This document shows positions 1 through 64,000 of a DNA stretch of 64,000 nucleotides, in pieces. The translations under genes and the position numbers were made by a program. This DNA is from Kangiella taiwanensis (lineage in GTDB: Bacteria; Pseudomonadota; Gammaproteobacteria; Enterobacterales; Kangiellaceae): NCBI RefSeq assembly GCF_020005165.1, contig NZ_JAHCLT010000001.1, forward strand, positions 434,001 through 498,000, read 5' to 3'. Within the stretch, counting starts at the first letter, position 1. Each line of letters starts with the position of its first letter. The notes below the pieces were generated by a model. That model saw nothing but the letters and a program-made list of their open reading frames with translations, did not search any database and was not told where the DNA came from.

Positions 1-104
1 GTTGGCTTTGCAACCTATTGAATTATATGAGTTAAATATTGCGTTTTTGCTCCCCAAAGCAAAAACTGTTTATTTATTACTGTGATTGTCATATTCGTAG
101 AAAC

Positions 105-147
105 TTTTTCACAAAGTTATCCACAGAAACTGATGTGCTGTGGAAAA
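105..147. promoter_or_regulatory. Cluster of three DnaA boxes
   Basis: Three 9-mers matching the DnaA-box consensus TTWTNCACA lie within 43 bp. TTTTTCACA is at 105-113 (+). TTATCCACA, identical to the strong E. coli box, is at 117-125 (+). TTTTCCACA is on the minus strand at 139-147. The surroundings are A+T-rich. Clusters like this occur at oriC, at datA/DARS-type sites and in DnaA-regulated promoters. The gene downstream is a serine hydrolase, not dnaA, so the role is open. The rest of 1-350 shows no gene; it holds the presumed promoter region of the hydrolase. Confidence 0.6.
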
Positions 148-350
148 AATAATCAAACACAGAAAAGCAAAGATACTGTAAATTACCCTAAAGATCCAAT
201 ACGTTAGCTAAGATTCGACCAGCAGCTAGTTCGTTGGGAATAATTTTGCTGGTGCTACGTTAATAATATAGACAAATGACGAGAAAAAGGCTGACACGAT
301 AGGTATTGTGATCTGCCGTTAAGCCTCACTGGACTATTAAGGAAAAGCAT

Positions 351-2018
351 ATGAACAAAGAACGAACGGTAACATCGAGGTTACTAAAACTAAAAAAAGC
401 ATTCACTATCACGGCGATGTCAGCAATGCTGCTATCGACATCCAGTGTGGCGACAGCGAAAGTGAACCAAAGCACTTTAGCTGAGCAACTGGATCCTTAT
501 TTTGAAGCCCTAGCCGAGAACAATCGGCTGCTGGGTAGCATGGCGTTGTATAAAGGCAATGAGAAACTCTATAGCACGACGCTGGAAGTGGCGGGTGATG
601 GTGTTGAAAAAAATAATACAGAGTTGAAGTACAAAACAGGGTCTATCACTAAAACATTTACTGCGGCGTTGGTTTTTCAGTTGATTGAGGAGAAGAAGCT
701 AAGCCTACAAACGAAATTGAGTAGCTATTACCCTAAAGTGGCCAATGCGGAGCGTATTACCATTGGGCAGATGCTGAATCATCAATCGGGTATACACAGC
801 TATACCGATGATCCCAATTTTATTAAGTACCACATGTCACTACAGGATAAGTCGTTCTTAATCGATAAAATCAGAAGCTTCGAAGCTGATTTTGAGCCAG
901 GAGAGAAAACTGCCTATAGCAATAGTAATTACTTATTACTTGGCTATATCCTTGAGCAAATAGAAGAAAAATCCTACGCAGAGCAGTTAGAAGCAAGAAT
1001 ATTCAAACCGCTGGGGATGACAAATACACTTTTAGGGGAAGCGATTAACCCTGACAATGGTGAAGCCTTTTCTTACCAATTGAACGATGGTAAGTGGCAA
1101 GAAGTTCCGCAATGGGATATGTCGGTCGCTTATTCAGCGGGTGCTTTAGTCTCGACAACTGATGACTTAAATCTGTTTATCACAGGGTTATTCAACGGAA
1201 AGCTAATCAGTGCATCGAGTTTGGAACAGATGATTGAGCTGGAAGATGGCTTTGGTAAGGGGATATTTGGGGTCAAATATGAATTAGAGGGAGCAGAGCT
1301 ACAGGGCTATTGGCATAACGGTGGTATCGAATCATTTATTTCACACTTGGCGTATTACCCAGAAAAGGACCTGAGTGTGGTGGTGCTAACGAATGGTATG
1401 GATTACGACATTCGACAGGTGTACCAAACCATGTTGGATGCCTATTTTGGTAAAGGTGTTGATGTACCAGAGTTTGGCCAAGCGGTTGAGTTGGATGCAG
1501 AGCTGCTGAAGCCATTAGTTGGTGACTACGAAAGTGGAACCCATCCATTGGATATTAGTATTAGTTTATTAGACGGTCAGTTATATGCGCAGGCCACAGG
1601 TCAGGGCGGCTTTCCACTTACGGCTCTGAGTGAAGATAGGTTTGAGTTTTCAAGAGCAGGAATCGAGATCCGCTTTGACCGTGAAAATGATCAGTTTGAG
1701 ATTAAACAGGGCGGTAGAGCGGATGTTTTTTTGAAAGTGGAGAAAGAGAGCTCGAAAAAGGCGATAGAGGTGCCATTAGAGAGGTTGAAGCAATATGTGG
1801 GTACCTACCAAAGCGACGATTTCCCGCTGGATATCGAAGTGATACTAAAAGAACAGGGTTTGTATGCACAAGCGACTGGGCAATCAGCCTTCCCATTAAC
1901 CCCAGTTGATCAGAAGACCTTTTCTTTTAAGCTAGCGGATATCGTGATTGAGTTTGATGTAAAAAACAGACAGTTAACCATCACACAGCGTGGCGTTCCG
2001 CACATTCTAACGAAATAA
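351..2018 (+). CDS. Secreted serine hydrolase, class C beta-lactamase / PBP-like family
   Basis: A 555-residue protein with an N-terminal signal peptide (basic residues, then a hydrophobic stretch ending near residue 36). Its catalytic domain has the penicillin-binding/class C beta-lactamase fold. The SxxK motif is seen as SITK near residue 97, the YxN motif as YSN near residue 188, and an HNGG motif near residue 326 stands where the third motif (KTG/HxG) is expected. The family includes beta-lactamases, D-amino-acid peptidases and esterases, and the substrate cannot be told from sequence. The C-terminal ~170 residues consist of two similar copies of a beta-rich module, each with LYAQATGQ followed by FPLT, resembling the DUF3471-type tails of this family. 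The ATG follows AAGGAAAAGC. A strong terminator follows the gene, so it is probably monocistronic. Confidence 0.85.
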   Translation: MNKERTVTSRLLKLKKAFTITAMSAMLLSTSSVATAKVNQSTLAEQLDPYFEALAENNRLLGSMALYKGNEKLYSTTLEVAGDGVEKNNTELKYKTGSITKTFTAALVFQLIEEKKLSLQTKLSSYYPKVANAERITIGQMLNHQSGIHSYTDDPNFIKYHMSLQDKSFLIDKIRSFEADFEPGEKTAYSNSNYLLLGYILEQIEEKSYAEQLEARIFKPLGMTNTLLGEAINPDNGEAFSYQLNDGKWQEVPQWDMSVAYSAGALVSTTDDLNLFITGLFNGKLISASSLEQMIELEDGFGKGIFGVKYELEGAELQGYWHNGGIESFISHLAYYPEKDLSVVVLTNGMDYDIRQVYQTMLDAYFGKGVDVPEFGQAVELDAELLKPLVGDYESGTHPLDISISLLDGQLYAQATGQGGFPLTALSEDRFEFSRAGIEIRFDRENDQFEIKQGGRADVFLKVEKESSKKAIEVPLERLKQYVGTYQSDDFPLDIEVILKEQGLYAQATGQSAFPLTPVDQKTFSFKLADIVIEFDVKNRQLTITQRGVPHILTK

Positions 2019-2033
2019 CCATTAGAATTAATA

Positions 2034-2057
2034 AGCCCAGCAGATGCTGGGCTTTTT
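2034..2057 (+). terminator. Rho-independent terminator after serine hydrolase
   Basis: A perfect 8-bp stem AGCCCAGC/GCTGGGCT with an AGAT loop is followed by a T run. It lies 16 bp after the hydrolase stop codon. Confidence 0.9.
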
Positions 2058-2078
2058 AGTGGTAAAAAGATGGTTTAT

Positions 2079-2453
2079 TTAACCAAGCTGTTTCAGTTCT
2101 TCCTTAAGACCTTTAGTGGCAAGTTCAAACTGTTGCAGCAGGTCTTTAGCGACATCATATTGCAGATTCGATTCTTTGAGCGCTTTCAGCATAGGTGTTG
2201 GCGTTGGATCCTGTAAAGCGTGCACCAAAAGCTCTGCTGTGACGACGTTATGAAATGCTTCCAAGCTTGGTTGAGGGGTAGGATCTCGCAAAAATGGTGG
2301 TGGGTCAGGTATGGGCCTTGGGATCGGCAGTTTGGGCAGGTATCGTGCGATGTACATTGCTTGAAGCAGATCACGAAAAAAGCGTTTGGATTCTCGACAT
2401 TCGTCAGAATTTGGATCAATACTACATGCGAATGGGTTGACTGGAAAAGCCAT
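2079..2453 (-). CDS. Hypothetical proline-rich protein
   Basis: A 124-residue protein I do not recognise. It has no signal peptide or membrane segment. Residues ~40-63 are proline-rich (PIPRPIPDPPPF), and the C-terminal half is predicted helical and charged. The start is supported by a textbook AGGAGG seven bases upstream of the ATG on the minus strand, which is why this frame is preferred over the two other long frames here. It is convergent with the serine hydrolase and divergent from polA. It is probably an orphan lineage-specific gene. Confidence 0.6.
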   Translation of the reverse strand: MAFPVNPFACSIDPNSDECRESKRFFRDLLQAMYIARYLPKLPIPRPIPDPPPFLRDPTPQPSLEAFHNVVTAELLVHALQDPTPTPMLKALKESNLQYDVAKDLLQQFELATKGLKEELKQLG

Positions 2454-2648
2454 AATAACCTCCTGTGTTGGTTAAGACGTTTCTTCATGAAACGAATGGT
2501 TGTAGAAAATGTATCTACAGCACGAAAGTATCAAATAAAAGAATATAAAACGTTATCGCTGTTCACAAAATGAGCAATAAGAGTTCAGAGTAGGAACGAT
2601 GCAAAACTTGCGTTACACTTAAATCAATTTCAGAAACCGTATATCACC

Positions 2649-5372
2649 ATGCCAGAAAAACAATCACCTTTTATACTCGTAGACGGATCTTCTTACCTTT
2701 TCCGCGCTTATCATGTGCCCCAACTTCAACGTATGACGAATTCAGAAGGAATGATGACAGGAGCGGTTTTTGGTGTGATCAATATGCTAAAGAGCTTGAT
2801 CAATGAGTACCAGCCGACTCATATGGCCGTGGTGTTTGATGCAAAAGGTAAAACATTTCGTAATGACCTGTATGCCGAGTACAAAGCCAACCGTCCACCG
2901 ATGCCAGAGGATCTGAGACAACAAATCGAGCCGATTCATCAAATTGTAAAAGCTATGGGCTTACCATTGCTGGTTGTTGATGGGGTTGAGGCTGATGATG
3001 TGATTGGCACTTTGGCTAAACAAGCCTGTGCGGAAGGACGAGAAACGTTAATTTCGACTGGTGATAAGGATATGGCGCAATTGGTCAGTGATAATGTGAC
3101 CCTAATAAACACTATGGATAAGAACAATCCGATCACGGATTACGAGCGTGTTATCGAGAAGTTCGGCGTAAAGCCCGATCAAATTATCGATTATTTAGCA
3201 CTGGTCGGGGATAAAGTAGATAACATCCCAGGTGTAAATAAATGTGGCCCGAAGACAGCGGTGAAATGGTTGAATGAATATGAGACGCTTGAAGGGGTTA
3301 TGGAAAATGCCGACCAGATCGGTGGAAAAATTGGTGAGAATTTACGTGAAGCATTGGAGCAGCTGCCCTTATCTTATGAATTGGCTACGATTAAATTGGA
3401 CTGTGATTTAGAGTTCGAGCCGAAAGAGTTATCCCTTAGAGAACCTCAGTTAAGTGAATTAAAAGATTTATATGGGAAAATGGAGTTTCGTCGTTGGTTA
3501 ACCGAAGTTTTAAAAGAAAGCGGAGAAGAAGGAGAGGAAGCTGAAGCCGAAGAGTCAGCGATTGACCGTAGCAAGTACGAAACTATCCTGACACAGGATG
3601 ATCTTGATAAGTGGTTGAAAAAATTAGAAGAGTCAGAATTGTTTGCGTTTGATACAGAAACCACGAGTTTGAACTACATGGAAGCAGACTTAGTCGGTAT
3701 GTCGTTTGCTTTAGAGAGTGGTGAGGCAGCTTACCTGCCAGTGGCACATAGTTACATGGGTGCGCCAAAGCAGCTTGATCGCGATGAAGTCCTTAAACAG
3801 ATGAAGGCTTTGTTAGAAAGTGACGATATTAAAAAAGTAGGACAGAACCTAAAGTATGATATGAGTGTTCTGGCGCGTTATGACATTACTTTGGGTGGTA
3901 TTGAGTTCGATACCATGCTGGAGTCTTACTGTCTAAACTCGGTTGCCAGTCGCCATGACATGGATTCATTGTCTCTAAAGTACTTAAATCACGCGACCAT
4001 AAAGTTTGAGGAAATTGCGGGTAAAGGTAAAAACCAGCTCACTTTTGATCAGATTGAGCTTGAAAAGGCCGCTCCATATGCCGCTGAAGATGCTGATATT
4101 ACGATGAAACTTCATCAAAAGATTTGGCAGGAGTTAAAGAAAGAGGAAGGCCCAGCTCAGGTATTCCAACATATTGAGATGCCCTTGCTTAAGATTTTAT
4201 CCAAAGTAGAGCGTAATGGTGTGTTGGTTGATGGCAAACTGTTGTTAGAAAAAAGCCAGCAATTTGAACAGCGTCTGAAGGAAATTGAGGCTGAGGCTTT
4301 TGATATGGCAGGAAAGGAGTTTAATCTTGGGTCGCCAAAGCAGTTGCAGGCTATTCTGTTTGAGGAGTTAGACATTCCTGTGATTAAAAAAACGCCTAAA
4401 GGACAGCCTTCAACTGCGGAAGAAGTTTTGCAAGAGCTAGCACTAGATTATCCGCTGCCGAAGTTGATTCTAGAGCATCGTAGTTTGAGTAAACTCAAAT
4501 CAACTTATACCGATAAATTGCCTAGGATGATTAACCCTGTGACAAAACGCGTTCACACTTCATATCATCAGGCGATTGCTGCAACGGGACGCTTGTCTTC
4601 TACCGAGCCGAACCTACAGAATATTCCAATTAAATCTGCAGAAGGACGAAGTATTCGAACGGCGTTTATCGCGTCTGAGGGGTGCAAGGTTTTGGCTGCA
4701 GACTATTCTCAAATTGAGTTACGTATTATGGCTCACCTATCCCAAGACAAAGGATTGCTGAAAGCCTTTGAGGAAGGATTAGACGTGCATGCAGCGACCG
4801 CCGCAGAAGTCTTTGATGTCGAATTAGATGACGTCAGCCCTAATCAGCGTCGTGATGCTAAGGCGATCAATTTCGGACTTATTTATGGTATGTCAGCGTT
4901 CGGTCTTGCTAAGCAAATTGATGCTGACCGAAATACCGCACAAGATTACATCAACACCTATTTCGCGCGATATCCTGGAGTCGAAGCTTACATGGACAAC
5001 ACGCGGGAGAAAGCTGCGGACAAAGGATATGTTGAGACCTTATATGGACGTCGACTGTACTTGCCTGAAATTCATTCAAAGAATGGCATGCGCCGTAAAG
5101 CTGCAGAGCGTACAGCAATCAATGCGCCGATGCAGGGCAGTGCCGCCGATATTATCAAGCTGGCAATGATAGAGGTCGATAAGTGGTTGCGTGATCAACC
5201 GGGAATCAAAATGATCATGCAAGTTCACGATGAGTTGGTGTTTGAAGTAGAAGAACAGTATCTGGACTTAGCGAAACGAAAAATACCCGAGTTGATGGAG
5301 GGTGTTGCTGAATTATCGGTACCATTGATAGCAGAAGTGGATGTTGGTGATAACTGGGAAGAAGCACACTAA
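2649..5372 (+). CDS. polA: DNA polymerase I
   Basis: This 907-residue enzyme fills gaps and removes RNA primers in Okazaki fragment maturation and excision repair. The 5'-3' exonuclease/FEN domain (about 1-290) shows VDGSSYLFRAYH, EADDVIGT and STGDKDMAQLV. The 3'-5' proofreading domain (about 310-500) keeps its DTE motif near residue 335 and so should be active, unlike Taq-type enzymes. The polymerase domain shows motif A (DYSQIELR, ~685), motif B (RRDAKAINFGLIYG, ~735) and motif C (QVHDEL, ~857). Length and architecture match E. coli Pol I. An acidic linker (EEGEEAEAEE) joins the FEN and exonuclease domains. The polA–engB neighbourhood is conserved across gammaproteobacteria. Confidence 0.98.
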   Translation: MPEKQSPFILVDGSSYLFRAYHVPQLQRMTNSEGMMTGAVFGVINMLKSLINEYQPTHMAVVFDAKGKTFRNDLYAEYKANRPPMPEDLRQQIEPIHQIVKAMGLPLLVVDGVEADDVIGTLAKQACAEGRETLISTGDKDMAQLVSDNVTLINTMDKNNPITDYERVIEKFGVKPDQIIDYLALVGDKVDNIPGVNKCGPKTAVKWLNEYETLEGVMENADQIGGKIGENLREALEQLPLSYELATIKLDCDLEFEPKELSLREPQLSELKDLYGKMEFRRWLTEVLKESGEEGEEAEAEESAIDRSKYETILTQDDLDKWLKKLEESELFAFDTETTSLNYMEADLVGMSFALESGEAAYLPVAHSYMGAPKQLDRDEVLKQMKALLESDDIKKVGQNLKYDMSVLARYDITLGGIEFDTMLESYCLNSVASRHDMDSLSLKYLNHATIKFEEIAGKGKNQLTFDQIELEKAAPYAAEDADITMKLHQKIWQELKKEEGPAQVFQHIEMPLLKILSKVERNGVLVDGKLLLEKSQQFEQRLKEIEAEAFDMAGKEFNLGSPKQLQAILFEELDIPVIKKTPKGQPSTAEEVLQELALDYPLPKLILEHRSLSKLKSTYTDKLPRMINPVTKRVHTSYHQAIAATGRLSSTEPNLQNIPIKSAEGRSIRTAFIASEGCKVLAADYSQIELRIMAHLSQDKGLLKAFEEGLDVHAATAAEVFDVELDDVSPNQRRDAKAINFGLIYGMSAFGLAKQIDADRNTAQDYINTYFARYPGVEAYMDNTREKAADKGYVETLYGRRLYLPEIHSKNGMRRKAAERTAINAPMQGSAADIIKLAMIEVDKWLRDQPGIKMIMQVHDELVFEVEEQYLDLAKRKIPELMEGVAELSVPLIAEVDVGDNWEEAH

Positions 5373-5397
5373 TGGAAGCACATTCTGCTATCTTAAC

Positions 5398-5440
5398 TTG
5401 CGCTATTTATCACTTAAGATGTGACATAGCGCAGGTTTTT
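5398..5440 (+). terminator. Terminator after polA
   Basis: TGCGCTAT (5399-5406) pairs perfectly with ATAGCGCA (5426-5433). An inner TCAC/GTGA stem and a GGTTTTT tail complete it. It lies 26 bp after the polA stop and separates polA from the small-RNA candidate downstream. Confidence 0.7.
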
Positions 5441-5527
5441 GCCGCGAACGTCGGCTAATGTCACACTTTGAAATTTTCTTTACACAACCTTACAAAACTC
5501 TTGAAACAAACCACCTAAACACGGGTC

Positions 5528-5657
5528 TATTTAAATGAGCACAATGAAGTGCTCCCCGCGACTCCCTCCTTACAGCGGGACTTTGCAATTCGGCCTCCCC
5601 AAGCTGAATTGCTCATTTGGGGTGGTTCCTATGTTCCCTCAGGCCACCCCTTTTTTT
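5528..5657 (+). ncRNA. Candidate trans-acting sRNA in the polA–engB gap, with C-rich loops
   Basis: Four consecutive hairpins are visible. They are GAGCAC/GTGCTC (5537-5554); CCCGC/GCGGG (5555-5579) with an ACTCCCTCC loop; a 10-bp stem GCAATTCGGC/GCTGAATTGC (5585-5612) with loop CTCCCCAA; and a terminator GGGGTGG/CCACCCC (5619-5650) whose loop carries TTCCCTC, followed by seven T. The three C-rich loops are complementary to Shine-Dalgarno-type purine runs. Spot 42 in enterics and ErsA in Pseudomonas occupy this same locus, so a positional relative is likely. Primary sequence identity to either was not tested. The 5' end is estimated; a TTGAAA at 5501-5506 is a possible -35. Confidence 0.65.
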
Positions 5658-5684
5658 ATGCTTGTGTGTTTTTTGTCAATAGAC

Positions 5685-6551
5685 TCAGACTTGAGGTCTT
5701 AAAGCCTCGAACTCTTCCAGCTTATGCAATTCGTTAAAGGCTGGTTCCCGCTCCAGTTCATCAGCTAGCTTAGGAGCTTTTTTGATTGCCATTTTTATAT
5801 CGTTCAAAGCCTCTTGGGTGGCACCGTTAGCAGCATTAGCGCAAGCACGTTGCCAGTAAGCAAGGCCATAATCTTCATCTTGATCGATGGCGCGGTTAGC
5901 TAAGCTGAAGGCCCATTCATAGTCCCCGAGTTCAAATGCTGCATCTGCTTTATAGATTAGGGCTTCAATGTCTTCTGGACTAATGGCAAGAATTTCGTCG
6001 TAAAGTTTTATTTTCTGATGCAGGTTACTTTCGAGACCTGCACGCATCCATATAGAGTGGATTTCATTCGATTTAGAAATATCTTCTTGAGCATCAATGA
6101 TTTCTTGGGAACGTTTACGTAGCTTACCTTCAAGCTCGTGAAGACGATCTTCGTACTCTTGTGTTAGTTCGTTGATCTTAGTCTCAACCACCTCGTTTAG
6201 CTTGCTTCGAACATCGCGCATCGAACGCCAGCCCATAAGAACTAAAATAGACGCTGCAGTCGTAATAATAATAAACATATTGTTTAATGTGTCAGATGTA
6301 TAGCGAATGGCTCTATCCGAAGCATCAAGACGTGCGTGTGCAACCTTTTCTTCCATCTCAGCTCGAAGAGCTTGTTGATCTTGGCGAATCGCTTTAAGTT
6401 CATCCAATATGTAGCGTTCGATCAAAGGTTGGTAATTACTGGTTTTTTCAGGCTGCGCAGGCTTCTCATTATCACTTTCAGCGGCCACTGATGCAGCACT
6501 AAAGAAAAGTAAGAAAACAGAGAAGGCAGTTTTAAGTAGCGACTTTAGCAT
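5685..6551 (-). CDS. Membrane-anchored coiled-coil TPR protein
   Basis: A 288-residue protein with an N-terminal signal peptide (ending near AAESDNE), a short acidic region and a predicted helix. One membrane segment lies at about residues 90-108 (MFIIITTAASILVLMGW). A charged coiled coil follows at about 115-165. The C-terminal tetratricopeptide repeats lie at about 185-280 (ALIYKADAAFELGDYEWAF and the following helices). TPRs suggest a scaffold or protein-interaction role at the inner membrane; no enzyme motif is present. It starts 5 bp downstream of the engB stop, so the two genes are probably cotranscribed. Precise function unknown. Confidence 0.7.
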   Translation of the reverse strand: MLKSLLKTAFSVFLLFFSAASVAAESDNEKPAQPEKTSNYQPLIERYILDELKAIRQDQQALRAEMEEKVAHARLDASDRAIRYTSDTLNNMFIIITTAASILVLMGWRSMRDVRSKLNEVVETKINELTQEYEDRLHELEGKLRKRSQEIIDAQEDISKSNEIHSIWMRAGLESNLHQKIKLYDEILAISPEDIEALIYKADAAFELGDYEWAFSLANRAIDQDEDYGLAYWQRACANAANGATQEALNDIKMAIKKAPKLADELEREPAFNELHKLEEFEALRPQV

Positions 6552-6556
6552 GATGG

Positions 6557-7174
6557 TTAATCCTTATCTTGCAAAGACTGTTCTGGGTTAGCGTACCACG
6601 AGTCTAGTTTTGCTAAAAGTTGACTCAAACCGTCTTTCTTAGTCGAAGAAAAGGCCTGTACTGTGGCTTCAGGGTGTAATTCGTTCAGTTGCTTCTTACA
6701 TTGCAACAAAGCTTTTGATTTAGCGCCTTGCTTTAACTTGTCAGACTTACTCAGTAAACAGTGAACCGGTAGCCCTACCTCGTAAGCCCATTGGAGCATT
6801 TGCTGGTCAGTATCTTTAAGGAAATGACGGATATCCATCAACAACACTAAGCCACGCAAACACTCACGTTCTTGCAAGTATCTAGAGAGTTCTTCTTGCC
6901 ATAAAAGCTTGGTAGCTTCAGGGACTTTGGCATAACCGTAACCTGGTAGATCAATCAAACGAGCTTCATCATCAAGAGTAAAGACGTTAATCAGTTGGGT
7001 TCGCCCAGGGGTTTTACTGGTGCGAGCAAGGCTTTTTTGCTGGGTGAGTGCGTTGAGGGCGCTGGACTTTCCTGCATTGGAGCGGCCGGCGAATGCTACC
7101 TCAATTCCCTCATCAGGCGGTAGCTGGCTAATTTTTGCGGCTCCGAGTAAGTATTTGGCCTTCTGATAATGCAT
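6557..7174 (-). CDS. engB: Ribosome biogenesis GTP-binding protein EngB/YihA/YsxC
   Basis: A 205-residue TRAFAC-class GTPase needed for large ribosomal subunit assembly. All G motifs are visible: G1 GRSNAGKSS near residue 31, G2 threonine in the TPGRT segment, G3 DLPGYGYAK (the family hallmark), G4 SKSDK and G5 SSTKKDG. Length is normal for the family. The gene is convergent with the polA transcript across the sRNA gap and divergent from cytochrome c4, an arrangement shared with Pseudomonas-type genomes. Confidence 0.97.
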   Translation of the reverse strand: MHYQKAKYLLGAAKISQLPPDEGIEVAFAGRSNAGKSSALNALTQQKSLARTSKTPGRTQLINVFTLDDEARLIDLPGYGYAKVPEATKLLWQEELSRYLQERECLRGLVLLMDIRHFLKDTDQQMLQWAYEVGLPVHCLLSKSDKLKQGAKSKALLQCKKQLNELHPEATVQAFSSTKKDGLSQLLAKLDSWYANPEQSLQDKD

Positions 7175-7306
7175 AAATATGGATTTTTTGCCTTAGGATA
7201 TTGGCATTTTAACGGTTAGTTCCCTATAATTCACCGAGCTTTTCGATTTTATTTTGTCGGTGGCGTTAAGGTCACGGATAGTTTTTATATTTTAGTAGGT
7301 AACCTG

Positions 7307-7930
7307 ATGAGAAAGTTAGCTATTTTTGCTTTTGTTTTTGTAGCGTGGAGTGCACCAACGACGGCCCTAGAGGGTGACGTAGCGAAAGGTGCAGAATTGG
7401 CTTCAACTTGTGCCGCCTGTCATGGTAAAGACGGTAACAGTGGTAATCCAATGTGGCCTAAGTTAGCAGGTCAAAATGAAAAGTACCTTGAGAAGCAAAT
7501 TAAAGACTTCCAAGCAGGTACAGAAGATCCGACCCAGGGTCGTTACGACGCTTCGATGGCGCCGATGGTTAAAAACTTGAGCGAACAAGATATTGCTGAT
7601 TTGTCGGCATATTTTGCGTCACAAGAAATTCAACTGGGTGCTGTAAGTAAAGAATTCTTGGATTTAGGCAAGAAGATTTACTTCCAAGGTGACGCTGAGC
7701 GTAAAGTACCAGCATGTAGTGCGTGTCATGGTGCTACAGGCCAAGGTCTGAATCTTGCGGGCTACCCAGCGGTATCGGGCCAGCATCCAGAATACGCAAT
7801 CAAGCAGTTAAAAGCATTTTCACATGGCGAGCGTGCTAATGACGCTAACGCTATTATGCGCGACATTGCGATTCGCATGTCAGATCAGCAGATTGAAGCT
7901 GTGGCTCACTTTATGTTGGGTTTACACTAA
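7307..7930 (+). CDS. Diheme cytochrome c4
   Basis: A 207-residue periplasmic electron carrier made of two fused class I cytochrome c domains. It has a signal peptide (MRKLAIFAFVFVAWSAPTTA). Two CxxCH heme-attachment sites are seen, CAACH near residue 36 and CSACH near residue 140. Distal methionines are plausible in MAPMV and the C-terminal MRD/MSD segments. Cytochrome c4 passes electrons to terminal oxidases (cbb3-type in several marine bacteria). The ATG is preceded by GTAGG. The polA–engB–c4–dsbA order is typical of non-enteric gammaproteobacteria. Confidence 0.95.
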   Translation: MRKLAIFAFVFVAWSAPTTALEGDVAKGAELASTCAACHGKDGNSGNPMWPKLAGQNEKYLEKQIKDFQAGTEDPTQGRYDASMAPMVKNLSEQDIADLSAYFASQEIQLGAVSKEFLDLGKKIYFQGDAERKVPACSACHGATGQGLNLAGYPAVSGQHPEYAIKQLKAFSHGERANDANAIMRDIAIRMSDQQIEAVAHFMLGLH

Positions 7931-7960
7931 TTGACTTGCATTTAGCGCGAGATTCAAGGT

Positions 7961-7988
7961 AAAAAGGCGACTGATGGTCGCCTTTTTT
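7961..7988 (+). terminator. Terminator after cytochrome c4
   Basis: GGCGAC (7966-7971) pairs with GTCGCC (7977-7982), flanked by five A and six T, 31 bp after the stop codon. Confidence 0.9.
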
Positions 7989-8044
7989 ATTGGCTGTTTG
8001 ATTCAAGGCAAATCATATAGTGCTCAGGAAACTAGGAAAATGTA

Positions 8045-8626
8045 ATGCGTAGATTATTAATTCTATTCATATTGTCATTCGTAACTGCGGTAGCTTCTGC
8101 GGAATTCAAAGCGGGTAAAGATTATTGGAAAATCAGTCAGTTGGATGGGATCCCAGTTGCCACGGGAGACAATCTTTTCTTTACGTGGTTAGGGTGTGAT
8201 TCGTGCCGTAAGTTAGAAGCAGAATTAGCACAAGAGCTTGAAGGGTTCGAAGTGGTTCCCTTGATTGCTCGCCAAGAGTGGCGTCCTGCAGCGAAAGTAT
8301 TTTATGTTATGCAAATTCTCGACGGCGAGCCAGATGCTTTGTTGAAATTGAAACAACAAATTGATGCAGGTGAGGTTGATCCTAAAGATCAAAATGCACT
8401 GTTTGAAGCAATTTTTGAATTAGGCTACGACAAGCAAGAAGTTGCAGAACTGCTTGAAGACCGGAGCTTATATCAACGTATTAACCAAGCCGAAGCATTA
8501 GCTAAAAATTATGCGATTCAATACGTACCAACGGTAGTGGTCAAAGGACAATATGCCACAGATGCACGCAGTACCATGACTGTGAAGAAGTTTCGAGAAG
8601 TTCTGAATTACCTGAATTCGCTATAG
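8045..8626 (+). CDS. DsbA-like periplasmic thiol:disulfide interchange protein
   Basis: A 193-residue protein with a signal peptide (cleavage after AVASA) and a thioredoxin/DsbA fold. The active site is CDSC at residues 51-54, not the CPHC of classical DsbA. The cis-proline loop is seen as YVPTVVV near residue 163, and the helical insertion is between them. DsbA oxidises thiols of newly exported proteins. Its place directly after cytochrome c4 matches the c4–dsbA pairing seen in pseudomonads. The altered dipeptide between the cysteines should change redox potential, so it may be a variant oxidase or isomerase rather than the housekeeping DsbA. Confidence 0.8.
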   Translation: MRRLLILFILSFVTAVASAEFKAGKDYWKISQLDGIPVATGDNLFFTWLGCDSCRKLEAELAQELEGFEVVPLIARQEWRPAAKVFYVMQILDGEPDALLKLKQQIDAGEVDPKDQNALFEAIFELGYDKQEVAELLEDRSLYQRINQAEALAKNYAIQYVPTVVVKGQYATDARSTMTVKKFREVLNYLNSL

Positions 8627-8630
8627 CAAA

Positions 8631-9401
8631 CTAGTCGTCCTTCAGGACTTTTTCATTGCAGTGGTGACTGGCGTTATACAGCGCTGCTAAGGTTGCTGAG
8701 CGGAACTCTCGACGGTATAACACACCAACCACTAAGGTTGCAGCAACCATAAAGACAACGGGGTTAAAGAACCAGCCAAGAGTCGCAAGTGCGAAGGTGT
8801 AAGCTCTCAAGCCATAATTAAACGAGTTTGAAGCACGGCTCATAAGCCAGTTAGTGTGTTTTATAAATATCTCTCTATCGCTTTTTGGGTCATCTATATC
8901 CGGCGCTGAGCCAAACAGCACAATAGCGAAATTATACTGCCGCATCGACCAGGTGAACTTGAAAAAAGCGTAAGCAAAAGTCACCACTAATATCAAAATT
9001 TTCAATTCCCAAGCTGCGCGGGAGTCTATCTCAATCCAAGGTAGAGCTTCTAGCAGTGGAATGGCTTTATCTGTCGAGCCAAGGACGGTAAGTAAACCGG
9101 CAATGATGAAAATGGTGGTGGAGGCAAAGAAAGTGACGTTTCTTTGTAATATCCCTAAGCTAGTGACATCCGCCATACGCATATCGCGTTCAATCATGCG
9201 CTCGAGCCACTCAACGCGATTAGCTTCGAGCTGATTAGCGATAGTTGAACTATTGCGTTGTTTGATTCGAGCAAAATAGGTGTAACCTACCCAGCATACA
9301 AGGAACCAACCAAGGGCAATCCAGTCGAGCGGTGGCATGAAAGAAAAGGTCATAACGTAAGTTTGTCGGTACGGTTGCAATGAATAGGCTAAAAGTGCCA
9401 T
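8631..9401 (-). CDS. DUF599 family inner-membrane protein
   Basis: A 256-residue protein with four hydrophobic segments (about 23-40, 90-108, 130-150, 205-235). Its motif-rich middle (RMIERDMRMADVTSLGILQRN, then FFASTTIFIIAGLL) is characteristic of DUF599. Function unknown. The start is uncertain. The first ATG overlaps the 5' region of the divergent gene, and later ATGs at 9353 and 9338 are possible; none has a strong ribosome binding site. It is convergent with the DsbA-like gene, with only 4 bp between stops. Confidence 0.75.
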   Translation of the reverse strand: MALLAYSLQPYRQTYVMTFSFMPPLDWIALGWFLVCWVGYTYFARIKQRNSSTIANQLEANRVEWLERMIERDMRMADVTSLGILQRNVTFFASTTIFIIAGLLTVLGSTDKAIPLLEALPWIEIDSRAAWELKILILVVTFAYAFFKFTWSMRQYNFAIVLFGSAPDIDDPKSDREIFIKHTNWLMSRASNSFNYGLRAYTFALATLGWFFNPVVFMVAATLVVGVLYRREFRSATLAALYNASHHCNEKVLKDD

Positions 9402-9454
9402 GCTTTATGCCTGAACACAAGCGAATCTTAGTAATCAACCCGATAAGGAAAAGT

Positions 9455-11533
9455 ATGCAAAATACTTTGAAAGCAGCGAGCAGCCCTTACCTACAGCAAC
9501 ATAAAGATAACCCTGTACATTGGCAGCAATGGAGCGATGACGTTCTAGCGTTAGCGAAAGAACAGGATAAGCCCATACTGTTGTCGGTCGGTTACTCATC
9601 CTGCCATTGGTGCCATGTCATGGCACATGAGTCATTCGAAGATCCTGACGTGGCGACTGTAATGAATGATTTGTTTATCAATATTAAACTTGATCGGGAA
9701 GAACGTCCGGATTTAGATAAGACGTACCAGTTGGCACATCAGTTGCTCAATCGTCAGGCAGGCGGTTGGCCTTTGACCGCAGTACTGGATCCGCAAACGT
9801 TGGTGCCTTTTTTTAGCGGTACCTACTTTCCCAAAGAAGCCAAGTTTGGGTTGCCAGCATTTACAGAGTTGTTACAGAAAATTAGCGAAGTGTTCAACGA
9901 GCAACGGCAAGAAATTCATGAGCAAAATGGTCGCCTGAGCCAAGCGCTTCAAGTGGTCGCTGGTGGTAGTGAACAAGACGGTGGGAGTAGCAGTGAGCTC
10001 GTATCGCTGACATCAGTCTTGGCATCGAACATTATAGAGCGAGCGGATTCTCGTCACGGAGGGATGGAGGGGGCGCCAAAATTTCCTCAACCCGCGATTT
10101 GGAGCGCGGCATTGCACCTTGCCCAATCAGAGTGGCTAGAAAAAGAGCAGGCCCAAGGCATAACGGAGGCTATTAACCAGTCTTTAAAAGGTTTTAGACA
10201 GTATGGCTTGTTTGACCATTTGGGAGGAGGTTTCTTTCGCTATTGTGTAGATGAGCGCTGGGAAATTCCTCATTTTGAAAAAATGTTGTATGACAACGGG
10301 CAGCTTCTAAGCCTCTTGTCAGAAGCAGGACAACATTATGCCGATGGCGACATAATGCAGGCTGTAGATTTGACTATTCGGTGGCTTGAAGAGCAAATGT
10401 TGTCACCGGAAGGCGGCTTTTATTCTGCGCTAGATGCAGACAGTGAGGATGACCAGGGACGCAGTCGAGAGGGTGCGTATTATTGCTGGCAGCTTCAGCA
10501 ACTGGAGTTCCTTAATGAAGACGAGCAACGCTTTGCGAAAGCTTATTATGGGCTTAATCAGTCGGCGAACTTCGAGGGTAAGTGGCACTTAGTGACTCGT
10601 CAGTCCTGGCGTGAGGTGGCGAAAGACCTTAATGTTCATGAAAAACAATCGCCGATTTTAATGGAATCTGCCAGACAGCAGATGAAAATGGTGAGGGATA
10701 AGCGACTCTTACCGTTTCGAGATGACAAGCTGTTAACCAGCTGGAATGCGCTGACGGTACAAGGATTGTTGCAAGCTAAAAAAGCAGGGAGCAAAGCTGT
10801 AACAGATGAGTTGATTGAAGGTTGTATTGAGTTTTTACGACGCAAAGTATGGAGTGAACAACAACTGTGGGCATGTTTCAAAGATGGAAAGCACTACCAA
10901 CCAGCATTTTTAGATGATTACGGTTATTTAGCGAAAGCACTATTGCTATCGCTGAGTGATCAGTTTTCGCAACAAAATTGGGTTTGGTTAACCCAAATCA
11001 TCGATATCTTGTGGCATGAGTTTGCGGATCAAGCGAATGGAGGATTTTATTTTACATCGGAACAACAAGAGACGGTGATCACTCGCCACAAAAGTTGGAG
11101 CGATGATGCTATGCCGAGTAGCACGACTCAGGCGCTGGAGGCATTGTGGGTGGTGGCTGAATTAACTAACGATACAGAAAAGCTGAGTTTTGTGGAGAAT
11201 AGTCTCCATAGCGCTGCTGCACAGGCTAAACAATCACCACTACAGCACCCTTCTGTCATTCGACTACTTGATATTTGGCAAAAGGGTTTGGAGTTATGGG
11301 TGTTGCGAGGGGAAAGCTTCGAGTTGCCCTCGTGGCATGAGTATTTGGCAACGGGATTAAACCCTGGACGCTGGGTTTTTGCGTTAGAAAAGGGCATAAA
11401 TGATGTGGCACTGGAGAAGAAGTTCCCGGCAAAAGCAGACATGGCTGCCTACTGTTGCCGTGAACACCAATGCTATCCGCCGATAGAGTCTTTCGAACAA
11501 TTAAAAGAATTTGTCGGGACTCACGCTATTTAG
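9455..11533 (+). CDS. YyaL/SPATA20-type thioredoxin-domain protein (DUF255)
   Basis: About 692 residues. The N-terminal thioredoxin-like domain begins with the family signature SPYLQQHKDNPVHW and has a CHWCH motif near residue 50. It is followed by a large alpha/alpha-barrel domain resembling N-acylglucosamine 2-epimerases and glycoside hydrolases (FPQPAIW, GGFFRYCVDERWEIPHFEKML, ALDADSED). The family is widespread (YyaL in Bacillus, SPATA20 in animals), but its reaction is not established. I chose the ATG at 9455 because AAGGA sits just upstream and the conserved domain begins immediately after it; an in-frame ATG at 9380 would add 25 poorly conserved residues. It ends tail to tail with elbB, overlapping by 4 bp. 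Confidence 0.9.
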   Translation: MQNTLKAASSPYLQQHKDNPVHWQQWSDDVLALAKEQDKPILLSVGYSSCHWCHVMAHESFEDPDVATVMNDLFINIKLDREERPDLDKTYQLAHQLLNRQAGGWPLTAVLDPQTLVPFFSGTYFPKEAKFGLPAFTELLQKISEVFNEQRQEIHEQNGRLSQALQVVAGGSEQDGGSSSELVSLTSVLASNIIERADSRHGGMEGAPKFPQPAIWSAALHLAQSEWLEKEQAQGITEAINQSLKGFRQYGLFDHLGGGFFRYCVDERWEIPHFEKMLYDNGQLLSLLSEAGQHYADGDIMQAVDLTIRWLEEQMLSPEGGFYSALDADSEDDQGRSREGAYYCWQLQQLEFLNEDEQRFAKAYYGLNQSANFEGKWHLVTRQSWREVAKDLNVHEKQSPILMESARQQMKMVRDKRLLPFRDDKLLTSWNALTVQGLLQAKKAGSKAVTDELIEGCIEFLRRKVWSEQQLWACFKDGKHYQPAFLDDYGYLAKALLLSLSDQFSQQNWVWLTQIIDILWHEFADQANGGFYFTSEQQETVITRHKSWSDDAMPSSTTQALEALWVVAELTNDTEKLSFVENSLHSAAAQAKQSPLQHPSVIRLLDIWQKGLELWVLRGESFELPSWHEYLATGLNPGRWVFALEKGINDVALEKKFPAKADMAAYCCREHQCYPPIESFEQLKEFVGTHAI

Positions 11534-12186
11534 CCGAGCATCAAGGCGATTTTATCAACCAATTTATCGATACCTTTAGCTGCTTCTGATACGCTGGAAG
11601 CCAGCATGTAGGCTGGTGTTGTGACTAAGTTATTATCTTCATCGACCACAATGTCTTCGACTGGGCATGACTGATGAACACCGCCCATGGCTTTGATAGC
11701 GTCTGCTGTTTCTTGGTCTGTACCAATCGTCAGTTGGGTGCCTTGACCATAAATATGCGGCAACATGGCTGGAGCAATACACATAAATCCGACAGGCTTT
11801 TTATCTTTGGCAAAGTCTTTGATAAAGCTGACTAAATCAGAGTTAACGGAACAATCGCTCCCTTTGACTGCAAAGTCTGATAGATTTTTTGCCGCGCCAA
11901 AACCGCCGGGTAAGATGGCGGCATCAAAGTCTTGTGCTTTAGCTTCGGCCAGATCGATAATATCACCACGAGCAATACGTGCCGCTTCGACTAAGACGTT
12001 ACGACTTTCGCCTTCAGCTACATCACCTGTTAAGTGGTTTATGACGTGCATTTGCTCAATATTAGGCGCAAAACACTGATATTCAAAGCCATGACGCTCC
12101 AAGGCTAATAAAGTCAAGACACTTTCATGGATTTCAGCGCCATCAAATACGCCTGAACCGGACAAAACGACTGCAATTTTTTTCAT
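11530..12186 (-). CDS. elbB: ElbB-type DJ-1/PfpI superfamily protein (glyoxalase-like)
   Basis: About 218 residues of the class I glutamine amidotransferase-like/DJ-1 superfamily. Motifs include VLSGSGVFDGAEIHE at the N terminus, LPGGFGAAKNLSDFA, and the nucleophile-elbow region FMCIAPAM with its cysteine. E. coli ElbB has been linked to isoprenoid synthesis and shows glyoxalase III-like activity, but its physiological role is not settled. The ATG at 12186 is preferred: GGAG lies six bases upstream, and an alternative ATG at 12198 overlaps that GGAG. It is divergent from the large GGDEF/EAL gene across ~145 bp. Confidence 0.9.
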   Translation of the reverse strand: MKKIAVVLSGSGVFDGAEIHESVLTLLALERHGFEYQCFAPNIEQMHVINHLTGDVAEGESRNVLVEAARIARGDIIDLAEAKAQDFDAAILPGGFGAAKNLSDFAVKGSDCSVNSDLVSFIKDFAKDKKPVGFMCIAPAMLPHIYGQGTQLTIGTDQETADAIKAMGGVHQSCPVEDIVVDEDNNLVTTPAYMLASSVSEAAKGIDKLVDKIALMLG

Positions 12187-12330
12187 GGGGAACTCCATGT
12201 CATGAATGTTATCTTTGATGATAATATAGATGGGCCGAGAAATTAAGTTACAGAGTTTTGATTTTTAAAGTAATTTAGTTGAAACTAAAGACTGATATTT
12301 AAGGTAACGCTTTTACCTACAAGGATTTTA

Positions 12331-15300
12331 ATGCCCAAGAATCTGCTAACCCCACTGCTGCTATTTTGTAGTTATCTGCTAATGGTATCTTTGCCTGCAA
12401 AGGCACAGTATGCAGCAGCGGCTTTGCTTGAAGGGGAGCTATCTCAAAGCACCGTGACAGCGATTGTTGAAGATAAACATGGCTTCCTTTGGATTGGTAC
12501 AGAAGACGGGCTTAATCGATTCGATGGTTATAGCGTTAAAATATTCAATAAACAAAATAGCCAGTTACCCAGCACTCGAATTAAAGATCTTGCCATTGAT
12601 AGTGAAGGGGACTTGTGGATAGCGACACAAAATGGCTTAGCGTTGTTTCAGCAAGGCACAGGGAAAATCATTAATTTTTACCATAATGCTCAAGAGCCAT
12701 TTTCTATTGCTGATAACTTCGTATCCAGTTTAGCCGTGGATAAAAACCAAGGGATCTGGGTTGGTACTTACAGTGGTCCTTCATATTACGATCCGGCGAT
12801 CAAAGGCTTTAGAACCTTGCCGATAATGAAAAGTCACCGAGTTCCCGCTTCATTGTCTGAAGTAAAGGACATCATAGTCGATAGCAAGGGGCGAGTTTGG
12901 TTAGTAACGACTCGCGGTGACCTAGCGCAATATTTTCCCAGCATGAACCATTTCATGGTGATTGAAAATCCAACTATGCAAAGTCTGGGGTTGTTGGATT
13001 CTATCGTAGAAACGCCGAGCGGAAAGCTTTGGATGTTGTCTCAGCAGACAGGGATCGTTGAGTTTGATCCTGAGCAACAAAGTTTTAAGAGGCTATCACT
13101 CAGTGATATCGGTTTTGAAGATAATGAGCTTAAGCTGAACAGTTTGTATTTTGATAAAGAGGGTCGCTTATGGGCTGGCACTCAGAAGAAGGGGCTGTTC
13201 ACCCTTAAAAATGGCAAAGTGATCGATCAGCATATCTATGGCAAACCTGGCGCCGTGGGAACCAACAAAATTAATGTGTTATATCAAGATAGTAGCGACA
13301 TCATTTGGATTGGTTCTTCATCTTACTTAAACAAAATTAATCCGAACGCTATTAACTTTGTCCACATTGACCATACGCCAAGTAACGATGGAATGTTAAA
13401 AGGCGATGTCACCTATTCACTTATCGCGACCAGCTATGACAACCTGTTAGTCGGCGGAGACGTTAGCGGCTTGACTGTACTAAAGCGAACCAATGAGGGA
13501 GCAGAATCGGTAGAAGTAACTTTACCGCCTGAGCTAGTTGGGAAAAGCATCAATAAATTAATTGAGATCGGTGCGGGAAGGCATTGGCTCATAGCAGAGC
13601 AGTCGATATGGAAATTTGATGAACTCACCCTATCTTTTGAGCTGATTTACCGAGCGACCGAACCACAAGATTACTTTTTAACGGCGCATTATGATGGCCA
13701 GTACTTATGGCTAGGGACGGTAAGAGGTTTGTGGCGTTTGGATAGTGACAACTCGTTAAAAAAATACCGCTTAGTAGATATCAATTACCACCGAGATAAC
13801 CGCATTAACGTGTTAATGCCGGATACGTCAGGTGACTATTTATGGATAGGATCTGATAGTGGTGTCTATCGTTTTAATGTTCGAGACGAAAGTTTTATTT
13901 CGTTAGATAATTTGTTCACGGGGTTGCCGCCACAAGCTCAAGATGTGGTTTTGAGTTTGGTTATGGATGATGATTCGAGATTGTGGGTCGGGACTTTCGG
14001 AAATGGCCTAGTTGTTTTAGATTTAATTAGCCAGCAGTACACCGTGTTAAATAATGCCGTAAGTAATTTGCATGAAACGGTTTATTCTTTATTGAAAGAT
14101 GAGTCAGGTACCATCTGGGCTGGCACCGGAGGGGGGCTGTACCGAATAGATGCCTCGGATTACAGCATGTCGCAGTTTTCGATTACCGAAGATCAGCCCA
14201 TTATTGAGTTCAATACTGGCGCCACCACAAAAGACCGATTGGGTAACTTATTTTTCGGCGGTATGACGGGAATCATTTATTTTAACCCAGCCGCATACAC
14301 GGAAGATGATAACCCGCCTAAACCAGTGATTACAGATATTTTGGTAAATAACAACTCTATTGTTGTCGGTGATTCCCATCAAACGAGATTGACAAAGCCT
14401 GCAAATATTGCGGATACAGTAAAAATCTATCCAGAAGATACAGCGGTTAGTTTTGACTTTTCCGGCTTCAATTATACCGATCCTTGGAGTAATCGTTTCC
14501 GCTATATGTTGGAAGGTTATGACAATGATTGGACTGAAACCGACGCGAAAAGCCGTCGTGTGACGTATACAAACCTCAAGCCTGGAAGCTATCGATTTAA
14601 AGTTAATGCAGCTAATAAGGACGGTGTTTGGAGTGAAGAACCCGCAGAGATTGAAGTCGAAGTACAAACATTGGCTTGGCTGTCCCCGCTAGCTTATACC
14701 GTGTATGGCTTTATTTTAGGTTTAATTATACTCGCGTTCTCTTACTTGATTTGGTCGCGGATGCGTGAGCGACAATCTGCAGCGCAGCAGTTGGCAGAAA
14801 GTGAAGAGCGTTTAAAGCTATCTTTATGGGGCAGTGGCGACGAGTTATGGGATTGGCAAATTAATACCGGCGCCTTACACCTATCGAACGAGTGGCCTTA
14901 TGATTTTCCAAGGGATGGGATTAGAAGTGGATATTCGATGGCGAATTCAAATATTCATCCCAACGACATGCCTTATGTTAAACAAGCACTTAACGCACAT
15001 TTAGCGGGTAAATCTCTTCATTTTGAAAGCACTTACCGAATTAGTAATGAGCGAGGCGGCTGGATCTGGGTCCTCGATCGAGGAAAGGTTGTTGCGCGTA
15101 GCGAGAACAAAAAACCGTTACGGATGGCAGGAACGTTAAAAAATATCAGCGATTTAAAGGATACAGAACAACAGCTAAGTATGGTGGTGAAGTCGTTCGA
15201 TAATATTTCAGATGGTGTCTGGATTCTTGATGAAGACTACAATTACATCGCCGTTAACAAAGCTTACACCAAGATCACAGGTTTTGAGTCGGAGGAGGTG

Positions 15301-16884
15301 ATAGGCCGTCCGATTCGAGAGTCTGCCATTGTTAATGCGCCGGATAATTTTATTGAAGAACTGAGAGAAGTTCTTATTTCAGAAGGCAGTTGGAGCGGTG
15401 AGTTAGAAGCTATTCGTAAAAATGGGCAGATCTATCCAATAGAAATTAATATCGACGTGGTGCGAGATGGTGATGGCAATATTATTAACTATGTTGGTGT
15501 GTTTTCTGATATTACCTTCCGCAAAAAAGCTGAGAAAGAGTTACGTCGTCTGGCAACGGTCGATCAGCTGACGGGACTTCGTAATCGAAACAGCTTTAAA
15601 CAACGCTTTGAGGAGTTGCTTGCATTATCAGGTGAGTCAGATCAGCATGCTTTGTTGTTCATTGACTTGGATAACTTCAAGCGGATTAATGATTCCTTGG
15701 GGCACGGGGTAGGTGATGAGTTACTTACCTCGGTTGCTAAGACATTGCTGGAGATCACAGAAGACAATCAAGGCATTGTTGCTCGGCTGGGGGGAGATGA
15801 GTTCACTGTGGTGCTGAGTGATGTCGATACTTGGAGTCAGCCAGCGAAATATGCCCAAGCCATCTTAGACCAATTATCCAAGCCGTTATCTCTTTCTAGT
15901 GCTGAGGTTGTTGTCTCGCCGAGTATTGGCATTGTGATGTACCCAGAAAATGGCGAAAGTGCTGAAGAATTGCTTAAAAATGCCGATATGGCAATGTATT
16001 ACGCTAAGAAGAAAGGTAAAAACACCTATCAGTTCTACACGCGGCAGATGAACGAGCAGGCTCAACTTCGAATCAACCTTGAGAGCGAACTTCGCCAAGC
16101 AATTGAAAAAGATGAGTTTGTGGTCTTTTATCAGCCTAAGGTCAGCCTCAAAACCGGCAAGATCACCAGTATGGAAGCGCTTGTGCGCTGGCGTAACCCG
16201 AATCGTGGTCTTGTCATGCCTACCGAGTTTATTCCTTTGGCAGAAGAAGCTGGCTTCATTATTCCGATTAGTCAGAAAGTGGTTGAGAAGGCGTGTTTGC
16301 AGTTACGGGACTGGAAAAATCGAGGGATTTATGACGGTAAAGTTGCGGTGAATCTATCGGCAGTGCAGTTTTATCATGAAAATTTGTGGGAAACGGTAAA
16401 AACGGCACTTCATATTGCGAAAATCGATGCTTCAGCTTTGGAGTTTGAAATCACGGAAGGGATGGTGATGCAGGATTTGGCTCACTCTATCCAACAAATG
16501 AAGACCCTAAAAGACATGGGTATTAGCCTTGCTTTGGATGATTTTGGTGTCGGCTACTCATCATTGGGTAACCTGAAGGACTTCCCGATTGATACCTTAA
16601 AGATTGACCGTTCGTTCGTCTGGGATTTGGAAGACTCTGAGCGTGACCAAAAGTTAGTAGCATCAATAGTGACTTTGGCGCATAACTTGGGGATTATGGT
16701 GGTTGCAGAGGGGGTTGAAACCAAGTTACAAGTTGAAGCGCTTCAGGCTATGAACTGTGAAGAGATACAAGGGTACATTTTCAGTAAGCCAGTACCGCCG
16801 TGGGAGATTGAAGCGATGCTGACTGACCCAGAGTGTAGTTTATTTAATATTTTGCAGGATATGGACGAAGAAGAAGAGGGGTAA
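12331..16884 (+). CDS. Periplasmic-propeller sensor with PAS, GGDEF and EAL domains
   Basis: A 1517-residue single-pass membrane protein predicted to make and/or break cyclic-di-GMP. A signal peptide precedes two-component-regulator propeller repeats (many copies of LWIGT/IWAGT, ~30-690), a Y_Y_Y domain (~700-775), a membrane helix (~785-806), two PAS domains (~815-940 and ~945-1065), GGDEF (~1075-1235) and EAL (~1255-1500). The cyclase motif is intact (GGDEF near 1155). The inhibitory RxxD I-site is absent at the expected position (DNQG instead). The phosphodiesterase domain keeps EAL (~1281) and DDFGVGYSS, so both activities are possible. This reg_prop architecture is related to hybrid two-component sensors such as those used by Bacteroidetes for polysaccharides. 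AAGGA precedes the ATG. Confidence 0.93.
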   Translation: MPKNLLTPLLLFCSYLLMVSLPAKAQYAAAALLEGELSQSTVTAIVEDKHGFLWIGTEDGLNRFDGYSVKIFNKQNSQLPSTRIKDLAIDSEGDLWIATQNGLALFQQGTGKIINFYHNAQEPFSIADNFVSSLAVDKNQGIWVGTYSGPSYYDPAIKGFRTLPIMKSHRVPASLSEVKDIIVDSKGRVWLVTTRGDLAQYFPSMNHFMVIENPTMQSLGLLDSIVETPSGKLWMLSQQTGIVEFDPEQQSFKRLSLSDIGFEDNELKLNSLYFDKEGRLWAGTQKKGLFTLKNGKVIDQHIYGKPGAVGTNKINVLYQDSSDIIWIGSSSYLNKINPNAINFVHIDHTPSNDGMLKGDVTYSLIATSYDNLLVGGDVSGLTVLKRTNEGAESVEVTLPPELVGKSINKLIEIGAGRHWLIAEQSIWKFDELTLSFELIYRATEPQDYFLTAHYDGQYLWLGTVRGLWRLDSDNSLKKYRLVDINYHRDNRINVLMPDTSGDYLWIGSDSGVYRFNVRDESFISLDNLFTGLPPQAQDVVLSLVMDDDSRLWVGTFGNGLVVLDLISQQYTVLNNAVSNLHETVYSLLKDESGTIWAGTGGGLYRIDASDYSMSQFSITEDQPIIEFNTGATTKDRLGNLFFGGMTGIIYFNPAAYTEDDNPPKPVITDILVNNNSIVVGDSHQTRLTKPANIADTVKIYPEDTAVSFDFSGFNYTDPWSNRFRYMLEGYDNDWTETDAKSRRVTYTNLKPGSYRFKVNAANKDGVWSEEPAEIEVEVQTLAWLSPLAYTVYGFILGLIILAFSYLIWSRMRERQSAAQQLAESEERLKLSLWGSGDELWDWQINTGALHLSNEWPYDFPRDGIRSGYSMANSNIHPNDMPYVKQALNAHLAGKSLHFESTYRISNERGGWIWVLDRGKVVARSENKKPLRMAGTLKNISDLKDTEQQLSMVVKSFDNISDGVWILDEDYNYIAVNKAYTKITGFESEEVIGRPIRESAIVNAPDNFIEELREVLISEGSWSGELEAIRKNGQIYPIEINIDVVRDGDGNIINYVGVFSDITFRKKAEKELRRLATVDQLTGLRNRNSFKQRFEELLALSGESDQHALLFIDLDNFKRINDSLGHGVGDELLTSVAKTLLEITEDNQGIVARLGGDEFTVVLSDVDTWSQPAKYAQAILDQLSKPLSLSSAEVVVSPSIGIVMYPENGESAEELLKNADMAMYYAKKKGKNTYQFYTRQMNEQAQLRINLESELRQAIEKDEFVVFYQPKVSLKTGKITSMEALVRWRNPNRGLVMPTEFIPLAEEAGFIIPISQKVVEKACLQLRDWKNRGIYDGKVAVNLSAVQFYHENLWETVKTALHIAKIDASALEFEITEGMVMQDLAHSIQQMKTLKDMGISLALDDFGVGYSSLGNLKDFPIDTLKIDRSFVWDLEDSERDQKLVASIVTLAHNLGIMVVAEGVETKLQVEALQAMNCEEIQGYIFSKPVPPWEIEAMLTDPECSLFNILQDMDEEEEG

Positions 16885-17025
16885 TCCAAGCATTCTGCTG
16901 GCATCAGTAGCAAAAGATCGTTAATTTGAGCAAAAAACGCCCAATTTATTTGATTGGCCGAGCACGGTTTGAGACAATAAGCGCCCAAAAATTGCTGGCC
17001 TTACTCATATCTGTTAGGAGATTCG

Positions 17026-19062
17026 ATGCCCACTTCTGGTAATGACACGCCGAGTCGTTTTCAATTAGCCAATGCAATCCGTGCGCTCAGCATGGATGCC
17101 GTCCAAAAAGCCAAGTCAGGTCACCCTGGCGCCCCAATGGGGATGGCTGATATCGCTCAAGTTCTTTGGAGTGATTTTTTAAACCACAATCCAAGTAATC
17201 CAGACTGGGTCAATCGCGATCGTTTCGTGATGTCGAATGGTCATGGCTCGATGTTGGTCTATTCGTTATTGCACCTTACAGGGTACGATGTCAGCATCGA
17301 AGATATTAAGAATTTCAGGCAATTACACTCGAAAACTCCAGGTCACCCTGAGTATGGCTACACGCCGGGCGTTGAAACGACTACAGGTCCGTTAGGCCAA
17401 GGCATTGCCAACGCAGTGGGTTTTGCTATTGCTGAGAAAACATTAGCGGCTCAATTTAATCGCCCTGATCACGACATTATCGACCACTTTACCTATGTTT
17501 TCATGGGTGATGGCTGCATGATGGAAGGTATTTCCCACGAAGTGTGCTCACTAGCCGGTACTCTAGGGCTTGGTAAGCTGATTGCATTTTGGGATGACAA
17601 TGGTATTTCAATTGACGGTGAAGTTGACGGTTGGTTCTCAGATGATACGCCAAAGCGTTTCGAATCGTACGGCTGGCAAGTGATTGCCGACGTTGATGGG
17701 CATGATCCTGAGGCGGTCAAGAAAGCGATTGAAGAAGCGCGTGCTGACGACAGCCGCCCAACACTGATTTGCTGTAAAACGGTGATTGGTTTCGGCTCGC
17801 CAAACAAGCAAGGTAAAGAGTCGTGCCACGGCGCACCGCTAGGCGATGATGAAATCGAATTGGCGCGTAAAGAATTGAACTGGCCTCATGCTTCCTTCGA
17901 AATTCCAGCAGATATCGCTGGTGCATGGAATAAACGTGATGCGGGCCAGCAGTTAGAAAGTGACTGGGATCAGAAGTTTGTTGCTTATCGAGAAGCGCAT
18001 CCAGAGCTTGCAGATGAATTAAAGCGTCGTTTGGATAAGCGCCTACCGGACAACTTTGCAGCAGAAGCGGATAAGTATATTAAGCAACTGCAAGACGAAG
18101 GCCAAACGGTTGCAAGTCGTAAGGCATCACAGATGGCGTTAAATGCTTACGCACCTTTATTGCCTGAAATGTTAGGTGGCTCTGCGGATTTGGCAGGCTC
18201 TAACCTGACGATTAATGAGCAATCTACAGGTATTACAGCGAAAGACGCCAGCGGCAACTATTTGTACTATGGCGTTCGCGAATTTGGTATGTGCGCCATC
18301 ATGAACGGCATGGCACTGCACGGTGGTTTAATGCCGTATGGCGGTACCTTCCTAATCTTTATGGAGTATGCACGCAATGCCGTGCGTATGGCTGCATTGA
18401 TGAAACAGCAAGCTATATATGTGTTTACGCATGACTCTATCGGTCTGGGTGAAGATGGTCCAACACACCAGCCAATCGAACAATTGGCAAACTTACGTAC
18501 GACACCGAACTGCTCGGTATGGCGTCCTTGTGATGCGGTTGAAACAGCCGTCGCGTGGAAAGTAGCCATTGAGCGTCGTGATGGGCCGACAGCGTTGAGC
18601 TTAAGTCGCCAAGGTTTGCCGCATCAAGAACGTAACGACCAACAACTAGCGGATGTGGCTAAAGGTGCTTACGTTCTAGTAGATAGCGACGAAAAGCCTG
18701 AACTGATTTTGATCGCCACTGGCTCTGAAGTCAGTCTTGCGGTTGAAGTCGCAGCACAATTAACGGCTAAGGGTAAACAGGTTCGCGTGGTATCAATGCC
18801 ATCGACTGACACGTTCGACGCGCAAGATGCGAGTTATAAAGAAAGCGTATTGCCGGCGGACGTCCCAGCGCGTATTGCGATTGAAGCTGCGATTGCAGAT
18901 TACTGGTACAAGTATGTTGGCCTTGAAGGCCAGATCGTTGGCATGACAAGCTTCGGTGAGTCAGCGCCAGCAGGTGATTTATTTGAGCATTTCGGTTTTA
19001 CAGTGGAGAACGTTTTAGCTGTGGCTGAAGACATGTTAGATGAAGGTGGCTTACTGGACTAA
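17026..19062 (+). CDS. tkt: Transketolase
   Basis: A 678-residue thiamine-diphosphate enzyme of the pentose phosphate pathway that transfers two-carbon ketol units between sugar phosphates. Visible signatures are [12 protein letters not shown] at the N terminus, the ThDP motif GDGCMMEG ending with the DDN segment, [10 protein letters not shown], and the substrate-binding [15 protein letters not shown] in the pyrimidine domain. Length is normal. AGGAG precedes the ATG at good spacing. It heads a carbon-metabolism run with gap, pgk and fba. Codon and base use is more biased here than in the accessory genes, as expected for a highly expressed gene. Confidence 0.98.
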
Positions 19063-19167
19063 TCATAACGAGTCGGGAAGCACCCATGACGTTGATATGC
19101 TCATGGAGCTGACCTGCTTAGCGTGGTTACAAAATAAGCCCTAAACTGAAAAGATTTGGAGAATCAA

Positions 19168-20169
19168 ATGACAGTTAAAGTAGCAATTAATGGTTATGGT
19201 CGTATTGGTCGTACAGCGTTACGCGCAATCTATGAGCACGGTTACCGTGACCGTATCGAAGTTGTAGCGATCAACTCTTCACACCCAGCGGAAACAACGA
19301 AGCATTTAACCAAATACGACACCACTCACGGTCGTTTTAATGCTGACGTTTCGACTGACGGTGATCACCTAATCGTTAATGGCGATAAAATTAAGTTGTA
19401 CGCTGAGCGTAATCCTGAGTTGATTCCTTGGGGTGACCAAGACGTAGACGTCGTTTTCGAATGTACTGGCGTATTTAAAGATCAAGCAGGCGCTTCTAAG
19501 CACTTCAAAGGTGGGGCAAAGAAAGTTTTAATTTCTGCGCCAGGTGCAGCAGATGTAGACGCGACAGTGGTGTTCGGCGTTAACGATGACATCTTAAAAC
19601 CAGAGCACAAAGTAGTATCAAACGCTTCGTGTACAACAAACTGCTTGGCGCCTTTAGCGAAAGTATTAAACGACACAGTTGGCATCAAGTCAGGTCTAGT
19701 GAACACGATCCACGCTTACACTAACGATCAGAAATTAATTGATAACCAACACTCTGACTTACGTCGTGCGCGTGCAGCAGCGCAAAGCATTATCCCAACA
19801 AAAACGGGTGCGGCAAAAGCGGTAGGTTTAGTGCTTCCAGAATTGAACGGCAAGATGGACGGTTTCGCCATGCGCGTACCAACGATCAATGTTTCGTGCG
19901 TAGATTTAACTTTCACTGCAGGTCGCGATACAACGGCTGAAGAAATTAACGAAATCGTTAAAAAAGCAGCAGATGGTCACGTACTGGATTACAACGACGA
20001 GCCATTAGTGTCTATCGACTTTAACCACAGCCCAGCATCATCAACTTTCGACGCAGGCCAGACACGTGTTATGGACGGTAACTTGGTTAAAGTGGTTACT
20101 TGGTATGATAACGAGTGGGGCTTCTCGAACAGAATGCTGGATGTTGCCATCAAGATGATGAGTGTTTAA
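19168..20169 (+). CDS. gap: Glyceraldehyde-3-phosphate dehydrogenase, type I
   Basis: A 333-residue NAD-dependent glycolytic enzyme. The Rossmann motif INGYGRIGR is at the N terminus. The catalytic cysteine lies in [13 protein letters not shown], the partner histidine region in [10 protein letters not shown], and [11 protein letters not shown] near the C terminus. The ATG at 19168 is chosen because GGAG sits seven bases upstream; an in-frame TTG at 19156 would place that ribosome binding site inside the gene. It follows tkt by ~105 bp, where enterics place epd in this cluster. Confidence 0.97.
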
Positions 20170-20196
20170 GTTGCCTTTTTGTTTTTATGCTTTGTT

Positions 20197-20255
20197 ATCT
20201 GCTATTTTTTCGTGCTTATGTACTGTAGTACACGCACCCTGCAAAAATAGCAGAT
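20197..20255. repeat. Long nested inverted repeat after gap
   Basis: ATCTGCTATTTTT (20197-20209) and its exact reverse complement (20243-20255) form a 13-bp outer stem. Inside it GTGC/GCAC (20212-20215 with 20234-20237) and TGTAC/GTACA (20219-20223 with 20228-20232) can pair, giving one long hairpin. It may terminate gap mRNA, protect its 3' end, or be a REP-like dispersed repeat. A second small G/C-rich inverted repeat follows at about 20302-20322. No second copy of either was noticed in this window. Confidence 0.6.
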
Positions 20256-20406
20256 GCCTCGCCTAAAGAACAAAAATCCTAACTTAAATAACCAGTATGT
20301 AGGGTGGGTCTTGGCCCGCCGAAGATGAATAAAATAAAAGGCTTTTTTCGGAAAGTCTTTTGCGTTTTTCAGAATATAGAAATACTTTGAATAAAGGTTC
20401 TAAAAC

Positions 20407-21582
20407 ATGAACGTTTTAAGAATGTCCGATTTGGATCTTAAGGGTAAGCGCGTACTGATTCGTGAAGATCTGAATGTGCCGGTTAAAGATGGCAAGATTA
20501 GCAGCGATGTCCGAATTCAGGCGTCGTTGCCAACGATTAAGTTGGCCTTGGAAAAAGGCGCAAAGGTCATGGTGATGTCGCACCGTGGTCGTCCGACCGA
20601 AGGTGTGCTGACAGAAAAAGATTCGATGAAGCTGATCGCTGAGTATTTGGATAATTTACTTGATGCGCCAGTACGCTTGGTCAGTGAGTACCTAGACGGT
20701 GTTGAAGTTGAAGACGGCGAAGTGGTTGTTTTTGAAAACGTTCGTTGCAACGTTGGCGAAAAAGCCAATGATGAGCGCCTCTCAAAAATGTACGCGGAAT
20801 TGTGCGATGTTTTTGTGAATGATGCATTTGGCACAGCGCACCGAGCGCAAGCGTCGACTCACGGCGTAGCCAAGTTTGCACCAGTGGCATGCGCAGGTCC
20901 TTTGCTAGCAGGTGAGTTGGAAGCACTAGGTAAAGCTTTGGATAATCCAGCACGCCCAATGGTGGCGATTGTTGGCGGTTCAAAAGTGTCGACTAAGCTA
21001 ACGGTTCTTGAATCACTTTCAACAGTGGTTGATCAGTTAATCGTTGGCGGCGGTATCGCCAATACCTTTATTGCTGCGACGGGTAAGCCAGTAGGCAAGT
21101 CTTTGTGTGAAGAAGATTTGATCCCTGAAGCAAAGCGTTTAATTGAACAGGCGCAAGCAAAAGGCGGCGAGATTCCAGTACCAGTAGACGTTGTGACAGG
21201 TAAAGAGTTCTCAGAAACAGCAGCGGCAGAGACTAAGTCAGTAGACGACGTGGCTGAAGACGATATGATTTTTGATATTGGTCCAAAGTCAGCGGAGCAT
21301 CTAGCTGAAGTACTAAAAGACGCCAAAACTATTGTGTGGAATGGCCCTGTCGGTGTTTTTGAATTTGATCAGTTTGGTGCAGGTACCGAAGCAATTTCAA
21401 AAGCCATTGCCGAAAGCGGTGCATTCTCAATTGCTGGTGGCGGTGACACATTAGCGGCAGTTGATAAGTATGGTATCAAAGATAAGGTATCGTACATTTC
21501 GACGGGAGGCGGTGCTTTCTTAGAGTTTCTAGAAGGCAAAGAGTTGCCAGCAGTAGCAATTTTAGAAGAGCGCGCTAAGTAG
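20407..21582 (+). CDS. pgk: Phosphoglycerate kinase
   Basis: A 391-residue two-domain glycolytic kinase that converts 1,3-bisphosphoglycerate and ADP to 3-phosphoglycerate and ATP. The N-terminal signature [12 protein letters not shown], the substrate-binding [10 protein letters not shown], and the nucleotide-binding GGSKVSTK and GGGDTLAAV glycine loop in the C-terminal domain are all present. The family usually runs about 390 residues. AAGG nine bases upstream supports the first ATG; an in-frame ATG five codons later lacks a ribosome binding site. fba follows after 73 bp; no pyruvate kinase gene intervenes, as it does in many other gammaproteobacteria. Confidence 0.98.
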
Positions 21583-21655
21583 CTTTTTGAAAACTAACTG
21601 GCAGTGCGTGAAGAATTTAAATATTAAACAGTTAAGAGTTTAAGAGGATAACAAG

Positions 21656-22720
21656 ATGGCATTAATTACATTACGCCAATTACTGGATCATGCAGCAGAA
21701 AATGATTACGGTATTCCGGCATTTAACGTGAATAACCTTGAGCAAATGCGTGCGGTGATGCAGGCTGCGGATGAAACTGATAGTCCTGTTATCGTTCAAG
21801 CGTCAGCGGGCGCACGTAAGTACGCTGGTTCAAACTTCCTTCGTCACTTGATTTTGGCGGCGACAGAAGAGTTCCCGCATATTCCAGTGTGTATGCACCA
21901 AGACCACGGTGCGTCGCCAGCGATTTGTCAGCAGTCGATTCAATTAGGCTTCTCATCAGTCATGATGGACGGTTCACTTGAAGAAGACATGAAAACGCCA
22001 GCGAGCTATGAGTATAACGCACGTGTGACGAAGTTAGCGGTTGATATGGCACACGCGTGTGGCGTGTCAGTCGAGGGTGAGCTTGGCTGCTTAGGTTCAT
22101 TAGAAACTGGTATGGCTGGCGAAGAAGACGGTTCAGGCGCGGAAGGCAAGTTGAGCATGGATCAGTTGTTAACGGATCCAGAAGAAGCAGCGCAGTTCGT
22201 AAAAGATACGGGCGTTGATGCATTAGCGATTGCCATCGGTACTTCCCACGGTGCTTACAAGTTTACGCGTCCACCAACGGGCGACGTGCTTTCGATTAAG
22301 CGCATTAAAGAAATTCACGAGCGTATCCCTGACACGCACCTAGTGATGCACGGCTCTTCGTCAGTACCACAAGACTGGTTGAAAGTGATCAACGAATACG
22401 GTGGAGACTTAGGAGAAACTTACGGCGTGCCAGTTGAAGAAATTCAAGAAGGCATCAAGCACGGTGTGCGTAAAGTGAACATCGATACTGACTTACGCTT
22501 AGCAGCAACAGGTGCGGTTCGTAAATTCTTGAAGCACAACCCGAAAGAGTTTGATCCACGCAAATATAACAAAGCAGCTCAAGACGCGATGCAAGCGATC
22601 TGTAAAGCACGCTATGAGTCGTTCGGCACGGCGGGTAATGCGGCTAAAATTAAGCCGATTAACATGGAGCAAATGGCTGCGGATTATAAAGCAGGCAAAC
22701 TTGATCCTCGCGTTAAATAA
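21656..22720 (+). CDS. fba: Fructose-bisphosphate aldolase, class II (Calvin-type subgroup)
   Basis: A 354-residue zinc-dependent aldolase that interconverts fructose-1,6-bisphosphate with two triose phosphates. N-terminal [13 protein letters not shown], zinc-ligand segment [20 protein letters not shown], the ligand-containing TSHGAYKF and VMHGSSSVP are all seen. The pattern fits the subgroup annotated as Calvin-cycle type, found in many non-photosynthetic proteobacteria, rather than E. coli FbaA. GAGGAT eight bases upstream supports the start. A strong terminator follows, marking the end of the pgk–fba unit. Confidence 0.97.
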
Positions 22721-22737
22721 TCGTATTGTCGATGTTT

Positions 22738-22768
22738 TAAAAAGGCCAGCAATTTGCTGGCCTTTTTT
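22738..22768 (+). terminator. Terminator after fba
   Basis: AAGGCCAGC and GCTGGCCTT form a perfect 9-bp stem with loop AATTT, followed by a T run, just after the aldolase stop codon. Confidence 0.92.
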
Positions 22769-22849
22769 GAAAACTTTATTGACTTACCTTTAAGGAAATA
22801 ATAAGATTTTCGCGCTCTAGGGATATCAATATAAAAGAAAAGGATCAAT

Positions 22850-23688
22850 ATGAAAAGCTGTATTTTATCACGCTATTATTTTTGACCTTAGTATTTGTTT
22901 CTGATGCAAAAGCTGCTGATGCTGTGTACGAGTGTCATAATTGTGCCACTTATCAATATAAGCAAAAAGCTTATCAAGTTATCCCAAAGAATGCATACTA
23001 CGGGAATTGGGATGTTTATATTGTGGACGTTAAAAATAACTTATTAAAGCGTTATAGCGTATTTTTGGAAACTGACCCAGCCTTCCCTACAGGAGTTTTT
23101 AAAACCGCATTTGAAACAACTCCCGAGTCATCTTTTGTTAATAAATTTAATGATTTGGTTGCATCGTATAATGATTTAAAGGGAGCAATTGACAGTCAAA
23201 AGATTGACTACCCCGATGGTAGCGCCTTTGACTTGAGAGGAGGAAGTCATACTGCGCTCGAAAGCAGAATAAGTGACTACATTGTTAACGATACTAATAT
23301 TGTAGAATACGCAGCTTATTACTTAACAGTGGCTAGTTCTATAGTAGGGCTTATTACTTCAGATACACAAATAATTGTAACTATACATTTTGCAGATGGA
23401 AGTAAAGTAGACATGAAGCTTATTGGGGCAACTGAGTCACTTCTTTTTGAATACGTAGAAGGTTCAGTTAGGGATGGTAATGGGAATAGCATTCCTGATA
23501 GCCAAGCTGATTTTAATGGGTATTATGGCGAGTTCACAACTCATGATGATAGTTTAAGTCGTTGGTTACAATGGGCCGAAATGAATGGCATACCGATCAC
23601 TTATGGCGGTAGTGGAGGCAGAGTAGAAGTATACTGCTATAATGAGCCAGGTGGAACTGTATGTGTTTATAAGAGGTTACAATATTAA
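22850..23688 (+). CDS. Secreted hypothetical protein; signal peptide split by a frameshift
   Basis: An unrecognised protein of about 280 residues if read through. An ATG at 22850 with a good AAGGA encodes MKSCILSRYYF and then meets TGA. The main frame opens with no ATG at its start (only TTG at 22882) and continues LTLVFVSDAKA, then ADAVYECHNC. The two pieces join into a complete signal peptide if the five-T run at 22879-22883 had one more T. The mature part has two N-terminal and two C-terminal cysteines, a repeated YNDL/DYIVND region, a central hydrophobic stretch (TVASSIVGLIT) and a DGNGNSIPDSQAD loop resembling calcium-binding loops. It overlaps the next gene (TAATG). Whether it is functional, phase variable, a broken gene or a sequencing error is unresolved. 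Confidence 0.6.
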
Positions 23689-23900
23689 TGAAATTTGATG
23701 CACTAACTTACCTAATGGTTACCTCTATTTGGGCTGTGATATCAGGTACATTAGGGTACTTTTTATCAAAAGGGATTGCTGAAAACCCAAAGAGTATAGG
23801 GGTGCTGAATTTCTTTTTAGGACTGATAATACCACCGATAAGTTGGATTTCCTTAGTACTTTTAAGCCTAAAAATAAAGAAAGTAAAATCGTCAAATTAA
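23688..23900 (+). CDS. Small two-helix membrane protein
   Basis: A 70-residue protein with hydrophobic segments at about 7-27 and 42-62 and a basic C terminus (KIKKVKSSN). Its start overlaps the preceding stop codon, so translation is probably coupled to the secreted protein upstream. It has no recognisable family. The pair lies between the fba terminator and serA, in A+T-rich sequence unlike the neighbouring metabolic genes. Confidence 0.55.
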   Translation: MKFDALTYLMVTSIWAVISGTLGYFLSKGIAENPKSIGVLNFFLGLIIPPISWISLVLLSLKIKKVKSSN

Positions 23901-23924
23901 TTTACAAAACCTAGAGCAATATAT

Positions 23925-23953
23925 TTATACTAGCGGTTTGACCGCTAGTATAA
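23925..23953. terminator. Palindromic terminator between convergent genes
   Basis: A 13-bp perfect stem (TATACTAGCGGT and its complement, loop TTG) overlaps the serA stop codon. Neither side has a long T run, so it may act as a weak bidirectional terminator or mRNA end protector. Confidence 0.6.
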
Positions 23954-25177
23954 AATCCTAGCCCGAATCGTTCCTTCGATTTGACGCATTTTATCTAAAG
24001 CCGTCTGACTCGAACCATCTTCGATGTCAGTGACCACATAACCAAGATCGCCTTGAGTTTGCAAATACTGGCCTGAGATGTTGACGTTATTCTCAGACAG
24101 GATCTGGTTGATTTGGGTCAAAACACCAGGACGGTTGTGGTGAATATGCAGAATACGATGACGATTATCATGCTCCGGTAGCGACACCTGCGGGAAGTTT
24201 ACCGCTGACATGGTTGAGCCGTTATTGCTGTATTTAATCATCTTATCAGCAACTTCAATCGCAATATTTTCTTGGGCTTCTTGTGTGCTACCGCCAATAT
24301 GTGGCGTCAATATAACATTATCAAACGCCCTTAATGGTGATTGGAATTCTTCACTATTTGACTTTGGCTCAGTCGGAAACACGTCAATCGCAGCGCCAGC
24401 GAGGCGTTTATCTTCTAGTGCTTGAGCTAGAGCATCGATATCAACCACGGTTCCTCGGGAAGCGTTGATTAAAATACTGTCCTGCTTCATCTGAGCAATT
24501 TGTGTTTGCCCCATCATGCCTTTTGTTTCAGGGGTTTCAGGAACATGTAGACTGACAACGTCTGATGAAGACAGCAAATCATTCAGTTCTGCAACTTGTT
24601 CGGCGTTACCCAGCGTCAGCTTATTTTCAATATCAAAGAAGCGAACTTTCATGCCGATCCCCTCGGCTAAGATACCAAGTTGAGTACCGATATGACCATA
24701 GCCAATAATACCTAGCGTTTTACCACGAGCTTCGTTAGATTGAGCAGCACTTTTATGCCATTCACCACGGTGGGCTGCTGCGTTTTTCGCAGGAATTCCG
24801 CGTAGTAGCATGATCATTTCACCTAGAACCAGTTCCGCAACGCTACGGGTATTGGAATAGGGTGCGTTAAAGACAGGAATGCCTCTACTTTGTGCTGCAT
24901 CGAGATTAACTTGATTGGTGCCAATACAAAAGCAGCCAACAGCTACTAACTTATTAGCTGCGTTGAGGACACTTTCAGTTAACTGACTGCGCGAGCGAAT
25001 ACCAATGAAGTGATAGTCACGAATAGTGTCTAACAACTCGGATTCGGACAGTGCCGTTTTGTGGTAAGTCACATTGTCATAACCATCCCGGCGAAAAATA
25101 TCTTCGGCGACAGGATGTACCCCTTCTAGTAACAATACTTTAAGGTCTTGCTTGTTATATGACGTATTCGTAGGCAT
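23945..25177 (-). CDS. serA: D-3-phosphoglycerate dehydrogenase
   Basis: A 410-residue enzyme that catalyses the first committed step of serine synthesis. It has the D-isomer 2-hydroxyacid dehydrogenase fold: NAD-binding GYGHIGTQLG near residue 155, catalytic Arg in NASRGTVVD, Glu in DVFPTEP and His in TPHIGGSTQEA. A C-terminal ACT domain (about 335-410, HIHHNRPGVLTQIN) implies feedback control by serine. Length matches E. coli SerA (410). In E. coli serA and rpiA are adjacent; here an acyl carrier protein and the prsK/prsR genes lie between them. Confidence 0.97.
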   Translation of the reverse strand: MPTNTSYNKQDLKVLLLEGVHPVAEDIFRRDGYDNVTYHKTALSESELLDTIRDYHFIGIRSRSQLTESVLNAANKLVAVGCFCIGTNQVNLDAAQSRGIPVFNAPYSNTRSVAELVLGEMIMLLRGIPAKNAAAHRGEWHKSAAQSNEARGKTLGIIGYGHIGTQLGILAEGIGMKVRFFDIENKLTLGNAEQVAELNDLLSSSDVVSLHVPETPETKGMMGQTQIAQMKQDSILINASRGTVVDIDALAQALEDKRLAGAAIDVFPTEPKSNSEEFQSPLRAFDNVILTPHIGGSTQEAQENIAIEVADKMIKYSNNGSTMSAVNFPQVSLPEHDNRHRILHIHHNRPGVLTQINQILSENNVNISGQYLQTQGDLGYVVTDIEDGSSQTALDKMRQIEGTIRARILY

Positions 25178-25321
25178 AACAGTTCGCGAGTGCGTTCCTT
25201 GTTTTGATAAAAGTTAAATGGTCAGATGAGGTTTATTTAAGCAAATCAAAAAAGCGATAGAAAGTGTTTCTGTAAATTATTGCGATTGGATGACAAAAAA
25301 GGTGTTTGTATGGGTTGTTTT

Positions 25322-25330
25322 TGCTACAAT
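25322..25330 (+). promoter_or_regulatory. Extended -10 promoter candidate upstream of the ACP gene
   Basis: TGCTACAAT matches an extended -10 element (TGn plus TACAAT), 81 bp before the acyl carrier protein ATG. There is no convincing -35, as is common for extended -10 promoters. No sigma-54 GG-N10-GC promoter was recognised in 25178-25410. Confidence 0.4.
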
Positions 25331-25410
25331 TTGCCGCCACTTAGCCCCTAAAGGCTGAGTTTTGTTGTTTTTGAGGCTGTGATCGGCCTTGTTTTGAGGA
25401 GAGTTGCCAC

Positions 25411-25674
25411 ATGGCATATGAAGTGAACATCAATAAAATGATTGATTTGTTAAGCGACACTTTGTCGCTATCTGCTGACGAGCTGTCTGCAGACACTCAA
25501 CTTATTGGCAACCTACCTGAGTTTGATTCAATGGCAATTGTCTCCATTTTGATGCAAATCGAAGAGGATTTTGGTATTGAAATCCCTGATGATGAGTTGT
25601 CAGGTGACGTATTCGAAACTGTTCAGTCGTTAACTGAGTTTGTCGAAATCCAGCAAGCTGCAACGGCAATCTAG
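25411..25674 (+). CDS. Acyl carrier protein, possibly of the PrsK/PrsR-linked system
   Basis: An 87-residue acyl carrier protein. The four-helix pattern is clear, and the phosphopantetheine serine is S40 in FDSMAIVSIL (housekeeping AcpP has DSLD). It is therefore probably a specialised carrier, not the fatty-acid synthase ACP. Small ACPs of this type accompany exosortase A/PEP-CTERM polysaccharide loci, which also carry PrsK and PrsR, as here. The GAGGAGAG ribosome binding site is strong. A 113-bp gap precedes prsK. Its acyl substrate and partner ligase are not in this window. Confidence 0.8.
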   Translation: MAYEVNINKMIDLLSDTLSLSADELSADTQLIGNLPEFDSMAIVSILMQIEEDFGIEIPDDELSGDVFETVQSLTEFVEIQQAATAI

Positions 25675-25787
25675 CACTTTATTACACTTCTCAATAACCA
25701 CTATATTATTGATTTTTAAGGCTTAAAGAGTGGATCTTTAGAGCCAATTCTTTTATAACAAAGATTCATTCAAACAAATGATTTGCC

Positions 25788-27794
25788 ATGGCAGGTTTTA
25801 TCGCCAGTATTGTGCTGGCAATCTATCTCTTAGTAATGACCTTGATGCGCTGGCGGCGTATTGCGTTGTTCTGGCCATTGATCGTGGTTGCGCTGACACT
25901 CACCCTGTGGAGTGGCGCAAAATTAGTTGAGCAAACTTACCATCTGCCGTTCTGGCTGGTTGAATGGGTCCGACTGTTCGGTTTTTTCTGCACTTTAGCA
26001 CTTTTTATGTGGAAGTTTGCGCGACCAAACCTTTGGGTTAACGGCGCCGTATGCGTGGTGCTAGCTGCTTGGTTGTTTATTCAGTATCAAGACTTAGGGA
26101 CGATAGCAGTACTCATGAACCCAGGGTTTGCTGGCCTTATCCTGCTATTGTTACTCCACCTCGTTGAAATAGCGGGTAATCAATTCGCTGAAACGTATCG
26201 CAGAGAAATTGCTACGTTAGCAGGAGCGATCGGCTTTATTCTTGTCTGGGACTTGATGTGTATGCTGGTCTTTATGCTAGACGAGTCGAGAAACCCAGAG
26301 GTCTTGGATATTTCTCGAGCGATCGTGACGGCTCTTGCTATCAGTTTTAGCATTATCCACCTGCAGGGTATTGAGCATAGCCGATTCCAGTTGAACGAGG
26401 CATTACCGCGATACCGACCAGAAAGTGGCTTAAACGTCTTTGCTATTTATTGCTGGATTGCCGTCGTCGGCTACATTTTGATAGAAGTCATGACTCGCAA
26501 CGCTGAGTTAGCTTTAGCGTTTCTGTTAACTGCTGGCGTTGGCTTTATGGTGCTGGCATACAAAAAACGATTTTTTGGTCAGTTAAAAATTCTCTATCGA
26601 AAATTATTTTCGGCTTACAAGTACGATTACCGGGAAAGCTGGATTCGATTCAATCGTGCTTTGGATGAAGCAAACGTCACAGGCAATTACTACCAGTTAT
26701 CAATCAAAGCTATCGGTAACATTATTGATAGTCCAGCCGGTAAATTATGGAGCTTGCGTAATGATAGCTTTGCTTTTATCGACCACTGGGAGTCGCCACT
26801 AGCTGAAGACATGAGTTACCAATTACCGCGGTCGTTAAGTGACTTTATGGATAAAACTAACTGGGTTATCGACATCCAAGAGTACCAAAAGAACGCTGAT
26901 ATCTATCGTAGCTTAGATATCGACTTGAGTGATAACTTGTTTCGTAATCATAGAATTTTCATTCCTCTCAGAAGAAATGATGAGTTGATTGGTATTGTAG
27001 GCCTTGCCGCCAGTTACAGTAAGCCTATTCTGAATTGGGAAGACCATGACTTGCTTAAAGCTGCAGGGCTACAGATGGCGAGTTATCTCGCAATGTTTGA
27101 AGCGACAACTCAAATTTATGAGCAGCAGCATTTTGATGCATTTAACCGTTTATCAGCTTTTGTGGTGCATGATATTAAAAACGTTACCGCACAGTTAGAA
27201 CTGATTACACACAATGCTGAGCGGTACAGAGACAACCAGGAATTTGTTGATGATGCCTTTGACACCGTGGCTAGTGCAACCAATCGTCTTAACAAAATGC
27301 TAAGCCAGCTGAAACGTGGCCGAGCAGCCTCTGAATTAAAGAAAGTTTGCGACCTGACAACTTTAGTTAATGAGTTCAAGAAACACGCCGAGCGATTGAA
27401 GTGGACTGGAGAAGTGCCGCAAGTAAAAATCATTGCTGAAAAGGATGCATTACTCAACGTTATTCAACATTTGCACCAAAATGGCTTAGAGGCGAGTGAT
27501 AAACACAGCCTAGTAACGCATCGGATAGAACTAAAAGATGAGCAAGTTCATTGGCATATTTATGACCAAGGAACGGGCATGGATAGTGAGTTTATGAGGA
27601 AGCAACTGTTCAAGCCTTTTGCGACTACCAAGGGTAATGCAGGGATTGGCATTGGAGTTTATCAGTGCCGTTATTTGCTACAAAGCTTCGGTGGTGATTT
27701 AATTATTCATAGTGAAGTTAATCAAGGTACGCATTGTATCGCGATATTAGCCTCTCCAGAGGGAGAGAGGGATGGGGAATATGGCACAAAATAA
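25788..27794 (+). CDS. prsK: PrsK-type membrane histidine kinase
   Basis: A 668-residue kinase with about eight N-terminal membrane helices (residues ~1-260), a GAF-like segment (~320-440), and a kinase core whose phosphoacceptor lies in FVVHDIKN near residue 459. The ATPase domain shows HQNGLEAS (N box), YDQGTGM (G1), LFKPFATTKG and GIGIGVYQC (G2). This architecture, paired with a sigma-54-type regulator, matches PrsK of the PEP-CTERM/exosortase system. No exosortase, EPS polymerase or PEP-CTERM protein is seen in the window. It overlaps prsR by 23 bp, so the two are translationally coupled. Confidence 0.85.
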   Translation: MAGFIASIVLAIYLLVMTLMRWRRIALFWPLIVVALTLTLWSGAKLVEQTYHLPFWLVEWVRLFGFFCTLALFMWKFARPNLWVNGAVCVVLAAWLFIQYQDLGTIAVLMNPGFAGLILLLLLHLVEIAGNQFAETYRREIATLAGAIGFILVWDLMCMLVFMLDESRNPEVLDISRAIVTALAISFSIIHLQGIEHSRFQLNEALPRYRPESGLNVFAIYCWIAVVGYILIEVMTRNAELALAFLLTAGVGFMVLAYKKRFFGQLKILYRKLFSAYKYDYRESWIRFNRALDEANVTGNYYQLSIKAIGNIIDSPAGKLWSLRNDSFAFIDHWESPLAEDMSYQLPRSLSDFMDKTNWVIDIQEYQKNADIYRSLDIDLSDNLFRNHRIFIPLRRNDELIGIVGLAASYSKPILNWEDHDLLKAAGLQMASYLAMFEATTQIYEQQHFDAFNRLSAFVVHDIKNVTAQLELITHNAERYRDNQEFVDDAFDTVASATNRLNKMLSQLKRGRAASELKKVCDLTTLVNEFKKHAERLKWTGEVPQVKIIAEKDALLNVIQHLHQNGLEASDKHSLVTHRIELKDEQVHWHIYDQGTGMDSEFMRKQLFKPFATTKGNAGIGIGVYQCRYLLQSFGGDLIIHSEVNQGTHCIAILASPEGERDGEYGTK

Positions 27795-29133
27795 ACCAGA
27801 ATTATTAGTCATTGAAGATGACAAAGGCTTGCAGAAACAGCTTAAGTGGTCTTTTGATGAATATCATGTGGTGCTGGCTGAAGATAAGGATTCATCATTG
27901 GTAGAGCTAAGGCGCTTCCAACCCAAAGTGATCACACTTGATCTAGGCTTACCGCCCGATCCAGCGAATGCGAGCGCTGGTTTAGAGTTATTAGAGGACA
28001 TCCTCAAATTATCACCATCCAGTAAAATTATTGTCGTAACAGGGAATGACGAGCGCGAAGTGGCGATGAAGGCAGTAGAGCTTGGCGCCTATGATTATTA
28101 CCATAAACCAATTCAACCTGAAGAATTGAAGCTGATTATAAACCGGGCCTTTGAGTTAGCGAATTTAGAAGAAGAAAGTCGCGTATATCGTCGAAATGAA
28201 AACATGCGTTTCCACGGCATAGTTGCGACTAGCCCGAAAATGTTGGCGGTGTGTCAAAAAATTGAAAAAGTGGCTCCAACAGATCTGAATGTAATGTTGG
28301 AAGGCGATAGTGGGACGGGTAAAGAAGTTCTGGGGCGTGCAGTACACAACTTGAGTAAAAAAGATGACAAGCCTTTTGTCTATTTAAACTGTGCGGCAAT
28401 ACCAGAAAACTTATTAGAAACGGAACTGTTTGGTTATGATGCAACGGGGTTTAGTAAAGGGCAATCAAGCAGTAAAGGTAAAATAGAAGAAGCTAATGAG
28501 GGAACCTTGTTCTTGGATGAAGTCGGTATGATGCCGATGTCGCTACAAGCCAAGTTCATGCGTGTACTGTCGGAAGGTGTCGTTGAGCGAGTCGGCAGTC
28601 GTGAGGCACAACCCGTAGCTTTACGCGTGATCTGTTCGGCAAACAGTCAACTCGAGCAACAAGTGCAAGAGGGCAAGTTCCGTGAAGATTTATACTACAA
28701 GTTAAACGAAATTAATATCGCAATACCACCTTTGGCTGAGCGTGATGGCGACGTGGTACTCATTGCACGCGCTATGCTCAATAAGTTTAACAAACAGTTT
28801 GGGCGTAATATCCGAGGCTTTACTAAATCGGCGGTTCAGGCGATGGAAGCGTATTCTTGGCCTGGCAATGTGCGCGAACTTGAGAATAAGATTAAAAGTG
28901 CTGTTGTCATGTCGGATAATACGCAAATCTCGCCCGAGGACTTACAAATTGATGAGTCACAGTTGAGAGAAATGCCATTGAACTTGAGGCAGGTGCGTGA
29001 AGCTGCGGAAACGCGAGCTATTCAACGGGCTATTGTATTAGCTGATGGGAATATTTCTCAAGCAGCGAAGTTGTTGGGACTGACAAGACCAACGCTGTAT
29101 AGCTTGATGGATAAGTACAGTATACAAAGTTAA
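27772..29133 (+). CDS. prsR: PrsR-type response regulator with a degenerate GAFTGA loop
   Basis: A 453-residue NtrC-family regulator. The receiver domain (1-125) has acidic residues EDD (15-17), phosphoacceptor D57 in ITLDLGLP, and K in YYHKPI. The AAA+ domain (~150-390) has Walker A GDSGTGKE and Walker B GTLFLDEVG. A Fis-type helix-turn-helix is at the C terminus (NISQAAKLLGLTRPTLYSLM). The sigma-54-contacting loop, normally GAFTGA, reads TGFSKG (28444-28461). It is most likely the PEP-CTERM-system regulator PrsR by similarity and by pairing with PrsK. The altered loop questions sigma-54 activation. The ATG at 27772 follows GGAGAGAGGG; ATG 27781 is an alternative. Confidence 0.85.
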   Translation: MGNMAQNKPELLVIEDDKGLQKQLKWSFDEYHVVLAEDKDSSLVELRRFQPKVITLDLGLPPDPANASAGLELLEDILKLSPSSKIIVVTGNDEREVAMKAVELGAYDYYHKPIQPEELKLIINRAFELANLEEESRVYRRNENMRFHGIVATSPKMLAVCQKIEKVAPTDLNVMLEGDSGTGKEVLGRAVHNLSKKDDKPFVYLNCAAIPENLLETELFGYDATGFSKGQSSSKGKIEEANEGTLFLDEVGMMPMSLQAKFMRVLSEGVVERVGSREAQPVALRVICSANSQLEQQVQEGKFREDLYYKLNEINIAIPPLAERDGDVVLIARAMLNKFNKQFGRNIRGFTKSAVQAMEAYSWPGNVRELENKIKSAVVMSDNTQISPEDLQIDESQLREMPLNLRQVREAAETRAIQRAIVLADGNISQAAKLLGLTRPTLYSLMDKYSIQS

Positions 29134-29145
29134 AGTAACTCTAAG

Positions 29146-29174
29146 TTAAAAAAGCCCCGCTTTAAGTGGGGCTT
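29146..29174 (-). terminator. Terminator between convergent prsR and rpiA
   Basis: AAGCCCCGC (29152-29160) pairs with GTGGGGCTT (29166-29174), with one G-U pair. On the minus strand six T follow the stem, so it mainly ends the EVE–rpiA transcript. The plus-strand side (TTAATTG) is weaker. Confidence 0.85.
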
Positions 29175-29198
29175 AATTGTTTGAAAATAGCGTAAGAA

Positions 29199-29858
29199 CT
29201 ATCGAGTGATTGTTTCTACCGAGTCTTGCTTACCAAGCAATAACACATCTGCTGCTCTTTCAGCGAATAGGCCATTCGTAACAACACCAACGATATTGTT
29301 AAGGATGCGTTCTAATTTAATTGGCTCGTTAATTTCAAGGCTATGAACGTCCAAAATAACGTTGCCATTGTCCGTGGTGAAGCCTGGACGGTATACCGGA
29401 TCGCCACCAAGCTTTACAATTTCACGGGCAACGTAACTACGCGCCATTGGGATCACTTCAACAGGTAACGGGAATTCACCCAAGCGACGAACCAGCTTTG
29501 ATTCATCAGCGATACAAACAAACTTATCAGCAACAGCTGCAATAATTTTCTCTCGTGTCAGCGCGCCACCGCCACCTTTGATCAACTCTAGGAGGTGATT
29601 CGATTCATCAGCGCCATCGACATACACCGGAATGCGATCAACATCGTTCAGCTCAAAGACTTCAATGCCATGAGACTTTAGTCGCTCTGTAGAAGCGTCG
29701 GAACTAGAAACAGCACCTTGGATGTTATGCTTAATCTTGGCTAGCTTATCAATAAAAAAATTCACTGTTGAGCCTGTTCCAACGCCGACAATAGTTCCTT
29801 CTTCAACATAGTCGATGGCAGCTTTGCCAACTAGGGCTTTAAGTTCATCTTGTGTCAT
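29199..29858 (-). CDS. rpiA: Ribose-5-phosphate isomerase A
   Basis: A 219-residue enzyme that interconverts ribose-5-phosphate and ribulose-5-phosphate in the pentose phosphate pathway. Motifs include [13 protein letters not shown], the SSSDAST loop, DGADESN with catalytic acids, and [12 protein letters not shown]. Length equals E. coli RpiA. Its ATG overlaps the EVE-protein stop (ATGA), so the two genes form an operon. Confidence 0.97.
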
Positions 29859-30325
29859 GATTGGTCGTCCTCAATGCTTAGAATGAAGTCCCATTCTTTC
29901 TTTTCGATCGGCATAATTGATAAGCGATTGCCTTTCTGAACCAAGCGCATGTCCGAGAGTTCTGGATAGCTTTTCAGCTCATCCAGTGGGATTTCACGCT
30001 TTAGATCGCGAACATGGGTGACGTCGACCATATACCAGCGCGGCTTCTCGGGGTCACTTTTAGGATCATAATACTTCTCATCAGGATCGAACGCGGTATG
30101 ATCAACATAACCTTCTTTTGTCACTTCCATGATGCCTACGATCGCGGGCGGTTTGCAGTTGGAGTGATAGAAAAACACTTGGTCACCGACTTTCATTTCA
30201 TCACGCATCATATTGCGTGCTTGATAATTGCGCACACCATCCCAGTGATCAGTTTTTTTAGGAAGGGCTTTTAAGTGCTCGATGCCAAAGACATCCGGCT
30301 CAGATTTCATTAACCAGTAGGCCAT
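29855..30325 (-). CDS. EVE domain-containing protein
   Basis: A 156-residue single-domain protein of the PUA-like/YTH-related EVE family: [64 protein letters not shown] domains are predicted to bind modified bases in DNA or RNA (the human relative is THYN1). In bacteria, fused or linked EVE domains occur in modification-dependent restriction systems. This stand-alone version, coupled to rpiA, is probably a housekeeping member. No restriction gene is nearby. Confidence 0.92.
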
Positions 30326-30416
30326 AATGCTCGTGTAGTGTATTGATGATGGGCCAAGTATAAAACATGGCAGAGGAAATTGTTAGGGCGGAGATAAAGA
30401 GAGGAGAGTCAAATTA

Positions 30417-31013
30417 TTATTCGACAAAACGAAGGTAATGATTGGGCGTAATCACGCCATCCATTTTTATATCCCACTTTTCTGTGGGCACTTGAGGGAC
30501 TTTCTGTAAATTATAGGCCAATCCAATCAATTGAGGACGTTTATTGGCGCTAAGATGGCCAAAAACAGTATCGTAATACCCGCCCCCCATGCCTAGTCGG
30601 TTCCCCGAATTATCAAAAGCAACCAAAGGCATGAACACTAAAGATAGCTCGCTGATAGGTAGTGCTTGGCTCGGACTTGCTGTTGGCTCTAGGATGCCAT
30701 ATTTACCTTTTTCGACTGAATCTCGGCCTTCGTAAGGCAGGAACCACATGGACCGTTTTCGACCAGTACGAATTTTCGGGACATAACACTTTTTGCTGAG
30801 GGACAGCGCGTATTCGATAATGGGCATGCAACTAATTTCACCGCCAACTGGCAGATAAAAAGCAATGTTTTCGTGATTTTCAATCAGTTGAGATTTAGAA
30901 ACGTGACCAAGAAGCGCAATAGCAGCACGTTGCATGAATGGCGAGGTAAGATTTTGCCGTTCGTGCTTAATTCGAGTACGAATATAGTTTTTTTGTGCAA
31001 CAAATTCGTTCAT
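30417..31013 (-). CDS. ygfA: 5-formyltetrahydrofolate cyclo-ligase
   Basis: About 198 residues. It converts 5-formyl-THF to 5,10-methenyl-THF with ATP. The motifs IAFYLPVGGEIS, the catalytic-region PLVAFDNSGNRLGMGGGYYD, and the basic N-terminal segment RTRIKHERQNL fit the family. I place the start at 31013 (MNEFVAQKNY). An in-frame ATG at 31064 lies inside the 6S RNA and would add non-conserved residues. The 6S RNA–ygfA cotranscription unit of E. coli is preserved, and the folate role agrees with the nearby gcv, thyA and folA genes. Confidence 0.93.
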   Translation of the reverse strand: MNEFVAQKNYIRTRIKHERQNLTSPFMQRAAIALLGHVSKSQLIENHENIAFYLPVGGEISCMPIIEYALSLSKKCYVPKIRTGRKRSMWFLPYEGRDSVEKGKYGILEPTASPSQALPISELSLVFMPLVAFDNSGNRLGMGGGYYDTVFGHLSANKRPQLIGLAYNLQKVPQVPTEKWDIKMDGVITPNHYLRFVE

Positions 31014-31190
31014 AGAAACCCAGACTGCCGTTGTAGGTAATAGCCCTGAAACCCGGAGTTTCAAGGGGGGAAACCATGTGCGGGATCAGGCTTTCCGGTC
31101 TAAGCGGACTTGCGCAACACCCACATTGAGGAATCCCTAAATAACAATTATCGGCTCGAGGACGGTCGCTACTGACGAACAGTCCAGGCA
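31014..31190 (-). ncRNA. ssrS: 6S RNA
   Basis: Read on the minus strand, the zapA–ygfA gap contains CCTCGAGCCGATAATT, close to the conserved CCCUGAGCCGAUAUUU of E. coli 6S RNA. Further on is CCTTGAAAC...GGTTTCAGGGCTATTACCT, matching the conserved 3' arm. The ends close through CTGGACTG/CAGTCTGG. The long double-stranded rod mimics an open promoter and sequesters sigma-70 RNA polymerase in stationary phase. Its position between zapA and ygfA is that of E. coli ssrS. The ends are estimated to within ~10 nt. Confidence 0.92.
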
Positions 31191-31195
31191 GAGCC

Positions 31196-31225
31196 AGTAT
31201 AACAAAATCAGGGATTGTCCGTCAG
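31196..31225 (-). promoter_or_regulatory. 6S RNA promoter
   Basis: On the minus strand a TATACT -10 element (31196-31201) is preceded at 18 bp by CTGACG (31220-31225), placing the transcription start near 31190. The -35 lies inside the end of zapA. Confidence 0.6.
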
Positions 31226-31549
31226 CCCTATTTGTTCGCTTTCTTTGAGGGCGTCGTCAATTTTGGCTTGCATTAACTGGATGCGTTGGCCCAATTCAGA
31301 CGCTTCATCGGAGTCGATACTAGGCGAGTTTAAGAGTTCATAGCTTAAATTGAGTGCTGCCATGACAGCAATACGCTCTAGGCCCAAAACTTTCCCCGAT
31401 GAACGTATTTCTCGCATACGTTGATCCAAGAAGTTAGCGGCTTGTAGCAAGGTTTGATGCTCGTCCTCAGGACTTGCAACCTGAAATTCTTTCCCCAGTA
31501 TGGTGATATTCACCGGAGTTGCTTTGGATTTAGCCATGGTATCAGCCAT
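31208..31549 (-). CDS. zapA: Cell division protein ZapA
   Basis: About 113 residues. It bundles FtsZ filaments at the Z ring. The N-terminal globular part contains VNITILGKEFQVASPEDE and the LLQAANFLDQRM segment; RIAVMAALNLSYELL leads into the C-terminal dimerising coiled coil (about 75-113). The start at 31549 (MADTMAKSK) is 11 nt after AGGAA. An upstream TTG at 31558 is too close to that site, and ATG 31537 is too far. The neighbours (6S RNA, a ZapB-like coiled coil, ygfB) are as expected. Confidence 0.92.
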   Translation of the reverse strand: MADTMAKSKATPVNITILGKEFQVASPEDEHQTLLQAANFLDQRMREIRSSGKVLGLERIAVMAALNLSYELLNSPSIDSDEASELGQRIQLMQAKIDDALKESEQIGLTDNP

Positions 31550-31647
31550 CGTTATCAATCTTCCTGTGAGTCTAAGAGTTTACAGGACTTCCCCAAAAAT
31601 TATGTGACTACTTACTATTATTGTTATTGTGAGCTCACGTCGTTGTT

Positions 31648-31845
31648 TTAAATTGACTTTAAACGTGAAATCATCAGATCAATTTGCTTGCGCGCTGACT
31701 CGTTACGACTTTGTAAGCGATCACGCTCTACACGCAGTTCGTTAACTTGCTGTCGCAGCTGCTTATTTTCAGTATCAATGGTATTGAAGCGCGCTAGCAA
31801 GGCATCAACTTTTTCTTCTAACTGTTCAAATTGACTTTCTGTCAT
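31648..31845 (-). CDS. TIGR02449-type coiled-coil protein (ZapB-like)
   Basis: About 65 residues, nearly all heptad coiled coil: FEQLEEKVDALLARFNTI followed by ENKQLRQQVNELRVERDRL. Small coiled coils at this locus next to zapA are annotated as the TIGR02449 family and resemble the division factor ZapB. A Z-ring role is inference from that context. The ATG at 31845 (MTESQFEQL) is preferred; nine upstream in-frame residues (MGNLLCWLT) are hydrophobic and do not fit the heptads. Confidence 0.8.
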   Translation of the reverse strand: MTESQFEQLEEKVDALLARFNTIDTENKQLRQQVNELRVERDRLQSRNESARKQIDLMISRLKSI

Positions 31846-32040
31846 AGTGAGCCAACATAGTAAGTTACCCAATTTTGTTAAAGTATACTATAAAGTTCTG
31901 AGCTAGGCTGGTCAATCAATAATCAGCCACAAAGCCAACTGTTTGGCTGCAGATCATGGAACTTTGTCCGATAAACTGGGTTTTAATGGCTACAAGGGTT
32001 ACACTAACGCCAAAATGATAGACGTTTATTGCAAGACATT

Positions 32041-32598
32041 ATGAATTACACCCAAGCCGCTGAGCTATGCCAAAACTTTTTCCCCGATCTAACGCCCTCG
32101 GAACTTTCCGGTATGATCCATGGACTTTTCGGTCATGGTTTTGTGATCGAAAGTGGACGCTGGCAGCAGCACATGAGTGAGTTTCTCGCTTCTGGAGAGC
32201 CATTGCCTGATCCGGCATTGGAAGGACTGGAACAGCTGATCGCTTTCTGTCAGAAAGATTACCAAGTGGATTCGTTTTCGATTGATTTGATGAGACCAGA
32301 AGACGACTTACCATTAGAGCAACGAGCTAGGGCGATTGGAGAGTGGTGCCAAGGGTATCTCGCGGGTTATGGGCTCGTGCCAAGCAAAGATGGTAAAGAG
32401 TTGGAAGGTGAAGCCAAAGAAGCGCTACACGATATCGGTGAAATTGCGCAGATTGATTTTGAGATGTCAGAGCCTGATGAGGAGATGGAGAAAGCCTTTA
32501 TGACAGTATGCGAACATATTAAGATGTCAGCATTGCTTCTTTTCCAAGCTAATCAACCTGAGCCAATGCCAGATCCTGAACAGCAACAGCTCCACTAA
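32041..32598 (+). CDS. YgfB / UPF0149 family protein
   Basis: About 185 residues, all-helical. Motifs include the DLTPSELSGMIHGLF segment, the FLAWCQ-like IAFCQKD, and the conserved LPLEQRARAIGEWCQGYLAGYGL. UPF0149 members related to YecA/YgfB are poorly characterised. In Pseudomonas, YgfB has been implicated in controlling AlpA-dependent lysis and ampD expression, which need not apply here. The start is the ATG at 32041, 16 bp upstream of pepP. zapA–ygfB–pepP–ubiH order is conserved, though zapA is on the other strand. Confidence 0.88.
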   Translation: MNYTQAAELCQNFFPDLTPSELSGMIHGLFGHGFVIESGRWQQHMSEFLASGEPLPDPALEGLEQLIAFCQKDYQVDSFSIDLMRPEDDLPLEQRARAIGEWCQGYLAGYGLVPSKDGKELEGEAKEALHDIGEIAQIDFEMSEPDEEMEKAFMTVCEHIKMSALLLFQANQPEPMPDPEQQQLH

Positions 32599-32613
32599 CC
32601 GTATTATTACGAT

Positions 32614-33936
32614 ATGAAAGCCATTAATTTTGCTGCGCGACGTAAAAAGTTGATGCAATGGATGGGGCCTAACTCCATCGCAATATTGCCTGCAGCTGAA
32701 GAAAAAGTTCGCAGTCATGATGTCAATTTTCCTTTCCGACAGGATAATAATTTTTGGTATCTAACAGGGTTTAATGAACCTGAAGCGGTGATGGTACTTA
32801 TCCCGGGTCGCAAACAAGCTGAGTTTATTCTGTTTAATCGTGAAAAAGACATCACGCAAGAGCGTTGGCATGGCAAGCGTCTTGGACAAGACGGTGCGAT
32901 TGAGCTGCTTGGTGCTGACGACGCGTTTCCTATTGATGACATAGACGACATATTGCCTGGGCTTATGGAAGGTCGTGAGCGTATTTATTTTGCGTTAGGC
33001 GCTAACTCAGAATTTGACCATAAGGTGATGGAGTGGCGAAGTGAATTAATGACGTCACCAGCCAAGCGTACCGGCTCGCCGGGCGAGCTGATTGATATTG
33101 GGCATCATTTGCATGATATGCGTTTGGTCAAGTCTGCTGCTGAAATTCAAAGAATTCGTCATGCGGCAAAGGTCTCAGCCAAAGCTCACATTGAATTGAT
33201 GAAGGCGTGTGCGCCAGGTAAAACTGAGCGAGAGATGGAGACGGAGCTGCACTATCATTTTGCTAAGGGGCAGTGCCGTTACCCTGCTTATCCTTCGATC
33301 GTGGCTTCAGGCGAGAATGCGAACATTCTGCACTACATTGAAAATGCTGATGAAATGCATGACGGTGATTTATTATTAGTCGATGCCGGTGGTGAGTTTG
33401 AGCACTATGCCTCAGACATCAGCCGCACCATTCCAGTGAATGGGCAATACACAAAAGAGCAAGCTGCGTTGTACGATGTGGTGCTAGAGGCGCAGCTGGC
33501 GGCAATTGAGATGGTGAAGCCAGGAAATCACTGGGATCATATCCACAATAAAGCGGTAGAGGTGTTAACGCAGGGTTTGGTCGACCTGAAAATTCTTAAA
33601 GGTGAGCCCAAAGACTTGGTTAAACGAGGAGTTTATCGCGAATTTTATATGCACAAAACAGGACACTGGTTAGGACTAGATGTGCACGATGTGGGCGATT
33701 ATCACCTGCATGGACAGCCTAGAGTGCTGGAAGCTGGGATGGTTCTTACGGTCGAACCTGCGCTTTATATTCCGCAAACCATGACCCGAGTGAATGGGCA
33801 TAATATTGCTAAAAAGTGGCGGGGTATTGGAATACGGATTGAAGACGATATTCTGGTTACCAGTAAGGGGTATGATGTTTTGTCGAAAGATGTCCCGAAA
33901 ACCCGTGCCGAGATCGAGCGATTAATGGCGGGTTAG
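32614..33936 (+). CDS. pepP: Xaa-Pro aminopeptidase P
   Basis: A 440-residue manganese metallopeptidase of the M24 family that removes N-terminal residues preceding proline. The N-terminal domain starts FAARRKKLMQWM. Metal ligands are visible in LLVDAGGEFEHYASDISRT (two Asp), KTGHWLGLDVHDVG (His), LTVEPALY (Glu) and GIRIEDDILVT (Glu). Length matches E. coli PepP (441). ubiH starts 3 bp after its stop codon; the genes are cotranscribed. Confidence 0.97.
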   Translation: MKAINFAARRKKLMQWMGPNSIAILPAAEEKVRSHDVNFPFRQDNNFWYLTGFNEPEAVMVLIPGRKQAEFILFNREKDITQERWHGKRLGQDGAIELLGADDAFPIDDIDDILPGLMEGRERIYFALGANSEFDHKVMEWRSELMTSPAKRTGSPGELIDIGHHLHDMRLVKSAAEIQRIRHAAKVSAKAHIELMKACAPGKTEREMETELHYHFAKGQCRYPAYPSIVASGENANILHYIENADEMHDGDLLLVDAGGEFEHYASDISRTIPVNGQYTKEQAALYDVVLEAQLAAIEMVKPGNHWDHIHNKAVEVLTQGLVDLKILKGEPKDLVKRGVYREFYMHKTGHWLGLDVHDVGDYHLHGQPRVLEAGMVLTVEPALYIPQTMTRVNGHNIAKKWRGIGIRIEDDILVTSKGYDVLSKDVPKTRAEIERLMAG

Positions 33937-33939
33937 TCA

Positions 33940-35178
33940 ATGAAGTCAATACAACCTAAACAGCATTATCCAGTAGTCATTGTCGGCGGTGGCATGGCTG
34001 GCGCGAGTTTAGCGTTGGCACTAGCGCAACAGGGTATCACTTGTGGAGTGTTTGAAGCCTTTGCTTTGGATAAACCAAGCCAACCAAGCTTTGATGACCG
34101 AACGGTGGCGCTATCAGCAGCATCGTTAAATATTCTTAAACATTTGGGTGTATCTGATAAGTTATTCAGCATTGCTGAACCTATTCAGCAGATCCATGTG
34201 TCTGAACAAGGCCATATCGGGTTCGCGCGACTTAAGGCTGAAGATTGTGACGTAACCGCGTTGGGTCTCGTCGTCGAAAACTGGCAGTTGGGTCGTGTCT
34301 TGCATGAAAAAATTGAGCACCATGAAGGGATTGATTTATTTGCACCAACACGAGTAACGCGACTTGAGCAGTCTGCGCAAGAAGTCAGTTTAAGAGTAGA
34401 GACTAAAGAGGGTGACCAGAGAACAGAGCAAGTAGTGACTGCTTCGCTGGTTGTGTTGGCTGATGGTGCGCGTTCGCCTTTAAGGAAAGCCTTACATATT
34501 GACAGTGATGTGCGCGATTTTGAAACGTCGGCGATTGTATGTAACTTGTCGACGCAGCGCCCCCATCAAGGTTGTGCCTTCGAGCGATTCACACCGCATG
34601 GTCCTTTGGCTTTGTTGCCTTTAACTCAAAACCGTATGGCATTGGTATGGTCAAAACCACGAGAAGATGTGGAGCATTATTTGACGCTGTCTGAGCAAGA
34701 CTTTGCCCAGAAGCTGGAGTCAGAGTTTGGCGCTCGCTTAGGACGCATCACTAAAGTCGGCAAGCGCAATGCGTTCCCTTTGATGCAGCAAAAAGCAGAA
34801 ACTGTGTTCAGAGGCCGTTGCGTGCTGATTGGTAATGCTGCTCAATCGTTGCATCCCATTGCGGGACAAGGGTTTAATCTAGGTTTGCGTGATGTGGCCA
34901 CGCTAAGTCAGTGTCTCCACAGTGTGAAAGATGCTGATTATGGGCATTATGACGTACTAAGCCACTATGAGAGCTTGCGACAGGCGGATCGAGACAAGAC
35001 GGTATGGACGACTGAGTCACTCGCTCGTTGGTTTGCTAATCCATGGGCACCGATGTCGTTGACGCGAAATTTATTATTGAAAGCGCTGGATGTAACGCCA
35101 GTGGCTAAGGAAGTGTTTGCTCAACAAGCCATGGGCTTTAACTTTAATAACAGTGAGTTGGCGGCAAATGACGAATAA
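33940..35178 (+). CDS. ubiH: 2-octaprenyl-6-methoxyphenol hydroxylase (ubiquinone synthesis)
   Basis: A 412-residue FAD monooxygenase that adds a ring hydroxyl in aerobic ubiquinone synthesis. The dinucleotide-binding GGGMAGASLALALA is at the N terminus, the DRTVALSAAS motif near residue 50, the DGARSPLR motif, and the second FAD motif GNAAQSLHPIAGQGFNLGLRD near residue 295. Assignment to UbiH rather than UbiI/UbiF rests on gene order (pepP–ubiH) as well as similarity. It overlaps the next gene by 11 bp. Confidence 0.9.
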   Translation: MKSIQPKQHYPVVIVGGGMAGASLALALAQQGITCGVFEAFALDKPSQPSFDDRTVALSAASLNILKHLGVSDKLFSIAEPIQQIHVSEQGHIGFARLKAEDCDVTALGLVVENWQLGRVLHEKIEHHEGIDLFAPTRVTRLEQSAQEVSLRVETKEGDQRTEQVVTASLVVLADGARSPLRKALHIDSDVRDFETSAIVCNLSTQRPHQGCAFERFTPHGPLALLPLTQNRMALVWSKPREDVEHYLTLSEQDFAQKLESEFGARLGRITKVGKRNAFPLMQQKAETVFRGRCVLIGNAAQSLHPIAGQGFNLGLRDVATLSQCLHSVKDADYGHYDVLSHYESLRQADRDKTVWTTESLARWFANPWAPMSLTRNLLLKALDVTPVAKEVFAQQAMGFNFNNSELAANDE

Positions 35179-36142
35179 AATCATTGCACTTCTTACGGCG
35201 GTTGTTATTGCTTTGGCGGTGCTAGCATACAAGCTATCAACTGCAAGCCGTGATGAAGTAGTAGAAGACACGGCCACTTTTGAAGCCGAGAAAATGCCTG
35301 ATACGCTAAGGCCTGACGCTCAGCCAGATCAACATGACGACGTTCAGCCTACTATCACTACCCCAGAAGTGACGCACACATCGTCGGATGCTACGGATGA
35401 TGTTAGTAACGACTCTGAAGTTAAGTTACCCGACGAAAAGCTATGCCAGCTGATTCATGAATATGATGACTGGTATCCTAAAGGTGAGGGGTATGAGTCC
35501 GAGACGTTTATGTCAGAGATAAGAGCTTGGGCATTCTCCAGAGGGTATTTTGAAACCGAGTATTCACAAGGAAATCTAGGCATCAAAAAGCAGTCTGATT
35601 ACGATTTTTACGAGATTGATGACCTTGAGACTATGGCCCAAGCTGGTGACTCAATGGCTAATGTACGACTAGCCTATCGCCTCTATCTCAAGGGTGACGA
35701 AGACAATATGGAGCGAGCGCAACCTTACTGTGATAGAGCGATTGCGGACGGTTATACAGCTTTAGTGATGTGTAAAACGTCGTATTTGACCACGCAAATT
35801 TACCGCGAGCGCCGCAAGGAGGGTGAAGAGGCCAACCCAGAACAGGTAAAGGCTCTGGAGCTTGAATACTTAGCGTGGCAGCAGGCTTCAAAGCTGTTGG
35901 GTGATGATTTGGGTAGCAGGCTGGCGGAAGGCATGCTGCCTGAACAAGAGCACGAATTTGAGAAACATGCGATTGAGCAGAAGACAAAGTCGTTGATTAG
36001 CGACATTGATGCACAAAGGTTGAGGCTTGGCATTGTTGAGCGAGAACACCCTCCGATCCCCAAGCTGTTAACGTATGTGTTAGAAGAAGAAACTAACCCT
36101 GAGGATGTTTTTAAATCGTGTTTTGATAAGGAGCAGGGCTAG
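35168..36142 (+). CDS. Single-pass membrane protein with Sel1/TPR-like helices
   Basis: About 324 residues. An N-terminal membrane anchor (residues ~4-23, IIALLTAVVIALAVLAY) is followed by an acidic, proline-rich linker (~30-95) and an alpha-helical domain. That domain includes LETMAQAGDSMANVRLAYRLYLKG, reminiscent of Sel1/TPR repeats. Three cysteines lie in the helical part. No family is recognised. It sits between ubiH and ubiI, with translational overlap upstream and 2 bp to ubiI downstream, so it is expressed with the ubiquinone genes. E. coli has no gene at this place. A link to the Ubi complex is a guess from position only. The ATG at 35168 is preferred over a distant one at 35117, which would overlap ubiH more and hide the anchor. 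Confidence 0.7.
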   Translation: MTNKIIALLTAVVIALAVLAYKLSTASRDEVVEDTATFEAEKMPDTLRPDAQPDQHDDVQPTITTPEVTHTSSDATDDVSNDSEVKLPDEKLCQLIHEYDDWYPKGEGYESETFMSEIRAWAFSRGYFETEYSQGNLGIKKQSDYDFYEIDDLETMAQAGDSMANVRLAYRLYLKGDEDNMERAQPYCDRAIADGYTALVMCKTSYLTTQIYRERRKEGEEANPEQVKALELEYLAWQQASKLLGDDLGSRLAEGMLPEQEHEFEKHAIEQKTKSLISDIDAQRLRLGIVEREHPPIPKLLTYVLEEETNPEDVFKSCFDKEQG

Positions 36143-36144
36143 GT

Positions 36145-37350
36145 ATGAGCGAGGGTAATCGACCAGTAAAGCTCGACTATGACGTTATCATTGTGGGTGG
36201 CGGTATGGTGGGCTTGACTTTGAGTGCTGCGTTATCGCAACGTGATCTGCGGGTGGGGGTGATTGAGCCAAAACCGGTGGAGCTTGAGTGGCAGCGAGGT
36301 ACGGTAGATGCACGGGTTAGCGCAATAACACGAGCAAGCCAGCGATTGTTTGAGGATGTAGGAGCATGGTCTGGCATTGCTGCAGAAGAAAAATCAGCTT
36401 ATCGCCGTATGTGTGTGTGGGATGGTGAGTCCACTCACGGTAGTATTGAGTTTGATGCCAGTCTAATTGCCGAGAAAAACTTAGGCTATATCATTGAAAA
36501 CCGTGTGTTACGTCGTGCATTGTACCAATCAATTGAGCGAGCACGGAATGTTGATTGGCTGTGCCCCGAGAAGTGTCAGGAGGTGACTTATCATGATGAC
36601 TGTGCTGAGTTAACGCTGGTTTCGGGTAAGCGGCTAAAGGCCGCGTTATTAGTCGGTGCTGATGGTGCTTTTTCCTGGTTGCGCAAAGCGAGTGACGTGG
36701 GGCAGGTGCAAAAGTCTTATGGTCATAAAGCGATTGTGTGCACTGTGAAAACCGACGCCCCCCATCAACACACAGCATGGCAGCGTTTCGATCATCATGG
36801 ACCCTTGGCCTTTTTGCCCTTAGCAGACAATCATTTGTGTTCCATTGTGTGGTCGGTCGATGAAGCCTATGCCGAAGAGTTGTTAGCTCTCGATTCAGCA
36901 GATTTTGAAAAACGCCTGAGCCATACCTTTGAAGCAACTCTGGGGGCTGTGACGCTTAAAAGTGAACCGGTCGCTTTCCCATTGTTTGAAAGAACCGCAG
37001 ACACCATGGTTCAACACCGGTTGGCGCTGATTGGCGATGCCGCGCATACCATTCATCCACTTGCAGGGCAGGGCGTGAATCTTGGTTTTGCTGACGCACA
37101 AGAATTAGCTAAGACCATTGAGGTCTCGCTTAATAAAAGCGCGGATATAGGCCTAAAGCATCGACTGCGTCCTTTTGAACGAGCGCGAAAGTCTGAAACG
37201 AAAGCAATGCAGTTGGCAATGCAGGGCTTTAAAAGACTGTTTGAACAAGAGATCCCAGTGGTACAGATGGCGCGAAGTTATGGCTTAGCGCTGACCGATA
37301 AACATCCTTTAATTAAGCAAAAACTGATACGCAAGGCCATGGGGCTTTGA
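36145..37350 (+). CDS. ubiI: FAD-dependent ubiquinone hydroxylase, UbiI/VisC type
   Basis: A 401-residue FAD monooxygenase homologous to the ubiH product. GGGMVGLTLSAALS at the N terminus, the DARVSAIT motif, GADGAFSWLRK, and GDAAHTIHPLAGQGVNLGFAD near residue 292 are seen. In E. coli ubiH is followed by visC (ubiI), which hydroxylates C5 of the ring; the same order supports the name. UbiF/UbiM-type specificity cannot be excluded by sequence reading. It ends the pepP–ubiH–x–ubiI operon. Confidence 0.87.
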   Translation: MSEGNRPVKLDYDVIIVGGGMVGLTLSAALSQRDLRVGVIEPKPVELEWQRGTVDARVSAITRASQRLFEDVGAWSGIAAEEKSAYRRMCVWDGESTHGSIEFDASLIAEKNLGYIIENRVLRRALYQSIERARNVDWLCPEKCQEVTYHDDCAELTLVSGKRLKAALLVGADGAFSWLRKASDVGQVQKSYGHKAIVCTVKTDAPHQHTAWQRFDHHGPLAFLPLADNHLCSIVWSVDEAYAEELLALDSADFEKRLSHTFEATLGAVTLKSEPVAFPLFERTADTMVQHRLALIGDAAHTIHPLAGQGVNLGFADAQELAKTIEVSLNKSADIGLKHRLRPFERARKSETKAMQLAMQGFKRLFEQEIPVVQMARSYGLALTDKHPLIKQKLIRKAMGL

Positions 37351-37390
37351 ACGAATGCACTATGACTAGATAAATGTCATAAAACTTTGC

Positions 37391-37422
37391 TTGAAATGAC
37401 AAATGATAATAATTATCATTTG
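37391..37422 (+). promoter_or_regulatory. Fur box overlapping the iron-importer promoter
   Basis: A 23-bp palindrome (37400-37422; half-site ATGATAAT around a central A, with outer CAA/TTG) is a close match to the Fur consensus. A promoter TTGAAA (37391-37396), 17-bp spacer, TATCAT (37414-37419) is fully overlapped by it, as expected for iron-dependent repression. Confidence 0.92.
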
Positions 37423-37463
37423 TGCATTATCTTTCTACGGGAAACTCCTAGGATACCTTATAC

Positions 37464-38552
37464 ATGAAAACAATGAATAACTGGCTTGTTGCACTTGCAG
37501 TTGGTTCGGCTTTAACGCTAACCGCTTGCAGCGATTCTGAGCAGGATAATAAGCCTGCGAATGACCAAAAAGTGACTGAATCACAAGAATCAAAAGCTGA
37601 AAAACCGGCTGCAGAGCAGAAAGAAATTGTGGTCTATTCGTCTCGTAAAGAGCATTTGATCAAGCCTTTCTTCGAGCAGTTCACTAAAGAGACTGGTATT
37701 CCAGTGGTCTACATTACTGATGGCGCTGCGCCACTCATCAGTCGACTCAAGGCTGAGGGTGAACGTTCACCCGCGGATATTTTGATGACCGTTGATGCTG
37801 GTAACTTATGGCAAGCGACTCAAGAAGGCATTCTACAGCCGATTGATTCAGATGTGCTTGAAAGTAATATTCCAGAGAGCCTCCAAGATCCAAATAACGA
37901 ATGGTACGGTTTAACGGTTCGCGCACGTACGATTGTGTACAGCAAAGAGCGAGTTAACCCAGAAGAATTGACGACTTATGAAGCGCTGGGCGATGAGCAG
38001 TGGAAAGGTCGCTTGTGCTTAAGAACGTCAAAGAAAGTCTATAACCAATCATTAGTGGCGATGTTGGTTGCGCGTCACGGCGAAGAAAAAGCACAAGAGA
38101 TTGTTGAGGGCTGGGTTGGCAATTTAGCAACAGATCCTTTCTCTAACGACACAAAAGTGATGAACGCTATCGAGGCGGGTGCTTGTGATGTGGGTGTGGT
38201 TAATACTTACTACTTCGGACGCTTAGAAAAAGAAAACCCTGACATTCCTTTAGCCTTATTCTGGCCAAATCAAGAAACGTCTGGCGTTCACGTTAATATT
38301 TCAGGCGCGGGCATCACCAAGCACTCTTCTAATGTCGCAAATGCCACAAAGCTGTTAGAATGGCTTTCAAGCGCAGAAGCGCAACAAATGTACGCTGGCC
38401 ATAATATGGAATACCCAGCGAACCCAGAAATTAAGCCTGTTCCAGAGGTGGAAGCTTGGGGAAGTTTCAAAGCGGATGATATGAACTTATCAAAAGCGGG
38501 TGAGCTACAGCCACAAGCGGTTAAAGTGATGGACAGAGCAGGTTACAAATAA
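37464..38552 (+). CDS. Iron(III) ABC transporter substrate-binding lipoprotein
   Basis: A 362-residue protein of the FbpA/FutA/IdiA family. It binds ferric iron in the periplasm and delivers it to the permease. A lipobox LTAC around residue 22 predicts a lipid anchor, followed by a ~30-residue charged linker. The binding domain opens IVVYSSRKEHLIKPFFEQF. Iron-ligand tyrosines are plausible in VNTYYFGRL near residue 255. Expression is predicted to be Fur-repressed from the overlapping box. The permease gene follows at 26 bp. Confidence 0.92.
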   Translation: MKTMNNWLVALAVGSALTLTACSDSEQDNKPANDQKVTESQESKAEKPAAEQKEIVVYSSRKEHLIKPFFEQFTKETGIPVVYITDGAAPLISRLKAEGERSPADILMTVDAGNLWQATQEGILQPIDSDVLESNIPESLQDPNNEWYGLTVRARTIVYSKERVNPEELTTYEALGDEQWKGRLCLRTSKKVYNQSLVAMLVARHGEEKAQEIVEGWVGNLATDPFSNDTKVMNAIEAGACDVGVVNTYYFGRLEKENPDIPLALFWPNQETSGVHVNISGAGITKHSSNVANATKLLEWLSSAEAQQMYAGHNMEYPANPEIKPVPEVEAWGSFKADDMNLSKAGELQPQAVKVMDRAGYK

Positions 38553-38578
38553 ACTTTCTTGACCCTGAATAAGAAGAC

Positions 38579-40228
38579 TTGCAGAAAAAAACATCATTAA
38601 ACTCAAAAGTCACTGACGCCAGCGTTTATCGCTGGCGTCAGCGTATGGGCGCTTGGTTGCCAGTGACATTACTGGCGGCCGTATTCGCAATTTGCGTCAT
38701 GCCTCTGATGCCACTCTTGGGCTCATGGGGGCAAGTTGAGTCTGAGCTGTGGTCGCATCTATGGCAAACTGAGCTACCTGAACTATTTTCTAACACCATC
38801 ATTCTGATCCTACTGGTTGGAACGGCAAGCTTTCTGCTTGGAGTCAGTCTCGCTTGGCTCGTCGTTATGTACGACTTCCCTGGCAGAAACATTTTGCAAT
38901 GGGGGCTGATGCTACCTTTAGCGATCCCGCCTTATATATTAGCGTTTGTACTCTTAGGCTTCACCGATTTCGGTGGCCCACTCCAGAAACTCTTATTCTC
39001 CCTTGGTCTAGGCATTGAGTGGTTGCCAGATATGCGTAATCCGCTTGGGGTGGGGTTAGTCTTTACACTTTCTCTCTATCCGTACGTCTATTTATTGATG
39101 CGTAGTGCTTTGCAGCGAAAAGGTCGCTCGAGTTACGAGAGTGCGCGAACTTTAGGTTACAGCAAGGCTGGTGCTTTTTGGCGACTAGTCATACCGCTGA
39201 CGCGCCCAGCATGGGTTGCAGGTTTGGCTTTGGTCTTGATGGAGACTCTGGCCGACTTTGGCGCGGTCAGTATCTTTAACTACAACACCTTCACCACAGC
39301 TGTATATAAATCATGGTACGGTTTTTATAGCCATGGCACAGCAGCGCAGTTGGCTTGCTTATTACTACTGTTCGTGAGCTTAGCTGTGATTGCTGAGAAG
39401 TGGGGGCGCGGTAAAGGACGTTATGAGCAATCCGGTGCCGCATTAAAACAGTACCGTCAGCATCTAACAGGGTTCTGGGGAGTATTAGCACAAGTTGGCG
39501 CATGGTCAGTGTTTGCGTTGGGCTTTATATTGCCAGTCATTCAGCTGCTTTACTGGGTCGTCAGTAGCTTCGAACAGCATACCGAAGGCACGATTGATCT
39601 CTTATTCAACACAGTCATATTGGCTGTGTTAGCGGCAGTGATCACTTTGTTAGTCGCTAGCATCATGGTCTGGGCGCAGCGCCAAAAACAGACTAAGTCG
39701 AGAAGCTTTATGACAGAGTTCTCGCAGTTGGGGTATGCCATGCCGGGTACTGTGTTGGCAGTTGGCATTATGATGGCGCTCAACGGGATCGATAGTTGGA
39801 TCGCTGACATCATGGATGATCAAAGCCAATGGCTGGCGACAGGGTTGTTCGCCTTACTGCTCGCCTACGTCATTCGATTCCTGCGAATTGGTTACGGCCC
39901 ACTGTCGAGTTCGATGGGTCAAATCAAACCAAGCGTCGTAGAAACGGCGGGAATTCTCGGCGCTGGAAAGCGCGAAAGACTATTTCGAGTATATATTCCC
40001 TTGCTGCGCCCAGGCGTATTTACCGCATTACTGTTGGTGTTCGTCGAAGTGATGAAGGAGATGCCAGCGACTCTAATCTTAAGAACTTACGGCTGGGACA
40101 CGCTGGCAGTGCGTATCTATGAGCTCAGCGCCGAAGGCCAGTGGGAGCTGACCTCGTTACCTGCGATTATGCTGGTTGCCGTAGGGATCATTCCGGTTAT
40201 ATTATTAATAAAAAAGAGTGAGGTTTAA
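38579..40228 (+). CDS. Iron(III) ABC transporter permease (fused double domain)
   Basis: A 549-residue inner-membrane protein of the FbpB/AfuB type with two tandem BPD-transport domains and about 12 membrane helices. Two EAA-type loops are visible, YESARTLGYSKAGAFWRLVIPL (~184-205) and VETAGILGAGKRERLFRVYIPL (~457-478). These dock the ATPase. The start is uncertain: TTG at 38579 after a weak AGAAG, or ATG at 38645 just after an 11-bp hairpin. No ATP-binding subunit (FbpC) gene is adjacent; the next gene encodes a lipoprotein, so an ATPase must come from elsewhere. Confidence 0.9.
   Translation: MQKKTSLNSKVTDASVYRWRQRMGAWLPVTLLAAVFAICVMPLMPLLGSWGQVESELWSHLWQTELPELFSNTIILILLVGTASFLLGVSLAWLVVMYDFPGRNILQWGLMLPLAIPPYILAFVLLGFTDFGGPLQKLLFSLGLGIEWLPDMRNPLGVGLVFTLSLYPYVYLLMRSALQRKGRSSYESARTLGYSKAGAFWRLVIPLTRPAWVAGLALVLMETLADFGAVSIFNYNTFTTAVYKSWYGFYSHGTAAQLACLLLLFVSLAVIAEKWGRGKGRYEQSGAALKQYRQHLTGFWGVLAQVGAWSVFALGFILPVIQLLYWVVSSFEQHTEGTIDLLFNTVILAVLAAVITLLVASIMVWAQRQKQTKSRSFMTEFSQLGYAMPGTVLAVGIMMALNGIDSWIADIMDDQSQWLATGLFALLLAYVIRFLRIGYGPLSSSMGQIKPSVVETAGILGAGKRERLFRVYIPLLRPGVFTALLLVFVEVMKEMPATLILRTYGWDTLAVRIYELSAEGQWELTSLPAIMLVAVGIIPVILLIKKSEV
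38614..38640 (+). repeat. Perfect hairpin at the binding-protein/permease junction
   Basis: TGACGCCAGCG (38614-38624) and CGCTGGCGTCA (38630-38640) form an 11-bp stem with loop TTTAT and no T run. It lies within the first codons of the permease if TTG is the start, or 4 nt before ATG 38645. Such hairpins often protect the upstream binding-protein mRNA and lower permease translation. Confidence 0.7.
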
Positions 40229-40240
40229 GGAGGGAGTGAA

Positions 40241-40945
40241 ATGAAGAGTTTATTATTTTGTCTATTGGTGATGCTCAGTACAGGTTGTTCATATAAAAGT
40301 TACACAAGTAAAGTAGGAAAGTCGACTCATGTTACTGGCGAAGAAAAGTTAGTAACGATTGCAACAAGCCCAGAAAACAACATTGTAACGAGCGCTAGCT
40401 TAGGTGAGCTAATGTTCACTGTAGAAAAGCGTGGAAAGGGTGGAGAAATTTTTATAACACATTCTCCTTCAACAGATCTTGGGTTTCCAAATACAAATAA
40501 ATGGCAACATACTCATAATTATAACGATGGGGTTTCGGGCACTTTAAAGGTTTATTCGCACCCTGATTTTTACCACGGGAACATTGGAGTAATACTGAAT
40601 AGAAATGGTACAACATACTCTGAGAAACCATTGGTTCAACTGTCTGGGGTAAAGGAAGGTAGACGTTGGCAGGTATCAGGAAGCGGAAATTTTTTTAAGG
40701 CGGCCAATATTTTATTAGAAAGCTGGGGCTTGAGGTATGGTGGAGAAAATGACGGAGTATATGTTTTCGAAATATTGGACAGAAGGGACGCGAATGTAAC
40801 CCAGGTAATCCAGCGGCTTGAAATAACATCGGATAAATTTTTAGAAGGGCTTTTTGTAAGAGGTGTAATGCTGAAGGGTCTTGCTTTAGATGATAAAGGT
40901 TTAATCAAGTACGTGATTAAATCTTACCCAAATGAAAAGCATTAA
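40241..40945 (+). CDS. Hypothetical lipoprotein
   Basis: A 234-residue protein with a lipoprotein signal peptide (lipobox LSTGC, residue 16). The mature part is beta-rich with no domain I recognise. A very strong ribosome binding site (AAGGAGG) precedes the ATG, 12 bp after the permease stop. It may thus share the Fur-controlled transcript and could serve iron uptake, but base composition is more A+T-rich and no motif links it to iron. Confidence 0.65.
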   Translation: MKSLLFCLLVMLSTGCSYKSYTSKVGKSTHVTGEEKLVTIATSPENNIVTSASLGELMFTVEKRGKGGEIFITHSPSTDLGFPNTNKWQHTHNYNDGVSGTLKVYSHPDFYHGNIGVILNRNGTTYSEKPLVQLSGVKEGRRWQVSGSGNFFKAANILLESWGLRYGGENDGVYVFEILDRRDANVTQVIQRLEITSDKFLEGLFVRGVMLKGLALDDKGLIKYVIKSYPNEKH

Positions 40946-41022
40946 AATAACAAAATAGTATATCAGCAAGTATCCATTCCCTTAGAGGAGTCTTTTGGGT
41001 TCTTTTGTCATTCGAACCCCTG

Positions 41023-41028
41023 TATAAT
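41023..41028 (+). promoter_or_regulatory. gcvT promoter -10
   Basis: A perfect TATAAT lies 45 bp upstream of the gcvT ATG. At 17 bp the -35 is only TTCTTT, so it may need an activator. No glycine-riboswitch core was found in 40946-41073. Confidence 0.5.
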
Positions 41029-41073
41029 CATGCGCCATTATGACCACTCAATTGTTTAAGGAACGGTGTCGTT

Positions 41074-42162
41074 ATGGGCAGTAAAACACCTTTGTATCAG
41101 GCGCACGTTGACGCTGAAGCGCGTATTGTTGATTTCGGTGGCTGGGATATGCCGCTAAATTATGGTTCGCAGATTGATGAGCATGCAGCTGTGCGTGAAG
41201 CTGCGGGTATGTTTGACGTCTCACACATGACCATTGTTGAAATTAAAGGCAGCGAAGCTAAGCCGTACTTGCAATATTTATTGGCCAATGATGTGGCTAA
41301 GCTTAAAGATTCAGGTAAAGCGCTTTATACCGGCATGTTAAACGAAGATGGCGGTGTTATTGATGATCTTATCGTCTATTATTTAAACGATGCCCATTAC
41401 CGCGTAGTGGTTAATGCGGCGACTCGCGAGAAAGATTTAGCTTGGCTGGAGAATGTTGCTCAGCAGTTTGATGTGTCAGTCGAAGAGCGTTCTGATTTAG
41501 CCATTATTGCCGTCCAAGGCCCCGAAGCAATTGAGAAAGCGCAGTCGACGTTCTCAGATGAGCAAAAACAAGCCGTTGCTGAGTTGAAACCGTTTGTGGC
41601 AGCTTATGCTGGAGACTTGTTCGTCGCTCGTACGGGTTATACCGGTGAAGACGGGTACGAAATCTTAGTTCCAGACAATAAAGCCGTTGAGCTGTGGAAT
41701 GCTTTGATCAAAGCGGGCGTTAAGCCATGCGGTTTAGCTGCACGCGATACGCTACGTCTAGAAGCGGGCATGAATTTGTATGGCCATGACATGGATGAAA
41801 CGGTATCGCCGTTAGAAGCCAACATGGGCTGGACCATTGCTTGGGAGCCGGAAGGTCGTGATTTCGTGGGTCGTAAGGCTCTAGAAGCGCAAAAGGCTAG
41901 TGGCATTCCACGTAAGCTGATAGGTTTGGTGCTTGATGGCAAAGGCATTATGCGTGAAGGCCAAGAAGTTCTCGTAAACGATGAAGTGGTTGGCGTCGTG
42001 ACCTCTGGTACTATGTCACCGACTACAGGTAAAAGCATCGCGATGGCCCGCGTGCAGCGTTCGGTCGATGCCGAAGACGTTCTAGTGCAGGTTCGTAAGA
42101 AGCAAATTCCGGCGAAAGTGGTAAAACCGAGTTTCGTACGTAAAGGTAAGTCATTGATTTAA
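41074..42162 (+). CDS. gcvT: Aminomethyltransferase (glycine cleavage T protein)
   Basis: A 362-residue tetrahydrofolate-dependent enzyme that releases ammonia from the lipoamide-bound aminomethyl group and makes methylene-THF. Motifs: [18 protein letters not shown] at the N terminus, [47 protein letters not shown] and a C-terminal barrel with [18 protein letters not shown]. Length matches E. coli GcvT (364). A terminator separates it from gcvH, so the three gcv genes are clustered but apparently have separate promoters. Confidence 0.97.
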
Positions 42163-42190
42163 GGTTGGCGCCTAGAGCGCTAACCTTTTT
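42161..42190 (+). terminator. Terminator between gcvT and gcvH
   Basis: AAGGTTGGCGC (42161-42171) pairs with GCGCTAACCTT (42177-42187), one G-U pair and loop CTAGA, followed by T's. It overlaps the gcvT stop codon. Confidence 0.88.
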
Positions 42191-42225
42191 GTACACATTA
42201 ACGCAAAACCCTTGCTGAGAAAGGC

Positions 42226-42254
42226 TTGGGCAGCGCTAAAGTTTCATATACAAT
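42226..42254 (+). promoter_or_regulatory. gcvH promoter
   Basis: TTGGGC (42226-42231), a 17-bp spacer and TACAAT (42249-42254) lie about 58 bp before the gcvH ATG and after the gcvT terminator. Confidence 0.55.
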
Positions 42255-42311
42255 ACGATTAATTTTTGAACTGATAGATTACCCTGGCGGGTGGCTATAG
42301 AGGAAGAGACA

Positions 42312-42698
42312 ATGAGCCAAATTCCAGCAGAATTAAAATATGTATCGAGCCACGAGTGGATCCGTGATGAAGGTGACGGCATCGTAACCGTTGGTATTAC
42401 TGAGCATGCACAAGAGTTACTTGGTGACGTGGTGTTCGTAGAAGCGCCAGAAGTGGATAGCGAAGTCGACGTAGAAGACGAAATCGCGGTTGTTGAGTCG
42501 GTTAAAGCTGCATCCGATATCTATGCGCCATTAGCGGGCACTATCACTGAAGTGAACGAAGAGCTGGAAGATTCACCAGAATTAATCAACAGCGATCCTT
42601 ACGGTGACGGCTGGATGTTCAAGATGAAAATTGACTCAGGTGATTTGGACTCACTGCTATCGGCAGAAGAGTACGCTGAAGAAATCGCTGACGAATAA
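42312..42698 (+). CDS. gcvH: Glycine cleavage system H protein
   Basis: A 128-residue lipoyl carrier that shuttles the aminomethyl intermediate between P, T and L proteins. The lipoylation site is K65 in [11 protein letters not shown]. The start at 42312 (MSQIPAEL) follows GAGGAAGAG at good spacing; an in-frame start at 42291 would read through that ribosome binding site. Strongly acidic, as usual for the family. The 318 bp to gcvP hold a structured RNA candidate, not a gene. Confidence 0.97.
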
Positions 42699-42879
42699 AT
42701 TATTGGCTCATAGCTTCGTTAAATGTATCAATAACTCAGCTCGTTTAGCATAAAGTAAACGTCGCCTCGTTATTAACACATTTGCCTTGCTCTGAACGCA
42801 ATAATAGTTTGGTTGGTGCGTTTTCTAAAGTTTTAAGATTTGGAGCTAAATGCTCTGAACTCAGTATTAAATAATAGGA

Positions 42880-42961
42880 TGGGTTAGCCGAGAGGCGTAA
42901 TCCACCAGTCACTAGCCAACAGTGACACATTTTAAGGGCCTCGAGTTGTTCGAGGCTTTTT
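42880..42961 (+). ncRNA. Structured RNA with terminator upstream of gcvP
   Basis: Three consecutive hairpins lie in the 318-bp gcvH–gcvP gap. The first (about 42879-42903) is TTAGCC/GGC(G)TAA with a GAGA tetraloop and a GGA/TCC extension. The second is GTCACT/AGTGAC (42908-42926). The third is a Rho-independent terminator GCCTCGA/TCGAGGC (42938-42956) with five T. It ends 55 nt before gcvP. It could be an attenuator or riboswitch-like leader for gcvP, or an independent small RNA. I did not recognise a glycine-riboswitch core. The 5' end is unknown; 42699-42878 shows no gene. Confidence 0.55.
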
Positions 42962-43016
42962 CGATTAAACAGTTTATGCAGATCGGCATAATTGAAATTG
43001 ATAGGTCGCGACCAGT

Positions 43017-45881
43017 ATGACTGATAAAACAAGCTTGCAAGATTTACAACAGTCGGATGATTTTATCCGCCGCCATTTAGGTCCTCGTGAGAACGAGATT
43101 CAAGAAATGCTCAGTGAGCTGGGCTTGTCTTCATTAGACGACTTAGTAGAAAAGGCTGTTCCGCATAAAATCCAAGTGAAAGAGCCGATTGGCGTTGAAG
43201 CGTCTCGTTCTGAACGTGAGACCTTGGAATACTTACAGTCGCTGGCGGACGAAAATATTGTCGCCAAGTCATACATAGGTATGGGCTATTACGACACGGT
43301 TACACCTGCTGTCATTCAGCGAAATGTGCTTGAAAATCCAGCATGGTATACGGCTTATACGCCATACCAGCCTGAGATCGCGCAAGGTCGTTTGGAAGCA
43401 ATTCTAAACTTCCAGCAAATGACGATGGATTTGACGGGTATGGAGTTAGCGAGCGCGTCATTGTTAGATGAAGCAACCGCAGCTGCTGAAGCTATGGGCT
43501 TAGCAAAACGATCGTCAAAGAATAAAAAATGCAATACCTTCTTTGTTGATGAGAAAACCTTCCCGCAAACCATTGATGTGGTGAAAACGCGTGCTGAGCA
43601 CTATGGCTGGGATTTAATTATTGGGCCAATCGAAGAAGCAGCTAGTCACGATGTCTTTGGTGCATTATTGTCATACACCAACGTGCACGGTGACATTACA
43701 AACCTTGAAAGCATTATCGAAAAGCTACATGAGAAGAAAGCAATAGCGTGCGTAGCTGCAGATATTATGAGCTTAGTATTATTGAAGTCGCCAGGCGAGA
43801 TGGGCGCTGATGTAGTATTCGGTTCAGCCCAACGCTTCGGTGTTCCAATGGGCTTTGGTGGCCCACACGCAGCCTTCTTTGCGACACGTGAATCATTCAA
43901 GCGCTCGTTACCAGGTCGTATTATCGGTGTGTCAAAAGATACGCGTGATAACAATGCATTACGAATGGCGATGCAGACCCGTGAGCAACATATTCGTCGC
44001 GAAAAAGCGACATCAAATATTTGTACAGCGCAGGTATTGTTAGCCAATATTGCGAGTTTCTATGCGGTGTATCATGGCAAAAAAGGTCTAACGACCATTG
44101 CCAGTCGTATCAATCGCTATGCTTCAATCGTCGCTTCGGCGGTAGTCAATTCAGGTATGGAAGTGGTCAATGACCATTGGTTTGATACCGTGACATTCCG
44201 AGCTTCTGATGTGGAAGCGATTCAAGATCGTGCCAAAGAAGCGCTCGTTAACTTACGTTACGATGGTGACTTGGTAAGCTTCTCGATCGATGAAGCAAAA
44301 AGCCAAGCTGATATCGAGCAATTAATCGAAGTCATTACGGGAGCAGAGTCAGATATTTTTGAATTGGATAGCGAGGCTCAACCATCAATCCCTGAGCAAC
44401 TGGTCCGTCAGTCAGATTTCTTAACGCATCCAACGTTTAACGACTATTACTCTGAAACGGATATGTTGCGTTATATCAAGCGTTTAGAAACAAAGGATTT
44501 CTCATTGGTTCATGGCATGATCCCACTAGGTTCGTGCACCATGAAACTGAATGCAACCAGTGAAATGATGCCAGTCACTTGGCCTAAATTTGCATGTATC
44601 CATCCGTTTGCTCCTGAAGACCAAACCTATGGTTACATCAAGATGATCAAGGAACTCGAAGCAGACTTGGTGGAAATTACCGGTTACGACTTTGTTTCGA
44701 TGCAACCAAATTCTGGGGCACAGGGTGAATACGCAGGCTTAATTGCGATTAAAAAGTATCACGAAAGCCAGGGTGAAGGTCATCGTAATATTTGCCTAAT
44801 CCCTAGCTCAGCACACGGTACCAATCCAGCGTCTGCCCAGATGGCTGGCATGAAAGTTGTGATTACGAAGTGTGATGAGAACGGTAACGTTGATGTTGAC
44901 GATCTAAAGGCGAAAGCTGAAGAGATGAAGGACAACTTAGCGGCACTAATGGTGACCTATCCTTCAACACACGGCGTTTACGAAGAAGAAATTAAAGATA
45001 TTTGTGACATCATTCATGACAACGGTGGTCAGGTCTACATGGATGGTGCCAACATGAATGCGCAGGTGGGTATTTCACGCCCAGGCGATATTGGTTCAGA
45101 CGTCTCACACCTAAACCTACACAAAACATTCGCTATTCCTCATGGCGGTGGTGGCCCAGGTATGGGACCAATTGGTGTTAAGTCACACCTAGCACCTTTT
45201 GTATCGGGGCACTCAGTCCGTAAAGTGCATAGTGTAGAAGCGCGCGATAACGCGGTTTCAGCAGCGCCTTATGGTAGCGGCATGATTCTTCCGATTTCAT
45301 GGGCCTACATTAAAATGCTAGGCCAAGTCGGTTTGCGTCGTTCAACAGAAGTTGCGTTATTGAATGCTAACTACCTGAAAAATAAGTTATCTGAGCACTA
45401 TCCAGTCTTGTATGTGGGTCGTAACGATAAAGTCGCTCATGAGTGCATCATTGATTTACGTGATATTAAAAACGAGACTGGTATCAGTGAAGTCGATTTT
45501 GCGAAACGCTTGATGGATTATGGTTTCCATGCCCCAACAATGAGCTTCCCAGTTGCTGGCACCTTCATGATTGAGCCAACGGAAAGCGAATCTAAGTATG
45601 AATTGGATCGTTTTGTTGACGCCATGATTCGCATCCGTCAGGAAGTTGAAAAAGTGGCTAGCGGCGAGTGGGATAAAGACAATAACCCACTGGTTAACGC
45701 ACCACATACTCAGGCTGACCTACGTGATTGGGATAAACCTTACTCTATTGCAGAAGCTGTTTATCCATCAGAAGCAACAGTTCTCAGCAAGTTCTGGCCA
45801 ACGACAAATCGAATTGATGATGTGTTCGGCGACAGAAACTTAATGTGTAGTTGCCCAGCGACAGAAACTTATGCGGAATAA
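43017..45881 (+). CDS. gcvP: Glycine dehydrogenase (glycine cleavage P protein)
   Basis: A 954-residue PLP enzyme that decarboxylates glycine and loads the aminomethyl group onto GcvH. It is the undivided form, with both homologous halves fused. The N terminus has [17 protein letters not shown]; the PLP-lysine motif [18 protein letters not shown] is near residue 708; [15 protein letters not shown] and [18 protein letters not shown] are also present. The ATG lies just after a 10-bp palindrome GGTCGCGACC (43004-43013) that includes the only ribosome-binding-site-like sequence. A good terminator follows. It works with gcvT, gcvH and a dihydrolipoamide dehydrogenase encoded elsewhere. Confidence 0.98.
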
Positions 45882-45908
45882 ATTTCTGTCAACTGAGTAC
45901 TTGACTTG

Positions 45909-45935
45909 AAAGCCAGCGTTAGCTGGCTTTTTTTA
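45909..45935 (+). terminator. Terminator after gcvP
   Basis: AGCCAGC (45911-45917) and GCTGGCT (45922-45928) with loop GTTA are followed by seven T. A TATAAT at 45934-45939 immediately after it could be the -10 of the precursor peptide gene. Confidence 0.92.
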
Positions 45936-46004
45936 TAATGCTAGGGTATAAATGGAGCGTTTGGCTTGAAATGCATGTATTACGGGGAATTGTAAGGAAT
46001 TAAT

Positions 46005-46229
46005 ATGTCTAAAAAGAAATTTGAAGAATTCGTTATCAAACTATCGGAAGATCCAAAACTCAACGAGTCATATGTAGAAAATCCAGAAGCTGTTATGAAG
46101 GATTTCGGTTTAGAGGAGCGCGAAATAAAAGCTATTATGAAAGGCGATCAGAAGGAAATTAAAAATATCTTAGGCGACCCGCAAAATTGTTTGGTAATAA
46201 TTGTCATGTGCAAGGACAAGAAAAAATAA
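46005..46229 (+). CDS. Putative split-borosin RiPP precursor peptide
   Basis: A 74-residue peptide. Residues 1-57 form an all-helical leader/recognition domain (FEEFVIKLSEDPKLNESY, then NPEAVMKDFGLEEREIKAIMKGD). This closely follows, from memory, the borosin-binding domain of the Shewanella oneidensis precursor SonA (NPEAVM, GL-E-I-AVM-GD spacing). The C-terminal candidate core is hydrophobic: C62-LVIIVM-C69 and then a KDKKK tail. Borosin cores are Val/Ile/Leu-rich and receive backbone alpha-N-methyl groups. AAGGAA precedes the ATG. One nucleotide separates its stop from the methyltransferase ATG. The paired cysteines around the core are unusual. Confident as a precursor by pairing; modified positions are unknown. 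Confidence 0.85.
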   Translation: MSKKKFEEFVIKLSEDPKLNESYVENPEAVMKDFGLEEREIKAIMKGDQKEIKNILGDPQNCLVIIVMCKDKKK

Positions 46230-46230
46230 T

Positions 46231-47025
46231 ATGAAAGAACAAAGAGGGAGTTTTGTCGCAGTAAGTACAGGCATGCTCTTAGCAGGACATATTACAGCGA
46301 GATGCCAAAAAATAATAGAAGAAGCTGATGTCATTTATTGCTTAGTGCCGCATGCATTATGTGAGACTTGGCTTAAAAATTGTAATTCTAATGTGAAAAG
46401 CTTACAGCCCTATTATAAAAAAGGGAGGAATAGGGTGCAGACTTACGAAAAGATGGTTGACGTTATGATGAATGATGTTCGTGAAGGGAAACGAGTATGC
46501 GGAGCTTTTTATGGGCATGCTGGGGTTTTTTCTTGCGTGCCCCACATGGCGATTGAGCAGTCACATAAAGAGGGTTTTGTTGCTTATATGGAGCCAGGTA
46601 TTTCTGCAGAGGCGTGTTTATATGCTGACCTGCAGATAGATCCCGGTAACTATGGGGTGCAAAGTATTGAAGCAACTCAGTTGATGTTGTTTGATCATAC
46701 GTTAAACACGAAAGGCTATATATTATTGTGGCAAATAGCTATCGCTGGAGACCATACGGCAAGTAAATTTAGTAGTGATGAGAGTAAATTACAGTGTCTA
46801 GTGAACCATCTCTACAAAGACATCCCAAGTGATCACGAGGTAATTATTTATGAAGCAAAATTCACGCCGCTTGATGAGGTTAGGAAAGAAAAAGTCAAGC
46901 TGATGGATTTGCCAAAACAAGAACTTAAATTACACTCGACTTTAGTTATTCCGCCCGTGCAAGAACTGGAGTATGACCAAGCTATGTTGAGAGAGTTAGG
47001 GATTACAGGACTTGAATATACATGA
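46231..47025 (+). CDS. Putative borosin alpha-N-methyltransferase (split type, SonM-like)
   Basis: A 264-residue enzyme with the tetrapyrrole-methylase (SAM) fold, but not a porphyrin enzyme by context. Motifs: GSFVAVSTGMLLAGHITARC at the N terminus, NRVQTYEKMV, AFYGHAGVF, MEPGISAEACLYADLQIDPG, and LLWQIAIAGDH. The catalytic residues known from fungal OphMA (Y66, R72, Y76, Y98) have counterparts at the same spacing: Y62, R68, Y72, Y94. Unlike fungal borosins, no core peptide is fused at the C terminus; the precursor is the separate gene 1 bp upstream. The ATG at 46231 is preferred over a TTG inside the precursor gene. SAM-dependent iterative backbone N-methylation of the precursor core is the predicted reaction. 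No protease or exporter gene is adjacent. Confidence 0.88.
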   Translation: MKEQRGSFVAVSTGMLLAGHITARCQKIIEEADVIYCLVPHALCETWLKNCNSNVKSLQPYYKKGRNRVQTYEKMVDVMMNDVREGKRVCGAFYGHAGVFSCVPHMAIEQSHKEGFVAYMEPGISAEACLYADLQIDPGNYGVQSIEATQLMLFDHTLNTKGYILLWQIAIAGDHTASKFSSDESKLQCLVNHLYKDIPSDHEVIIYEAKFTPLDEVRKEKVKLMDLPKQELKLHSTLVIPPVQELEYDQAMLRELGITGLEYT

Positions 47026-47093
47026 TAGTTAAAGATCTTCGTGAAAAATTTCTGATAGAATGAAGAAAATGCATTTAATCGATGGAGTTTTAA

Positions 47094-48149
47094 ATGTTTA
47101 GTAGATGGATTTTTTTGTTGGGTATAACTCTATTACCATTGCAAGTAGTTGCTGAAGAAAGTTATTTATCAACACTTCTTGATATTGAGAAAGAGATGTT
47201 GAATGGCAATGATGCTGTAAAAGAAAAGCTTGCTTCAATAGAAGGGGAGTACGAAAAGTTTACACAAGAAGAAAAAGAACTTTATGGTTTACTTAAAGCT
47301 CGCAACCAATATCTTTATTCTGAACTAAAAGCTTCAGAGGAAACTTTAAAAAAGCTTTTAGAAAGTCCAGTGACGCCTGATACGAGGGCGCAAGCCAATA
47401 TCATATTAGCAGGCATCGAGCATTTACGTGGAAATAGTATTGAAGGTTTTATGGCAATCGATAGAGCCATAAACATGTTAGGTAAAGTTAAAAATAAGAA
47501 TTACAGACTCAGTATTTTAAATACGGCTATTGGAATATATAAAGAATCAGAGCTTCTAGAATATGCCCTTGAGCACGCACGTCGTTTAAAAGTAGAGGTT
47601 GGCGAGAGTAATGACAATATGTCTTTATGTGTAGCTAACTACGAACTAGGAACCATTGAAGTCATGGTGAATAGCGATAAAATGGCTTGGCAAAGACTAT
47701 TATTAACAAAGAATTATTGCAAAAAAGCAAATAATAAACTGATGACAATAGCGACAGATTATTATTTAGCGAAGGTAGAGAGTGGAAGAGGGGAGTACAA
47801 AAAAAGTATTGATAGGTTGCTGCCCTCCTTAGAGCAAGCCAATGATATCGGTTGGAAGTTATTAATAGCGAGTATAAACGCTGATCTAGCTGGGAATTAC
47901 TTAGAGTTAGGAGAAAACAAAGCTGCAAAGCAAAGAGCTTTGTTGTCGTATCAGTTAGCAACAGAAGCGAAAGATAAAAGACGTTTGCAAAAAGCCGCGT
48001 CGCTACTTGGACAAATCTACTCGAATGAAGGGAAAAGGGATGAAGCTCTAAAGTACTACAATGAGTTTAGGGAGTTAAGCACAGAGAATAAAGTTAAGAT
48101 AAGGCAAAGAAAGTTAGCTTTTGATATAGCAAGAAGAGGTAGAATTTAG
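47094..48149 (+). CDS. Secreted TPR protein, first of three tandem paralogues
   Basis: A 351-residue protein with a signal peptide (to about residue 20, VVAEES) followed entirely by helical tetratricopeptide-type repeats (YALEHARRLKVEVGES, ANYELGTIEV, DEALKYYNEFRELS). It ends in a basic RQRKLAFDIARR motif shared with the next two genes. The layout resembles the periplasmic TPR sensor part of membrane diguanylate cyclases or kinases, but no membrane helix or output domain follows. GGAG precedes the ATG; an extended -10 (TG plus TAGAAT, 47053-47061) lies upstream. It starts 68 bp after the borosin methyltransferase. A shared role is inference from position. Confidence 0.7.
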   Translation: MFSRWIFLLGITLLPLQVVAEESYLSTLLDIEKEMLNGNDAVKEKLASIEGEYEKFTQEEKELYGLLKARNQYLYSELKASEETLKKLLESPVTPDTRAQANIILAGIEHLRGNSIEGFMAIDRAINMLGKVKNKNYRLSILNTAIGIYKESELLEYALEHARRLKVEVGESNDNMSLCVANYELGTIEVMVNSDKMAWQRLLLTKNYCKKANNKLMTIATDYYLAKVESGRGEYKKSIDRLLPSLEQANDIGWKLLIASINADLAGNYLELGENKAAKQRALLSYQLATEAKDKRRLQKAASLLGQIYSNEGKRDEALKYYNEFRELSTENKVKIRQRKLAFDIARRGRI

Positions 48150-48151
48150 GG

Positions 48152-49219
48152 TTGGTAGTAAAACTGAAAAGTATTATATCCACGCTTATTTTAATAGTGG
48201 CAACCATGGCAGTCAGTGCCGAAGAGGGTGCCTACTACCAAGAGCTTGTAAGCGTTGAGAGAAATATGCTCAACGGAAACAGTTATATTGAAAAACGTTT
48301 AAAAGTTCTATCACAGGATAAAGATAAATTTACACCATTAGAAACAGATTTTTATCAACTCCTTCGAGCACATCATGATTACTTATCATCTAACTTGGAG
48401 GCTTGTAAAGAAAGGTTGGCTATTCTCATAAAGCAAACCAAAAGTATTGATATTAAAGCTAAAGCAAATATTTTGCTGGCAACAGCTGAACACGTTTTAG
48501 GGAACCATGTTGAGAGTTTTATTGCCCTAGATAAAGCTGTGACAGCAGTTCCTAATCTAACAAGACAAAGGTATAAAGCGAGCATATTACAAACGGCAGT
48601 AGGGATATATCAACAAGCAGAATTATTTGAGTTTGCACTGGAGTTAGCTCGAAACTTACAGGTTGAAGCTAGAAAGTTAAAGCATGGCGAGTACCTGTGC
48701 ATTGCCAACTATGAATTAGGGATGATAGAGCGGAGAACGGGGCAAATCAAAATGGCTAAACAGCGTCTGATGTTAGCGGTTGATTATTGTAAAAACAATG
48801 AAAGTAAAATTTTTGAATATGTCTCTATTATCGCTCTCAATGAAATTGAGGCTGATCAAGGTAAACTTAAAAAAAGTAATGCAGAGTTACTTAAAATAAT
48901 TGGGCCAGTCAATGCGATAGGCTGGAAAAATTTAATTGCTCAATTGAATATAGCGATTGCTAAGAACTATTTTAGGTTGAACAAGTACGATAGGGCCGAA
49001 GAGTATGCGCTAGCGTCCTATCATAAAGCAAGCGAGGGAAAAGATAGACGCCGGCTACAAATATCTGCTGAAATCTTAGCACAGATATACTCAAAAACTG
49101 GTCAAAAAGAAGAAGCTATAAAATATTACAATGAATTTAGAAAGTTGAACTCTGAAAATAGAGTAAAAGTAAGACAAAGGAAACTTGCTTTCGATATTGC
49201 ACGTAGAGAAGAGAGTTAA
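48152..49219 (+). CDS. Secreted TPR protein, second paralogue
   Basis: A 355-residue protein clearly homologous to its neighbour: YYQELVSVERNMLNGN, FIALDKAVTAV, FALELARNLQVEA, CIANYELGMIE, and the ending KVRQRKLAFDIARR. It has a signal peptide (to about residue 23, AVSAEEG). The start appears to be TTG at 48152, two bases after the previous stop; no ATG is available before the signal peptide core. Translation is probably coupled. No enzyme motif is seen. Confidence 0.68.
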   Translation: MVVKLKSIISTLILIVATMAVSAEEGAYYQELVSVERNMLNGNSYIEKRLKVLSQDKDKFTPLETDFYQLLRAHHDYLSSNLEACKERLAILIKQTKSIDIKAKANILLATAEHVLGNHVESFIALDKAVTAVPNLTRQRYKASILQTAVGIYQQAELFEFALELARNLQVEARKLKHGEYLCIANYELGMIERRTGQIKMAKQRLMLAVDYCKNNESKIFEYVSIIALNEIEADQGKLKKSNAELLKIIGPVNAIGWKNLIAQLNIAIAKNYFRLNKYDRAEEYALASYHKASEGKDRRRLQISAEILAQIYSKTGQKEEAIKYYNEFRKLNSENRVKVRQRKLAFDIARREES

Positions 49220-49223
49220 GTTT

Positions 49224-50303
49224 ATGAATATGAAAGCTATAGTATTAATCAGTATGTTGTATTCGATAGTGGCCAATATAGCAAGCGCGGCTTATTTGGA
49301 CGAGTTGCAAGTCATTGAAAGACAAAGGCTGAGTAATTTAGCGAATACTAAGTTGTCACTCGAGAAAATATCAAAACATAAGGCAAACTTCTCAAGCAAA
49401 GAAAAGTATCTCTATTTATTACTGGTAGCGCACTCTGAAACTATGCATAGTAATTTTGTTGAGGCAGAAGCGTTGTTATTAGATATTATCGGTAGTGAAG
49501 CTGATGTTGATTATAAAGGGCGTGCCCATTCGATCCTCGCGGGTGTGTTGCAGTTTCAAGGTAAGTACGAGAGATCTTATTATCATTTAGATAAATCCTT
49601 AGGATTTGTTCCAGTCATTAACAATGAAGAGTATAAGTCGAGTATCTTACAGAATGCTGTAAGTTTTTATAATGACTCAGGCATGTTTGATTATGCAATG
49701 GACTATGCTCGGCGGTTACTTAAACTAGGAATACAAAGAAAAGACTTATCTGATCAGTGCCAAGCATATTTTGAGATGACCCTTATGGAATTATCAGCTG
49801 ATAGGCATGAGCTAGCCGTAGACAGGTTGGCTAAAACAGATGATATATGCACAAAAGCAAATGAAACAATTTTTTTATTGCACTTACCGAATATCAGGGC
49901 AGATATAGCGATACAAAAAGGTGACTTCACTTCGGCCAAGAAACTTTTAGAAGAGAATTATAGCGAAGTTAAAAAATATGGGTGGAAAGTTCTCAATGCA
50001 AGCACTGAAATCAGTTTAGCGAATTTGTACTCAAAAATAGGTCGATACGGTGAAGCTGAAGAGTTAGCTTTAAAAGCATTGAAGGTTTCGATGGAGATAG
50101 GCGACATCAAACGCTCCAAAGGCGCGAGTGAAATCTTGGCAAAGATTTATTCTGAGCTTGACCAAAAAGAGAAGGCTATCAAGTATTTTCAAATGTATAT
50201 GGAGCTCGATAAAAGGTTAAGCGCTTCGGGTCGCCAGCGTAAACTAGCTTTTGATCAAGCAAGACAAAAACTTAAAGCAGAGCAGTTAGCGTTGGTTAAC
50301 TAA
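49224..50303 (+). CDS. Secreted TPR protein, third and most divergent paralogue
   Basis: About 359 residues. A signal peptide (MNMKAIVLISMLYSIVANIASA) is followed by the same TPR array (FDYAMDYARRLLKLGI, AEELALKALKVSMEIGD, EKAIKYFQMYMELD) and the terminal RQRKLAFDQARQ motif. ATG 49224 is preferred over 49185, which overlaps the preceding gene and lacks a signal peptide at its start. It is convergent with mutH, and the two stops overlap by 8 bp. Sequence divergence suggests an older duplication than the first two copies. Confidence 0.68.
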   Translation: MNMKAIVLISMLYSIVANIASAAYLDELQVIERQRLSNLANTKLSLEKISKHKANFSSKEKYLYLLLVAHSETMHSNFVEAEALLLDIIGSEADVDYKGRAHSILAGVLQFQGKYERSYYHLDKSLGFVPVINNEEYKSSILQNAVSFYNDSGMFDYAMDYARRLLKLGIQRKDLSDQCQAYFEMTLMELSADRHELAVDRLAKTDDICTKANETIFLLHLPNIRADIAIQKGDFTSAKKLLEENYSEVKKYGWKVLNASTEISLANLYSKIGRYGEAEELALKALKVSMEIGDIKRSKGASEILAKIYSELDQKEKAIKYFQMYMELDKRLSASGRQRKLAFDQARQKLKAEQLALVN

Positions 50304-50955
50304 ATTGCTTTAGTAAACATTGCTTCGTAAATTGGGGGCGTAAATAAAAACCTCTAGGCAATGTCTTGATAGTTGAACCATCAGGCCCTATCGCATCGGT
50401 TAAAGCTTTTGAGTTGGCCGCCTTGGGTCTAACTTGCAAAATATCTCCTAACCTTGCGTCAACCTGTTCAATCCTTCCCATAGAAACTTGATCTAACACA
50501 TCTTCAAAGTCCTTTTTTAACACGCTCTCTTCTTCTCGCGTCGGTTGCCAGAGAAAAGGCATGGCGATTTGACGATTTTCAATAGCGATATCCCTGCTGG
50601 CAACGATAGGAATCCATAGTACGTGCATTAACTTATGACGGACCACGGAGTTTTCCCAGCGTAAGCCTTGTATGTTAGTCAAAGGTAAGACACTAACATA
50701 GGTAGACTCAAGTGGACGCCCCAGCTCATCGATTGGTAGAGTTTTCAGCTCAACACCGATTTCAGGGAAGTCCGGTTGCGCCAAGGAGCCGGACGTCGCA
50801 CCTAAAATCATTTCCAGAAACTGACCCACCCAACCCTTTTTATGGAGGAGCTGCTGTGGAATTTGCTCCTTATAGCGTTCGCATAACTCACCTAAAGTAA
50901 AGCCAGCAAAGCTCTGAGCGTAGTCTAGTAAAGCTTGTGGGTTCTCGTACTGCAT
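50296..50955 (-). CDS. mutH: DNA mismatch repair endonuclease MutH
   Basis: A 219-residue restriction-like endonuclease that nicks the unmethylated strand at hemimethylated GATC sites when activated by MutL. The catalytic set E48, D62 and E69-x-K71 (FPEIGVELKTLP) matches the E. coli residues at a constant offset. GWVGQFLEMILGA and VLPLTNIQGLRWENSVVRHKL-type segments are typical. Its presence implies Dam methylation in this organism. mutH and rppH are neighbours in E. coli too, and are divergent here. Confidence 0.96.
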   Translation of the reverse strand: MQYENPQALLDYAQSFAGFTLGELCERYKEQIPQQLLHKKGWVGQFLEMILGATSGSLAQPDFPEIGVELKTLPIDELGRPLESTYVSVLPLTNIQGLRWENSVVRHKLMHVLWIPIVASRDIAIENRQIAMPFLWQPTREEESVLKKDFEDVLDQVSMGRIEQVDARLGDILQVRPKAANSKALTDAIGPDGSTIKTLPRGFYLRPQFTKQCLLKQFS

Positions 50956-51024
50956 AATTTATTATTGTCGAAAGCATCGGTATGTGGAACAATGATAACA
51001 AAGTTTTATGATTTGGATGAATAG

Positions 51025-51693
51025 ATGATCGACGCAGACGGCTTTAGGGCCAACGTCGGCATCATCATTTGTAACAACCAAGGCCAGTTACTCTGGACAC
51101 GCCGTTTTGGACAGACATCGTGGCAGTTCCCGCAAGGGGGCGTGCACCCGGGCGAAAGTGCAGAGCAAACAATGTACCGAGAATTATACGAAGAAGTGGG
51201 CCTTGAAAAAGATGATGTCCGTATTCTAGGGAGTACGCAGCACTGGTATAAGTACCGGTTGCCGCAACGACTGATTCGCCAGAACTCCCAACCACTGTGT
51301 GTTGGCCAAAAACAAAAGTGGTTTTTGTTACAGCTGGTGAGCGATGAAGCTAAAATTGACTTTGAAGCGACAGACCATCCTGAATTTGATGGTTTTATCT
51401 GGGTCAACTACTGGTATCCAGTACGAAATGTCGTGAACTTTAAGCGTGACGTATACCGTTCAGCGCTATCGGAGTTGATGGGACCTATGTTTCGTTTCCA
51501 AATGCAGGGCAAGTCCAGCCATAGACCGGAAAAGAAACATAAGAAGCACGGCAGTTCGCGCCATAATAAGCAAGAGCAAGCTTCAGCGAGTCATGATTCT
51601 GGTGGTAATCAACAACGCCAAGGGAATCGACGTCGCAGGCCACGGCATCCCTACAGAGCTAACAACTCCAATAAAGAATCAGAGAGCAGCTAA
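51025..51693 (+). CDS. rppH: RNA 5'-pyrophosphohydrolase with basic C-terminal tail
   Basis: A 222-residue Nudix hydrolase that removes pyrophosphate from mRNA 5' ends and triggers RNase E decay. The core (1-160) has [28 protein letters not shown], the Nudix-box residues RELYEEVGL, and HWYKYRLP. E. coli RppH is 176 residues. The extra ~55 residues here are a low-complexity basic tail rich in Lys, Arg, His, Gln and Asn ([15 protein letters not shown]), probably for RNA binding. A terminator overlaps the stop codon. Confidence 0.95.
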
Positions 51694-51708
51694 CCAGCTG
51701 CTCTTTTT
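51683..51708 (+). terminator. Terminator at the end of rppH
   Basis: AGAGCAGCT (51683-51691) and AGCTGCTCT (51696-51704) form a perfect stem with loop AACC, followed by T's. The stop codon lies inside the hairpin. Confidence 0.9.
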
Positions 51709-52102
51709 AATGTAGGTTAGGAATATTAGAACACGCCTTCTCTGAACACGCTTTGTTGATAACCTCGTCATTACTGCTCAACACGCCAGTTCCTCCTGCT
51801 CGAATACGCCATGAATATGGTTTATCGTCTAGTATCAGTGTGCCCTCGGAGTAGCAGGGTAGAATGTCGTGTTCGTTATGCAGCTGAATTTCTGAGATAA
51901 CTTGAGACTGGTTAAAAAAGTGGTAGACGGAGTTTTTGCTTAGTACAAAGTCAGCACAGGCTCGAGTAATGACGTCATCATCATCAAGGCTCTGCCCCTG
52001 TTTGTGTATTATGATATCTGAGTACTTGGATGTTTGCTCGGTATTTTTGCTTGTGCAGCTAGCTAAAACAAAAGATGTTAATAATAAGATAATATATTTC
52101 AT
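51707..52102 (-). CDS. Small lipoprotein, candidate immunity protein for the amidase
   Basis: A 131-residue protein with a lipoprotein signal (lipobox LASC, cysteine at residue 16). The mature domain carries further cysteines (RACAD, LPCYS, NKACSEKACS), suited to periplasmic disulfides. Its start overlaps the stop of the upstream amidase gene by 4 bp. A periplasmic lipoprotein tightly coupled to a cell-wall amidase that lacks a signal peptide is the pattern of type VI effector–immunity pairs. That role is inference. The family is not recognised. Confidence 0.6.
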   Translation of the reverse strand: MKYIILLLTSFVLASCTSKNTEQTSKYSDIIIHKQGQSLDDDDVITRACADFVLSKNSVYHFFNQSQVISEIQLHNEHDILPCYSEGTLILDDKPYSWRIRAGGTGVLSSNDEVINKACSEKACSNIPNLH

Positions 52103-52737
52103 TGGTAGTTATCCTTTAGCCATTCGAAAGCATCGACACCTTCTTTGACTTTCTTCCTGGCGATACTGCCGTGCGCATAAACATCCTCCTTGAAAGATAA
52201 ATCGTATTGAGAAAGTAGCTCTGTGACTAGCCATAAAAAGCTTTTACCTTGTGGTTCTTTTAATTTCTCAAAGGGGCCTTTGTCGCCAGATCCGCCTAGA
52301 TAAGCACCCACAAGCTCTATACCAAGTGAGTCACTATTTAAAGGGTATCTGTCAGGGTAATCTTTCTTTTTCTCATTGAGGTAGACTTTCTTGAACTTAC
52401 TTCCCCAACTTCCTGAACCGTGGAGCGTTTTCTTAATAAATTTAGCGTCTTCTGTACTGCATGACCCTTCTAGCCGACAACGGGACTGAAGTAATCCAAC
52501 ATGCCAGCACTGTTTCTTTAGTGAAGCTGTTTGATAGATCTTTCCTGTTTTGTCGATCAGGAAGTGAGCACCAGATTTTTTAGACTGCCAAGCGTTTAGA
52601 GTCGATTCAGCGGTTCCAGCAGAAGTCCGGTGAAGTACTAAGGCCTTAACTTTTGGCAGTATTCCATGTTCAATATTGGGGATGATTTTATTGGTAACTT
52701 TAGGGTTGTTAATAACTCCATCGAATATACACAGCAT
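52099..52737 (-). CDS. N-acetylmuramoyl-L-alanine amidase (Amidase_2), possible T6SS-type effector
   Basis: A 212-residue zinc amidase of the AmpD/PGRP fold, predicted to cut between MurNAc and L-Ala in peptidoglycan. Seen motifs: ALVLHRTSAG (first zinc His), GAHFLIDKTGKIYQTASL, QCWHVG, SLGIELVG (catalytic Glu), and AHGSIARKK...DAFEW (second His and Lys/Asp). There is no signal peptide. The SLKKQCWHVG–RCRLEGSCS region resembles amidases found beside VgrG/PAAR genes, as far as I recall. It is cotranscribed with the overlapping lipoprotein. AAGGA precedes the ATG. No T6SS structural gene is in the window. The alternative is a cytoplasmic muropeptide-recycling AmpD, but the coupling to a lipoprotein argues against that. 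Confidence 0.75.
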   Translation of the reverse strand: MLCIFDGVINNPKVTNKIIPNIEHGILPKVKALVLHRTSAGTAESTLNAWQSKKSGAHFLIDKTGKIYQTASLKKQCWHVGLLQSRCRLEGSCSTEDAKFIKKTLHGSGSWGSKFKKVYLNEKKKDYPDRYPLNSDSLGIELVGAYLGGSGDKGPFEKLKEPQGKSFLWLVTELLSQYDLSFKEDVYAHGSIARKKVKEGVDAFEWLKDNYQ

Positions 52738-52830
52738 TCCGTATCCTTACTTAAATATTTTAGATAAATTATAGAAATATTATGTAAGGATTGCGAACTG
52801 AAATGAATATGGTGTGATTTAGGTCTCGAA

Positions 52831-53430
52831 TTAAAAACTAGAACTTTTCTGATAAGCCAACAGCATATTATTGGCAGGCATCTTATGTCGCTCAACCAGC
52901 TGGAATCCGTTATGGCGCGCGGCTCGGTTCATGTCCTCATAATCACGAATGCCACTTTCTGGATCTTGTTCTTTTAGGAATGCGTCGAACTCTTTGTTTG
53001 ATTCAGAAGTGTAGTTACCGCCGACGTTAAAAGGACCGTATATCAAGAGGTAGCCGCCAGGTTTTGTGACACGATTCCCACCTTCAAATAAGTCCTTCAC
53101 TCTATCCCACGACATAATGTGGCAGGTATTAGCTGTAAAAATGGCATCAACTTGATTCACGGGCCAAACTCTCTGGCCGACATTCAAAGTTCGTGGTTTT
53201 CGAATATTAGGTAGTTCGCTGGCTTCTAACCAAGCGATGATCGAGCCGTGGTTTTCGGGCAGATCAGTGGTATGCCATGTAAGATGTGGCATAGCGCCAG
53301 CAAACCAAACGGCGTGCTGTCCCGTTCCTGAACCAACTTCTAATACCTCTTGGGAATGTGTCAGGTATTGTTTGATAACATCCAGTATTGGACCTTGGTT
53401 CCTCTCGCAGGCTTCGCTAAAACGTCGCAT
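52831..53430 (-). CDS. DUF938 class I SAM methyltransferase
   Basis: About 199 residues. The family opens FSEACERNQGPILDVI and continues with the SAM motif VLEVGSGTGQHAVWFA, TTDLPENH, the AIFTANTCHIMSW segment and KPGGYLLIYGPFN. DUF938/UPF0585 members are uncharacterised methyltransferases. The start at 53430 (MRRFSEAC) fits the usual family length; an in-frame ATG at 53505 would add 25 residues. Confidence 0.87.
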   Translation of the reverse strand: MRRFSEACERNQGPILDVIKQYLTHSQEVLEVGSGTGQHAVWFAGAMPHLTWHTTDLPENHGSIIAWLEASELPNIRKPRTLNVGQRVWPVNQVDAIFTANTCHIMSWDRVKDLFEGGNRVTKPGGYLLIYGPFNVGGNYTSESNKEFDAFLKEQDPESGIRDYEDMNRAARHNGFQLVERHKMPANNMLLAYQKSSSF

Positions 53431-53530
53431 GGTATTTCTATGTTGAGTGACATTAATATCATCATATCGTAGGCCGTAAAGGGAATAAAGAATGGCTACT
53501 GGCAACAGATGTGTATTTAGCCATTAAAAC

Positions 53531-54388
53531 GTGCGCCATTTATGCCATAATCAGTTCATTCGTAAACACTTAGAATGTCTTTTGGATACACAAATTCTTT
53601 GGTTGTTAGCTTTTGTAGGTTTGGGCTTATTTAACGGCGTACTCGCGGGCTTGTTAGGCATCGGCGGTGGCATGGTCATTGTGCCGGCAATGATTTGGTT
53701 GGCGCCACAGCTTGGCGTGCCACCTGCGCACGTGATGCATGTTGCCTTGGGTACTTCAATGGCGACGATATGTTTTATAGCCCTATCTTCTGCACGCTCT
53801 CACTATAAGCGAGGCTCGGTAAGTACCGATTTGCTGAAGGTTTTGATTCCAGGGATAGCTATTGGCGGGCTATTGGGTGCTTTCATTGCTAACTATATGG
53901 ATACAGAGTGGTTAGCGTGGATCTTCAGTATCTTTGCGATTTTAGTGGGCATCAAGCTGCTATCGGGCGCCAATCCCGAAGCTAAAGGCGATAGAGCAGA
54001 AGGTAAGCAGCGGCTACCCGCGGGGATTGTTATGGGGGCTATATCATCCTTAGTGGGTATTGGTGGTGGTAGTGTTGTTGTCCCGTATTTGCTGTATCAT
54101 AAGGAAAAACTAGTGACCGCTATCGGTACTGCTGCTGCTTGCGGACTGCCTTTAGCGATAATGGCTGCCGTCGGTTATGTCATGACAGGCTGGGGAGTTC
54201 AGGGCTTGCCTGCTAATCATGTGGGTTATGTCTATTGGCCAGCCATGATTGCGATCGCTTTCGGTTCAATGGTGACAGCACCTTTGGGAGCCTATCTGGC
54301 ACATCAGCTGCCGACAAAAGTGATAAAGCGTATATTTGCGGTGCTGTTAATTATCGTTGCACTGAAAATAATCGTGGACCACATATAA
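53531..54388 (+). CDS. TauE/SafE-family membrane permease
   Basis: A 285-residue inner-membrane protein with about eight helices, in two homologous halves each containing GIGGG (LLGIGGGMVIVP near residue 42 and LVGIGGGSVVVPYL near residue 175). The family includes sulfite and sulfoacetate exporters, but the substrate is unknown here. The start is unclear: GTG at 53531 gives an atypical polar N terminus, and TTG at 53582 would begin directly before the first helix. lgt follows after about 35 bp. Confidence 0.88.
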   Translation: MRHLCHNQFIRKHLECLLDTQILWLLAFVGLGLFNGVLAGLLGIGGGMVIVPAMIWLAPQLGVPPAHVMHVALGTSMATICFIALSSARSHYKRGSVSTDLLKVLIPGIAIGGLLGAFIANYMDTEWLAWIFSIFAILVGIKLLSGANPEAKGDRAEGKQRLPAGIVMGAISSLVGIGGGSVVVPYLLYHKEKLVTAIGTAAACGLPLAIMAAVGYVMTGWGVQGLPANHVGYVYWPAMIAIAFGSMVTAPLGAYLAHQLPTKVIKRIFAVLLIIVALKIIVDHI

Positions 54389-54422
54389 GAACTGACAATA
54401 ATTATTGATTAAAGAGACGCTT

Positions 54423-55238
54423 ATGGATTTTCCCAGAATAGACCCCGTGATGTTTGAAATTGGGCCAATCGCTTTGCATTGGTATGGATTTATGTACTTA
54501 CTAGGTTTTCTAGCAGCTTGGGGTTTAGGAACTTATCGTGCAAAAAAGCCGAACTCTGGCTGGACGCCTGAGCAAGTTTCCGACTTCCTATTCTTTGGTT
54601 TCATTGGTGTTATTTTAGGTGGCCGAATTGGGTACGTGTTGTTTTATGGTTTAGAGTTCTGGGCTGAAGACGCGTTATATATTTTTAAAATATGGGAAGG
54701 CGGTATGTCGTTCCATGGTGGGTTGCTGGGTGTTATCGCAGCCGGTTGGTATTTCGCCCGTAAGAACAACAAGCCTTTCTTTGACGTAGCTGATTTTATG
54801 GTTCCTTTAGTACCTCTAGGCTTAATGTTTGGTCGAATTGGCAACTTTATTAATGGCGAATTATGGGGTCGAGAAGCGAGCGCAGACTTTTTCTTAGCGA
54901 TTAGGTTTCCGCAAGACCCTGCCGGGTTACTGCGCCATCCATCGCAGTTGTACCAAGCAATTTTCGAAGGTTTAATATTATTTTTAATTGTTTGGTTCTA
55001 CTCGGCAAAACCACGTCCTCGAAAAGCGGTGTTTTCAGTATTCTTAATTGGCTACGGTGTGTTTAGGTTTGGTGTGGAATTCTTCCGCGAGCCTGACGCT
55101 CACTTAGGTGAAGTGATCTCATGGTTAACCATGGGGCAAGTGTTGTGTGTGCCGATGATCGCGATTGGTGTATATTTGTTGGTTAAGGCCTACCAACAGC
55201 CACAGGTAGCAACAAAGGCTAAGAAAGTAACCAAATAA
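54423..55238 (+). CDS. lgt: Phosphatidylglycerol–prolipoprotein diacylglyceryl transferase
   Basis: About 271 residues with seven membrane helices. It attaches diacylglycerol to the lipobox cysteine of prelipoproteins, the first step for all lipoproteins seen in this window. Signatures are [34 protein letters not shown] with the essential His, and the Lgt motif [17 protein letters not shown] 54423 (MDFPRIDPV) is preferred over 54405. thyA follows at 17 bp, as in many gammaproteobacteria. Confidence 0.96.
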
Positions 55239-55255
55239 TTTGTGAACGATTAATT

Positions 55256-56050
55256 ATGAAACAATACTTAGACATGATGCGCCACGTACTTGAGCATGGC
55301 GAAGATAAAGGCGATAGAACCGGCACTGGTACTCGTAGCGTGTTTGGCTATCAAATGCGCTTTGATTTACAGCAAGGTTTTCCGCTCGTGACTACGAAGA
55401 AACTGCATTTACGTTCGATTATTTATGAACTACTGTGGTTCCTAAACGGCGACACCAATATTCAATACTTAAAAGATAACGGTGTGTCGATTTGGGATGA
55501 GTGGGCTGATGATAATGGTGACCTAGGCCCAGTTTACGGCGAACAGTGGCGCTCGTGGAAAAAGCCTGATGGTACTACTATCGACCAAATCTCTAATGTG
55601 CTTGAGCAGATTAAGAATAACCCGAACAGCCGCCGCTTGATGGTGGTTGCCTACAATCCTGGCGTAGCGGATGAAATGGCGTTACCGCCTTGCCACTCCT
55701 TATTCCAGTTCTATGTCGCAAACGGTAAATTATCGTGTCAGCTATATCAGCGTAGTGCTGATATTTTCCTTGGTGTGCCGTTCAATATCGCGTCATACGC
55801 ATTATTGACTCACATGATGGCTGAACAAGCTGGGTTAGACGTCGGTGAGTTCATTTGGACGGGCGGCGATACGCACCTTTACAGCAACCATTTCGAGCAA
55901 GCCAAAGAGCAGCTGTCACGTGAGCCACTGCCTTTGCCGAAGCTGAATATCAAACGTAAGCCTAGCTCGCTATTCGACTATGAGTTTGAAGACTTTGAAA
56001 TTGTGGGCTACGAAAGTCATCCGCACATTAAAGCACCTGTGGCGGTGTAA
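55256..56050 (+). CDS. thyA: Thymidylate synthase
   Basis: A 264-residue enzyme that converts dUMP to dTMP with methylene-THF. Length equals E. coli Thy[19 protein letters not shown], the catalytic Cys in [13 protein letters not shown], the dUMP site [21 protein letters not shown] and the C-terminal IKAPVAV are all present. It makes dihydrofolate as a product, which the next gene reduces; folA starts 1 bp later. Confidence 0.98.
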
Positions 56051-56051
56051 A

Positions 56052-56585
56052 ATGTCGACGTCTTTGAGTACCGATAAGAAACCTATTATCAGCCTAATTG
56101 TTGCTATGGCGAATGATCGTGTGATTGGTAAAGACAATCAGATGCCGTGGCACTTACCTGCTGATTTAAAGCACTTCAAAGCGGTCACTCTAGGCAAGCC
56201 AGTCATCATGGGACGTAAAACCCATGAATCAATTGGTATGGTGTTGCCTGGCCGCAAAAATATTATTATCAGTCGCAATCCAGACTACCGCTCAGACTTC
56301 CACAATGAGCACTGTGAAGTCGTCACCAGCCTCGAAGCTGCACTCGAAGTGGCTGCAGGCGAAGAAGAAATCATGATTATCGGCGGGGCTAATATCTACG
56401 GGCAAATGATCGACCAAGCAGACAAACTGTACCTCACCTTTATCGATCTAGATACAGACGGCGACGCACGTTTTCCTGATTGGACACATCATGACTGGAA
56501 AGAAGTGTCACGCGAAACACATCAACCGGATGAGAAAAATAAGTATAATTATCAGTTTGTAGAGTTACATAAGATTGATCAATAA
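56052..56585 (+). CDS. folA: Dihydrofolate reductase
   Basis: About 177 residues; regenerates tetrahydrofolate with NADPH. Motifs: ISLIVAMANDRVIGKDNQMPWHLPADLKHFK with the catalytic-acid Asp in the LPADL segment, VIMGRKTHESIG, and IMIIGGANIYGQ. The ATG at 56052 directly follows the thyA stop and is preferred over an ATG inside thyA at 55980. Coupled with thyA and functionally linked to the gcv and ygfA genes in folate one-carbon metabolism. Confidence 0.96.
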   Translation: MSTSLSTDKKPIISLIVAMANDRVIGKDNQMPWHLPADLKHFKAVTLGKPVIMGRKTHESIGMVLPGRKNIIISRNPDYRSDFHNEHCEVVTSLEAALEVAAGEEEIMIIGGANIYGQMIDQADKLYLTFIDLDTDGDARFPDWTHHDWKEVSRETHQPDEKNKYNYQFVELHKIDQ

Positions 56586-56599
56586 GTCGGAAGATTATA

Positions 56600-57028
56600 A
56601 TGAGTATTTGGTTCAAAGAGCCTGATTTAGAAGAGATTAATAGTTGGAAAGAGGGAACAATTCTAGAACACATAGGGATTGAAATCACAGCGGTTGGCGA
56701 TGATTATATCGAGGGCACAATGCCTGCGGACCATAGAACTTTCCAGCCTTATAAACTTGTACATGGTGGTGCTAATATCGTTCTGGCGGAAACACTGGGT
56801 TCGATTGGTGGCATGCTAACCATTGATCCTGACAAATATATTTGTGTTGGGCAGGAAGTTAACGGCAATCACCTGCGTGGCGTGCGTTCAGGAACGGTTC
56901 GAGGGCGAGCAAAACAAGTGCATGGCGGCAGTAAGTCCCAAGTTTGGGAGATTCGGCTGTACGATTCAAATGATAAGTTAAGCTGTATTTCTCGACTGAC
57001 ACTGGCGGTTGTTGAAAAAAGATCATAA
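56600..57028 (+). CDS. Hotdog-fold thioesterase (YdiI/EntH-like, PaaI type)
   Basis: A 142-residue hotdog-fold protein, similar to the MenI/YdiI and EntH acyl-CoA thioesterases: HIGIEITAVGDDYIEGTMPAD, VHGGANIVLAETLGSIGG (catalytic Glu and the HGG motif), and EVNGNHLRGVRSGTVRG. Substrate not determined. It lies 14 bp after folA with a GGAAG ribosome binding site, so it ends the lgt–thyA–folA operon. Confidence 0.88.
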   Translation: MSIWFKEPDLEEINSWKEGTILEHIGIEITAVGDDYIEGTMPADHRTFQPYKLVHGGANIVLAETLGSIGGMLTIDPDKYICVGQEVNGNHLRGVRSGTVRGRAKQVHGGSKSQVWEIRLYDSNDKLSCISRLTLAVVEKRS

Positions 57029-57160
57029 TGAAAATAATGGCGGGTATATTTTACGTCGCGTTGATGAGCCAGATTTGGTAATATGATTAAAAAATAACCA
57101 GGCACAAGCTTGGAGGACGTCCAGAGGCTTGCTTTCAACCTCTTATACAAGGAGAGTAGA

Positions 57161-57616
57161 ATGAAATGCTTTAAAGTTATCTTTGGAATAATCCTTATTT
57201 TTTCATCTGTCGATGCGTTGAGCGAACCATTGCCGTGTCGAGCGTTTAACGGGCAAGCAGTCCCTTATATTGCAAATCCTAACTTAAATGATGTCGGCGT
57301 GGCACATCGAACATACAATGGTCAGCCAATTATTCAGATCAACCCTAATGTGGTAAGACCCTTGCCTGAGTATGTGCGTCAGTTCTGGTACGCTCATGAA
57401 TGTGCCCACCATGCAGTTCACCCTTCGCGTAACTCAGAGGTAACGGCTGATTGTTGGGCAATAAAAACCATTAGAAATTTAGGTATTATCAGGCACCGAA
57501 ACCAAGTAAGTGGGTTATTGAACTATATATCAACATTACCTGGTAATATTCAGACGGGTCACTTGCCTGGACCTGCGCGAGCTGGAAACTTGTACGCTTG
57601 CTTTAGCTCACCTTAG
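57161..57616 (+). CDS. Small secreted protein with an HExxH metallopeptidase motif
   Basis: A 151-residue protein with a signal peptide (to about residue 21). H79-E80-C-A-H83 forms a zincin motif, and the following NSEVTADCW supplies E93 and D97, as in compact gluzincin-like domains. C81 and C98 lie within the motif. AAGGAGAG precedes ATG 57161; an ATG at 57110 would add residues with no signal peptide. The family is not named from memory; a minimal metalloprotease is plausible, substrate unknown. Confidence 0.65.
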   Translation: MKCFKVIFGIILIFSSVDALSEPLPCRAFNGQAVPYIANPNLNDVGVAHRTYNGQPIIQINPNVVRPLPEYVRQFWYAHECAHHAVHPSRNSEVTADCWAIKTIRNLGIIRHRNQVSGLLNYISTLPGNIQTGHLPGPARAGNLYACFSSP

Positions 57617-57632
57617 TATCGAGAGGTCCTAG

Positions 57633-57661
57633 CTAAAAAAAAGCAGCCATGTAGGCTGCTT
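57633..57661 (-). terminator. Terminator for yccF
   Basis: On the minus strand AGCAGCC/GGCTGCT forms a stem with a 5-nt loop, followed by eight T. It sits between the convergent HExxH-protein gene and yccF. Confidence 0.85.
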
Positions 57662-57691
57662 ATATCTCATATCTTTGCAGGAAAGGGCTGA

Positions 57692-58093
57692 CTAAAACAA
57701 GCGCTCGCCATTCTTTAGGCCATAAATTTCTCGACCAAATGGCCAGATAGACAGTTTGACCATTTTGAAATGCTGGATACCAAAAGGAATCCCGATGATG
57801 GTGATACACAGCACGATGCCCCAGAAGATATGGTTTAGCATGACCCAGATGCCGCCGAAAATTAACCAAATGATATTAAGAATCACGTTGACCAAGTCTT
57901 GTGTAGCAGGGCGATCGGCCATGCGGGTATCCTGTCCAAAGGGGAACAGTGCGAAAATAGCGAGTTTAAAGCATTGCATGCCCCACGGAATACCGATAAT
58001 GGTAAAACACAGCGCGATCCCGCCAGCGATATAACCCATCGAGACGAAAAATCCGCCAAAGATGAGCCATAAGATATTTAATAGTAGTGACAT
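57692..58093 (-). CDS. yccF: YccF-family (DUF307) inner-membrane protein
   Basis: A 133-residue membrane protein with two tandem copies of one module: LLNILWLIFGGFFVSMGYI...IIGIPWGMQCFKLA and ILNIIWLIFGGIWVMLNHI...IIGIPFGIQHFKMV. Each copy has about two helices. The duplication is typical of YccF. Function unknown. AAGGAAA precedes the ATG. Confidence 0.93.
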   Translation of the reverse strand: MSLLLNILWLIFGGFFVSMGYIAGGIALCFTIIGIPWGMQCFKLAIFALFPFGQDTRMADRPATQDLVNVILNIIWLIFGGIWVMLNHIFWGIVLCITIIGIPFGIQHFKMVKLSIWPFGREIYGLKNGERLF

Positions 58094-58214
58094 TCAGTTT
58101 TCCTTGATTAGATGCTTACCTAATATTTAATAATAGAAAAGTGTGAAAAGGTAGTAACAAGTCGCAACAAAACGTGCGCAAGTGTTAACAGATGTGACGT
58201 GATTTTTGGGCTGG

Positions 58215-58727
58215 TTATTGACTTAATAGGTTGATTTTATACAAGTTTATCTTCTCCCCACCCCCTTCAAAGTCGTCACATTTTGCAAAATGGAATCCGA
58301 GCTTTAAAAGTAATTGTATGGAGTTTTGGTTGTTGGTGCTGGTTATGGCGAGTAATTCGTAATAACCGAGATCGGTGGCATGCTGGACAACTGCTTGGCT
58401 TGATTCGAAGGCGTAGCCTTTGCGCCAGTGTTGTTCGTCGATGGCGAAGCCAATGTCGGGGGCATGTAGGTAGTCGCGTTGAATCAAACCATTCACACCA
58501 ACGGGCATCCCTGTCGATTGCTCTTCAACTAAGTAGAGCCAAAACCCATGATTGTCATAATGTTTTTGAGTTACCTCAATAAACGCTCTTGCATCGTCTA
58601 GTGTGTTGACGCCTCGATCACCAATATTCTGTTTAAAAGCGGCTTGGTTGTAGAGGTTGAGAATAAATTCAGCATCTTTCGGCTCAATGTGTCGAAGGAT
58701 TAAGTTCTCAGATTTAGAAGTCAACAT
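58215..58727 (-). CDS. GNAT-family N-acetyltransferase (RimJ/RimL-like)
   Basis: A 170-residue GNAT protein: LILRHIEPKDAEFILNLYNQ at the N terminus, PDIGFAIDEQHWRKGYAFESSQAVV for acetyl-CoA binding, and TSTNNQNSIQLLLKLGFHF near the C terminus. It resembles ribosomal-protein acetyltransferases RimJ/RimL, but this large subgroup has varied substrates. It is divergent from the lipoprotein gene downstream. Confidence 0.88.
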   Translation of the reverse strand: MLTSKSENLILRHIEPKDAEFILNLYNQAAFKQNIGDRGVNTLDDARAFIEVTQKHYDNHGFWLYLVEEQSTGMPVGVNGLIQRDYLHAPDIGFAIDEQHWRKGYAFESSQAVVQHATDLGYYELLAITSTNNQNSIQLLLKLGFHFAKCDDFEGGGEKINLYKINLLSQ

Positions 58728-58846
58728 GGGAAAATTGCAAATTAGTCGAAAAGTATTAGTATAAGTATTTGTTATACCGTGAATATAAGGGTATTACAAT
58801 TAGCCATATTAGCAACATTAAAGGACTTTACTTGAAGGAGATTAGT

Positions 58847-59338
58847 ATGAAATTAATTATAACTATAATATTTGCAGGGTTAATTACAGCATGTGCGACG
58901 AATAGTAATAAAAAGGAATTACAGTCGTGTGCTGAAGTATACTCCCATGATTTGAGCGTCACTAGCAAGCAGCACTTCTTCCCGATTAGGTTTAGAGAAG
59001 TCAATGAGCTTCGAGTCGATAAGATGGGTTGGGGAGTAAGAAAAAACTCTTCTGGAATAATTAAGCTAGAACCAGGGAAGCACCGGTTGGAAGTATTTGT
59101 AGTAAGCAAAAATGTCGGGGGGCTTAATACGCCAAGTGTTATAGACCGTCAGTATGTAGATGTTACGGTAGAAAAAGACCACTCATACGAGTTACTTGCT
59201 TATGAAAAGCAAGGTGAGGCAAAAACTCTTGAGAGGAGCAAACGATTTAGAATTGTTCTTAATAAAGAAAGAGAAAAGGTCTGCGAAACTGGACGTATTT
59301 TTGAGTTACCTGACGAGTCAATTTTCGAAGATAAGTAA
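58847..59338 (+). CDS. Hypothetical lipoprotein
   Basis: About 163 residues with a lipoprotein signal peptide (lipobox ITAC). The mature part is mainly beta strands with a PEGA-like stretch (IIKLEPGKHRLEVFVVS, then YVDVTVEKDHSYELLAYE), a pattern seen in small surface-associated domains. It is not assigned to a family. GAAGGAG gives a strong start at 58847; an in-frame ATG at 58769 lacks one. Confidence 0.7.
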   Translation: MKLIITIIFAGLITACATNSNKKELQSCAEVYSHDLSVTSKQHFFPIRFREVNELRVDKMGWGVRKNSSGIIKLEPGKHRLEVFVVSKNVGGLNTPSVIDRQYVDVTVEKDHSYELLAYEKQGEAKTLERSKRFRIVLNKEREKVCETGRIFELPDESIFEDK

Positions 59339-59374
59339 TGTATTTTTAAGTCTAGAGATTGTAATAGTATATAA

Positions 59375-59411
59375 GTACAAAAAAGGCGCTACAAAAGCGC
59401 CTTTTTTGTAC
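59375..59411. terminator. Bidirectional terminator between the lipoprotein gene and mdh
   Basis: A 15-bp perfect inverted repeat (59375-59389 with 59397-59411), core GGCGC/GCGCC, is flanked by A and T runs so that it works in both directions. Confidence 0.92.
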
Positions 59412-59424
59412 ATAAAGAAAGTGC

Positions 59425-60402
59425 TTACAGTAGATCTGATACTGTGTCGCGTTCTTCTTTAAGCTCAGTTTCTGATTCAACCATTTTGCCTTTGATGAAA
59501 TCAGATACTTCTAAGTCTTGAACGATTTCGTAATCGCCATCTTTACATACGACAGGGTATGAGTAGATAAGACCTTTTTCAACGCCATAGCTACCGTCTG
59601 AAGGTACAGCCATTGAGACCCAGTCACCAGACTCAGAACCTAGGCACCAGTCGCGCATGTGATCAAGGATAGCGTTAGCTGCAGAAGCTGCTGACGATGC
59701 GCCACGTGCTGCAATCACTGCTGCACCACGCTTAGCAACGGTTGGGATGAACTCTTCTTTGGCCCAAGTCGCGTCAACTTTATCCGCTGCGTTAGCACCG
59801 TTGATTTCTGTGAAAGAAATATCAGGTACTTGAGTCACAGAATGGTTGCCCCAGATGGTCATTTTCTTAACGTCGGCGATGTCTGAACCTGACTTCTCAG
59901 CAAGCTGATAAATCGCACGGTTATGGTCAAGGCGCGTTAGAGCCGTGATGTTACGCTGATTAATGCTTGGTGCGTTAGCTGCTAGGATGTATGCGTTAGT
60001 GTTGGCTGGGTTACCCACAACACAGATGCGGATGTCTTTATCAGCAACGTCATCAATCACTTTACCTAATGAGCTGAAGATTTTACCGTTATCAGCGATT
60101 AGGTCTTTACGCTCCATGCCTGGGCCACGAGGCTTAGCACCAACCATCAAGCCAATCTTAGCGTCTTTAAATGCAACAGCTGGATCGTCAGTTACAACCA
60201 CGTCCTTTACTAATGGGAATGCGCAGTCGTTTAGCTCCATAGCTACCGCTTCACAAACCTTAAGTGCTGGCGTGATTTCTAGAAGATTTAAAATAACTGG
60301 TTGATCTTTACCTAGCATTTCGCCGCTGGCAATGCGGAAAAGTAAAGAGTAACAAATTTGACCGGCTGCTCCGGTTACCGTAACGCGAACAGGCTCTTTC
60401 AT
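59425..60402 (-). CDS. mdh: Malate dehydrogenase
   Basis: A 325-residue NAD-dependent citric acid cycle enzyme of the LDH-like MDH type (not the shorter E. coli type). [23 protein letters not shown] starts the Rossmann fold. [17 protein letters not shown] and [11 protein letters not shown] bind NAD and substrate. The catalytic His lies in [16 protein letters not shown] precedes the ATG. One gene unit between two terminator/promoter gaps. Confidence 0.97.
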
Positions 60403-60512
60403 TCCTGAATCCTCATCGTTAATGGGTGTGTCTAAAATTAGGTCGCCAACTTTAACACAAAGTCGCTATAAATCCCATAATTAGGGTGTTTGGGCGGTTA
60501 TAAGGGTTAAGG

Positions 60513-62615
60513 TTAGACATCCGCGAAGTCTTGGCGGGAGCCAAGCCAGCGTTGAGTAATCTTTTGAGCAAGTTGAGGAGAGTGTTTAGCCAAATGATGC
60601 GCAACTTCTTGTAATTCAGCGACTAATTCAGCATCGCGTACCAGATCGGCAAAGCGCAAGCCGATATCTCCCGTTTGGCGTGTGCCGAGCATTTCCCCAG
60701 GCCCGCGGAGTTTAAGGTCTTCTTCGGCAATAACAAAGCCATCATTAGTGTCACGCATGACTTGGATGCGGGACTTGGCATTATTGGAAAGCGGTTGCTG
60801 GTACAGTAACACGCAGTGACTCTCAACTGAGCCACGACCCACGCGACCGCGAAGCTGGTGAAGCTGAGATAAGCCTAGGCGTTCGGGGTTCTCGATAATC
60901 ATGAGGCTTGCGTTAGGTACATCCACACCAACTTCAATCACGGTGGTTGCCACCAGAATATCCAACTCACCCTGTTTGAATTTATCCATAACCATTTGTT
61001 TCTGTTCGCTTTTTAAGCGGCCATGGACAAGCCCAACATTGAGGTTTGGTAGCTGCTCGGCTAACTGGTTAGCCGTGGTTTCTGCCGCTTGGCATTGCAC
61101 CTCTTCCGATTCATCAATCAAGGTGCAAACCCAGTACACCTGACGATTCTCATCACCACAAGCGGTAGCGATTCGTTGAATAACTTGCTCACGTTTTTGG
61201 TCAGAAAGTGCAACTGTCTGTACTGGCGTACGACCCGGTGGAAGCTCATCAATAATCGAAACATCCATATCGGCATAAACCGTCATTGCCAAGGTTCGAG
61301 GGATCGGGGTGGCGGTCATCATCAATTGATGCAGCTGATAGCCTTCGGGGGCTTTTTGCTTTAAAGCCAGGCGTTGGTTAACACCAAAACGGTGCTGCTC
61401 ATCGATGATGGCTAGTCCAAGCTTATTGTAGTGCACATCTTTCTGAAAAAGAGCGTGAGTGCCGATAATCAGTTGGGCCTCACCAGAAGCAATTTGGGCC
61501 AATGACTCGTTTTTTTGTTTGGCGGGTAATTTGCTAATTAAAAAAGTCGTATGAATACCCAAAGCTTCCATCCATTGTGAGAATGAAAGGTAATGCTGCT
61601 CAGCTAAGATCTCTGTTGGTGCCATTATAGCGACTTGATACCCTGCCTCGATAGCTTGCAAGGCCGCCATGGCCGCGACTAGGGTTTTACCAGCGCCGAC
61701 ATCACCTTGTAATAGTCGAAGCATGGGTTTGGAGCTTTCGAGATCTTGAATGATTTCTTGGCTAACACGTTGCTGAGCGTTGGTTGGCTTGAAGGGAAGC
61801 TGGCTAAGCAACTTGTCTTGAAGCGTGCCTCTAGTTTGCATGGAGGCTGCTTGATGCTCTTCAAGTTTATGACGCTGAAGCATCATACTGAGCTGATGGG
61901 CCAGTAGTTCTTCACAAATCAAACGTCGCGCAGAAGGCGAAGTAAATTGCTGTAATAGTTCTGGTTGAGCATCTTTTGGAGGGGTGTGAATCCACTTCAG
62001 AGCTTGGTTAATATCGGGCAGTTGAAACTGGCTTTGTACCTTTTCTGGCAGTAAGTTGTCGATTGGGTGCTTATCTAATAAGGCCACCGCTTGTTGAGTT
62101 AATGGCCTAAGGCTGTTTTGGTGTAACCCATCAGTTGTAGGGTACACTGGCGTTAAGCTATCGAGTAAAGGGGCAGAACTGGTCGCGGTGATGGCTGTCA
62201 GTTCAGGATGTACCATATTGCATTGATACCCAAAACGGCGAACTTCACCAAAAGCGTAAAATTCGGCACCTTTTTCGAGCCGTTGTTGTTGGCTTTTATT
62301 GAAGTAGAAAAAACGGAAGTCGATGCTGGCTGTTTGATCGCTAGCGCGACAGATAAGCGAGCGTCGCTTGCCGTATTTCACTTGGGTCATCTCGACCTGC
62401 ACTTTGATCAAGGCTCGATCGCCGTCCTGTAAACTGGCGATGGTTTTTATTTGAGTCCGATCTTCATACCGAAGGGGGAGATGCAATAGAAGGTCGAGGA
62501 CATTGCGGATATGCAGTCGTTCGAGCTTTTCAGCCAGCTTCGGGCCAACCCCTTTCAGACTGGTGCAGTCGAGGTTAGCGAGGTTGATATCCGAAGCGAG
62601 TTTAGAAATGGCCAT
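60513..62615 (-). CDS. recG: ATP-dependent DNA helicase RecG
   Basis: A 700-residue helicase that remodels stalled replication forks and Holliday junctions. The N-terminal wedge/OB domain (~1-165) has GVGPKLAEKLERLHIRNVLDLLLHLP. Walker A is GDVGAGKT near residue 305, the DEQH box follows, then MTATPIPRTLAMTVYADMD, and the C-terminal helicase lobe VHGRLKSEQK and QLRGRVGRG. The initiation codon overlaps the oxyR stop by 1 bp (TAATG). The recG–oxyR pairing is common in gammaproteobacteria such as Pseudomonas. Confidence 0.97.
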   Translation of the reverse strand: MAISKLASDINLANLDCTSLKGVGPKLAEKLERLHIRNVLDLLLHLPLRYEDRTQIKTIASLQDGDRALIKVQVEMTQVKYGKRRSLICRASDQTASIDFRFFYFNKSQQQRLEKGAEFYAFGEVRRFGYQCNMVHPELTAITATSSAPLLDSLTPVYPTTDGLHQNSLRPLTQQAVALLDKHPIDNLLPEKVQSQFQLPDINQALKWIHTPPKDAQPELLQQFTSPSARRLICEELLAHQLSMMLQRHKLEEHQAASMQTRGTLQDKLLSQLPFKPTNAQQRVSQEIIQDLESSKPMLRLLQGDVGAGKTLVAAMAALQAIEAGYQVAIMAPTEILAEQHYLSFSQWMEALGIHTTFLISKLPAKQKNESLAQIASGEAQLIIGTHALFQKDVHYNKLGLAIIDEQHRFGVNQRLALKQKAPEGYQLHQLMMTATPIPRTLAMTVYADMDVSIIDELPPGRTPVQTVALSDQKREQVIQRIATACGDENRQVYWVCTLIDESEEVQCQAAETTANQLAEQLPNLNVGLVHGRLKSEQKQMVMDKFKQGELDILVATTVIEVGVDVPNASLMIIENPERLGLSQLHQLRGRVGRGSVESHCVLLYQQPLSNNAKSRIQVMRDTNDGFVIAEEDLKLRGPGEMLGTRQTGDIGLRFADLVRDAELVAELQEVAHHLAKHSPQLAQKITQRWLGSRQDFADV

Positions 62616-63532
62616 TAATCGTTAATGCGTTCACCTGGGAGTTCGATAATCTCAAGCGCCTGCTTAATCAAATCGAGAGCTTTCTTTCGTGGGAAGCTGC
62701 GGCGGTAAGCCAGAGCCACCTGGCGACTCGGTTTCGGGGTATCGAATTCACGAGTCACTAGCCCTAGTTTTTCATTATGAAAGTCCGCCGCTGATTTCGG
62801 GATCACGCTGATTCCAAGACCGCTAGCGACCATTTGACGAATGGTTTCAATCGAGCTGCCTGTGATCCAGTCTTTTTGTGGGTTTAAACTGTTGTCGCGA
62901 CACTGTGGACAGGCTTCGAGTACCTGATCACGAAAGCAGTGTCCAGCACCTAACATGATCATCACTTCATCAGCGATATCCACTAATTGCAGTGAATCGC
63001 GTTTGACCCAAGGGTGACGCTCTGGCAATAAAGCGATGAAATCTTCTTGGTATAAGGGAATCACATCAACTTCGGGCTCTTCAAAGGGAAGTGCCACAAT
63101 GATTGCATCAACATCACCATTACGCAGTTTGGTGCGAAGGTTATGGGTATAATCTTCATCAATATGAAGTGGCATCTTTGGAGCGAGTTGGCGCAGCTGC
63201 GGTATCAGCGATGGCAAAAGGTAAGGGCCGATGGTGAAGATGGCACCAATTTTTAGTGGGCCGTCAAGTTGATCCGAGTTTTGCTTAGCCATTTGCTTGA
63301 GCTGGCTGACCTGCTCAAGAATGCGCTGGGCTTGTTCGACCACGAGATCACCTTGTGGCGTGGTACGTACGTCTGATTTACTACGCTCAAAAAGGGTGAT
63401 CCCCAGTTGTTCTTCAAGCTTTTTTACGCCAACACTTAACGTTGGTTGGCTGACGAAACATGCTTCTGCCGCACGGCCAAAATGGCGCTCGCGGGCAACC
63501 GCAACAATATACTTAAACTCTGTTAGTGTCAT
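62615..63532 (-). CDS. oxyR: Hydrogen peroxide-sensing regulator OxyR
   Basis: A 305-residue LysR-family activator of peroxide defence. The N-terminal winged helix (TLTEFKYIVAVARERHFGRAAEACFVSQPTLS) is followed by the sensor domain with the redox pair in GHCFRDQVLEAC, nine residues apart as in E. coli C199/C208, plus a third Cys (PQC). Length is the same as E. coli OxyR. An ATAG-N7-CTAT half-site upstream suggests autoregulation. Confidence 0.96.
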   Translation of the reverse strand: MTLTEFKYIVAVARERHFGRAAEACFVSQPTLSVGVKKLEEQLGITLFERSKSDVRTTPQGDLVVEQAQRILEQVSQLKQMAKQNSDQLDGPLKIGAIFTIGPYLLPSLIPQLRQLAPKMPLHIDEDYTHNLRTKLRNGDVDAIIVALPFEEPEVDVIPLYQEDFIALLPERHPWVKRDSLQLVDIADEVMIMLGAGHCFRDQVLEACPQCRDNSLNPQKDWITGSSIETIRQMVASGLGISVIPKSAADFHNEKLGLVTREFDTPKPSRQVALAYRRSFPRKKALDLIKQALEIIELPGERIND

Positions 63533-63537
63533 AATTG

Positions 63538-63552
63538 ATAGCCTCTCTCTAT
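63538..63552. promoter_or_regulatory. Possible OxyR half-site upstream of oxyR
   Basis: ATAG-N7-CTAT at 63538-63552 is the spacing of an OxyR recognition unit. It begins 5 bp beyond the oxyR start codon. A second in-phase unit is not clear, so the site is incomplete. Confidence 0.4.
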
Positions 63553-63649
63553 TATGATCCAGTGCTGAGAGAGATAAGTCAATCCATAAGTCATCTATTT
63601 CTGCTGATTATTGGTTAGAACTTATCACGGTTTACACCTCACCACATTG

Positions 63650-64000
63650 TCATGTTTTTTGTGCAATAAACATGGATAACGGGCGACCGTCTTCTAGGTG
63701 GTGCACTTGATTGAGTAAGACTGACCAATCTTCAAAGCGTTCAGACAGCTCGTCGTTTTTGAGTAAAAAGTCCGCTTTTTTGGGTTTACCAAACTTTGCG
63801 GCACCCTCAAGAAAGGTATGAATAACGATTTTACAGCCGGTAGGCAAGTGCTCCTGATAGATATCGAATAGAGGACGATGTAGGAAACGGCTTTGCATGA
63901 TGAGTTGAGGTTGCTCTTTCTGAATCAACTCAATCAATTTTTCTGGGTTTTTACGACAGTCCATTTGTACTGTAGAAACATTCACATCCCAGCGCTCCGC
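63650..64000 (-). CDS. C-terminal part of a class I methyltransferase-like protein (cut by window edge)
   Basis: The frame stays open to the right edge (…AERWDVNVSTVQMD…). The last ~117 residues show the late strands of a Rossmann methyltransferase: LIMQSRFLHRPLFDIYQEHLPTGCKIVIHTFLEG and a C-terminal LEDGRPLSMFIAQ strand. The SAM-binding motif lies outside the window. The ATG at 63985 is probably internal. Comparable to TehB-like methyltransferases; substrate unknown. Confidence 0.65.
   Translation of the reverse strand, partial: AERWDVNVSTVQMDCRKNPEKLIELIQKEQPQLIMQSRFLHRPLFDIYQEHLPTGCKIVIHTFLEGAAKFGKPKKADFLLKNDELSERFEDWSVLLNQVHHLEDGRPLSMFIAQKT

Follow-up and report, generated by a model that had tools for sequence, protein, structure and literature searches.

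A split borosin locus of Kangiella taiwanensis with three apparently exported TPR proteins resembling the sensor half of borosin-linked TPR-GGDEF proteins

Split borosins are made by separately encoded proteins, and in SonM/SonA of Shewanella oneidensis these are a methyltransferase and a precursor peptide consisting of a borosin binding domain (BBD) and a core (PMC8429565). SonA is methylated at L63 and I65, and residues Y58, R67, Y71 and Y93 of SonM have been probed by mutation (PMC8429565). Split borosin types V-X have been reviewed in PMC11395268. When the family was described, neither a final product nor a function was known for any split borosin (PMC8429565). In the ComQXP systems of Bacillus, the modifying enzyme, the peptide and the receptor form distinct communication groups (PMC4008528, PMC4408185).

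Here, we describe a computational analysis of a borosin gene pair in Kangiella taiwanensis and of the genes that follow it; the window is the whole stretch of DNA analysed, 64,000 nucleotides in length. Like SonM/SonA (PMC8429565), the window encodes a separate methyltransferase and a BBD-core precursor, with the same residues and the same precursor fold. In Shewanella and at a second locus of the host, a TPR-GGDEF gene adjoins the pair. Unlike SonM/SonA, the window has no GGDEF output, three soluble TPR proteins follow the pair, the core is CLVIIVMCKDKKK, and the loop between Y62 and R68 of the enzyme is three residues shorter. The locus also resembles ComQXPA of Bacillus (PMC4008528, PMC4408185), in that modifying enzyme, precursor and receptor are adjacent and occur in distinct co-varying types, but the enzyme chemistry and the receptor are different and there is no homology; moreover, the receptor output is missing from the window, and signalling is something that we infer here. 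The features of the gene pair are as follows.

45908..45938, + strand: intrinsic-terminator-like stem-loop 3' of gcvP, between gcvT-gcvH-gcvP and the borosin operon (10-pair stem, then a T-run)
45994..45999, + strand: ribosome-binding site AAGGAA of the precursor, read from the sequence
46005..46229, + strand: borosin precursor, 74 aa
46005..46172, + strand: borosin binding domain (leader), residues 1-56, five helices predicted by AlphaFold, with Foldseek matches to the SonA BBD
46173..46226, + strand: linker and core GDPQNCLVIIVMCKDKKK, residues 57-74, more variable than the leader
46231..47025, + strand: peptide backbone alpha-N-methyltransferase, 264 aa, a SonM homologue with Y62, R68, Y72 and Y94 (phmmer, Pfam PF00590 at 2.5e-14, and tree)

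An earlier note, made from the letters of this DNA, had described a 74-residue peptide followed 1 bp later by an enzyme and had read the two as a split borosin pair. Its coordinates are exact: the precursor opens with ATG (ORF 46005-46229), and a single base separates its stop codon from the ATG of the methyltransferase (ORF 46231-47025). The note had called for a comparison with SonM/SonA, and in phmmer searches against solved structures both proteins match, the enzyme to SonM (7ltc) at E 3.3e-76 and the precursor to SonA (9chi, 7ltc_B) at about 1e-10 (1.4e-10 at best). The fungal enzymes OphMA, dbOphMA and MroMA are matched at E 1e-36 to 1e-40. Matches of this strength exclude chance. The counterparts of four OphMA catalytic residues that the note had pointed to are borne out as well. 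Y62, R68, Y72 and Y94 do not vary in 17 homologues and align with SonM Y58, R67, Y71 and Y93, and the R-Y spacing of 4 is that of both SonM and OphMA (R72 and Y76 in PDB titles). Additionally, E147, W167 and Q168, the counterparts of the SonM conformational lock residues, are kept and are invariant in the same 17 homologues.

A cobalamin, siroheme or RsmI-type methyltransferase was considered and rejected. The best matches of this kind are a precorrin-2 methyltransferase at E 0.006 only and, in another search, hits below cut-offs, and the borosin profile does not match the host CysG (siroheme synthase) or RsmI even at E 10. Clustering with cobalamin or siroheme enzymes in a phylogeny had been named in the note as grounds for refutation; in the tree, the enzyme falls among SonM-like enzymes, apart from CysG and RsmI, whose branches are 7.6 and 10 changes per column long.

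The AlphaFold model of the precursor (pLDDT 76.5) has helices at residues 2-15, 17-25, 27-34, 38-46 and 49-56, in keeping with the helical recognition domain proposed earlier. The first 30 PDB matches returned by Foldseek are all SonA chains, most with probability 1.00, and the top ones superimpose at 0.7-1.0 Angstrom rmsd over 48-55 residues. Variability is significantly higher in the last 17 residues than in the conserved leader (p 0.001; entropy 1.63 for the core vs 1.03 for the leader), as befits the C-terminal core that the note had recognised. This core has the hydrophobic sequence CLVIIVMC, in which L63 (46191-46193) and I65 (46197-46199) carry the same numbers as both methylated residues of SonA; by analogy, these would be the methylated positions of the Kangiella peptide. 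A signal peptide is absent from the precursor sequence. Pfam gives a LigA match at 3.8e-4, and LigA and the borosin precursor have the same helical fold; assignment as a LigA dioxygenase subunit was rejected, since this match lies below the cut-off and the SonA match is far better. By homology, it is near certain that the core is backbone methylated by its neighbouring enzyme, and the assignment of the gene pair to the known family of split (type IV) borosins is supported.

The precursor, the methyltransferase and three TPR genes form an apparent operon, in which there is no protease or exporter gene. The terminator-like stem-loop upstream is called from its position and shape, and regional counts of such sites do not exceed those of shuffled sequence. 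A promoter scan of the region likewise gave no excess over shuffles, comparison of the stem-loop with the precursor gave no match, and Rfam found no RNA family at 40000-51000. A link to the glycine cleavage genes was rejected; the hairpin stands between them and the borosin operon, and other genomic positions are occupied by borosin loci of this family. We therefore take the gcvP neighbourhood to be an insertion site.

The host genome, of 2.56 Mb, contains a second complete borosin locus (L032, C3:477000-492000), in which a precursor ending in GGEYPVVVHNVKEHNL, a TPR-GGDEF protein of 572 aa and then the enzyme are encoded in that order at 7821-10589. The note had counted bacterial backbone-methylated peptides as few; among species genomes, however, at least 571 encoded relatives were counted, the best 80 of which come from Kangiella, Shewanella, Rheinheimera, Lysobacter, Neiella, Dyella, Rhodanobacter and others. 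Each of the 20 Kangiella genomes searched has one to five borosin matches. Matches are rare in an evenly drawn class-wide sample, in which 5 of 185 genomes have any. Given the number of relatives, the uniform presence in Kangiella and the second host locus, the borosin pair as such is an ordinary member of a large known family. The note had read the gene pair correctly, but it had missed the second host locus, the family-wide link to TPR receptors and the three TPR genes downstream, which are listed here.

47094..48149, + strand: TPR1, apparently exported TPR protein, a GGDEF-less form of the borosin-linked TPR receptor and, by co-inheritance, the probable cognate partner of the pair (aligns with the TPR-GGDEF sensor half; covaries with methyltransferase and precursor)
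48152..49219, + strand: TPR2, second apparently exported TPR protein, 79% identical to TPR2 of a species with another borosin pair type
49224..50303, + strand: TPR3, third apparently exported TPR protein, whose clade is confined to distal positions (tree, identities)

Each of the three proteins starts with a signal-like stretch, as judged by eye, and export to the periplasm is therefore apparent from the sequence. Over 347 columns, the soluble TPR proteins can be aligned along their whole length with the sensor half of TPR-GGDEF proteins (probability 100). TPR1, TPR2 and TPR3 stop at the point from which a coiled coil, a membrane helix and a GGDEF domain would follow, and they have no GGDEF or HisKA output. 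Cys179 and Cys209 are invariant across the soluble and GGDEF-fused forms, a conservation that fits a periplasmic disulfide. In the host genome, this TPR family is found only at the two borosin loci, and there are 18 GGDEF matches. The AlphaFold model of TPR1 (pLDDT 90.8) has peptide-binding TPR superhelices as its PDB neighbours, LGN first and then the quorum-sensing receptors Rap and NprR (TM 0.55-0.66). Rap and NprR belong to the RRNPP peptide receptors, which are cytoplasmic and come from Gram-positive bacteria and phages; TPR1, unlike them, has an apparent signal peptide, and there is no sequence homology beyond the TPR. Because TPR folds are widely alike, this likeness is weak and is only consistent with peptide binding.

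The association between TPR proteins and borosin enzymes extends well beyond Kangiella. Among the best-matching loci of the relatives, a TPR-family protein lies near the enzyme on the same strand in 80 of 80; a GGDEF match is also present in 71 of these, fused to the TPR in nearly all, and is absent from the Kangiella gcvP loci. Twelve further loci, at family and order level, all have a TPR domain, with GGDEF in 9 and HisKA-HATPase in 3 (one with receiver domains). Beside the enzymes of nearly all close relatives, a membrane helix connects the TPR domain to GGDEF or, in fewer cases, to a histidine kinase. A sensor joined to interchangeable outputs looks like a receptor. Four more distant borosin-type enzymes of the class-wide sample have no such TPR neighbour. 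A GGDEF-borosin link is not new: Figure 1 of PMC11395268 shows GGDEF among the components of some borosin clusters. Among the open papers searched, none joins borosin with tetratricopeptide, diguanylate cyclase or Kangiella; provisionally, the borosin-linked TPR sensor, the forms of it with a kinase and the array without GGDEF appear not to have been described.

The loci in which a histidine kinase replaces GGDEF behind the TPR domain are L171:8064-10919, L173:7980-9839 and L177:8060-10132. At L093:8137-9908 and L106:8053-9844, two consecutive ORFs encode the TPR half and the GGDEF half separately, which could reflect either a real split of the receptor or an assembly frameshift.

The GGDEF-less TPR proteins form one clade (support 97), as do the enzymes of the same locus (98); most simply, therefore, the output half was lost once, in the Kangiella gcvP-mutH locus. 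These loci carry one to four soluble TPR copies, and loss of the output followed by duplication of the TPR gene would most simply account for them. Four Kangiella genomes (L158, L159, L160 and L161) have a gcvP-TPR-mutH arrangement with one or two soluble TPR genes and without precursor and enzyme. The gcvP tree nests these four among pair-bearing genomes and requires at least three changes, so that, most simply, the pair has been lost repeatedly while the TPR genes stayed in place.

Comparisons among Kangiella loci separate the precursor, the methyltransferase and TPR1 from the rest of their neighbourhood. Between the window and L034, identity is 98% for gcvP, 94% for mutH and 79% for TPR2; it falls to 68% for the precursor, 53% for the methyltransferase and 36% for TPR1. 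Between L034 and the more distant L035, gcvP is 93% identical, and the precursor, methyltransferase and TPR1 are 95%, 87% and 76% identical. Over eight loci, methyltransferase distances correlate with those of TPR1 at r 0.97, and precursor distances with those of TPR1 at 0.96; methyltransferase distances correlate with gcvP at 0.01 and with the last TPR at -0.12. Over 15 loci, the methyltransferase-TPR1 correlation is 0.93, or 0.87 as a partial correlation on gcvP, that with the last TPR is 0.41, and the genus-wide correlation with gcvP is 0.71. The trees conflict in the same manner: by its enzyme, the window joins L033 (96, and 100/100 in a second tree), and by gcvP it joins L034, L036, L037 and L039 (99). 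From these identities, correlations and conflicting trees, precursor, methyltransferase and TPR1 behave as one exchangeable unit, a pattern that is based on few exchange events and part of which can be produced by linkage between neighbours. L034, L037 and L039 still carry a TPR2 of the window type despite their pair being of another type, as expected if this TPR2 is the retained partner of a replaced unit. As in ComQXP, enzyme, precursor and putative receptor fall into types that change together, in conflict with the species background, here over few events and possibly with a part played by linkage.

With homology, gene order, domain architecture and co-inheritance established, we propose, at about an even chance, that the locus encodes a modified peptide and its cognate periplasmic TPR binding partner, which ancestrally were a signal and its receptor. 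The five-helix leader of the precursor would dock on the methyltransferase, and the core would be threaded into the active site for SAM-dependent methylation of backbone amides, proceeding from N to C and most likely at L63 and I65 first. As a speculation, a host protease would then free the core, and the core would cross the inner membrane, its N-methylated, greasy nature perhaps helping. In the periplasm, TPR1 would bind the core product or a fragment of it, as gene order, the receptor fusions in relatives and co-inheritance lead us to infer; export and cleavage of the peptide and its signalling purpose are parts of the model in the same sense. In most relatives, the TPR domain would be the periplasmic sensor of a membrane-bound GGDEF enzyme or histidine kinase, and peptide binding would switch c-di-GMP synthesis or a kinase. 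At the Kangiella gcvP-mutH locus, the soluble TPR proteins might instead buffer, present or sequester the peptide, or act through a partner, and TPR2 and TPR3 would be retained partners of earlier precursor types.

If the exported TPR proteins are cut-down signalling receptors, this suggests a signalling role for the peptide, with a receptor matched to it. A broader version, which is tentative and on balance somewhat unlikely, is that gammaproteobacterial split borosins are cognate-type pheromones, sensed by a periplasmic TPR receptor that feeds c-di-GMP or a phosphorelay; the Kangiella receptor would have become soluble and duplicated, with the extra copies marking past pheromone types. Should the peptide prove to be a signal, Gram-negative bacteria would be using backbone N-methylation, which drug designers value for permeability and stability, for natural signalling. 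A receptor-like partner that travels with precursor and enzyme turns the function of split borosins into a direct binding question.

Counting against a cognate partner is the location of the two sides: the peptide is a cytoplasmic product, with neither a signal peptide nor a protease or exporter at the locus, and the TPR proteins are apparently periplasmic. Co-inheritance of adjacent genes can also come from linkage alone, the exchange events behind it are few, and the methyltransferase itself follows gcvP at 0.71 across the genus. The TPR proteins may serve otherwise, being kept without the borosin pair in four Kangiella genomes. Such persistence would also be seen if the methylated peptide had an unrelated role, such as metal binding or antimicrobial activity, and the TPR proteins were housekeeping periplasmic neighbours at an old insertion site. 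Other roles are common among RiPPs, and the more distant borosin-type enzymes have no TPR neighbours. We nevertheless consider this explanation unlikely, for the TPR gene stands beside the enzyme in 80 of 80 and 12 of 12 close relatives, which span many genera and differ in genomic site, the host genome has no member of the TPR family away from its borosin loci, and TPR1 covaries with the methyltransferase independently of gcvP.

Tandem TPR copies of other types, TPR genes that outlast the pair, and exchange of the pair together with the first TPR gene all recall orphan immunity arrays. The methylated peptide could accordingly strike competitors, with TPR1 as the cognate protection and TPR2 and TPR3 as orphan protection genes of replaced types. 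This is improbable, as the GGDEF or histidine kinase output on the TPR protein of most relatives suits a receptor, export genes are absent at the locus, and the differences between types lie in the short hydrophobic core. Instead of taking part in signalling, the TPR proteins could be chaperones or carriers that hold the methylated core while it matures or is released. This would suit soluble exported proteins with a predicted peptide groove and a greasy core, but is very improbable given the GGDEF and histidine kinase fusions of relatives, the cytoplasmic enzyme and the in vitro activity of SonM without any TPR protein (PMC8429565).

Other arrangements of the borosin genes were seen within Kangiella. 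At a third context (L046, L050-L055, L061, L062, L064, L066 and L067), the precursor core is followed by a PAEDD-type acidic tail, and one or two GNAT acetyltransferases adjoin the enzyme, possibly for a further tailoring step. At L038:1578-3800, a single gcvP locus holds two enzymes and two different precursors in a row, perhaps the replacement of one type by another caught midway.
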